Notes: generated by a model from the sequence alone, not told the origin. A stretch of 35,617 nucleotides of DNA from Chloroflexota bacterium (GCA_005883575.1 VBFH01000014.1:1-35617), one strand, 5' to 3'; shown: positions 1 through 35,617, numbered from the stretch's first letter. A program made the numbers and translations.

Positions 1-129
1 GCTACTGCCATCGTCAGGCCGGCAACCGCGAAGACTCACCGCCCTCGCCTCAGTCCAGGAACAGCCGTCACTATACCAGAAATGGTTGCGAGTGCGTGCT
101 AATATTCGGCGATCAAACGACGTCCACGC

Positions 130-441
130 CTCCTTTCGGTCGCCGAAGCCGCCGCCGACCTTGGCGCGTCGGAGGCGTATGTGCGCCGTCTGCTTCTGAG
201 GCAGCGACTTTATGGAACCAAGCTTGGTTTCGTGTGGGCCATCTACCCCGACGACCTCGAGGCGTTCAAGAGGTTGCGCCGACCACCTGGTCGACCCCAC
301 AAGACAGTCAAGAGCGTCAACGCGGCGGCGCTCGCGGAAATCGCTGACGAGAGGATTCGGGCGGGAACCAAACGACTGCTCAGACAGCGGCGACGCGTCC
401 CCAAGGAGCCACGACCAACGAGCGATCGCCGTCGGACTTGA
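130..441 (+). pseudogene. Excisionase/MerR-like helix-turn-helix protein without a visible start codon
   Basis: The frame reads LLSVAEAAADLGASEAYVRR, then a wing with YGTKLG and a segment YPDDLEAFKRL followed by RRPPGRP. This is the layout of short excisionase-type DNA-binding proteins: an HTH, a wing, then a basic tail. The frame is open from 103 (TAA at 100-102) to the stop at 439-441, but the only ATG/GTG/TTG in frame is GTG at 181, which lies inside the recognition helix. Starting there would destroy the fold. Either the start was lost, a frameshift separates it from an upstream start (GTG at 96 is in another frame), or a rare start codon is used. The target is unknown. Confidence is good for the domain and low for an expressed gene. 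Confidence 0.45.
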
Positions 442-665
442 CCCACAGAAAGCCAAACCCAAAGCCTGAGACGAGAGCCAGCAGGGCTGCGGGTTGAAAA
501 GTTGGGAGCTCGCCCTTTGACACTTAAACAGTGCGGTTGGAGGACCGTTACCGTCGCCGGCAAATTAGTCCTGGTCTCGAAGCCGACAGCTCGGAGTTGC
601 GCGACCGATTAGTTTTGAAAGGGGACCAGTCAAAACAGGTAGGACACCGCGGGGAGGTAAACATC

Positions 666-1139
666 ATGGGAGCCAATGACCTCGCGTCCCGGTACACCGT
701 CGTCACCTACGACCCGCGCGGCCTGTCTCACAGCAGGCTCAGCGCGCCGCTCGACGACTGGCGGATGGTGCAGGTCTTCGCCGACGACGTCCACCGCCTC
801 CTGGACAAAGAGGCAAACGGCAAATCGTTCGTGTTCGCCAACAGCGGCGCCGCCGCGATAGCGCTCGAGCTCGCCGCGCGCCACTCTGAACAGCTGGAAA
901 CGCTGGTCGCTCACGAACCCCCTCCTCCTTCGCTGGTGCCAAACACCGCCGAGACTCGCGCGGCGATCGAGGATGTCAGCGACACGTGCGCCACCGAGGG
1001 GCTGTGGCCGGCGATTCAGAAGTTCATGACGCTGGTCGGGATCAAGGGCGGACCGCCGCCTGCTCCCCAGGGCGAGCCGACCCCCGAGATGGAGGAGCCC
1101 ATGGCGTTCCCGATTACGGTCACTTGGCCTATGGCATAG
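666..1139 (+). pseudogene. Truncated alpha/beta-hydrolase
   Basis: The 157-residue product begins in the middle of the fold with SRYTVVTYDPRGLSHS (the strand-4 region) and continues to FVFANSGAAAIALELA, the nucleophile elbow, then LVAHEPPPP. Family members of about 280 residues have an HG oxyanion-hole segment before this point and a catalytic His near the C terminus; both are missing. The elbow is NSGAA rather than GxSxG, although the Ser is kept. The 3' end stops abruptly 62 bp before the next gene. A strong ribosome site (GGGGAGG at 651-657) precedes ATG 666, so a short product may still be made, but catalysis looks impossible. Confidence 0.6.
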
Positions 1140-1201
1140 TGGGCCAGGCCGACATGTCCACACCCAGGTCGACCCGCCATCCAGGTCGACCAAACGGCAC
1201 G

Positions 1202-2278
1202 ATGACCGCAGCCGTCCTGTATGCGCCGCACGATCTGCGCATTGAGCAACGTCCGATTCCAACTCCGTCGCAAGGCGAGGTGCTGGTCCGGATCTTGTCG
1301 GTCGGAGTTTGCGGTTCCGATGTCCACTACTACGAGCACGGCCGCATCGGCGACTTCGTGGTCCGCGCCCCGTTGGTGTTGGGGCACGAATCGTCGGGTC
1401 AGATAGTCGAGGTCGGCAAGGGCGTCTCCCCCGGGCGAGTGGGCGAACGCGTTGCCATCGAGCCTGGCGAGCCCTGTGGCCGCTGCGACCAGTGCCGGTC
1501 GGGCAGATACAACCTGTGTCCGAACATCAGATTCCATGGCACACCTCCCGTCGACGGCACTCTGTCGGAATTCGTCATCGTGAAGTCGGACCTCGCCTAC
1601 GCGGTGCCCAAGGAGATCAGCGACAACGCTGCCGCCCTCCTCGAGCCGCTTTCGGTTGGAATCTGGGCAAATCGCAAGGCCGGCACCCAGATCGGGTCGT
1701 CAGTGCTGATCGCTGGCGCGGGGCCGGTCGGCCTTGTCACGGCCAAGGTCGCGCGTGCCGTCGGCGCGACCCGAATCACCGTGACGGACGTCAACCGCAA
1801 CCGGCTGACGGCGGCCCTGGCCAGCGGCGCCACTGAGATCGCGGTCGCCGGCACTGACGAGGTCGCGGGCGAGTTCGATGCGTTCATCGACTGCTCGGGT
1901 TCATCGAGGGCCGTCGACGCAGGGGTCCGTTCGGTGCGGCCGGCAGGTTCGGTCGTCCTCGTCGGGATGGGCGCGGATGAGCTGAGCCTGCCTCTTTCGG
2001 TCGTCCAGCAGCGCGAGCTGCTCATCACCGGCACATTCCGCTACGCCAACACATGGCCGACCGCAATTGCACTTGCGGCTTCGGGAAGGGTCGGTCTCGA
2101 CGATCTGGTTACCGGCGAGTTTGGCCTTGACGACGTCGAGCAAGCCCTGAACGCCGGCCGCGATCCGCATAGCGTCAAGGCTATGGTCCGCCCGGCGCTC
2201 GGTAACTCAAAAAGCAAAAAGAGAGGCGGTCAGCGGACCGCCTCCCATCTGGCTGACTCTACTCGTCGGCCTGACTAA
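1202..2278 (+). CDS. Zinc-dependent polyol (sorbitol/xylitol-type) dehydrogenase
   Basis: This is a 358-residue medium-chain dehydrogenase. Catalytic zinc ligands are C37 (VCGSD), H62-E63 (GHE) and E148 (LLEPL). The structural zinc site is the four-Cys lobe C92, C95, C98, C106. The NAD-binding Rossmann motif GAGPVGL is at about 172-178. The pattern is that of L-iditol/xylitol/sorbitol dehydrogenases, which oxidise a polyol to a ketose with NAD+; the substrate is not certain. ATG 1202 is chosen because the polypeptide starts cleanly there (MTAAVLYAPHDLRIE); the frame is open further upstream, but that stretch is not dehydrogenase-like. The last ~24 residues (NSKSKKRGG onward) extend past the usual family end and encode a hairpin that looks like the terminator of the convergent gene. 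Confidence 0.9.
   Translation: MTAAVLYAPHDLRIEQRPIPTPSQGEVLVRILSVGVCGSDVHYYEHGRIGDFVVRAPLVLGHESSGQIVEVGKGVSPGRVGERVAIEPGEPCGRCDQCRSGRYNLCPNIRFHGTPPVDGTLSEFVIVKSDLAYAVPKEISDNAAALLEPLSVGIWANRKAGTQIGSSVLIAGAGPVGLVTAKVARAVGATRITVTDVNRNRLTAALASGATEIAVAGTDEVAGEFDAFIDCSGSSRAVDAGVRSVRPAGSVVLVGMGADELSLPLSVVQQRELLITGTFRYANTWPTAIALAASGRVGLDDLVTGEFGLDDVEQALNAGRDPHSVKAMVRPALGNSKSKKRGGQRTASHLADSTRRPD
2209..2244 (-). terminator. Rho-independent terminator for the DUF4242 gene, inside the dehydrogenase 3' coding end
   Basis: A perfect 9-bp stem (GAGGCGGTC at 2223-2231 and GACCGCCTC at 2236-2244, loop AGCG) is followed on the minus strand by two runs of five T (2216-2220 and 2209-2213). It lies 31 bp past the minus-strand DUF4242 stop. 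On the plus strand it is translated as part of the dehydrogenase. Confidence 0.75.
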
Positions 2279-2526
2279 GTTCCCTGCTGCACCTCGATCA
2301 ACTCGTCCGCCACCAGGCCATGGGCCTCGCGATGCACCGCGCTGGCGGCTTCCTTGCTCGGCGCCTCAACCAGGCAGAAGGCCTTCCCGGAGCCCTCGTC
2401 GAACCAATAGTTGAGGTACTTGACTCCGAGCTTTTGCTGAACCTTCAGGTCCTGCTCATGAGCGCCTTTGATCGCCTCCGCGGTCAGGCCATCGATCTTG
2501 TGATGGATATCCATGTAAAGCGGCAT
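2275..2526 (-). CDS. DUF4242 (SCO4226-like nickel-binding) small protein
   Basis: This 83-residue protein starts MPLYMDIHHKI and contains GLTAEAIKGAHEQDL, YLNYWFDEGSGKAFCLVEAP and AVHREAHGLVADELIEV. These are the features of DUF4242, a ferredoxin-like alpha/beta fold whose Streptomyces member SCO4226 binds nickel. His residues at the N terminus (IHH) and in HREAHG could be ligands. A ribosome site AAGGAG sits 7 nt before the ATG. Such genes often sit beside regulators or cyclases; here the nearest upstream gene on the same strand is the LuxR regulator. Its stop overlaps the dehydrogenase stop by 4 bp (CTAA), and a hairpin plus T tracts lies just downstream. The physiological role is unknown. 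Confidence 0.85.
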   Translation of the reverse strand: MPLYMDIHHKIDGLTAEAIKGAHEQDLKVQQKLGVKYLNYWFDEGSGKAFCLVEAPSKEAASAVHREAHGLVADELIEVQQGT

Positions 2527-2645
2527 TCCAAATCTCCTTGCTCACTTCAATCTGGGCTACGGATCCTAGGTGTCCAGCGTAGCCATTCCAAAGCACCGGC
2601 GACATCAACCGTTTTGGTCGATCTAGCGATGAGGTGGCGAGTCGA

Positions 2646-3068
2646 TCAGGTCGTGCTCGAAGGCGTAGGGCGTGGCGCCCGCCGCGTGTTGATGCCGATC
2701 TTCCCGTACAGGTTGATGACGTGCGTGTGCACCGTGGCCTGGGAGACGTGGAGCTCGCGGGCGATCTGCTTGTTCGCGAGTCCACGTGTGATCCCCTTCA
2801 GCACATCCACCTCACGGTCGGTGAGACCAGCCGGCCACACCTGGCTCGACCTTCCTTTCTGCCGAGGCTGGCCGGCCGCTGAGAGCACCGCCTCAACGGC
2901 TCGCGCGTCGAGGCGCCGCGCCGCGACCTCATCTTGCAGTTGCCGCGTCACCGCCTCGGGCTTGAGCGCCGGCCTCCAAGCGCGATCCTCTCTCATCGAC
3001 TGATAGATCTCCGCGACGGCGAGGAGACGGGCGGAAAGGAACGTGTCCGGTGCGGATTGATAACTCAT
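2646..3068 (-). CDS. HD-GYP-tail/LuxR-type regulator, 3' frameshifted
   Basis: Residues ~10-65 (ARLLAVAEIYQSMREDRAWRP onward) match the end of an HD-GYP phosphohydrolase domain. Residues ~82-130 (LTDREVDVLKGITRGLANKQ, then ATVHTHVINLYGKIGINTR) form a LuxR/GerE helix-turn-helix. Family members carry a full HD domain upstream; this copy has only its tail, and I see no HD-like sequence upstream of 3068. After NTR the frame gives RAPRPTPSSTT, but one base added to a short G run (near 2683-2690) would give GATPYAFEHDLIDS and a stop at 2623-2625, as in relatives. So the real gene probably ends at 2623, and either a 1-bp deletion or a sequence error has altered the last residues. An inverted-repeat region lies just upstream. 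Confidence 0.7.
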   Translation of the reverse strand: MSYQSAPDTFLSARLLAVAEIYQSMREDRAWRPALKPEAVTRQLQDEVAARRLDARAVEAVLSAAGQPRQKGRSSQVWPAGLTDREVDVLKGITRGLANKQIARELHVSQATVHTHVINLYGKIGINTRRAPRPTPSSTT

Positions 3069-3091
3069 GGGACCGAAGGTAGCCGCGATAC

Positions 3092-3120
3092 GTTCGGCCG
3101 AACATCCACCGTTCGGTCGA
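3092..3120 (-). promoter_or_regulatory. Palindrome and repeated half sites upstream of the LuxR-type gene
   Basis: GTTCGGCCGAAC at 3092-3103 is a perfect 12-bp palindrome. GTTCGGTCGA at 3111-3120 repeats its left part (GTTCGGCCGA) 19 bp away, about two helical turns. The palindrome is 24 bp upstream of the ATG at 3068. This spacing suggests an operator, possibly autoregulatory; no binding is known. Confidence 0.4.
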
Positions 3121-3207
3121 TTTTCGCGTGCCGCGTACGCGTTTTTTTCACAGGGACCGCAAGCCGAGCGATTACGACCCTAGGACGCGGCGTTTGATAG
3201 CAGGCCG

Positions 3208-5286
3208 TTACGGTGCTGAAATTGAAGCGGTATCCAGGACGGATCCGTCAGATGCCTTGACCGCCTGGAGCAACAATGAGGTGGCGCTCACCGTGACACG
3301 AACGTATTCGTAGGACGTGTCCTCCCGAAAGGCGCTCCAGGACGGCTCCGCGATGGCGAACTTGTTGAAGCTGTTGCCACCCGCGCCTGTGACGATGTAG
3401 GTAATGCCTCCTTGGGCAGGTTGTCCGTTGATCAGCGGGAAGCTGCGCTCGTAGTTGTGCGAGTTGCCGGAGAGGACAAGCTGCACGTTCTCCTGCTGGA
3501 GCAGCGGAACGACATTTTGCTGCACCGGAACGGAGCTCGAATTTGTCGTGGTCGAGCTGTACGGAGGGTTCTGGAAGACGACGATCCTCCACTTGCTTGA
3601 CTGATGGGCCGCAAGGTCGGATTGCGCGAAGTTGTACTGCGGCGATCCTGGTGAATAAGGCCGCTCCGTATCCATCACGAGGATGTGGGCGTCACCCCAG
3701 TCATAGCTGAACCATTCTTCGTTGTTGGGCAGCGAGAAGTCGCCCCAGAAAGTCCCGTCGCCGAAATATTCCTTTTCGCCGTTTGCCGTTATGAACGTCT
3801 CATGCAAGAAGGCGGCCTTGAACTGCTTGAAGAGCCTGTTGTCGTAGTCAGAGTAGAAGTTCACGAAATCTGGATCGCGGCCGTCGGGATAGATGTTGTC
3901 GCCTACCGTCTGGATGAACTGCGTCGTGTCCGCGTTGATCCGCTGCGCATTCTGGAGTTCACCGGGCGAGTTGCCTCCGAAGTCACCGATGGCGGCGAAG
4001 GAGAAAGTGGTCCCGGAAAGTGCGGCAGTGGTCACCGTTGCAAGACCGCTCGTCACCACCCCATCGCCGACTTGATATTCGTACGTCGTTCCGGGACTTA
4101 GAGGTCCGATGAGCATGACGTGGCGAAGCGTCGGCACTGGATCGACCAACTGCGTTGTGAGGCTTCCCTCTCCAAAGGTCACGACGCTCTGGCTAGGCAG
4201 GTCGGTCCACCACACCACGCGGGACGAATCGGCCGTTGTCGACTGTGCCAGCGGACCGCGCGCAATCCGGATCCGGCCCGCGGCCAGTGTCGTTCCGTTC
4301 TTGGGCGTCGTCGCGACCGATATGTTGCCGGCCGAATCAACCGCCTCGATGGAATAGGAATGAGTCGTGCCGGGAGCCAGGCCGTTGTCGGAGTACGTCG
4401 TCCGCATCGGCAGGTCGACACTACCGGCGACGCCGCCGTCGCGAAGTACCACGTACCCGGAAACATCGGACGATGAAGACGCGCCCCATGTCAGGTCAAT
4501 TCGGGTCGGCGAAAACGGTTTTATTGCCACACTTGTCGACGATGGTGCGGCAGGGGGCAGGGTATCGGTTGACGTGCTTGTTGTGACCGTGACCGTGCGA
4601 ATGGGAGACAAGTTGTTGTCAGGATCGAGTGCTTGCACACCGAATTGATAGGCGGTCCCACTGCGAAGGCCCGTGGGCGTGTACGTGTTCTTGAAACCAT
4701 CGGCCGTCCAGATGTAGACGAGAGCGCCAGCAGGGTCCGTGGGGCCGCCGCGAAGAATCCTGTAACCCTCGACTTTGACGTTATCGCTCGATTTGCTCCA
4801 GGTCAGCTTTACGGACGACGGCGTCACGGAGGACACCGTGATGGCGCCGGGCTCAGTCGGAGGCGACGTTTCCGCCGGTGCCTGTGTTTCTGCCGTGGCC
4901 GCCGTCGAAAGCCCCGATTCGGTGCCATCCACCACGCTGGCAACCTGATACGAGTAGGCGGTCAGCGGCGCCAGGCCACTGTCGGCATAGTTCGTCGCCG
5001 CCGTGGAGGCAACCTGAATTCCATCGCGGTAGATGTCATACGACGATGCGCCTGGGGCTGCCGTCCACATCAACTCGACAGTGTTTCCGTTCAAGCCTTG
5101 GTCGATGAGGAGGGCTGGAGCTTGCGTCGAGCTCGCCTGCGCGGTAGCAACGTGCAGTGCCAGCCCTGAGCACACCGAGATCAGTGCAAAATGCGTTAAC
5201 GCTGGTCGGGCAAAATGACTCAAGAAATCCCGGGTCAAAACGTATAGTCCCAACTGGCAATACCGGAAATGGGACAAAGATCCCAT
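3208..5286 (-). CDS. Secreted fibronectin-III / purple-acid-phosphatase-like protein with altered active site
   Basis: This 692-residue protein has a signal-peptide-like stretch (ALTHFALISVCSGLALHVATAQA, about 29-51, shortened here to its ends: basic start, hydrophobic core, AQA cleavage site). It has three fibronectin type III domains (about 55-135, 143-238, 245-335), a purple-acid-phosphatase N domain (about 340-425) and a calcineurin-like phosphoesterase domain (about 428-640). Motif 1 GDFG (434-437) and motif 2 GDNIY (462-466) are intact. The GNH(D/E) motif reads GEKE (503-506), the VxxH motif reads FQNPP (571-575), and GHxH reads GNSH (607-610), so about three metal ligands are changed. 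It is probably extracellular. A TTG start near residue 18 would give a more usual signal peptide. It may bind rather than hydrolyse phosphate compounds. Confidence 0.85.
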   Translation of the reverse strand: MGSLSHFRYCQLGLYVLTRDFLSHFARPALTHFALISVCSGLALHVATAQASSTQAPALLIDQGLNGNTVELMWTAAPGASSYDIYRDGIQVASTAATNYADSGLAPLTAYSYQVASVVDGTESGLSTAATAETQAPAETSPPTEPGAITVSSVTPSSVKLTWSKSSDNVKVEGYRILRGGPTDPAGALVYIWTADGFKNTYTPTGLRSGTAYQFGVQALDPDNNLSPIRTVTVTTSTSTDTLPPAAPSSTSVAIKPFSPTRIDLTWGASSSSDVSGYVVLRDGGVAGSVDLPMRTTYSDNGLAPGTTHSYSIEAVDSAGNISVATTPKNGTTLAAGRIRIARGPLAQSTTADSSRVVWWTDLPSQSVVTFGEGSLTTQLVDPVPTLRHVMLIGPLSPGTTYEYQVGDGVVTSGLATVTTAALSGTTFSFAAIGDFGGNSPGELQNAQRINADTTQFIQTVGDNIYPDGRDPDFVNFYSDYDNRLFKQFKAAFLHETFITANGEKEYFGDGTFWGDFSLPNNEEWFSYDWGDAHILVMDTERPYSPGSPQYNFAQSDLAAHQSSKWRIVVFQNPPYSSTTTNSSSVPVQQNVVPLLQQENVQLVLSGNSHNYERSFPLINGQPAQGGITYIVTGAGGNSFNKFAIAEPSWSAFREDTSYEYVRVTVSATSLLLQAVKASDGSVLDTASISAP

Positions 5287-5396
5287 TGCTTGGGAACGGT
5301 GGCTGTTCGGCCTGGCGGCAAGGCCTGCCGTGATATTCGCCTCAGCACCTGAAAGATCTCCAGCGCCGGCCGCTTATTACCCTAAGCCGCAGCGAT

Positions 5397-7133
5397 ATGC
5401 GGTTCAGCGAGCTAGCCGGGTACCTGGATCGATTGGAGGCGACACGCAGCCGCAACGAGCTGGTTCGCATCCTTTCCGAGGTTTACAGAGCTTGCTCTGT
5501 GGACGAGATCGAGCCGATCACTTACCTCATCCAGGGTCGGCTGGCGCCGTTCTTCGAACCCGTCGAGATCGGACTCGGCGAAAGGTTGCTCATTTCCGCC
5601 ATCGCGACGGCCTATAACACGCCCAAGGAGGACGTCACCAAGCTCTACCGGCAGACCGGCGACCTCGGCCTCACCGCACTGGGCCTGGGCCCGAAAACCA
5701 GACCTAGCACGCCGACGGTCGTCGAAGTCCATCGACGGTTGTGGGAGATAGCGGGCAAAAGCGGCGAAGGCAGCTTGAAGGCGAAGCTCGACCTCTTCGC
5801 CGCGCTTCTCGGCGAGCTGGATGCGGCCTCGGCCAAGCACCTGATCCGAATCACTTTGGGCAAGATGAGGCTGGGGATCGGCGACCCGACGGTCCTCGAC
5901 GCGCTCTCGTTCGCGAAGCAGGGCGATCGCTCGCTGCGCCCGATCCTCGAAGGCGCGTACAACCGGAGCTCCGACCTGGGCCTGATCGCGAGGACCCTCT
6001 GGGCTCGAGGCGTGGAGGGAATGGACGCGATCAGAGTCACGGTGGGCAAGCCGCTGCGCAGCCAGCTCGCCGAGCGCCTGCCCAACCCGGAGGCGGTGAT
6101 CAAGAAGCTCGGGTTGGTCGGCATCCAGCCGAAGTACGACGGCTTCCGGGTCCAGATCCACAAGGACGCCGATGAGGTCAGCATCTTCTCCCGGAACCTC
6201 GAAACGATGACTTCGATGTTCCCCGAGCTGGTGGCGGCCACAAACAGTATCGCGGTCAAGAGCGTCATCCTCGACGGCGAGGCGATCGCGTACAACCCGG
6301 AGTCGGAGGAGTACGTGCCCTTCCAGGAAACCACGGCGCGCCGGCGCAAGGAGGGCATTGACGAATTCGCCACCAGAGTCCCGCTCCGGGCTTTCGTCTT
6401 CGACGTCATGTTTCGGGATGGGGCCGACCTGACTCCATTGCCCTACGAGCAGCGCTTCGCGATCGTCGATGAGCTGGTCAAGGGCTCGGACACGCTGCAG
6501 GCGGCGCCACTGACGAAGACGGATTCGGTCGAGGTCCTGACCAGGGAGCTGCTCGACAACATAAGCCGCGGGCTGGAGGGAGTCGTGGCCAAGCGCCTCG
6601 ACTCTCCATATCAAGCCGGCGCCCGCAACTTCAACTGGGTGAAGTTGAAGCGGAACACGAGCGGCGAGCTGACAGACACCATCGACGTCGTCCTCATCGG
6701 CTACTACGGCGGCAAGGGAAAACGCGCGGAATTTGGCGCCGGCGCTCTTCTGGCGGGCGTTTACGACAGTGACAAAGACGAGTTCGTGACGATCAGCAAG
6801 CTCGGGACCGGCCTCTCAGACGAGGGCTGGCGTGAGCTCCACAAGCAGGTGAACCGGCTGGAGGTCAGCGAGAAGCCCGCGCGGGTCAACTCGCTGCTCG
6901 TCCCCGACGTCTGGCTGCGGCCGGAGGTGGTGGTCGAAGTCCTGGCCGACGAGATCACGCCCAGCCCTAGGCATACCGCGGGCAAGGTCGGCGACCAGCC
7001 GGGATTCGCGTTGCGGTTCCCGCGCATCGTCTCCTTCCGGTCCGCCGACAAGGAGCCCGAAGACGCGACCACAGTGCGTGAAATCAGGGAGATGTTCCAG
7101 CAGCAGCATCAGCGCCCCACGCTTCCTGGCTAG
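5397..7133 (+). CDS. lig: ATP-dependent DNA ligase
   Basis: This 578-residue protein fits the archaeal/LigB-type ATP-dependent ligases in length and domain order. An N-terminal DNA-binding domain (about 1-210, with [13 protein letters not shown] and [17 protein letters not shown]) is followed by the nucleotidyltransferase domain, with the adenylated lysine K246 in KYDGFR, then [43 protein letters not shown] and FNWVKLK, and an OB-fold domain to the end ([18 protein letters not shown]). It seals nicks using ATP; the window shows no Ku or polymerase partner, so a specific repair pathway cannot be assigned. The stop overlaps the convergent FAH-family stop within one CTAG. Confidence 0.95.
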
Positions 7134-7993
7134 AGCCGTTCCACCTCGTTGTGCAACGCACCGATCCCCTCGATCCGGATGATGACCTCGTCGGCCGGCT
7201 GAAGCGTGAACTCGCGCGGAGGAACGATGCCGGTACCCGTCAACAATATGCATCCGGACTTGAAATGCTGGTGCCGATATAGGTACTCGAGTAACTCCGC
7301 AATCGGCCGTCGCATCGCGGATGTGTTCGTTTCGGATCGGAAGAGCACAGTGCCGTCCCTCCTGATTTCGAGGGCGATCGTTTTGTCCGCCGGATCAAAT
7401 TCCCATGCGAGGGCAATCGCCGGGCCAAGCGCGCAGCACCCGTCGTAGACCTTGGCCTGAGGCAAATAAAGCGGGTTCTCCCCCTCGATGCTCCGTGAGC
7501 TCACATCGTTGCCGATGGTGTAGCCGATCACCTCCTGCCTGGAGTTGCATACGACCGCCAGCTCTGGCTCGGGGACGTCCCAGTTGGAGTCGGCGCGGAT
7601 CGTGATCTTCTGACCTGGCCCACGGACGCGGTCGGGCGTCGCCTTGAAGAAAAGCTCGGGTCGGGCGGCGGAATACACGCGATCGTATGGGTCGGCGTTG
7701 ACCGACTCCTCGGCTCTCGCTTCCCGGCTCCGCTGGTATGTGACGCCGGCGGCCCACACCTCCTGGCTCTGGATCGGCGCCTCGATGAGACCGTCGACGA
7801 TTGACTCATTCGGGCGGGCTCGCAATAGGGATTCGCGCAGCTCCGCGAGCGGCAACCGAAGGAGCTCGTCCAGGGAGACGTCACGACCCAGCCCAGAGAA
7901 CGCACCATCGTGCTTGACATACAGCTGGCCGTTGATTCGAGCCAGGTGCAACCCAGGACCGGGAATCACCGACCGGATGTCAAGCTGTCCCAT
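7130..7993 (-). CDS. FAH-family hydrolase/dehydratase (2-keto-3-deoxy-sugar-acid type)
   Basis: This 287-residue protein belongs to the fumarylacetoacetate hydrolase superfamily. The C-terminal catalytic part has VPEPELAVV (acidic metal ligands), [35 protein letters not shown] and [10 protein letters not shown]. The combination [29 protein letters not shown] and [10 protein letters not shown] resembles 2-keto-3-deoxy-D-arabinonate dehydratase-like members more than classic fumarylacetoacetases, so a role in sugar-acid breakdown is inferred; the polyol dehydrogenase at 1.2 kb would be compatible. The start overlaps the sigma-factor stop by 14 bp, which points to coupled translation as the last gene of the DGPF-sigma-FAH operon. 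Its stop shares CTAG with the ligase stop. Confidence 0.85.
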
Positions 7994-9416
7994 GTCGTAG
8001 TCCTGTCATCCGCTCCGCGGCGCACTCTGCGGCTCGCCTCTGCAGGAGCTCCCGCTCTCGCACGTTCCCCGTCAGCGACGCGCTGCGCTCGAACTCGGCT
8101 CGCGCCTCATCGGACCGGCCGAGCTTCCTCAGGAGGTCGCCGCGAACGGCCGGCAGCAGGTAATACGACTTGAGCGAGGGCTCGGCGACGAGCGCGTCCA
8201 CGATCTCGAGGCCGGCAGCCGGACCGAAAGCCATCCCGACGGCGACCGCCCGGTTCAGCTCCACGACCGGGGACGGCGCGAGCTGCGCAACCGCGTCGTA
8301 GAGAGCGACGATTCGCGGCCAGTCCGTCTCCGCAGCAGTGGTCGCTCGAGCGTGGCACGCGGCGATCGCCGCCTGCATGGCGTACGGACCCAGTGCGCCC
8401 CCGAGCTGCTCGGCGCGCTCGAGCGCCGCGAGGCCGCGCCGGATGAGCAGACGGTCCCAGCGCGCTCGGTCCTGATCGAGCAAGAGGATGGGCTCGCCGG
8501 ACGGCCCGACACGAGCGCCCAGACGAGAGGCCTGGATCTCCATGAGTGCGACGAGGCCGTGGACTTCGGGGTCCGTCGGCGCAAGCTCGGCCAGAATTCG
8601 GCCCAGACGGAGGGCCTCCTCGCACAGCGCCGGTCGGACCCAGTCCGTGCCCGCCGTTGCCGAATACCCTTCGTTGAAGATCAAATAGATGACCTCGAGA
8701 ACGGAGGCCAGGCGCGCAGCGCGCTCGGCGCCGCCCGGGACGTCGAACCTGACGTCCGCCTCCGCCAGGGTCCGCTTCGCACGCACGATCCGCTGGGCGA
8801 TGGTCGTGACTGGGACGAGGAAGGCCCGGCCGATCTCCTCGGTCGTCAGACCGCCGAGGACCCGAAGTGTCAACGCGACCCGTGCATCCTTCGCGAGGAC
8901 CCGATGGCAGGCCATGAAGATGAGGCCGAGGAGATCGTCCCCCATCTCCTCTTCGATCGCTGTGCCCGAGTCCCCTGCTTCGTGAGCACGCTCGACATCG
9001 CGTCCAATCTCTTCGTGCTTGCGCTCCAGCGTCTTGCGGCGCCGAATGAGGTCGATCGCGCGATGCTTCGCGGTCCCCATGAGCCACGCGGCCGGCCGCT
9101 CCGGCACGCCTTCGGCGGGCCACTGCTCGAGGGCGGCGACGAGGGCGTCCTGCGCGAGCTCTTCAGCCGTCCCGATGTCGCCGACGACGCGAGCCAGCCC
9201 CGCGATCAGCCGGGCTGACTCGATCCGCCAGATCGCTTCGATGGCGCGATGCGCTTCCTTGGCTGCTACGTCGCGGCGACCTGGGTCCTCAGGCGTGCCG
9301 GCCGTTCGGGGACCTATGGCGAGAGCTCCTTCACATGCCCTCGAACTCGAGGACCTGACGGACCTCGAACGTCCCGCCGTCGTAAGGCGCCCGCTTGAGC
9401 CACTCGAGGGCCTCAT
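7980..9416 (-). CDS. ECF42-type RNA polymerase sigma factor
   Basis: Sigma region 2 ([51 protein letters not shown]) and region 4 ([37 protein letters not shown]) are followed by a ~230-residue TPR-like C-terminal extension ([40 protein letters not shown]). That layout and the DGPF gene directly upstream define the ECF42 group. The first ATG in frame (9416) gives 478 residues but overlaps the DGPF gene by 86 bp and adds a Ser/Arg-rich stretch not expected in the family. A strong AAGGAG (9327-9332) lies 9 nt upstream of an in-frame ATA at 9315-9317, where relatives would start. So the true start may be ATA 9317 (445 residues). Confidence 0.88.
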
Positions 9417-9678
9417 CGATCGAGCGCACCTGCCACAGCCAGTACCCGGCGACGAGCTCCTTGGTCTCCGCGAAAGGACCGTCGATGACCGTGCGCTTCT
9501 TGCCGTCGAACCGAACGCGTTTGCTCTGGGAGCTCGGATACAGGCGGCCGGCCTCGAGTACCACCCCCGCCTTGACCAGCTCTTCGTTGAACTTCTGGTA
9601 CTCGGCCATAGCCTCCGGCGTGGGGGGAGTGGCCGCCTCGCTCTGCTCGCCTTCTTTCGCCATTATCAGCACACGCAT
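9331..9678 (-). CDS. DGPF/YCII-related protein (ECF42 partner)
   Basis: This 115-residue protein starts MRVLIMAKEGEQSE and carries the signature VIDGPFAETKE followed by [20 protein letters not shown] and an end [18 protein letters not shown]. It is a YCII-related ferredoxin-like fold of the DGPF group. GAGGAG lies 6 nt before ATG 9678; upstream sequence in the same frame is not family-like. DGPF genes sit next to ECF42 sigma factors in many genomes, and this one is the first gene of the operon, with its stop overlapping or just preceding the sigma start. The family is thought to act in the sigma factor's response, but the signal and mechanism are unknown. Confidence 0.9.
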   Translation of the reverse strand: MRVLIMAKEGEQSEAATPPTPEAMAEYQKFNEELVKAGVVLEAGRLYPSSQSKRVRFDGKKRTVIDGPFAETKELVAGYWLWQVRSIDEALEWLKRAPYDGGTFEVRQVLEFEGM

Positions 9679-9882
9679 CTCTGTCTCCTCGTAATCAACT
9701 TTCGCATTGTTGTGAGCTCGGGGCTTTTGCGGCCTCACCCACTTATCGAATGACAGGCAGCTTTTTCGACATGTACTTCGCCCGTCAGCGATGCGTCTGG
9801 CGGCTCCGGGCTTGGCAAATGAGAGCTGGTGCCATAATTCACGGCAGTTTCGGGGCCGCCGACTAACCGGGGAGGCATGGCC

Positions 9883-10323
9883 ATGATGGAAACCTCGATT
9901 TTCATTGCACGACCTGTCGAAAACGTCTTTCAGTTCCTTCTCAACCCCGACCAGAGCGCGCCCAAAATGGATCCGGCCGGTAGCTTCGTTGCGAAGACGC
10001 CCGCGGGCCCGCCTGGACCTGGAACGACGTTCGTGTTTCGCCAGCGGAACCTGGGGCGGATGATGGAAACGAAGACCCACTACACGGCTGTCGAACCCAA
10101 TCGGAAGATCGAGTTCGATGCTGAGATCGGTCCGATGCGGCCTCGATGCTCTCTAACCTTTGAGGCCACGGAGGGCGGTACCAAAGTGATATTTATCGGC
10201 AACTCGAATCCGCTCGGCCCGGCAAAGCTCCTGACGCCGCTCATGGACCGCATGGGCCAGAAGAATTGGAGCTGGCGGCTGGCAAAAGTCAAGGAGATTC
10301 TGGAAGCCCCTGCTCCTACGTGA
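9883..10323 (+). CDS. SRPBCC (START-like) family protein
   Basis: The product of about 146 residues has the polyketide-cyclase/dehydrase pattern: METSIFIARPVENVFQFLLN at the start, GPGTTFVFRQRNLGRMMET, the ITYTAVEPN-type segment (THYTAVEPNRKIEFDAEIG), LTFEATEGGTKV, and a C-terminal amphipathic helix NWSWRLAKVKEILE. These helix-grip folds bind hydrophobic ligands. GGAGG at 871-875 of the 9-kb block (9871-9875) is 7 nt before ATG 9883, so that start is preferred over ATG 9877, which is only 1 nt from it. The gene is divergent from the DGPF operon, and the ~200 bp between them must hold both promoters. No ligand can be proposed. Confidence 0.85.
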   Translation: MMETSIFIARPVENVFQFLLNPDQSAPKMDPAGSFVAKTPAGPPGPGTTFVFRQRNLGRMMETKTHYTAVEPNRKIEFDAEIGPMRPRCSLTFEATEGGTKVIFIGNSNPLGPAKLLTPLMDRMGQKNWSWRLAKVKEILEAPAPT

Positions 10324-10453
10324 GGTCCTGACTCGCCGCGCCAATGGTCTTGGACGCGCTGTAGGGTGGCGCCGACGGAAGCTGGCGACATGGCGACCGC
10401 CCCGCCTCGACCACGCTTTACGACACGAATCGACTGTGTGGACGCCGGCCGAA

Positions 10454-10873
10454 TCAGGTCAATATGCCGGTCGATTGGCCGACCTCGATCAGATGGCCGT
10501 CGGGGTCCCGAACATACGCGCGGATCTCGCGTTCATGGTCCTTCGGCTCGGTGAGGAACTCCGCGCCCTTCGACGACCATTCCTTGTAGGTCTTGTCGAT
10601 ATCGGCGACGCGAATGTTGAGGAATGCGCTTGTTCGGTTGGGGTCAGGTGGCGTAGTGAGAGTGACGTTGGGCTTGTCGTCCGTAGGACCGCCACCGACA
10701 TTTAGGATCAGCCACGTGTTCGCAACTTTCATGATGACCGGGTCGCGCTCCAGGAGAACCTGGCCATCGAACAGCGACCGATAGAACTCACGGGACCGAT
10801 CCTGATCGGAGACCACGAGAAAGTTCGTAATGACAAAACCGTCCTTCGGCGCGGGAAAGTCCTCTGGGTTCAT
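10454..10873 (-). CDS. VOC (glyoxalase/bleomycin-resistance) family protein
   Basis: This 139-residue protein has two beta-alpha-beta-beta-beta modules: ITNFLVVSDQDRSREFYRSL with VANTWLILNVGGGPTDD, then SAFLNIRVADIDKTYKEWSS, GAEFLTEPKDH and YVRDPDGHLIEVGQS. The usual first-strand His ligand is Asn (ITNF), while the terminal Glu (LIEV) is kept, so metal binding may be altered. The substrate is unknown. A shorter, opposite-strand relative of its central part (DPVIMKVANTWLILNV) is found at 11.2 kb. Confidence 0.85.
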   Translation of the reverse strand: MNPEDFPAPKDGFVITNFLVVSDQDRSREFYRSLFDGQVLLERDPVIMKVANTWLILNVGGGPTDDKPNVTLTTPPDPNRTSAFLNIRVADIDKTYKEWSSKGAEFLTEPKDHEREIRAYVRDPDGHLIEVGQSTGILT

Positions 10874-10969
10874 CTAGCAACCTCCACTTGTTCGTTATCG
10901 AGCCGGGCGCCCCACCACTCTACGAGCTCGCCTTAACGAGTCCAGAACTGACACCGCCAGGTCCCATCG

Positions 10970-11086
10970 AGTGAGCAGGTATTTCGCAAATGCAGCATTG
11001 ACCTCGGCCAGCAATCGGCGCCGACCGACGAAGCTTGTCGACTCTTCCGGTAGTTTGCCAATAGCTGATCGATTGGTCGGAGGCAT
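10970..11086 (-). pseudogene. 5' fragment of a LuxR-type ATPase regulator gene
   Basis: The first ~36 codons (MPPTNRSAIGKLPEESTSFV, then [19 protein letters not shown]) match the start of the intact regulator at 31497-33797 ([40 protein letters not shown]). Homology also covers the upstream DNA (AACCTAAACTGACGG before the ATG in both). It ends before the Walker A motif and the rest of the frame is unrelated. This is a broken partial duplication, not a functional regulator. Confidence 0.75.
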
Positions 11087-11091
11087 CCGTC

Positions 11092-11097
11092 AGTTTA
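11092..11097 (-). promoter_or_regulatory. Conserved -10-like box of the LuxR fragment
   Basis: TAAACT lies 5 nt before the fragment's ATG within AACCTAAACTGACGG, which is also found 5' of the intact copy at 33.8 kb. The position fits a leaderless promoter carried along with the duplicated segment. Confidence 0.35.
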
Positions 11098-11179
11098 GGT
11101 TGGATTTTTCGTGCCGGTCACGTCAATCAGCAAGCGAGTAAGGCCGAACGGTTCGACCGCTCGGGTCGGTGCGAAGGTG

Positions 11180-11242
11180 ATCCGCGAAAAGGACCAGGTG
11201 ATATTGCGGGTCACCAACACCTGGCTCGTGCTCAATGTCCAG
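11180..11242 (+). pseudogene. Fragment of a VOC-family gene
   Basis: REKDQVILRVTNTWLVLNV in the plus frame closely resembles LERDPVIMKVANTWLILNV of the VOC protein encoded on the opposite strand at 10454-10873. The match covers only about 20-24 codons between the LuxR fragment and the quinone oxidoreductase gene. It looks like debris of a related VOC gene. Confidence 0.55.
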
Positions 11243-11265
11243 CCCGAGCGTTACGATCCCCCGAA

Positions 11266-12255
11266 ATGCCAAAGGCGTGGATCGTCTATGAATTAGGGAC
11301 ACCCGAGCAGCTCCGATTCGAAGATGTCGAGCCCACGCAATCGACCGAAGGGCTGGTGCGAATCCGAGTGCGCGCGGCGGGAGTGAACTTCTTTGACCTG
11401 CTCCAAATTGGCGGAACTTACCAGGTCAAGCCTGATCTGCCTTTCGTGCCAGGAGCCGAGGTGGGCGGCGAGGTCGAGGTGGCGCCGCCCGAAAGCGGGT
11501 TTGAGGCTGGAGACCGCGTGCTCGCGGTCGTCTCGCAAGAAGGCCTTCACCGTGGCGGCTACACAGAGGTCACCCATGCCGACCCGGATGCGGTCGTCAA
11601 AATCCCCGACGCTATGTCGTACGAAGAGGGCGCTGCTTTTTTCATCAACTATCAGACCGGTTGGTTCGGACTACACCGGCGCGCTTGTTTGCAGGCGGAT
11701 GATGTCGTTCTCGTTCACGCCGGCGCGGGCGGTGTCGGGTCGGCGGCAATCCAGCTCGCCAAGGCTGCCGGCGCTCGGGTTATCGCGACTGCGGGCTCGG
11801 AAGCCAAGCTTAAGGTCTGTCGCGCAATGGGCGCCGATCTGGCGCTCAACTACAACGAGGACGACTTCGTCGCTGTAGTCAAGGAGGCCACTGGAGGGAA
11901 GGGCGCGGACGTCATCTATGACCCGGTGGGCGGTGACGTCTTCGATCGATCGACGAAATGCGTGGCGTTTGAGGGTCGGATCGTCGTTGTCGGATTCACA
12001 TCTGGACGCATCCCGACGTTAGGGGCCAATCACGTCTTGATCAAGAACTATTCAGTAGTTGGGCTGCACTGGGGTTTGTACCGCCAGCGAGCGCCGGAGC
12101 AAATCAATGAGTGCACCGACAAGCTCTTTCAACTCTATGCGGAGGGAAAGATCCGGCCATATGTGGGGCGTCAGGCTCCTCTCGCCGACGCGGTCAGGCT
12201 GCTCCAGGAATTCGCTTCGCGTCAAACGACAGGCAAGGCAATCCTCACCGTGTAG
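11266..12255 (+). CDS. Zinc-independent NADPH:quinone oxidoreductase (MDR superfamily)
   Basis: This 329-residue protein starts MPKAWIVYELGTPEQLRFED. It has the GroES-like N domain (VRAAGVNFFDLLQIGG, FVPGAEVGGEVE), the quinone-reductase NADPH motif HAGAGGVGSAAIQLAKAAGA, and a C-terminal end TTGKAILTV. No structural zinc Cys cluster is present, which fits the QOR/zeta-crystallin group that reduces quinones or enones with NADPH. It stands alone on the plus strand; the sequence just upstream is the VOC fragment, so its native promoter may have been replaced. Confidence 0.9.
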   Translation: MPKAWIVYELGTPEQLRFEDVEPTQSTEGLVRIRVRAAGVNFFDLLQIGGTYQVKPDLPFVPGAEVGGEVEVAPPESGFEAGDRVLAVVSQEGLHRGGYTEVTHADPDAVVKIPDAMSYEEGAAFFINYQTGWFGLHRRACLQADDVVLVHAGAGGVGSAAIQLAKAAGARVIATAGSEAKLKVCRAMGADLALNYNEDDFVAVVKEATGGKGADVIYDPVGGDVFDRSTKCVAFEGRIVVVGFTSGRIPTLGANHVLIKNYSVVGLHWGLYRQRAPEQINECTDKLFQLYAEGKIRPYVGRQAPLADAVRLLQEFASRQTTGKAILTV

Positions 12256-12535
12256 TCGCGATGTCGAAGTCTCGGACCAGTCAGTGCAACGTTGCTGCCG
12301 ACTGGCGCCGATACACCCGGCGAGGCGAGCTCAGCGCGCCGGCAATGGGCACGACATGGACGAGCGCTCGACGAGCGGGGGACAAGGCCCGTCTTCGCAC
12401 TCGACATGAGTTCGACGTATTCTCGAACCACACACCGCGCGAAACGCGTGGCGGCGAGCGGCCAAGGCGCAGTGAACACCGGATGACTTCCCGTTGCGGG
12501 GAAGGCCTGGGGTGGGGGTCCCGGCCGCGCGCCTG

Positions 12536-12946
12536 TTACCGCTTCTGGCTGAATCGGACCATGTTGCCCGATGGGTCGCGAAACGCGCAGTCGCGAACGC
12601 CGTAGCCCTGGTCCATCGGCTCCTGCAGCACCTCCGCACCGGCCTGGCACACGTGCTCGAAGGTGGCGTCGCAGTCGTCGGTCGCGAAGATGACCGCGCG
12701 CAGCAGGCCCTTGGCAAGCAGCTCCTCCGCCGCCTTGCGGTCCTGGGGCGAGGCATCGGGGATGGCAGCGGGCGGCTCGAGCACGATGCTGAGGTCGGGC
12801 TGTGCCTTCGGGCCCACCGTGACCCAGCGCATGCCCTCGTACTTGACGTCGTTGCGAACCTCGAGTCCCAGCGCGTCGCGGTAGAAGGCGAGCGCCTCGT
12901 CGTGGTCGTGGACCGGGATGAAGCAGGTCGAGACAGTCAGGTTCAT
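12536..12946 (-). CDS. VOC family protein
   Basis: The 136-residue VOC protein starts MNLTVSTCFIPVHDHDEALA and contains FYRDALGLEV, MRWVTVGP, RAVIFATDDCDATFEHVCQA, LQEPMDQGYGVRDCAFRDPS and GNMVRFSQ. The PMDQ..G.RDCAFRDPSGN pattern is typical of a large actinobacterial/Chloroflexota VOC subfamily next to short AraC regulators. ATG 12946 is chosen over an in-frame ATG at 12988, which would lie inside the araC gene end. It starts 10 bp after the AraC stop, so the two form an operon. The substrate is unknown. Confidence 0.85.
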   Translation of the reverse strand: MNLTVSTCFIPVHDHDEALAFYRDALGLEVRNDVKYEGMRWVTVGPKAQPDLSIVLEPPAAIPDASPQDRKAAEELLAKGLLRAVIFATDDCDATFEHVCQAGAEVLQEPMDQGYGVRDCAFRDPSGNMVRFSQKR

Positions 12947-12956
12947 GCGGGTCACG

Positions 12957-13376
12957 CTAGGCCCCGCGCGCCGCGGTTGCTTCTCCATTTCTGACCGGTC
13001 TCAGGTGCAGGCGGGTGAGGCAGGCCGGGATGGTGGCGATTTCGTCGTGGTCGCGCCGCCGGTAGGCGCTTGGGCTCGTCCCCACCAGCTCGGTGAAGCG
13101 CGAGCTGAAGGACCCGAGGGATGTACATCCGACCGCAAAGCAGACTTCCGTCACCGACACGTCGCCGCGCCTCAGGAGCGCCTTGGCGCGCTCGATGCGC
13201 CTGGTCATGAGGTAGCCATACGGCGTTTCCCCAAAGGCCTCGCGGAAGCTGCGGGAGAAATGGCCGGCGGACATCGCAGCCGTGGCCGCGAGCGCGGGCA
13301 CGTCGAGCGGGCTGGCGTAGTCGCGATCCATGCGGTCTCTCGCGCGTCGCAGTCTCACGAGGTCTGACCGAGTCAT
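12957..13376 (-). CDS. Short AraC-family regulator
   Basis: The 139 residues consist almost only of the AraC DNA-binding domain. HTH1 is ALAATAAMSAGHFSRSFREA, then FGETPYGYLMTRRIERAKAL, and HTH2 is VTEVCFAVGCTSLGSFSSRF, followed by the signature LVGTSPSAYRRR. No effector domain is visible. It is the first gene of the AraC-VOC pair and divergent from another VOC gene at 13530, so it probably controls one or both through the 150-bp gap. ATG 13376 is favoured over GTG 13382. Confidence 0.88.
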   Translation of the reverse strand: MTRSDLVRLRRARDRMDRDYASPLDVPALAATAAMSAGHFSRSFREAFGETPYGYLMTRRIERAKALLRRGDVSVTEVCFAVGCTSLGSFSSRFTELVGTSPSAYRRRDHDEIATIPACLTRLHLRPVRNGEATAARGA

Positions 13377-13529
13377 CAACACCTAGCATGCCACGCCACG
13401 ATTGGCTCCCGCCCTGCCAGCACTTTGAGATCCGTCATAAACGGAGAAGCAATCGCGGCGCGCATGGGCCTAGCGTGAGCGGCATAAACGCGACGCAGCC
13501 AACGCCGCGAATATGACAGGAGGAATCGA

Positions 13530-13943
13530 ATGAAGATCAAACTGACCACCATCTACGTGGACGACCAGGACAAGGCCTTGCGCTTCTATACACAGGTGGC
13601 CGGCTTCGTGAAGAAGGCGGATGTTTCGCAAGGGGGGTATCGCTGGCTCACTGTGGCGTCGCCGGAAGAGCCGGAAGGCACCGAGCTGCAGCTCGCACGC
13701 AACGACAACCCCGCGGCCAAGGCCTACCAGGAGACGCTCTTTCAGCAGGGCCAGCCCGGAGCCATGTTCTACACCGACGACATCCAGCGCGACTACGAGC
13801 GGATGAAAGCCGCCGGCGCCGAATTCAAGATGCCGCCAACCAAGGTGACAGGCTCGACCATCGCCCAGGCGAATGACACCGCCGGCAACTTGATCCAGAT
13901 CACGCAACTGGATCGCGCAAGTAGCGACTCGGGCCGCCGGTGA
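13530..13943 (+). CDS. VOC family protein divergent from the AraC gene
   Basis: This 137-residue VOC protein starts MKIKLTTIYVDDQDKALRFY and contains VAGFVKKADV, YRWLTVASPEEPEGTELQL, AMFYTDDIQRDYERMKAAG and GNLIQITQLD. AGGAGG lies 7 nt before the ATG. The first-strand ligand position is Thr/Tyr rather than His, and the C-terminal Glu is Gln (IQI), so a classic glyoxalase metal site is unlikely. It is divergent from the AraC-VOC pair and probably co-regulated by it. Confidence 0.87.
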   Translation: MKIKLTTIYVDDQDKALRFYTQVAGFVKKADVSQGGYRWLTVASPEEPEGTELQLARNDNPAAKAYQETLFQQGQPGAMFYTDDIQRDYERMKAAGAEFKMPPTKVTGSTIAQANDTAGNLIQITQLDRASSDSGRR

Positions 13944-14019
13944 GCCGGTCGAAACGCGGCGGTAGGCACCCTAGCATGAGGGTCGTTCGCATGAAATATT
14001 CACCGGGAGGAAACCTCCA

Positions 14020-14478
14020 ATGAAGGAGAAGCAGAAGTCCGCCAAGAGCCCCGCCGCCACAAGAAAGAGGTACGAGGGATTCACGGACGAGGAACGAGAC
14101 GCGATGAAGGCCCGCGTCCAAGAGCAGAAGGTGGCCGCGGCCAAGGCGGACGGGGAAAGCGCCCTGCTCGCGAAGATCGCCGAGATGCGGGAACCGGATC
14201 GCGCCATGGGCAAGCGGCTCCATGCCATCATCAAAGCGAGCGCCCCCTCCCTCTCGCCGACAACCTGGTACGGGATGCCCGCGTATGCCAAGGACGGCAA
14301 GGTCGTCTGCCACTTCCAAAGCGCGCAGAAGTTCAAGACGAGGTACGCGACGTTCGGGTTCAGCGACGCGGCGAACCTCGACGAAGGCGCCCTGTGGCCA
14401 GTCGCCTTCGCGCTGAAGGGGTTAAGTGCCGCCGAGGAGGCAAGGATCAGCGCGCTCGTGAAGAAAGCGGTGAGCTGA
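14020..14478 (+). CDS. DUF1801 (YdhG/CyaY-like fold) protein
   Basis: This 152-residue protein has a Lys-rich helical N terminus ([20 protein letters not shown]) followed by a DUF1801 domain: [58 protein letters not shown] and a closing [21 protein letters not shown] precedes the ATG by about 9 nt. Members are small proteins of unclear role, some proposed to handle iron. It follows the VOC gene by 76 bp and could be co-transcribed. Confidence 0.85.
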
Positions 14479-14637
14479 GGACTGAGCTCAAGCCGCCCTT
14501 CCATGGCCTTTACCTCCGGCTGCGCTTGGCAGGACGGCGCGCAAGCGCGATCGTCGCCGTGGGACGCGAATGAAGGCGTCCAAATACGTCGTCTTTGGGT
14601 GGTTTCAGCTCGAAACCTTCGTGTCTTGATCGGCTGG

Positions 14638-14687
14638 CGTCCAGACCTGAGGCGATTTTCCAACGGATTACTACATGAACTACTACA
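14638..14687. repeat. Integration-locus-like repeat, copy near 14.67 kb
   Basis: CGTCCAGA, then at an offset of 27 bp GGATTACTACATGAACTACT followed by ACA. The same block with the same 27-bp offset and 22 of 23 identical bases in the second part lies at 28330-28379. It contains a tandem heptamer TACTACA-TGAAC-TACTACA with 12-bp period. No tRNA fragment is seen beside this copy. Confidence 0.6.
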
Positions 14688-14721
14688 GAGCTGAGGTGCC
14701 ATCCAGGGGCTTACGTCTGTC

Positions 14722-15084
14722 CTAGCGGCTGGTCTCCCGTCTCACGAACAGCGCGATGCCTGCGACCATGAACACGACGAACATGGCACCCAGGACCGCG
14801 ATGTTGGTTGCAGGAGTTAACAGCACGACCCGGCTGTACTCCGGAGTGCCCGCATAGACCACGCCTCGGGCAAGGTCGATCACGTAGCGCATCGGCGAAT
14901 GCAGCGACAGCACAGCCAGGTACCAGGGCAGGACGTTGATCGGGCTGATCAAGCCCGCCACGAAGTACTGGGGCAGGAAGACAAAATTGAAGATCTGGTT
15001 AGCGGCCCTCGTGTCAGACATCGTGTTCAGCAAGAGCAGACCGAATGCGCCGCCCATGAAGCACGAGAGCAGCGCCACAGGCAC
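14722..15084 (-). pseudogene. C-terminal fragment of an ABC-2-type transporter permease
   Basis: The 120 residues contain the last part of an ABC-2 permease: LLLLNTMSDTRAANQIFNFV, FLPQYFVAGLISPINVLPWY, then a loop HSPMRYVIDLARGVVYAG, and a final membrane helix NIAVLGAMFVVFMVAGIALF with a basic tail. A full permease has about 250 residues and six helices. The N-terminal half is absent, and no ATPase partner is near. Upstream in frame only a few more codons are plausible. It is one of several truncated genes between 14.7 and 17.3 kb. Confidence 0.75.
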
Positions 15085-15190
15085 AAGCAGGGCGATGTGC
15101 GTTGGCGTAAGGGGTTGGCATCGCGCCGCGCGCTGGGCTCGATGGCTCGCGTGGGCGAGCCTGTTCTGGATGACCGTCGAAGGTGGCTAA

Positions 15191-15379
15191 CCAGTCTTCG
15201 GCTGGTGGTGGCTGGATGCGGTCGCTGGCCTAGCCATTGCCGGGGTCGCCGTTCGAGAGGGTCTTGAGGCCTGGCGGGGCAAAAACTGCCGCGACGTGCC
15301 AGGCTTGGAAGTCATGGCCGAATGCGAGTCCGATCCAGGATGCACAGACTCCTGCTGCACTCGACCCACTACCGAGTAA
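15191..15379 (+). pseudogene. C-terminal fragment of a CDF-like cation transporter with Cys-rich tail
   Basis: The frame after the TAA at 15188-15190 reads FGWWWLDAVAGLAIAGVAVR, then EGLEAWRGKNCRD, and ends GCTDSCCTRPTTE. WW.D..AGL.IA..AV.EG.EAWRG is the last membrane helix of a family of cation transporters that end in a short Cys-rich tail. Only about 62 codons remain, with no start codon, so it is a remnant. Its Cys-rich end fits the surrounding metal-resistance theme. Confidence 0.55.
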
Positions 15380-15398
15380 CGCCAGCCTCGCGGCAGCG

Positions 15399-15959
15399 CT
15401 AGCTGCCCATCATCCCGTCCATCATGGCCGGCATCCCATCCCGCACGAAGCCGCTCACCTCTTGGGCATGCTTGCGGATCGCCTCCGTCAGTGCCGGGTC
15501 GGTGGATGTTTCCGTTACTGAGACTCCCTTTTCCGTCAACACAAGCTCCCTGTGATAAGCACTTGCATTCCTAAAGAGGGTCGGAAGGCTATTGCTCATG
15601 CAAGTCACTTCAGACTTTTGCTCGAGATGCGTGTACATGTTCGCGACATGAGTCTGGAGCTTCGCCACCAGGTCGGTCGCATCGGACTCGGTCGTCGTCC
15701 GTGCCCCGCCCGCGATCTCTTCGACAGTCCGACGAATCTGCGTGTGACGATTGAAGAGTTCCATGTAGGTGCTGATGTCGGCAGAGGTGGCACTGCCCAT
15801 CATGCCGCCGCCAGACCCTGGCACTGAACGACCAATGAACCGGAGTACGTCGCGAGCGAGAGATCCTGTCGATAGGGCGACGCCAAGAAGAGCGCCGAAT
15901 GCGATCGCAAGTCCGAGCGCCCCGCGCCGCGTGATTCTGACGTTCGGAAGCCTACCCAC
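15399..15959 (-). CDS. Exported Met-motif protein of unknown function
   Basis: This 186-residue protein has an N-terminal export signal with a twin-arginine-like start (NVRITRRGALGLAIAFGALL) and mature sequence with GSGGGMMGSA near residue 50 and DGMMGS at the C terminus. The middle is helical (ISTYMELFNRHTQIRRTVEE, LVAKLQTHVANMYTHLEQKS). Paired Met residues in Gly-rich stretches, plus the copper genes nearby, suggest periplasmic Cu(I) handling, but no family is recognised. The only start is GTG 15959, directly next to a BlaI-like operator (15960-15977) and without a ribosome site, so the mRNA may be leaderless or nearly so. Confidence 0.7.
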   Translation of the reverse strand: MGRLPNVRITRRGALGLAIAFGALLGVALSTGSLARDVLRFIGRSVPGSGGGMMGSATSADISTYMELFNRHTQIRRTVEEIAGGARTTTESDATDLVAKLQTHVANMYTHLEQKSEVTCMSNSLPTLFRNASAYHRELVLTEKGVSVTETSTDPALTEAIRKHAQEVSGFVRDGMPAMMDGMMGS

Positions 15960-15977
15960 GACTACCGACCGATAGTA
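15960..15977. promoter_or_regulatory. blaI operator: BlaI-like operator in the divergent promoter (9/10 match)
   Basis: GACTA-N8-TAGTA matches TACTA-N8-TAGTA, found upstream of blaI, in nine of ten arm positions; it also shares ACTACCGA with that site. It fills most of the 26-bp gap between the starts at 15959 (minus) and 15986 (plus) and overlaps a TACTAT -10-like box on the minus strand, so binding would block both genes. Confidence 0.55.
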
Positions 15978-15985
15978 GGACTACG

Positions 15986-16633
15986 ATGCCTGCGATGTCT
16001 GCGTCCTCACCGCCGGCGCGGGCCGGCATCGGGGCCATTGAACTCTTGGCTGCCGGTTACGCGGTCGGGATGGCTGGAACGCTTTGGGACTGGTGGGAGC
16101 ATTTCGTCGGTCCTGGTATCCAGTCACCGCATCTCGTGATCGACCTTGGCGGCCTGCTGGTCGTGGGAGTGTTGGCTTTCAGCGGGCAGATCGACTATCG
16201 ATCGCGCGCGTTCACAGTCCTGTACCTACTGGTTGTGTTGGTCGCTCTCATTGCGCTCGGGCCGACGACGCTGAGGGCGGTAGCCCCGACCAGCACGCTG
16301 ACGGCCGCACTGAATCAGGCCTTATCGCCTGCCGCGGTGGTGCCATACCTCCCATTGGTGTTGCTGGCGAGCTGGAGTGCCGGGCGCTGGCTGTCTCTCG
16401 ACAAAGCCACGTGGTGGCGCGTGACAGCGTCGTTGGGGATCCTGGTCGTTGCCGCCGGAATGCTTTGGGACGTCTACTGGCACCAGACGCATGCAGCAGA
16501 AATCCGGGCCTCGATGGCATCACTTCCCCCCCATCAAGTGATGGCGGCCGGGTTTCTAATTGGATTGGTTGGCGCGGCCTACGGTGCGGCGTTGCAGGTG
16601 AAGCCCAGGCGGGCTGTCGAAGAGCGGCGCTAG
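15986..16633 (+). CDS. Six-helix membrane protein of unknown function
   Basis: The 215-residue product has about six predicted membrane helices, among them ELLAAGYAVGMAGTLWDWWE, LVIDLGGLLVVGVLAF, FTVLYLLVVLVALIALG, ASLGILVVAAGMLWDVYWHQ and MAAGFLIGLVGAAYGAAL. Two parallel motifs, LWDWWEHF near the first helix and LWDVYWHQTHA near the fifth, suggest an internal duplication with His/Trp/Asp residues that could bind a metal or heme. The family is not recognised. It is divergent from the exported Met-motif protein and shares the operator-bearing promoter with it, so the two likely act together in a BlaI-controlled response. Confidence 0.7.
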   Translation: MPAMSASSPPARAGIGAIELLAAGYAVGMAGTLWDWWEHFVGPGIQSPHLVIDLGGLLVVGVLAFSGQIDYRSRAFTVLYLLVVLVALIALGPTTLRAVAPTSTLTAALNQALSPAAVVPYLPLVLLASWSAGRWLSLDKATWWRVTASLGILVVAAGMLWDVYWHQTHAAEIRASMASLPPHQVMAAGFLIGLVGAAYGAALQVKPRRAVEERR

Positions 16634-16646
16634 ACGCTCTCTCTAG

Positions 16647-16907
16647 ATCGCTGGCATACCAGGCGAGAACTGGCGAGATCAATGGCAGCCAGCGATCTGT
16701 AACCAGCAAGATGCCAATGACCGCGAGAAGGGCTCCTGAGATCGGCTGGAGCACCGCCGTGATCCGACCTGCCGGCTGCAACCATACCCGAACACGAACG
16801 ACCGAGAACGCCAATGCCATGAACGGTAGGCCGGCTGTAGGCCGCCAGAAGAAGGACGCCTTCGCGCAAGCTCGCCGTTGCGCCTGCGCCACAGGAAGCC
16901 GGTAAGA
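16647..16907 (-). pseudogene. CcdA (cytochrome c biogenesis membrane protein) C-terminal remnant
   Basis: Two minus-strand frames together read EGVLLLAAYS, then after a frame change AGLPFMALAFSV and ISGALLAVIGILLVTDRWLP. This is the end of the DsbD/CcdA membrane domain (...LLAAYSLGLGLPF...GALLV.GVLLVT...). The N-terminal four helices and the CxxC-like Cys are missing, and at least one frameshift interrupts what is left. CcdA passes electrons to thioredoxin-like proteins such as the TlpA remnant 250 bp away. Confidence 0.6.
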
Positions 16908-16960
16908 AAGAAGCAGCGCGCCAAGTTCAGAGGCGTGGCACCGAGTGCGATGAAGACTAG

Positions 16961-16978
16961 TACTATCGATCCCTAGTA
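16961..16978. promoter_or_regulatory. blaI operator: BlaI-like operator between the CcdA and TlpA remnants
   Basis: TACTATCGATCCCTAGTA is a perfect TACTA-N8-TAGTA inverted repeat. It lies between the CcdA remnant (minus) and the TlpA remnant (plus), where a shared promoter would be expected. Confidence 0.55.
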
Positions 16979-17109
16979 ACGGCCATGCGTGCGGCAGCCT
17001 TGGCGACCACGGGAGGCCCGGATCGGCCACGGAAGGCATGACCTAAGTGGGGTGCGCTCCGACAAATCGAGTAACTCGCTACGCGGTGCGCGTCCCTCCA
17101 CAGAACCCG

Positions 17110-17316
17110 AGGGGCATGCGTGTCCGCCGGCAGCTGCCAGTAGGTCAAGGATTTGTGGTCCTCTTTGATAGTGATCGCCAGACTGGGCGACCTTTTTGGA
17201 ATCACAGGGTTCCAACGACGTACTTTGTCCGCCCTGACGGCACGGTCGAGGGACGCTACATCGGCGAAACAAATGCCGGAATCCTGGAGAGCCACGTCGA
17301 TGCGATCGACAACTGA
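17110..17316 (+). pseudogene. TlpA/ResA-like thioredoxin remnant with two compensating frameshifts
   Basis: FVVLFDSDRQ, then (in another frame) LGDLFGITG, then (back in the first frame) VPTTYFVRPDGTVEGRYIGE, NAGILESHVDAI. Joined, these are the C-terminal half of a TlpA-type thioredoxin with the cis-Pro loop VPTTYF. One extra base after CAG and one missing G before GTTCCAACG explain both frame changes, leaving a garbled TGRPFWNHR between. The CxxC half is absent. The open frame itself still reaches the normal stop at 17316. Confidence 0.6.
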
Positions 17317-17749
17317 TCGGCGGGCGCCGCTGCTTGTGATTGCTCGGGCCTCACCGGGAGACCGGGTGCTGGCCTGGACGTTGCTCGGAATTGCTCTCCC
17401 CTGGCTCGGGTATACCCGCCTCTACTTCTACCTTCAACCTCGCCACCTCACGTTTGATGGCGGCTTTTTCATGAACGTGCTCAACAAGCCCGATCCGTTC
17501 TGCGGTGGCACTCGCACATTCGCGTGGATGTGGCACGGAGACATCGGGAGGGCGTTGGCGGTCTATCCACTGGGGCCGCTGCTCTTTGTCGGGACTTTTG
17601 CCGCCATCGCCTACGCCGGTGTGATCTTGATCGGAGGTCGCGCCTTGAACGCGTACCCGACGCCAGGAATGATTCGGCGTTTGGTGCTCATCGGATTCGT
17701 CGCTCTAGGTTTCAACTGGATCGCCAAGCTAGCCTGGCTCGGCATGTAG
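17300..17749 (+). CDS. DUF2752 membrane protein
   Basis: This 149-residue membrane protein starts at ATG 17300 and carries the DUF2752 signature PFCGGTRTFAWMWHGDIGRA followed by LAVYPLGPLLF. Helices are around residues 22-40, 85-110 and 125-145 (VLAWTLLGIALPWLGY, LLFVGTFAAIAYAGVILIGG, LVLIGFVALGFNWIAKLAW). It overlaps the end of the TlpA remnant by 17 bp, so it was probably translationally coupled to it. The function of the family is unknown. It converges on the M56 peptidase gene. Confidence 0.85.
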   Translation: MRSTTDRRAPLLVIARASPGDRVLAWTLLGIALPWLGYTRLYFYLQPRHLTFDGGFFMNVLNKPDPFCGGTRTFAWMWHGDIGRALAVYPLGPLLFVGTFAAIAYAGVILIGGRALNAYPTPGMIRRLVLIGFVALGFNWIAKLAWLGM

Positions 17750-17754
17750 CGCGC

Positions 17755-18558
17755 TCAGCGCACGAGATGAGCCATGTCGGTCAAACAGTTCGCGACGCTG
17801 ACGGCAAACATCAACGCCGCCGCCGAAGTAAACACCATTTGAAGAGAGGGATATCGCGGAATGTCCTCATCCTCGCCGAGGAGGCGGCGGGCCCGCAACT
17901 CTGCGCAGTCGGAGAACGCTGCGAAGCCCGCCGCGCCCGGCGTCATCGCCAGGAGGGCACCCGCGGTGGCAGTGCGTCCCACAACTCGCACGGCCGCATC
18001 ATCAGCACGGAGTTCTGCTGCTTCTCGTCGGTGGTCAGCCAACCACTTGACAAGCGGGATAAAACAGAGCACATCGGCCATCGAGCCAATAACCAACCGG
18101 CGGAGCGGCTCATATCCGCTTGCGTGATGGGCTTCGTGATGTAGCACGGCGCCGAGCTCGGCCCGGTCGAGGCGATTCAAGGCGCCGGTGCTGAGATACA
18201 CGGTCGGACTAATAAGCCCGGCGCAAAAAGCCAACCGCGCTGGGGACTCGAAGCACACGAGCCGCGCAACACCCGCATCATCTGCACGGCCCTGCAGCCA
18301 GCGCGGCAAGCCTCGTCTGGGCAACTGTCCGATCACTGAATTGGTCTGCCTAACGACCAGCAGAAAGCGAACGACCCAGCCTACGGTAAAGACGGCGATC
18401 GTGACCTCAACGGCCTGAAGCGCAAGGCGCGGGTCGCTTCCGCGGACGATCCAGGAACATGGCCCACCATCCCGACCGCAAGGAACAGCAGCTGACAGGC
18501 AACCGGCTGCCAGAACGATCGCTGTGGCGATCAGGCCAAGTTGGGGTAGTCGTCTCAC
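17755..18558 (-). CDS. M56-family membrane metallopeptidase (short BlaR1-like)
   Basis: The 267-residue protein has an N-terminal helix (LIATAIVLAAGCLSAA), a second helix (VEVTIAVFTVGWVVRFLLVV), and a peptidase domain with the zinc motif HEAHH at 141-145 and a likely third ligand E182 in AELRADD. It ends in a last helix (VFTSAAALMFAVSVANCL). It lacks the penicillin-sensor domain of BlaR1, so beta-lactam sensing is not indicated. The gene starts with GTG overlapping the blaI stop (GTGA). By analogy with BlaR1-BlaI pairs, it probably triggers cleavage or release of the repressor when an unknown envelope signal arrives. Confidence 0.9.
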   Translation of the reverse strand: MRRLPQLGLIATAIVLAAGCLSAAVPCGRDGGPCSWIVRGSDPRLALQAVEVTIAVFTVGWVVRFLLVVRQTNSVIGQLPRRGLPRWLQGRADDAGVARLVCFESPARLAFCAGLISPTVYLSTGALNRLDRAELGAVLHHEAHHASGYEPLRRLVIGSMADVLCFIPLVKWLADHRREAAELRADDAAVRVVGRTATAGALLAMTPGAAGFAAFSDCAELRARRLLGEDEDIPRYPSLQMVFTSAAALMFAVSVANCLTDMAHLVR

Positions 18559-18953
18559 TTCTGTTGCCTCAACTTGCGCAACGCCTCACTGGTCGCCGGA
18601 GTGAGGCTGTCAAGTCGGTCGGCAAACGCGGCCAGCGCAACATCGCCGTACTGCTTGATGAGGCGATCCACCTCGGCGCCTCCGGCGGACGCCAGGAAAT
18701 CGGCGATATCGCCCGCGGCGCGATATCGATGCGCTCGGCTACCGGCACGCTTATCGAGCCTGAGGAGATTTTTGTCAACCAGGCGATTCAGCGTCGTCAT
18801 CACGGTCGTGTAAGCCAACTTTGGGGTGTGGGCCAGGACTTCCCGCACGACGAACGGTTGCTTGACAGTCCCTGACCAGATCAGATCCATTAGCCGGCCC
18901 TCGAGAGGACCGAGCAACGCCAACGCGCGACGTCGGTCCTTAGCCTGGTCCAT
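18555..18953 (-). CDS. blaI: BlaI/MecI/CopY-family repressor
   Basis: The 132-residue protein has a winged helix: ALLGPLEGRLMDLIWSG, VREVLAHTPKLAYTTVMTTL, NRLVDKNLLRLDKRAGSRAH, RYRA. A C-terminal dimerisation region follows, with FLASAGGAEVDRLIKQYGDV and RLDSLTPATSEALRKLRQQ. ATG 18953 is used because family homology starts at MDQAKDRRRALALLGPLEG; the longer frame to 19226 runs through the operator. The TACTA-N8-TAGTA operator at 18989-19006 lies 36 bp upstream, consistent with autorepression. It is cotranscribed with the M56 peptidase. Confidence 0.93.
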   Translation of the reverse strand: MDQAKDRRRALALLGPLEGRLMDLIWSGTVKQPFVVREVLAHTPKLAYTTVMTTLNRLVDKNLLRLDKRAGSRAHRYRAAGDIADFLASAGGAEVDRLIKQYGDVALAAFADRLDSLTPATSEALRKLRQQK

Positions 18954-18988
18954 GCCGGGCAAATGATATCGCCGAGAGTTGAGCTGCC

Positions 18989-19006
18989 TACTACCGAGAA
19001 GTAGTA
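18989..19006. promoter_or_regulatory. blaI operator: blaI operator
   Basis: TACTACCGAGAAGTAGTA is a perfect inverted repeat (TACTAC-N6-GTAGTA). It is 36 bp upstream of the blaI start and has two partners at 15960-15977 and 16961-16978. BlaI-family operators are dyads of this size, often with ACTA/TAGT ends. Confidence 0.65.
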
Positions 19007-19020
19007 ACCAGGCTAGCGCG

Positions 19021-19395
19021 TTAGGCCGGCGGCATTGCCACGTAGACCAGGATCTGCCCTTGCCGTCGAGCGGCCAATCGCTGGCTGGGTGGATATCCCT
19101 TGACCTCGTAAATGGTTGCCCCCGGCTCGAGAAGCGCTGCATCCCCATCATTGAGCTTGTAATTCTCGTCGCAGACATTTCCGCTGACCTTGAACTTGAC
19201 CGTGGCGTACGCCGGTCCGAGGTCACTCTCCTGGAGCGTGGTCACTGAGCCGGGGCCGGCCACGTAATGGGTTGAGCCGACCTGAATGAAGTCGACCCAG
19301 TCGATCTGTTTGGTGCAGGGGGTGTCCGCGCCGAGAACCTGGCACGAAGCAAGCAGGAGGAACGCAATGGGAGCCAGAAGCCCTGAAGCCATCAT
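19021..19395 (-). CDS. Small lipoprotein of unknown function
   Basis: The 124-residue product starts MMASGLLAPIAFLLLASCQV, a lipoprotein signal with lipobox LASC. The mature part is a beta-rich domain with DWVDFIQVGSTHYVAG, LGPAYATVKFKVSGNVCDEN, LLEPGATIYEVKGYPP and RLAARRQGQILVYVAM. Similar sequences are seen as hypothetical lipoproteins, but no function is known to me. It is followed downstream by the blaI promoter and lies just downstream of the copper ATPase, so it could be the last gene of a csoR-copA transcript. The 55-bp gap to copA has no obvious terminator. Confidence 0.75.
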   Translation of the reverse strand: MMASGLLAPIAFLLLASCQVLGADTPCTKQIDWVDFIQVGSTHYVAGPGSVTTLQESDLGPAYATVKFKVSGNVCDENYKLNDGDAALLEPGATIYEVKGYPPSQRLAARRQGQILVYVAMPPA

Positions 19396-19450
19396 GCCGA
19401 TCAGAACGTCGGGGGCGCGTAGATGTAACGAGGCCGGTTGTTCGGGCTCG

Positions 19451-19639
19451 CTAGCGGCTGTGGTGCCCGCCGCTGGTCGAGCCGGCCGTGTACTGCGCCG
19501 GGTCTATGTCGAAGCTCGTCTTGCAGCCGGCGGAACAGAAGTAGTAGGCGTTGCCGTCGATGAACGACCGATATTCGGCGGTGGCCGGGTCGACGCTCAT
19601 TCCGCAGACCGGGTCGGTTGCCGTCGTCTTCTCCTTCAT
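19451..19639 (-). other. Possible separately initiated YHS-domain protein inside copA
   Basis: Within copA, AAGGAG is followed 5 nt later by an in-frame ATG at 19639. It would give a 62-residue protein [20 protein letters not shown]...YYFCSAGCK, which is a complete YHS metal-binding domain. In many genomes YHS proteins are encoded as separate genes after copA, so this start may be a relic or may still be used. Confidence 0.4.
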
Positions 19640-22204
19640 GTAATCTCCTTCGCCCGTATGGGCATCCACGTAGGCCGGAGCGGATTCCTCAGCAGATACC
19701 TCCACGTTCGGCTCGAGTGTCGGGATCTCGCCCGCCGGAAGGGTCTTGACTCGGAATGCGCGCAGCCGGTTTGCGTTGGATACAACGGACAGCGAGCTCA
19801 ATGCCATCGCGGCTGCGGCGATCATCGGGCTGAGCCGAAGCCCGAGCAGCGGGTACAGGACGCCCGCGGCGATCGGGATGCCGATGATGTTGTAGCCGAA
19901 GGCAAGAACGAGATTCTGGCGGATGTTGCGCATCGTGGCCCGGCTCAGCTTGACAGCCGTCACGACCCCTGCCAGCGAACCTGAGATCAGGGTGATGTCG
20001 GACGCCTCGATGGCGACGTCGGCTCCGGTCCCGATCGCCATGCCGATGTCTGCTTGCGCCAGCGCGGGTGCGTCGTTTATGCCGTCCCCGACCATTGCCA
20101 CCACGCGGCCCTCGCTCTGGAGACGCTTGACCTCGTTCGCCTTCCGCTCAGGCAGCACTTCGGCGAAGACGCGCTGGATGCCGGCCAGGCGCGCGATCGC
20201 ACCTGCGGTCCGCCGGTTGTCCCCTGTGATCATCACGGCCTGAACGCCGAGCCGGTGAAGCTCGGCCACGGCTGCCGCGGAATCGTCCTTGATGGTGTCG
20301 GCGACGCCGATGACGCCCGCCGGCCTGCCGTCAACCGCGACCAGCATCGGAGTCTTGCCCTCGGTCGACAGCCGTAGCGCCGCCTCAGCCAGGGGCTCCG
20401 CCGCAATCCCAGCTTCGCGGAGAATGCGTTCGTTGCCGACCGCCACAATGCGGCCACCGACCTTCGCGCGAACGCCCTTGCCCGTAAATGACTGGAAGTC
20501 GGACGGGTCGGCCACGTCGATCCCGCGCTTTTTGGCGCCGGCGATGATCGCCGCCGCGAGCGGATGCTCCGATCTCAGCTCGGCTGAGGCGACCAGCCGT
20601 AGCAGTTCGTCGTGATTCAGAGCGTTGGTGTTAATGACGTCGGTCAGCTCGGGGGCCCCGCGGGTGATCGTGCCTGTCTTGTCGAGGACGATGGTGTTCA
20701 GCTTCTGCGCTGTCTCCAGTGCCTCCGCAGAGCGGACAAGGATGCCCTGCTCTGCGCCCTTGCCCGTGCTGACCATGATCGAGAGCGGAGTCGCGAGGCC
20801 GAGCGCGCAGGGGCAGGCGATGATGAGCACGGACACGGCGCTGATCAGTGCGAGCGTGAACTGGGGCTCCGGGCCCACGACGAACCAGACGACGAATGTC
20901 GCGATGGCGATGAAGATGACGAACGGGACGAAGTAGCTCGAAACCACATCCGCCAGCCGCTGGATTGGAGCTTTCGAGGCCTGGGCCTCCTGGACGAGGC
21001 GAATGATGTGGGCCAGCATCGTGTCCTTGCCGACACGCGTGGCGCGGAGGTGGAACGCACCTATCTGGTTGATAGTGGCTCCGATCACAACGTCGCCCCG
21101 TTGCTTTGCGACCGGGATCGACTCACCCGTGACCATCGACTCGTCGACGCTCGAATGGCCGTCGATCACATCGCCGTCGACCGGAATCTTTTCGCCGGGC
21201 CGGATCGAGATCACATCGCCCGGCACCACCTCTTCGATCGGCACATCCGCCTCCACCCCATCGCGCACCAGCCGAGCCGTGCGAGGCTGAAGCCCGATCA
21301 GCTTGCGGATCGCCTCGCCGGTGCCTGCCTTGGCCCTGGCTTCGAACAGCCGACCGAGGAGGATCAACGTGATGATCACGCCGACCGCTTCGAAGTAGAC
21401 CTGCCGCAGGTCGGTCGGCAGCAGTCCCGGCAGCGCCGTCACGAATAGGCTGTAGATGAAGGCCGCGGTGGTGCCGACCGTGATCAGTGCGTTCATCTCG
21501 GCCGCGCGGTGCGCCAGGCTAAGCCAGCCGATGCGGTGGATAGGCCATCCTGCATAGAGATAGGCGGGCGTGATCAGGGCCAGCTGGAGCCAGTGGTTGA
21601 GGAGGATCTGGGGCAGCCATCGAGCATTCAGGCTGTCCGCCATCACCGCGAAAAGCACGGGCGCCGTCAGCACCGCACCGACCAGCACGCGGCGCGTAAG
21701 GTCTGCGATCTCGGCCCTCCGCTCCAGAGTTTCGGCGTCCTCGGTCCCAGGCGAAGACCCTTCGCGGGTCGCAGGCGGCGCGACCTCGACGGCAGCCTGA
21801 GAAGCGTGTCCATTCCCGCCGTGGTCAGTCGACGGCTCGACAACGAGCGTGCCGTGGACCATGTTCATGCCGCACGCGAAACCAAACCGACCTGCCCTGT
21901 CGGGCGTGAACTCGACCGTAGTGGTCGCGTAAGCCGGCAGCGAGCGATTCAGGGCGAAGTCGGGAAAGACGACCCTGGACGTGCACTCACCGCTCTCCTG
22001 CCGGTCGAACAGGATGCGCAGGGGAACGTTCTCGCTGGCGCGTATCAGGTCAGGCGAATAGCCCCCTTTGACGGTCACCGTGACCTCCTGGACCCGCCCG
22101 ACCAGCTCCGCCCGTCGCGCCTGCTTGGGGGCAAAGAAATACACAGCCAAAAGGGCGATCGCTAGAGCGCCACCCGAGGTCACACCAAGATCGGCGAGGT
22201 TCAT
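19451..22204 (-). CDS. copA: Copper-exporting P1B-type ATPase with N-terminal cupredoxin-like and C-terminal YHS domains
   Basis: This is a 917-residue P1B ATPase. Residues 8-25 are a membrane anchor. Residues ~38-125 are a cupredoxin-like domain with possible ligands in [12 protein letters not shown] and [14 protein letters not shown]. Residues ~170-820 are the pump: TGES (359-362), CPC at 464-466, DKTGT (508-512), SEHPLA (545-550), GDGINDAP (706-713), plus YN in TM5 and M..SS in TM6, the Cu(I) pattern. The usual HMA domain is absent. Residues 863-905 are a YHS domain ([24 protein letters not shown]). An AAGGAG with ATG at residue 856 could start the YHS part alone. It begins 1 bp after csoR, so CsoR probably controls it. 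Confidence 0.95.
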
Positions 22205-22205
22205 C

Positions 22206-22490
22206 TCAGCTCCTCACCAGCCGCTCTACAGCCTCGTTGAGCTCGCGAACCCTTTTGGCGCCATCCCCGGCGCGGATTGCCTCGGTCACACAGTGTTCGG
22301 TGTGGTCGGCAAGCAGTTGGAGGGCGACGCTCTCGAGAGCCGCTTTGGTGGCGTTGACCTGTGTGAGGACATCGATGCAGTAGCGGTCCCCCTCGACCAT
22401 CTTTTGGATCCCTCGCACTTGGCCTTCAATACGGCGGAGGCGGCCCTGGATTCGCTTCTTGTCCTTGGTGTAACCTGGCATCAGTGTCAT
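22206..22490 (-). CDS. csoR: CsoR-family copper-sensing repressor
   Basis: The 94-residue all-helical protein has [20 protein letters not shown], then the Cu(I) site C38 (RYCIDVL) and H63...C67 ([10 protein letters not shown]), exactly the C-H-C spacing of CsoR. The tail [14 protein letters not shown] completes helix 3. ATG 22490 is preferred over 22514 because the operator lies at 22492-22508; a GGGGG stretch inside that operator may serve as ribosome site. The gene is first in the operon with copA, starting directly next to its operator. Copper binding should release the repressor and turn on export. Confidence 0.95.
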
Positions 22491-22491
22491 G

Positions 22492-22508
22492 ATACCCCCT
22501 AAGGGTAT
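22492..22508. promoter_or_regulatory. csoR operator: CsoR operator
   Basis: ATACCC-CCTAA-GGGTAT is a 6-bp inverted repeat with the G/C-rich core typical of CsoR sites. It directly precedes the csoR start, so binding would repress the csoR-copA operon. Confidence 0.75.
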
Positions 22509-22520
22509 ATCCACAATCGT

Positions 22521-22620
22521 TCATCGCGGTTTGTAAACAGAGACGAGAGTGGCCACGAGCAGAACAACCAGCGCCAATGGCGCCGCCGCCAACATCTGAA
22601 TCTGGAGGCCGGCATCGTGA
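22521..22620 (-). pseudogene. Possible membrane-helix remnant
   Basis: The end of a longer open frame reads MLAAAPLALVVLLVATLVSV then YKPR and stop, a convincing membrane helix with basic tail. The upstream part of that frame (to 22865) is Arg/Ser-rich and not protein-like, and it overlaps the next gene. It may be the tail of a lost membrane protein or a very small membrane peptide. Confidence 0.3.
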
Positions 22621-22810
22621 CTTATCGACCTGCCGTCCCCCGCGTGACGCCGTACTCCACGCCCACCGCGTGCGGAACTCGGTGTTCGTCTGAGGTCGCG
22701 AGGACGGCGAAGCTGTGCCGCCGGATGTGACGCAGGATTGCCCCGAACGTCAGACGAGCTCCATCGGCAGCTCGCTCGCTCATACGTCCCTCGGCGCTCA
22801 TCGCGCGCCT

Positions 22811-23446
22811 TCAGCCGGCCAGCTCCCTGCTCTGAATGAAATTGCCATGCCAGCTGTGGAACCACACCTGGACAGTTGTCCCGTTCACCGAGAGCATGCC
22901 GTCGATGCGGCCGGCCTTCAAAAAGTGGAATGTGTAGTAGCCGTAGAAGGCGTCGGGGGTGCCGGCCGAGTAGTCACCACCTCGGCGGTAAAGCCAACTC
23001 TCAGCGATTTGCGTCGCTTGCTCTGCGGTGACTAACATTGAGGCGGCCATCGAGCCGTACCCCATCATCCCGCCGAAGCCGCGCATCATGCCGTACTTCG
23101 TGTTCCACATCATGTCCGGACCAGGCTCGTAACCGACAGCGCCTGTCGTCTTGTTGACAAGCAGTTCGAAAGCGCCGATACCCGTGCTTCTCTCCTTGAT
23201 CAGCGCGTAGAAGTTCTGGTCGAACTCCATGAGTTCGTCGATCTCAAGGTCGCTGTTGCCATTGCGATCGACGAATGACTGCACCGACTGTTGGGCACGG
23301 TCAATTGAGATCCTCTGTCCGGCCGATGGTCCGAGCGACCCCATCATCGAAAAGCCGGCGGGATTGAGTGCCATGCCGGCCATGCCAGCGATTACAGCCG
23401 CCGCGATCGCCGCGAGTCCGACCGTGAAGAGCAGTCGCTGGCTCAT
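22811..23446 (-). CDS. Exported Met/Gly-rich protein (possible copper binding)
   Basis: The 211-residue protein starts MSQRLLFTVGLAAIAAAVIA, a signal anchor. The mature part has two parts with PepSY-like spacing (RISIDRAQQSVQSFVDRNGN and LVTAEQATQIAESWLYRRGG), with FYALIKERSTGIGAFELLVN between them. It also carries a Met-rich stretch MMWNTKYGMMRGFGGMMGYG. The C-terminal part YTFHFLKAGRIDGMLSVNGT is beta-rich. Met pairs on an exported protein next to csoR-copA suggest Cu(I) binding outside the membrane. The family is not named to me. It follows the SHOCT gene by 3 bp, in the same operon. Confidence 0.75.
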   Translation of the reverse strand: MSQRLLFTVGLAAIAAAVIAGMAGMALNPAGFSMMGSLGPSAGQRISIDRAQQSVQSFVDRNGNSDLEIDELMEFDQNFYALIKERSTGIGAFELLVNKTTGAVGYEPGPDMMWNTKYGMMRGFGGMMGYGSMAASMLVTAEQATQIAESWLYRRGGDYSAGTPDAFYGYYTFHFLKAGRIDGMLSVNGTTVQVWFHSWHGNFIQSRELAG

Positions 23447-23449
23447 CGT

Positions 23450-23668
23450 TCAGTTCTGGAGCATCCGCTTGGTCTTGTCGATGTCTTCCTGGCTGATCTC
23501 GCCCGCGGCGAGGCGCTGGCGCAACGTCTCGATGGCCGGGTCGGTCGCGGGCCTTGGGCTCGCGAAAGCTTTGACGCTCCAGATCACCAGTGCAATCACT
23601 CCGGCCCAGAAGAGCAGCATTGCGGCGCCCATCCAAAGCCAGTTTCCGTCGTAAAGGCCCCACATCAT
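23450..23668 (-). CDS. SHOCT-domain small membrane protein
   Basis: The 72-residue product starts MMWGLYDGNWLWMGAAMLLF and continues through one membrane helix (WAGVIALVIWSVKAF) to a C-terminal SHOCT domain: AIETLRQRLAAGEISQEDID, KTKRMLQN. AAGGAGG lies 7 nt before ATG 23668; the longer frame to 23752 is not needed. SHOCT proteins of this type are common next to metal-resistance genes. It is the first gene of the pair with the Met-rich protein. Confidence 0.88.
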   Translation of the reverse strand: MMWGLYDGNWLWMGAAMLLFWAGVIALVIWSVKAFASPRPATDPAIETLRQRLAAGEISQEDIDKTKRMLQN

Positions 23669-23760
23669 TTCGGTTTCCTCCTTAGTGGCTGATCCCTCAC
23701 AACGTATCGATTGATAGGCGTTTTCGCGACGGCCGGATGACGCATGCCACAAGGGTCGAA

Positions 23761-23777
23761 ATACCCTATGGAGGTAG
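23761..23777. promoter_or_regulatory. Degenerate CsoR-like site upstream of the SHOCT operon
   Basis: ATACCC-TATGG-AGGTAG keeps the left arm and spacing of the CsoR operator at 22492-22508 and four of six bases of the right arm. It lies 93 bp before the SHOCT start. It may place this operon under the same repressor. Confidence 0.3.
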
Positions 23778-23890
23778 GGGACGGGGCCGCCTCGTCGGTA
23801 CGGCCGGTTACGTGCGATCGGCGCGTGACAACGACCTTATGCGGACCGAGGATCAACTCACAGAACACCGCGCCACGATGCCCTGTGGCC

Positions 23891-23909
23891 TGCTACACGG
23901 ATTGCTACA
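23891..23909. repeat. Tandem heptamer motif (arm-site-like)
   Basis: TGCTACA-CGGAT-TGCTACA: two identical heptamers with 12-bp period, the same geometry as the motifs at 14669-14687 and 28361-28379. It is 160 bp from the tRNA-Pro 3' half at 24070, on its other side from the motif at 24222. Confidence 0.5.
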
Positions 23910-24069
23910 GGAGGTCTAGGGGCGCCGGTTTCGGAGATTACAGAGTCCGAATCACCGACTTCAACCCATACGGCCGGAAACCGTGAGGCCCTCGAAACCG
24001 GTGACCCCGATCTCACGCTGTAGCCCGACGCCGCTATCACATTTGAACGTGGACAACCAGGTATGGAGC

Positions 24070-24114
24070 TGGTCGGGGGCCCGGGATTTGAACCCGGGGC
24101 GTCACGTTCCCGAA
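24070..24114 (-). other. 3' half of tRNA-Pro(CGG): attachment-site remnant
   Basis: On the minus strand the DNA reads, in order, anticodon loop TTCGGGA (anticodon CGG), ACGTG (3' anticodon stem), a short variable region, T arm CCGGG-TTCAAAT-CCCGG, acceptor GCCCCCG, A, CCA. This is the 3' half of tRNA-Pro. No matching 5' half is present upstream (no CGGGGGC acceptor or D arm). A cut in the anticodon loop is typical of tyrosine-integrase attachment sites. Confidence 0.75.
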
Positions 24115-24221
24115 ATTTAGGCGGTTTCGTCCATCAAGGCCGTTTTCGAGGGTCTTGCGTCAATTTCGAGCCCTCCCCGCAGTGATTTTGAGCCCCATCC
24201 TGGGTCACTCACTCCCTGCGT

Positions 24222-24240
24222 CATGACATGAATGACTACA
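24222..24240. repeat. Degenerate tandem heptamer motif
   Basis: CATGACA-TGAAT-GACTACA matches TACTACA-TGAAC-TACTACA in 14 of 19 positions and keeps the 12-bp period. It starts 108 bp beyond the tRNA-Pro half, nearly the same distance as in the 28-kb copy (106 bp). Confidence 0.4.
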
Positions 24241-24460
24241 TGAAACTGCGGCTCGAGGCCAGGTGAGCGAGGACCCTGGTCAGTTTATCAATCGCTGCAT
24301 TCGATCAACTCGCCAAACAACACTGCGAACTGCACCGGGCAGATTTCCTATTGCCATTCGCCGCTGAGAGGCGCACGTTTTAAGTTGTGGCCTGGGGGAG
24401 GCTGAGACTTCTCGGCCCAATGCTTTGCATCTCAGCTGTCCGGCGCTGGAGGGCTTGCCT

Positions 24461-24970
24461 ATGCGAAGGCTCTTGCTGATCGCGACCACGTCGTTCGCGG
24501 CCATTTTGATGATGGCCGCTGCAGCGACACCCGCTGCGGCCTATGGAAACCCACCAGGCGGTCCTAAGCAGACTTACCAGCTCATGTTCTCGTTCAACTG
24601 CAACAATCCCGCCGCATGCGCCAGCATGGGCGGAACTGGCGGATTTTGGGGGTGGGCGGTCCTGTACTCGGATGGGACTGGCGACGCGGAACTGACCGGC
24701 TGCCAGCACCTGGTGGGAGGGGGCGGTCCCGGCACGGCAGGCGCGATCCACTTCCACGATGATTTCACCTTCGACCTCAGCAACACCACGGAACTAGTAA
24801 CCATCAGCGAGACTCAAACTTACGTTGGCCGCTTTCGAACGACCATGACAGTGCCCGGATCGGACTCGGGCATCCCGCTGACACCCGGTCACTACACCGC
24901 CTCCGATTTGTTCGGCTTCACGCCACCGCCAGGCGTGGCGATCCAGATCCAAGTCGTCAAGCTGCACTAG
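24461..24970 (+). CDS. Secreted protein of unknown function
   Basis: The 169-residue product starts MRRLLLIATTSFAAILMMAA with a signal peptide ending AAATPAAAYG. The mature part has two possible disulfide Cys in FNCNNPAACASMGG and one in GDAELTGCQHLVGGGG, followed by an HFHDD segment and a beta-rich end (TMTVPGSDSGIPLTPGHYTA). GGAGG precedes ATG 24461 by 8 nt. No family is recognised. It stands alone and is closed by a strong hairpin; it lies within the segment bracketed by tRNA-Pro halves, so it may be cargo. Confidence 0.75.
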   Translation: MRRLLLIATTSFAAILMMAAAATPAAAYGNPPGGPKQTYQLMFSFNCNNPAACASMGGTGGFWGWAVLYSDGTGDAELTGCQHLVGGGGPGTAGAIHFHDDFTFDLSNTTELVTISETQTYVGRFRTTMTVPGSDSGIPLTPGHYTASDLFGFTPPPGVAIQIQVVKLH

Positions 24971-24978
24971 ATCAATCG

Positions 24979-25011
24979 AGAGGGGCGGCTCGCGCCTAAA
25001 GCCGCCCCTCT
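24979..25011 (+). terminator. Strong hairpin after the secreted-protein gene
   Basis: A perfect 12-bp stem (AGAGGGGCGGCT at 24979-24990 and AGCCGCCCCTCT at 25000-25011) with a 9-nt loop begins 9 bp after the stop. There is no T tract, so it may stop transcription with help or protect the 3' end. Confidence 0.65.
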
Positions 25012-25029
25012 ATGGGGCCCGTCCCGTGT

Positions 25030-25503
25030 CCGGCCACGGACAGGGCGACGAACACCCCACGAATGCTTGGACCCAAGCGGATCCACCGCCTCGTGCTCGA
25101 ACTGCCACGCGACCACAGAGTCTCGACCTCGATGACGATGTGGATATGAAGCTCTTGGCCGCAGACAGAAGGCTCGCCTGAACCTCAGGCTCAACAAGGC
25201 GCCCTCTCGCAGCGGACGATCGAGCTGATGTTTTGGGACGTAGAACTCCGGATAGCCGAAATTCTTGACCGGGCCAACTGAGAGGATCACCATCTTTCCG
25301 GCTCGTTCAGCGGCCGCGAGCTGCCAATCGAGCTGCTGGGTGTCGAATTCACGGCCGCTGGTTTCGATGCGATCCCAATAGGCCCCAAGGCGCAGCAACT
25401 CGAAGGGATATTCGAGCAACGCATCAAGCGTGGTCTGGCCTCCCAGGCCGAAGGCTTCAACCTGGCGCGGGCCGAAAGCTGATTCCGAGCAGCGCCCATT
25501 CAC
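25030..25503 (-). pseudogene. Decayed glycosidase-like gene (TIM-barrel N-terminal part)
   Basis: The first ~100 codons read TTLDALLEYPFELLRLGAYW, DRIE, QLDWQLAAAERAGKMVILSV and PVKNFGYPEFYVPKHQLDRP, the early strands of a TIM-barrel glycoside-hydrolase-like protein. Then the frame breaks: LLSAAKSFI appears in another frame, and VVAWQFEHEAVDPLGSKHSW returns in the first. The N-terminal start and the C-terminal catalytic half are missing. Homologues would be about 300 residues or longer. It is a pseudogene with two or more frameshifts. Confidence 0.5.
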
Positions 25504-25705
25504 GCGGCCTTACCGCAACCGGCCGCCAGTCGTCGCGCATCGGGGGTTTGCGCTTGGCGAGCCTTACGCCCAGCAATGGCTCAGGCCACCTCGGCGAAAT
25601 ATTCGAACTGCGTCATGCTCACGGCAAGCCAGATGTTCCGTTGCTGACCTGGACACTGGTCACTGGGTCTCCTTGCTCCGCGCCCGCGTCTGGGCTTCCC
25701 TGAAC

Positions 25706-27094
25706 TCAGACCAGGTCGCCAAAGAATCCGTTGAGAAAGCGACCTTGAGGATCCTCACGCTTGCGAATCTCCAAGAAACGAAGCCACTCCGGGCCCAGCG
25801 TTCGCTGGACCAGGCTTCGGTTTGGGTGCTTGGTCTGGTTGAGTAGTGGCCGGCCCACGAAGTCGGCAGCGACCTCGTTGAACTGCTTGTTGAACTCGGC
25901 CCACAGGGGATCGTTGGTTCGAGTGTCGACGACATCCATTGTGAGCATGTCCTCGTTGGGCGACGGTGAGAGCAGAGAGTGTTGATCCCGAGCCAGGGCA
26001 TAAACCTCGGCCATGATCGACATGCGAAAACCGGTCTGCTCACGAAAGCGTTCGCAGAACTCCCGGACAGCGGGCGTGAATTCCGCCCAGCGGCTGACGG
26101 GAATGGCCCAGAACGTGAAGTCCACCCAATCGGAGCGGTTCGGCTTGAAGTCGACAGTGGAATCCCAGCGGTGCGCAGTGAATCCCCCGATCGCGGTCAG
26201 GATTCGCAGCTGCGTCTGGAGAAGGCGATCCTGGGTGTCGAACCACCAATTGTGAGGCAGGCGGGCGGGAAAGAAGCTGGCACCGCTCTCCCAGAGGATG
26301 TCTCGGAAGCGCCGCTTGGCGCGAGAGAAACGGGTCGGGCCACCCGCACCGTCGGGTAAGCGGAAGCGGCGCTCGACGATGATCCGGTTCGCGTAAGGCT
26401 GCGCGAAGCCGAGCATCGCATCGGCGCCCGCACGCATCTGCTCGATGGTTGGCGCAGGGACGAGGGGCAGTACCGCGTACTCGTACCTCAGCAGGACTGC
26501 CGGCTGGATTCGGAATGTGACCTCGTACACGATGCCAAGCAGTCCGTAGCTCGAACGCAGGACTCGCATGCGCTCCGGATCGGATTTCTCTGAGACGTCC
26601 TCGACTTCGCCTCGGGCGTTGACCAGCTTCATGGCGCAGACCGCCGAGCTGACCTGGCCCAGGCCTGTCCTGCCCAGCGACGAGTCCTTGGTCCCACAGC
26701 AGCACACCGATCCGGCGGTTGCGTTGCCGATCTCCGGTGTCACCTCCAGCTGGACGCCCATGGGTCGCAGCGTGTTTCGAATCTGCAGAAGCGTTACCCC
26801 GGCACCGACGGTCACCGTTTGCTCCGCCAAGTCGACCTTTATCTCGTTGAGCGCCCTGGTCATGACCTGCGTGCCAGTGGTTTCGAAGCATGCGTTCATC
26901 GAATGAAGGCTGCCCGCCGCACGCAGCGGCGACTGGTAGGTGTCTCGGTCTTTGACCACCTCGGCAAGCTCTGACGAATCGCTGGGAACCGCTATGACCC
27001 GAGGATGGCTCACGTCCGAACCGTTCCAGTTGCGCAGCGTCCGGCCGGGCTCCGAAGCGACCGTAGGCCGGTGGCTCACCAAGCTGTTGTCCAT
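25706..27094 (-). CDS. FAD-linked oxidase (gulono/arabinono-lactone oxidase-like)
   Basis: The 462-residue protein has a PCMH-type FAD domain (about 25-210): RNWNGSDVSHPRVIAVPSDS, AAGSLHSMNACF, VTVGAGVTLLQIRNTLRPMG, GNATAGSVCCCGTKDSSLGR and MKLVNARGEVEDVS. A C-terminal domain like that of D-arabinono-1,4-lactone oxidases follows, with WVDFTFWAIPVSRW and the ending DPQGRFLNGFF. The His of LHSMN aligns with the position that holds FAD covalently in related oxidases; whether it does so here is uncertain. It would oxidise a sugar lactone or alcohol with O2 or another acceptor. It stands alone between the glycosidase remnant and the transposase remnant. Confidence 0.88.
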   Translation of the reverse strand: MDNSLVSHRPTVASEPGRTLRNWNGSDVSHPRVIAVPSDSSELAEVVKDRDTYQSPLRAAGSLHSMNACFETTGTQVMTRALNEIKVDLAEQTVTVGAGVTLLQIRNTLRPMGVQLEVTPEIGNATAGSVCCCGTKDSSLGRTGLGQVSSAVCAMKLVNARGEVEDVSEKSDPERMRVLRSSYGLLGIVYEVTFRIQPAVLLRYEYAVLPLVPAPTIEQMRAGADAMLGFAQPYANRIIVERRFRLPDGAGGPTRFSRAKRRFRDILWESGASFFPARLPHNWWFDTQDRLLQTQLRILTAIGGFTAHRWDSTVDFKPNRSDWVDFTFWAIPVSRWAEFTPAVREFCERFREQTGFRMSIMAEVYALARDQHSLLSPSPNEDMLTMDVVDTRTNDPLWAEFNKQFNEVAADFVGRPLLNQTKHPNRSLVQRTLGPEWLRFLEIRKREDPQGRFLNGFFGDLV

Positions 27095-27240
27095 CGCCCC
27101 ATCCCCTCCTGATCAGCGCAAGAAGTCGTTTTGGCCGAGCACATGGTAGACCCGCACAGCCGGGATGCAGCCAGTCGTGACATGGGGACTTTATCCGGAC
27201 GATGGTCGTGGGCCCGGTATCTCAGTCAGGGGGGTTCCAA

Positions 27241-27390
27241 GTGAGCGAACGGGATCTTGCAAAGCGAGCAGCGAAACGCCTAGCCATCCTCAGACATGCC
27301 GAGGAGGTGTCGGGGGAGTGTTGCCAAGACGTGTCGGTACTACGGCGTCAGCCGCAGCCATTCAGTTTGTGATTGGCGGCAGCTTATGCA
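27241..27390 (+). mobile_element. Transposase/integrase-core gene N-terminal remnant
   Basis: GTG 27241 starts MSERDLAKRAAKRLAILRHA, EEVSG; then one frame over SVAKTCRYYGVSR. Joined across the G5 run at 27312-27316 these form the N-terminal helix-turn-helix of IS481/IS3-like transposases (RLAIL.H..EV.G.VA.TCRYYGISR). The sequence then decays, and no integrase core (DDE) follows, so the element is dead. The rest of this ~500-bp gap (27095-27600) holds nothing else recognisable; short frames near 27480-27580 are not convincing genes. Confidence 0.5.
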
Positions 27391-27600
27391 GCGATTAGTG
27401 GGGAGGTGCGGGACAGGCGGGAGGAGGTCAAATTGGTGGAAGAATTTGCTTCGCAAAGATGAAATGTTCCAAATGGCTACAACAGGAGCAATAATGCCGA
27501 ACCCCACAGAACTTATCGATGAGCTAATCGTCGAAGGCCGGAATCACCCTCGTCTCGGGAATCCCAGGTGGCGCATCTGAGACCAAGAACAGGAGATGAG

Positions 27601-28182
27601 ATGGGAAAGGTAATTGTGATGAACTGGGTGACGCTTGACGGCGTGATGCAGGGACCGGGTCGCGCGGATGAGGACATGCGGGATGGGTTTGAGCGCGGCG
27701 GCTGGGGGATCCCGTACGGCGACGAGGCGAGCGTCGCCAAGATGGGCGAGCGGATGGGCGGGGATCGCGCGTGGCTGTTCGGGCGGCGCACCTACGAGCA
27801 GCTCCTGGCCTCCTGGAACGCCCGGGGCGGCCCGTTCAAGGACGCGCTCAACAACGCACGCAAGTACGTGGTCTCGAGCAACCCGGCGACGAGGCTCGAC
27901 TGGCCGAACTCGACTCTGCTGCACGGCGACATTCCGGCCGCCGTGGCGGACCTCAAGCAGAGCTCGAGCGCGAATCTCGTGATCATGGGTAGCGGCGTAC
28001 TGATCGGCTCGCTCATGGCCGCCGATTTGATCGACGAGTACCTGCTGATGATTGCTCCTCTGGTGCTGGGCACCGGACGGCGGCTGTTTGCCGGCGGCAC
28101 GCAAGCATCGCTGCGGCTGGTCGACAGCATCACCACGAGCACAGGCGTGTTGATCGCCACGTACGAGGCTGCTCGGGGATAG
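27601..28182 (+). CDS. Dihydrofolate-reductase-like (RibD C-terminal domain) protein
   Basis: The 193-residue protein has MGKVIVMNWVTLDGVMQGPG, then AWLFGRRTYEQLLASWNARG, ARKYVVSSNPATRLDWPNST and ANLVIMGSGVLIGSLMAADL, followed by IDEYLLMIAPLVLGTGRRLF. It closes LRLVDSITTSTGVLIATYE. This is the RibD C-terminal/YyaP type of the DHFR fold, which binds NADPH. AGGAG is 6 nt before the ATG. The physiological reaction of these stand-alone proteins is mostly unknown; a role in folate metabolism is not implied. It ends 29 bp before the second tRNA-Pro half. Confidence 0.88.
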   Translation: MGKVIVMNWVTLDGVMQGPGRADEDMRDGFERGGWGIPYGDEASVAKMGERMGGDRAWLFGRRTYEQLLASWNARGGPFKDALNNARKYVVSSNPATRLDWPNSTLLHGDIPAAVADLKQSSSANLVIMGSGVLIGSLMAADLIDEYLLMIAPLVLGTGRRLFAGGTQASLRLVDSITTSTGVLIATYEAARG

Positions 28183-28211
28183 GTGAGTCGCGAAATCGCC
28201 CGATTTTGAGT

Positions 28212-28255
28212 TGGTCGGGGGCCGGGATTTGAACCCGGGGCCTCACGGTCCCGAA
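28212..28255 (-). other. Second 3' half of tRNA-Pro(CGG): attachment-site remnant
   Basis: Same orientation and content as the copy at 24070-24114: loop TTCGGGA, T arm CCGGG-TTCAAAT-CCCGG, then acceptor CCCCCG (one base shorter), A, CCA. The 3' anticodon stem reads CCGTG instead of ACGTG. No 5' half is present. The two copies are direct repeats 4.1 kb apart. Confidence 0.7.
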
Positions 28256-28329
28256 TTCTTGGCGGTTCGGTCCAGAGTGAGTGTTTTCGGGGCGATTTGA
28301 CTTCAAACACGGTCCAGTCGGAAGAGTCT

Positions 28330-28379
28330 CGTCCAGATTTGACGTGATCATCCGCGGGATTACTACATGAACTGCTACA
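28330..28379. repeat. Integration-locus-like repeat, copy near 28.36 kb
   Basis: CGTCCAGA and, 27 bp later, GGATTACTACATGAACTGCT followed by ACA repeat the block at 14638-14687. The tandem heptamer TACTACA-TGAAC-TGCTACA starts 106 bp past the tRNA-Pro half. The SDR stop codon (28375-28377) lies inside it, so the gene's end may have been set by the integration event. Confidence 0.6.
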
Positions 28380-29265
28380 TGGAAGCAATGGCGCCGGAGC
28401 CGAGGGTTGTCATGCCGACCAGGTCGGCGCTGATCTGCCAGAGCCTGGCTGCCAGATCGGTGTCGTAGGCGACCTTGTTCGCGGCCCTTGGCTTGCGGTC
28501 CGCGAAGAACTGCCCGGTGACGCCGGCCACGTCGGGTGAAGACGCCAGATAGATCGATGTCTGGGCGCCTTGCGCCGGGGTCCTCAAAAAGGGGCGAACG
28601 ATGCGGCTGATAACTGTGAAGAACCAGGCCTGATCTTCAGCGCCGAAGTCGGTGCGAACGAAGCCCGGGTGCAGGGACGTGGCCGTGACGCGCGTGCCTT
28701 CGAGGCGACGGGCCAGCTCGTTGGTGAACATGACGTTGGCGAGCTTCGATTGGCTGTAGGCCGACTGCCCGGAGTAGTTGCGAGAGCCCTGCAGGTCGTC
28801 GAACGCGATATGGCCCTCCGCCTGTACGTGGGAGGAGACGGTTACCACCCTTGCGGGTGCGCAGGCCTTGAGCCGATCGAGAAGGAGGTTGGTGAGCAAG
28901 AAGGAGGCGAGGTGGTTGAGAGCAAATGTGTGCTCTAGACCATCGGCGGTTGGGTGTCGGTGTGCCCAGAACCCGCCCACGTTGTTGACCAGCACATGAA
29001 GCTTCGGATACGTATCGAGGACAGAGGCTGCGAGCCGGCGTACCTCGACCTGGGAGCTCATGTCGCCGGCGAACGCGTCGACCGCAGAGTTTCGCGAAGC
29101 CGTACGGACGTCGGCCGCGGACTCTGCGGTGCTCGCGAGGTCGCGACCTGTGATGCCGACCCGGGCGCCGAGGGTGGCAAGGCCGATCGCGGTGGCCTTG
29201 CCGATTCCCCCGGTGCCGCCGGTGATAAGGACGACCTTGCCGGCCATGGGAAGTGCCTCAGGCAT
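28375..29265 (-). CDS. Short-chain dehydrogenase/reductase
   Basis: The 296-residue protein has the NAD(P) motif GGTGGIGK near residue 16, NNVGG, a catalytic Ser in VVTVSSHVQAEGH, and YSQSK with the catalytic Tyr and Lys. The layout is that of the WW-oxidoreductase/retinol-dehydrogenase-like SDRs; the substrate is unknown. ATG 29265 is chosen because it overlaps the upstream gene's stop by 8 bp (ATGCCTGA), while the longer frame to 29328 lies inside that gene. It is the last gene of the three-gene operon. Its stop lies within the repeat at 28.36 kb. Confidence 0.9.
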   Translation of the reverse strand: MPEALPMAGKVVLITGGTGGIGKATAIGLATLGARVGITGRDLASTAESAADVRTASRNSAVDAFAGDMSSQVEVRRLAASVLDTYPKLHVLVNNVGGFWAHRHPTADGLEHTFALNHLASFLLTNLLLDRLKACAPARVVTVSSHVQAEGHIAFDDLQGSRNYSGQSAYSQSKLANVMFTNELARRLEGTRVTATSLHPGFVRTDFGAEDQAWFFTVISRIVRPFLRTPAQGAQTSIYLASSPDVAGVTGQFFADRKPRAANKVAYDTDLAARLWQISADLVGMTTLGSGAIASM

Positions 29266-30313
29266 GGTCCGCCCCATTGACGTTGATGACGACGGTTCCT
29301 CTTGCATGTCCTTTTCCGACATGACCAATTGCCTGGGGGGTCCCGCTGAGTGGGTACGTTCCGTCGATGACCGGTGTGATTTTGCCGGCCTCGATGAGTC
29401 CCGTCAGGACGTGTAGGTCCGCTCGGTTCTGAAATTTGATGGACGGGCCCAGCTGCTGGCGCGCGAACCTCGATGCTGCAGCCGATTTGATGACGGTCCC
29501 AAGGGTGCCGAACCAACGGCCGCCCGAGGTTCCGTTGTTGGACTGCAGCATCCCGGTCGGGGTGAGTGAGCGCCTGGTCTCTGGCAACGAGTGGTTCGCC
29601 ACGTTGTCGAGGATGAAGTCGTAGCGCTGCCCGCTCCGGGTGAAGTCTTCACGTGTGTAGTCGATGACATGGTCAGCGCCGATGGAGCGAACCATGTCCA
29701 CGTTCTTAGAGCTGCAGACGCCGGTCACCTCGGCGCCGAAAGCCTTGGCAATCTGCACGGCGAAGGTACCGAGGCCTCCAGACGCGCCGTTGATCAAGAC
29801 TTTCTGGCCCGCCTGGACCCTCCCTTGATCGCGAAGCAGCTGGAGTGCGGTGGATGCGGATACTCCGATCGCCGCGGCCTGCTCGAACGTGAGGTTGGCC
29901 GGCTTGCGCACGAAATGGTCCTGTGTGGCACACGCGTACTCGGCAAAGGCGCCTGCGCACCAGCCGATTACGTCGTCGCCTGGTCGGAGCTCAGTGACAT
30001 CCTTGCCGACCGCCTCCACCGTTCCCGCGACGTCCGTTCCCGGGATGCGGCTTTTTGGCCTGGGCATTCCGTACGCCGGGCGCGCGATGTAGGGCACGCC
30101 TTTCACCAGCATCCAATCACCGACATGAACCGAAGCCGCATGAACGCGTACCAGAACCTCGCCGTCGTTGACCGCTGGCTTGGCGACATCCTGGAGCGAT
30201 AGGACCGCCTCCGGTTCGCCGTAGGTGTCTTGGACGATCGCCTTCATCAAGCCAGCCGAAGGAGCAGCGCCGAATTGGCTGGATTCAACTTTTGCAGCAG
30301 ACGTTGTAGCCAC
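29258..30313 (-). CDS. NADP-dependent MDR-superfamily oxidoreductase
   Basis: The 351-residue zinc-free MDR protein has a GroES-like part (MKAIVQDTYGEPEAVLSLQD, VRVHAASVHVGDWMLVKG, RIPGTDVAGTVEAVGKDV) and the NADPH motif NGASGGLGTFAVQIAKAFGA. It continues with VIDYTREDF and YDFILDNV, and ends HARGTVVINV. GTG 30313 is chosen: CAGGAGG sits 6 nt upstream and the start is 1 bp after the previous stop. This adds about 22 residues (VATTSAAKVES...) before the MKAIV start used by most relatives. It is coupled to the DUF4386 gene before it and the SDR after it. It probably reduces an enone or quinone. Confidence 0.9.
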   Translation of the reverse strand: MATTSAAKVESSQFGAAPSAGLMKAIVQDTYGEPEAVLSLQDVAKPAVNDGEVLVRVHAASVHVGDWMLVKGVPYIARPAYGMPRPKSRIPGTDVAGTVEAVGKDVTELRPGDDVIGWCAGAFAEYACATQDHFVRKPANLTFEQAAAIGVSASTALQLLRDQGRVQAGQKVLINGASGGLGTFAVQIAKAFGAEVTGVCSSKNVDMVRSIGADHVIDYTREDFTRSGQRYDFILDNVANHSLPETRRSLTPTGMLQSNNGTSGGRWFGTLGTVIKSAAASRFARQQLGPSIKFQNRADLHVLTGLIEAGKITPVIDGTYPLSGTPQAIGHVGKGHARGTVVINVNGADHA

Positions 30314-30314
30314 C

Positions 30315-31073
30315 TTAGGCCTCCTGAGATTTAAGGTTGTTGACGGGCAGGCCTCGGTAAGCCTCGGGCTGAAAACCCTTGAAGAACAGCCAGACGGGAA
30401 ACACCAGCTCAAAGAAGAAACCGGGGATCGTGAGATAGAGGCCGATGTGGATCCCGAAGATTTCAGCGATCGTTCCCGCCGCCAGAATCGGGTAGCCGAT
30501 CAGGCCCGAGATCGCGAGCCACCGAGGGATCAGTCGCGTCCGGAACAGTAGCGCACACAGAACCACGGCCCCGACGCCAAGTGTCATCTCGCCCATCTGG
30601 TAGGCCGTGAAGTTGGTCTGGACCAAGATTGAACCGAGCGTTTGCGCCCCGGCCTCGCCGGCGTGCTTGGCTAATGGAACGATCAACAGGAGAGCGAGCA
30701 CGCCGAGGTCCAGGAGTACAACCTCGACGATCATGGTGGCCAGGTAAGCGAGCGCAGTTCGCTTGCTGTGCCTCTCCAGGATCGGGAAGAATAGAACCGC
30801 CTTCCCCAGATCCACCCCTGTGTTCAAGAACATCAGAAAGGCGCCGATGACCAGAACGGTCTGACTGGCTGCAATCGTCGAGAGGAAGTTGGAGCCGCCG
30901 ACGAGGGAGGTCGCCAGTCCGGAGCCGATTCCGTACGAGAGAAATCCCAGAAGGAACAGCGCTCCTATCACTCTCGAATATGTCATGCGAGAGTCCCTGA
31001 GAACACCTGCCTTCAGCGAGGTATTCGCGGCCGGCGGCGCGTTGCCGTTGGTCATCCGTTTCGTTTCGATCAT
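30315..31073 (-). CDS. DUF4386 membrane protein
   Basis: The 252-residue membrane protein has about six helices: VIGALFLLGFLSYGIGSGLA, LVIGAFLMFLNTGVDLGKAV, YLATMIVEVVLLDLGVLALL, MGEMTLGVGAVVLCALLF, WLAISGLIGYPILAAGTIAE and a last one around GFFFELVFPVWLFFKGF. The conserved DUF4386 residues FLNTGVDLGKAVLFFPIL and RLIPRWLAISG are present. AAGGAG is 8 nt before ATG 31073. It leads the operon with the MDR and SDR genes. Family function is unknown; the coupling suggests that the two oxidoreductases work with it, perhaps on a membrane-associated substrate. Confidence 0.9.
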   Translation of the reverse strand: MIETKRMTNGNAPPAANTSLKAGVLRDSRMTYSRVIGALFLLGFLSYGIGSGLATSLVGGSNFLSTIAASQTVLVIGAFLMFLNTGVDLGKAVLFFPILERHSKRTALAYLATMIVEVVLLDLGVLALLLIVPLAKHAGEAGAQTLGSILVQTNFTAYQMGEMTLGVGAVVLCALLFRTRLIPRWLAISGLIGYPILAAGTIAEIFGIHIGLYLTIPGFFFELVFPVWLFFKGFQPEAYRGLPVNNLKSQEA

Positions 31074-31242
31074 GAGCAGCACTCCTTAATTGATTGGTGG
31101 GCATTCATTGCCCTGGCTCCATCCTGTGCGGCGGCGGGAGAGCAAACATCGGGGGCAGCACTGACTGACCACGTAATCGACTACGTGGTGAACCCGTACT
31201 CACACCGACGACTCGCCGCTGCGCCTCCCTCAAGCTGGCGGT

Positions 31243-31500
31243 GTGAATTACTACATGGCCGAAGTGAGGCTTCGAGTCGAAGCGGGGACGGACCTCTCAT
31301 GGATCCGCCAGAGCCTCGAGGCAGCGTGCCGGCGCGTCGATGGCACCAGCCCTGGCCTGAATATCTTGAGCGCGCTCCACATACCGGGCGATGGCCGGCT
31401 CTCCTTCATCGTCACGGCGCGGGGCCGCAATGACGTCCAGCATCTGTTCGAGATCGCGCTGCTGCCTTCAGCGCGGGTCCTGGAAGTGGTGGAGGTCTAG
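31243..31500 (+). CDS. Small conserved protein of unknown function
   Basis: The 85-residue product starts at GTG 31243 ([20 protein letters not shown]) or ATG 31255. It contains [40 protein letters not shown] and [19 protein letters not shown] beta-alpha-beta ferredoxin-like fold similar to DUF4242-type proteins seems likely from the V.V.AGTD / [13 protein letters not shown] pattern. No good ribosome site precedes either start. It converges on the LuxR regulator and shares its stop as CTAG. Confidence 0.65.
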
Positions 31501-33797
31501 TTCGGCGTCAGTTCGCGTGCCACCCAGCTGGAGATCTCAACTCGGGAATTGACTCCGAGCTTGTCAAGGATGTTGGACACGTGCGTCTCGACAGTGCGCT
31601 CGGACAGGAAGACGCGGGAGGCGATCTCCTTGTTGCTGAGGCCCTCCGAGACGAGTTCGGCGATCTCGAGCTCCCGCTTGCTCAACGTCGACTTCCCGGT
31701 CTTCACCAAAACGCCTGTTGGCCGGGTAGGCTTCTTCTCCTCCAGTGCGTATGTGATCGTCTCATCCCTTCCCATCCGCCTACCTGCTTGCGTCTCGGAC
31801 TCCAGATTCGCAGCTCCTAACGAGGCGGAAATGGTTTCTCGCGCCTGTATCAACAGCGGTTCCATATGCCGCATCAGACGAACACCGGTCTGGGCCTGCA
31901 GGTTCTCCGCGGCGCCCAACAGCCGTGCGGCGCGCTGGGGCCGGCCGACCAAGGCCGCGTGGCATGCCAGCCCGTACAGCATGTAGACGATCATGTCCCG
32001 GTTCTCCAGGCGACGCTCGATTGCCAGGGCTTCCTCGAACAGCGGCCGGGCCGTCTCTGGTTGTCCGTTTTGGAGGAGAGCGAAGCCGTACATCGAAATC
32101 AGGTAGCTGAGGGTTTGGATGTCGCCGCGGTCGCGGGCTCGGCCAGCCCATTCGGAGAACACCCGTTCCAGTGCTTGTAGGTCCGTATCGCCGAGAGCAA
32201 TAAAGGCTGCAGTCAGGGCCAGCATTGCATCGGCGGCTGCATCGTCAAGGCCGCTGGCCAAGACCTTTGCCTCACGCAGCTGGGACCGAGCACCTTCGAG
32301 GTCGCCGCTCATTACACGGACTCCCGCGCACACGGCAAGGATCCGAGCGAGCAGCGGCCCATCATGCAGCGCGCGCGCCCTCTCCTCAGACTCGACAAGC
32401 AGCGGCTGGGCAGTGGTCGCATCCCCCTGCGTCATTGCCATGAAACCTCGCGCGTAGAGCGCACGCGCGGTGGTGGAAGGGTCGCCCTCTCTGCGCTCGA
32501 GGAACAGGTCCAGCCAATAAGCGCCCTCACTTGTGGCGCGTGCGGTCCAATACCAAAGAAGCGAGCCGACGATGGACATGCCGACAGCGTGGTCAGGACC
32601 GTTGAGGCAATGCGCGAGAGCGGCGCGCACGTTGTCGACCTCGCTGTCCATTCGTTTTAGCCACTCCACGACGTTGACAGTTTGCGCGGCCTTCTCTCCC
32701 ACCTTGCACATGGCGGAGTAGAAGCGGACGAAGGCTTTCATCGTCGTGGCCTGCTCACCCGCATCGCGCAGCTTTAGCAGCGCGTACTCGCGCATCGTTT
32801 CGTGAAGCCGGAAGCGGGCGATTGCAGCGCCGGGCATCCGGGCCACAAATGATTTCTCAATCAGGTTGGACAAGAGCTCGAGCACGGACGACGGGGCGAT
32901 GGTCGTTCCGGCTGCAACCGCTTCAGCGGCATCGAGCCCAAATTCGGAGGGGAAGACCGCAAGTCGGCGCAGAACCGCCGCCTCCTCGCCGCTCAACAGG
33001 TCGTGACTCCAGTCAATAGTTTCCATCAGCGTCTGCTGCCTCGGCAGCGCAGCCCGGCTGCCGCCAGTGAGCAACGCGAAACGTTCGCTCAACCTTTCAA
33101 TCAGTTCCTCGAGTCCAATGGTCCTCAATCTGATCGCTGCTAACTCCAGCGCCAGAGGCATGCCGTCCAGCCGTCGACACAGATCGGAGACAAGCTGGCG
33201 GGTGGCATCGGTTTCCTCGAGCTGGATGCCCGCATCCGCGGATCGGGCTAGGAAGAGGGCCACAGCCTCCGACTCCGCGGAGCCGGAGCCTTCTCCCGGC
33301 AGACTCAGCGGCGGAACCTGAAGCACGCGCTCGCCTGAGATACCCAACGGCTGGCGGCTGGTAGCGAGGAGGCGAACTCCGGTGGCTTCCTTCAAGACGA
33401 CATCGACAAGGACGGCGATGGCGTCCAAAAGATGCTCGCAGTTGTCGAGGACGAGAAGCGCTTCGCGAGAGGCCAGGTGGGTGACCAGGAGCGAGGTTGG
33501 CCACTGTCCAGACTTGTCCGCCAAGCCCAGGCTGGTAATCACCGCCTTTGGAACCAGATGAGGATCTTCGAGACCCGCAAGGTCAATGAACCAGACGCCG
33601 TCGCTCACGGTCCGTCTGAGATCCGCGGCGGCGCGTAGGGCGAGCCGGGTTTTACCAACGCCACCAGGTCCGACCAGGGTGAGGAGGCGGGTATTAGCGA
33701 ATGCCGCCTTGACCTCGGCCAGCAAACGGCGCCGGCCGACGAAGCTGGTCGACTCCGCCGGAAGTTTGCCAATGCCGGATCGATTGGCGGGGGACAT
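31497..33797 (-). CDS. ATPase/TPR/LuxR-type transcriptional regulator
   Basis: This 766-residue protein has an NB-ARC/AAA-type ATPase domain with Walker A GPGGVGKT (43-50) and Walker [12 protein letters not shown] (about 113-123). These are followed by [30 protein letters not shown] and [13 protein letters not shown] region (about 380-640) and a C-terminal LuxR helix-turn-helix close it ([38 protein letters not shown]). It is the SARP/LAL-like architecture used to couple ligand or protein sensing to DNA binding. A TAAACT box 6 nt before the ATG and no ribosome site suggest a leaderless mRNA. It lies 54 bp downstream of a paralogue. Confidence 0.93.
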
Positions 33798-33803
33798 GCC
33801 GTC

Positions 33804-33809
33804 AGTTTA
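33804..33809 (-). promoter_or_regulatory. -10-like box of a leaderless promoter
   Basis: TAAACT lies 6 nt before ATG 33797 within AACCTAAACTGACGG, which is conserved upstream of the LuxR fragment at 11.09 kb. Transcription starting 6-7 nt downstream would begin at the ATG itself. Confidence 0.4.
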
Positions 33810-33851
33810 GGTTGGGTTTTGGGGGCCTCGCGACGGACCGTAATGGGACAG

Positions 33852-35617
33852 TTACTGCTTTGAGGACGCCATCCAGCTCGCGATCTGAGCGCGCGAGTTG
33901 AAGCCGAGCTTGTTCATGATGCCGCGAACGTGGGTTGCGACGGTGGCCTCTGAGATGAACAGGCGCGCTCCGATCTGCCTGTTGCTCAGACCCTCGGCGA
34001 TCAACTGCGCGACCTCCGCCTGCCGCGTCGGAAGTAACCCCGGAGCAACGGAGTCTGCGGCCCCGAGTTCGGCTTGAGTGGCTTCGCCGAGAGCGAGGCG
34101 CACCGCCGTGTCGCGGCTCATGTGTTTGCCTGCCTCGAATTCGGCCTCGAATTTCGCTGCACCAAGCGCTCCAATCGCTGACTCTTTGGCCTCGGCAAGC
34201 AATGGAACTGCTGGTCCCATCATGCCCGCGCCAGCACCCGTAGCCACAGCTTGTGCTGCTCCTAGCAGCTGGGCTGCGACTCGCACCTGCCCAGAGTTGG
34301 CCGCGTACCAGCCCAAACCGGCGAGCCTCCAATACTGGCCGAGCCGATTATCGATCTGTCGAGCGACTTGCAAGGCTTCGACGAACCGCGACTTTGCCGT
34401 CTCAAGGTCGCCGGCCAACACTCCAACCATGCCAAGGTTGCCAAGCATGGCTTCAACTTGATACAGGTCACCGGCTTCTCGGCTGAGGCGCACGCCCTCT
34501 AAAGAGACAGCTCTCGCCGTCTCCAAGTCCCCCTCGACCAAGGCGAGAACGGCTCGAGACAGCAGCAACTCGATCGTCGCCGGAAAGTCACGAAGGCCAG
34601 GGGTAATCTCTTCGGCCTGCTCGAGGTATCGTCTGGCCGCCTCGAGATCGCCGGCCACGCTCTCAACGGTCGCGGCTATTGATAGTGACTCCGACAATTT
34701 CGTCAGCTGTCGCGTCTCTCGAGCCGTCGCTACTGCTCGAGCGATCCATGCCCTGGCGGTTGAAGCGTCTGCTTGTAGCAGGCTTAACCACCCACGAAGG
34801 TAGTAAGCCCGCACCTTGGTCGCTGGGGCAGCATCTTCAGCTCCGAGCAGCTCGTCAAGCCAGCGCGTGCTCTCCGTAGTCCCGTGCGTGATCCAGTAGT
34901 AACCCATCGAAGCGGCGATATCCAGACCGCGGGCGAGGTCGCCGCGCGCCACACATTGATGGAGAACGGCTCGGATGTTGTCGATTTCCAGGTCCGCCCA
35001 CGCGAGCCAATCGACTAGCTGGTACCGAATTTGGTCCACAGATTGCAGACACGTCGCCCGGTAGTACTCGAGGCAACGCTCCTCGAGAACCCTGTCCTCA
35101 TGTGCATCTCGCAACTTGAGGGTGGCGTATTCGCGCATCGTCTCGTGCAGTCGATAGGAAGCGTGGCTCCTGACGTCTTGTTTGGTCACGAGCGATTTGT
35201 CGACCAGCGAGGTCATCGTGTCGAGCACCTCGGCTGCCGGCAGGTCGTCGGACGTGCACACCGACTCGACATCTTCGAGGGTGAACCTACCTGCGAACAC
35301 GCATAGGCGTCGAAGCAAGGCTTGTTCGCCCTCGCCCAGGAGCTCGTAACTCCAGTCGATGGTCGTTTCGAGGGTCTGATGGCGCGGCAGCGCGACGCGG
35401 CCTCCTCCTGTGAGGAGGGCGAATCGATCACTCAGTCGCTCGAGGATCTGCTCGACGGCAAGCGCCCGAGTTCTCACCGCGGCGAGCTCGATCGCCAGCG
35501 GCAGTCCGTCGAGCCGCCGACACAGACCCACAATGGCCGCTCGATTTTCAGTGGTCAACTCAAACGCACCTGACGCCGCAGCCGCGCGCTCGGTAAAGAG
35601 CATGACGGCCTCGTTTT
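33852..35617 (-). CDS. Second ATPase/TPR/LuxR-type regulator, 5' end outside the window
   Basis: The visible 587 codons run from the window edge (the frame is open through 35617, so ATG 35603 is internal) to the stop at 33852. They hold the end of the ATPase domain ([60 protein letters not shown]) and a TPR region with several AxxxYxxG-type repeats. A LuxR domain follows (TRQAEVAQLIAEGLSNRQIG, SEATVATHVRGIMNKLGF, NSRAQIASWMA). It is paralogous to the downstream regulator, with about 35-40% identity by eye. The Walker motifs lie outside. The two genes look like a tandem duplication. Confidence 0.92.
   Translation of the reverse strand, partial: NEAVMLFTERAAAASGAFELTTENRAAIVGLCRRLDGLPLAIELAAVRTRALAVEQILERLSDRFALLTGGGRVALPRHQTLETTIDWSYELLGEGEQALLRRLCVFAGRFTLEDVESVCTSDDLPAAEVLDTMTSLVDKSLVTKQDVRSHASYRLHETMREYATLKLRDAHEDRVLEERCLEYYRATCLQSVDQIRYQLVDWLAWADLEIDNIRAVLHQCVARGDLARGLDIAASMGYYWITHGTTESTRWLDELLGAEDAAPATKVRAYYLRGWLSLLQADASTARAWIARAVATARETRQLTKLSESLSIAATVESVAGDLEAARRYLEQAEEITPGLRDFPATIELLLSRAVLALVEGDLETARAVSLEGVRLSREAGDLYQVEAMLGNLGMVGVLAGDLETAKSRFVEALQVARQIDNRLGQYWRLAGLGWYAANSGQVRVAAQLLGAAQAVATGAGAGMMGPAVPLLAEAKESAIGALGAAKFEAEFEAGKHMSRDTAVRLALGEATQAELGAADSVAPGLLPTRQAEVAQLIAEGLSNRQIGARLFISEATVATHVRGIMNKLGFNSRAQIASWMASSKQ

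Follow-up and report, generated by a model that had tools for sequence, protein, structure and literature searches.

A probable tRNA-Pro-anchored tandem array of integrative elements, mostly without integrase, in a Chloroflexota metagenome assembly

In Chloroflexota, tandem islands downstream of a single RNA gene are described from Dehalococcoides, where a serine (CcrB-like) recombinase targets the tmRNA gene ssrA, over a dozen 20-bp repeats occur, about half of the islands have no integration module and the content differs by strain (PMC3146451). Additive fGIs at tRNA genes are described for Alteromonas (PMC4119200), Ca. Actinomarinales (PMC7771536) and Ca. Methylopumilus fGI-2 (PMC10872708), and the Alteromonas island is given there as somewhat over 110 kb. 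CIME accretion is cited in PMC3146451, and tycheposons are mentioned in PMC10872708 and PMC11389934.

Here we analysed a contig of 35,617 bp (the window), which is the entire contig C90 of a 3.6-Mb assembly in 127 contigs (G000). All genomes used are metagenome assemblies, as far as the records show. The original prediction had described a lone 4.1-kb island, which was ruled out by the roughly 40 copies of its boundary sequence in the genome; the island is one unit of an array of ~40 cores and ~235 kb anchored at tRNA-Pro. We consider it likely that the locus belongs to a tRNA-anchored tandem array of integrative elements which was built by tyrosine integrases, and that most of its units are integrase-free and could be moved only in trans.

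The kind of structure is already known from additive fGIs, the Dehalococcoides ssrA islands and CIME accretion, and what is new here is the scale, the integrase depletion and the presence of two arm codes. CIMEs, which have neither integrase nor transfer genes, are described as one or a few elements beside an ICE. The units described below resemble them in being bounded by att sites, in mostly lacking an integrase and putatively transfer genes as well, and in that they could be co-mobilised with a neighbour, but dozens of them lie in series here. Like tycheposons, which are tRNA-targeted tyrosine-recombinase elements with cargo that cluster in islands, the units sit at a tRNA target; unlike them, and compared by description only, they are small and mostly without recombinase. 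With additive fGIs the locus shares a conserved tRNA gene used as repeated cassette target, direct repeats of its 3' end that bound the cassettes, and variable content, whereas arm-type sites in each unit are unreported in the texts consulted on those islands and here ~235 kb are involved and the arms are kept in integrase-free units. As in the Dehalococcoides islands (PMC3146451), the host is assigned to Chloroflexota and tandem islands bounded by 3'-end repeats lie downstream of one RNA gene; unlike there, where a DsiB serine recombinase acts on ssrA, we found tyrosine recombinases of the Phage_integrase type, a tRNA-Pro target, a 45-bp core, two arm codes and ~40 copies. Literature searches on integrases at tRNAs and on genomic islands in Dormibacterota retrieved no description of this array.

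Both tRNA-Pro(CGG) 3' halves named in the original prediction were present in the window, on the plus strand at 24070-24114 and 28212-28255, each corresponding, in reverse complement, to the tRNA gene's 3' part. The first core has 2 mismatches to the genomic consensus core, and the second, of 44 nt, is one base short of the consensus and otherwise identical to it. From core to next core, one complete array unit of 4142 bp extends over 24070-28211 (+). Since tRNA gene prediction on the window returned none, no 5' half was overlooked and the claim that no intact tRNA lies in the window was confirmed; similarly, the Phage_integrase search of the genome revealed no integrase in the window, as had been stated. 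Each core is followed by a class-A right arm region (defined below), at 24115-24267 (+) and 28256-28406 (+), and the two att sites as a whole (24070-24267 and 28212-28406) scored as class A with nhmmer at E = 8e-38 and E = 3e-41, respectively. The predicted heptamer pair behind both halves held for the second one, where it is exact at 28361-28379; the region behind the first is partly degenerate and keeps a single clear heptamer, GACTACA near 24234, ~119 bp from the core, with a degenerate partner.

To the left of the first core, an exact pattern match recovered the heptamer pair TGCTACACGGATTGCTACA at 23891-23909 (+), and we read it as a left-side (P) arm; similarly placed pairs precede the tRNA-Pro core in G039:C70 and a tRNA-Asn half in G022:C7 on their left side. 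A third exact pair, absent from the original prediction, was located at 14669-14687 within a degraded class-A att site at 14577-14699 (+), which consists of an arm region without core (nhmmer E=1e-18, model positions 59-181). The pattern T(A/G)CTACA-N5-T(A/G)CTACA is exact three times in the window (at 14669, 23891 and 28361; 0 expected from window shuffles), and 14 such pairs were counted in the whole genome versus 0 for a reversed control pattern. A DUF1801-like gene (14020-14478) adjoins the outermost att site in the window, in G019 and in G026; it was rejected as marker of a clean distal array edge, since paralogues occur in several genomes and the further neighbours are not syntenic. A 'mir-14' Rfam match in the window was under its threshold and was regarded as chance.

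The cargo of the complete unit agreed with the description given before. It comprises a predicted secreted protein of 181 aa without Pfam match (24425-24970, +), a gene remnant (25192-25479, -) with ~60% identity to a gene downstream of tRNA-Pro in G020 and G032, an FAD-dependent oxidase with FAD_binding_4 and ALO domains (25706-27094, -; Pfam) and a RibD_C / DHFR-like reductase (27601-28182, +; Pfam). The next unit runs from 28256 to the contig end at 35617 (+) and carries an SDR, a zinc-type dehydrogenase, DUF4386 and two LuxR-type regulators. Large LuxR- or BTAD-type ATPase/TPR regulators recur in the cargo, both on array contigs of this genome (L021, L023, L024, L031 and L033) and in the window at 31497-35603. 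The window would contain a single complete unit and the beginning of the following one, besides older sites in decay.

When the first half was used as query against the genome, 40 matches were obtained, mostly on short contigs and spaced 1.7-7 kb apart, and their common core of 45 bp has about 40 copies; the genome-wide search for further copies of the half with its heptamer block was thus answered positively, and the number may be summed over co-existing strains because all genomes are metagenome assemblies. Using an nhmmer site profile, 54 att-like loci were found in the fetched contigs, the tRNA itself counted, of which ~13 have no core, have only part of it or start at a contig end. The degradation of several att sites marks parts of the array as fossil. 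Within each contig the att loci are co-oriented, with one partial match on C21 as sole exception. Summing the array contigs and the window from 14.5 kb onward gives ~235 kb, equal to 6.5% of the assembly, and the G+C content of the array contigs is 61-65% versus ~66-67% in three other contigs.

The search for an intact tRNA-Pro(CGG) elsewhere in the genome was successful: the gene is present on contig C106, and the reverse complement of its 3' part is the 45-bp core. Among relatives, an intact tRNA-Pro stands at the array edge in G001, G003, G018, G019, G022, G024 and others. The genes on its 5' side are conserved between C106 and G003, G004, G013, G018, G019, G022, G024 (L111) and G026, and were judged, from sequence alone, to be thioesterase-like, lipoprotein, phosphatase-like, phosphotransferase-like and acyl-CoA dehydrogenase-like. 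On the 3' side, the tRNA is followed by a cassette end in most relatives with the conserved 5' side. In G020 and G032 neither a cassette end nor a second core was seen beside tRNA-Pro; they were rejected as a proven empty site, as genes downstream of the tRNA match fragments of the window in an order that is not collinear.

Each core is accompanied on its right by arm-type repeats in one of two conserved layouts. Class A (26 loci, among them those in the window) has GTCCAG boxes and, ~105 bp on, GGATTACTACATGAACTACTACA, its signature being TACTACA-N5-TACTACA; in class B (28 loci), GTGTCC repeats occur together with GCGTGACACGGCTGTGAC (TGTGAC pairs). At their fixed distance from the core, these arm repeats are conserved mostly at 1-1.4 bits per base, versus 0.15-0.3 in the main class-A spacer and past the arms. 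On the left, a TTTGAATTCAAA-like motif stands 1-4 nt from most cores (48% of 120 distinct flanks at up to 3 mismatches, versus 0.8% in shuffles), and many units contain TGTGAC-N5-TGTGAC or a heptamer pair another ~40-80 bp to the left. Hybrid units with an A right arm and a B-like left arm exist, so left and right arms do not always match.

At at least 6 places an rve-type (IS481-like) insertion sequence ends exactly at the CCA edge of an att core, including that of the intact tRNA-Pro of G000 (G000:C106 and C111 with L042 and L040:2765-3955, G010:C83, L102, L106). Two more end types abut cores, namely CGCGTAG (four sites) and a second rve element (three sites). IS1111-attC elements are insertion sequences of integrons, and by analogy with them the ends seen here look like those of insertion sequences targeting att sites.

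In total, 54 distinct complete units with accessory genes were collected, with a median of 4 kb. Units common to genomes at 85-98% identity have mostly different neighbours where both are visible, and the cassette content is variable between related genomes; with this and with the many other copies in the genome, the refuting conditions of the original prediction did not apply. Left of a core the sequence tracks the left unit to the final base, and right of it the right unit from the first base. For instance, an end module shared by C10, C13, C45, C73, L091 and L117 precedes different right arms, and a single right arm follows different left ends in L092 and in C10. The flanks switch exactly at the core edges, which confines the exchange to the 45-bp core. 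An apparent insertion of a unit (X-Z versus X-Y-Z; C36, L089, C109) proved to involve an insertion sequence 9 bp left of the core and was discarded as evidence.

In the proposed mechanism, the tRNA-Pro(CGG) gene would serve as attB and a tyrosine integrase would recombine the core, with the crossover most likely placed in the anticodon loop, which lies at the right end of the core. The incoming circle would restore the tRNA 3' half, and the old half would become the new core on the far side. Further rounds of insertion, into the tRNA gene or any of the cores, would lead to a head-to-tail array, and excision between any two cores would remove or reshuffle units. A unit would be made of core, right arms, cargo, left arms and the TTTGAATTCAAA-like motif, and the integrase would have been lost from most of them. 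Since most units have arm and core sites without integrase, they would be mobile only when an arm-matched integrase acts in trans.

Six Phage_integrase matches were found in the G000 genome, and only the one on C100 (L029:964-2250) sits between two cores, which are of class B; the other units between cores are accordingly att-bounded without integrase of their own. Its catalytic part is complete, but over its first ~66 residues it matches a PNPOx domain and shows no homology with the intact relative on G022:C12. From this N-terminus we consider that the C100 integrase has probably lost its arm-binding end and may be inactive; the in-frame PNPOx-like fusion probably arose by deletion inside a unit. 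The search for a tyrosine recombinase beside a copy was further answered on array contigs of the relative G022. Contig C12 there stops inside a core and, besides an intact 485-aa integrase frame, encodes an HTH_17 (Xis-like) protein together with an XRE-type regulator; contig C20 starts inside a class-B core and has an intact integrase of a second clade (PF00589 on C100 and both contigs). As G022 encodes intact integrases on its array contigs, mobilisation in trans by an integrase elsewhere, as suggested by the original prediction, is the likely reading, and the system may still be active.

A chromosomal locus of the same relative, G022:C7 (L149:9395-9530), has a second-clade integrase ~2 kb from three TGCTACA heptamers, a AATTCGAA motif and a tRNA 3' half that reads as tRNA-Asn (anticodon GTT). 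An OLD-like AAA/TOPRIM gene is present at this site alongside the integrase. The layout of the window site is thus repeated at another tRNA together with an integrase, which ties the heptamers to a tyrosine integrase family and indicates that the system uses more than one tRNA. The reading of the window sites as core and arm-type sites of a tyrosine integrase was thereby strengthened, as it was by the unit swaps that resolve to the core.

The strongest alternative, which we regard as unlikely, is a fossil array: old insertions by self-encoded integrases whose genes have since been lost, reshuffled by RecA recombination between cores without site-specific movement. Such recombination between 45-bp cores could yield identical junctions, and degraded or core-less sites (in the window as well), the truncated integrase in G000 and integrase C-terminal remnants beside cores (L091, G010:C138) fit with it. 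However, 32 cores of G000 have no more than 3 mismatches and most are perfect, the arms are conserved beside unconstrained sequence in units without integrase, the integrases on array contigs of G022 are intact, and near-identical units with different neighbours imply recent exchange. These findings argue against a fossil array, though not conclusively.

At least two cores (up to 3 mismatches) were detected in 19 of the 42 genomes of the family, with 0-32 cores per genome and the highest count in G000. Among named records, the site was seen in soil MAGs of Chloroflexi/Candidatus Dormibacterota and in one contig labelled Acidobacteria; from its kinship to these MAGs, G000 would belong to the same group. 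The Acidobacteria contig (gp7, L084, QHVV01000043.1), from a related soil sample series, has a class-A core, which may reflect transfer or misbinning. A viral source was rejected, as the core with the arm start had 0 matches in IMG/VR. On G026:C14, a long contig with an integrase nearby, two cores are opposed at 13525(+) and 16903(-), unlike in the head-to-tail arrays.

An assembly or binning artefact, in which tRNA-half contigs of several strains or species were pooled in one bin, is improbable for the array, though it may have affected the exact number of copies. In another family, two genomes (G075 and G049) carry array contigs that share 99.5-99.9% identity with those of the array family, so misbinning is likely there and an array in a second family was rejected; in one case, G075:C350 and G000:C84 are near-identical (99.6-99.8%) in genomes assigned to different families. 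Against pooling as a general explanation, contigs on which unique cargo separates several cores were seen in numerous MAGs of different soil sites. Long examples are G022:C1, with sites in a single orientation from 245.9 kb to near the contig end at 290 kb, and G026:C4, with sites in a single orientation between 9 and 72 kb of its 270 kb; moreover, the tRNA and cores stand on one contig in G001, G003, G019 and G024.

A genuine integron or a CALIN, based on folded attC sites, which shares with this locus a long co-oriented tandem array of cassettes mostly without integrase gene and insertion sequences beside the att sites, is extremely improbable, as neither attC nor IntI was seen (judged from the tRNA-half boundaries and the phage-type integrase domains), the sites are double-stranded tRNA-type 3' halves with arm-type repeats that match the tRNA gene itself, the units are bigger, multi-kb and multi-gene, and the recombinases near the array are Phage_integrase proteins with SAM-like N-terminal domains of phage/ICE type.

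Beyond the tRNA-anchored array of integrative elements, we tentatively propose, at somewhat less than even confidence, an integron-like, trans-acting cassette platform on the tRNA-Pro att site. Dozens of integrase-free units would keep their arms under selection and be shuffled by a few resident or incoming integrases, and with two or more arm codes on one core, different integrases would mobilise different subsets of units.

If the array is contiguous in single cells, ~6.5% of the genome would be a superintegron-sized cassette store run by a phage/ICE-type integrase and not by an integron, and it would follow that tRNA-type att sites alone can sustain long cassette arrays. Two arm codes on one core offer a testable model for the mobility of integrase-less elements, and uncultured soil Dormibacterota would gain a defined route of gene acquisition.
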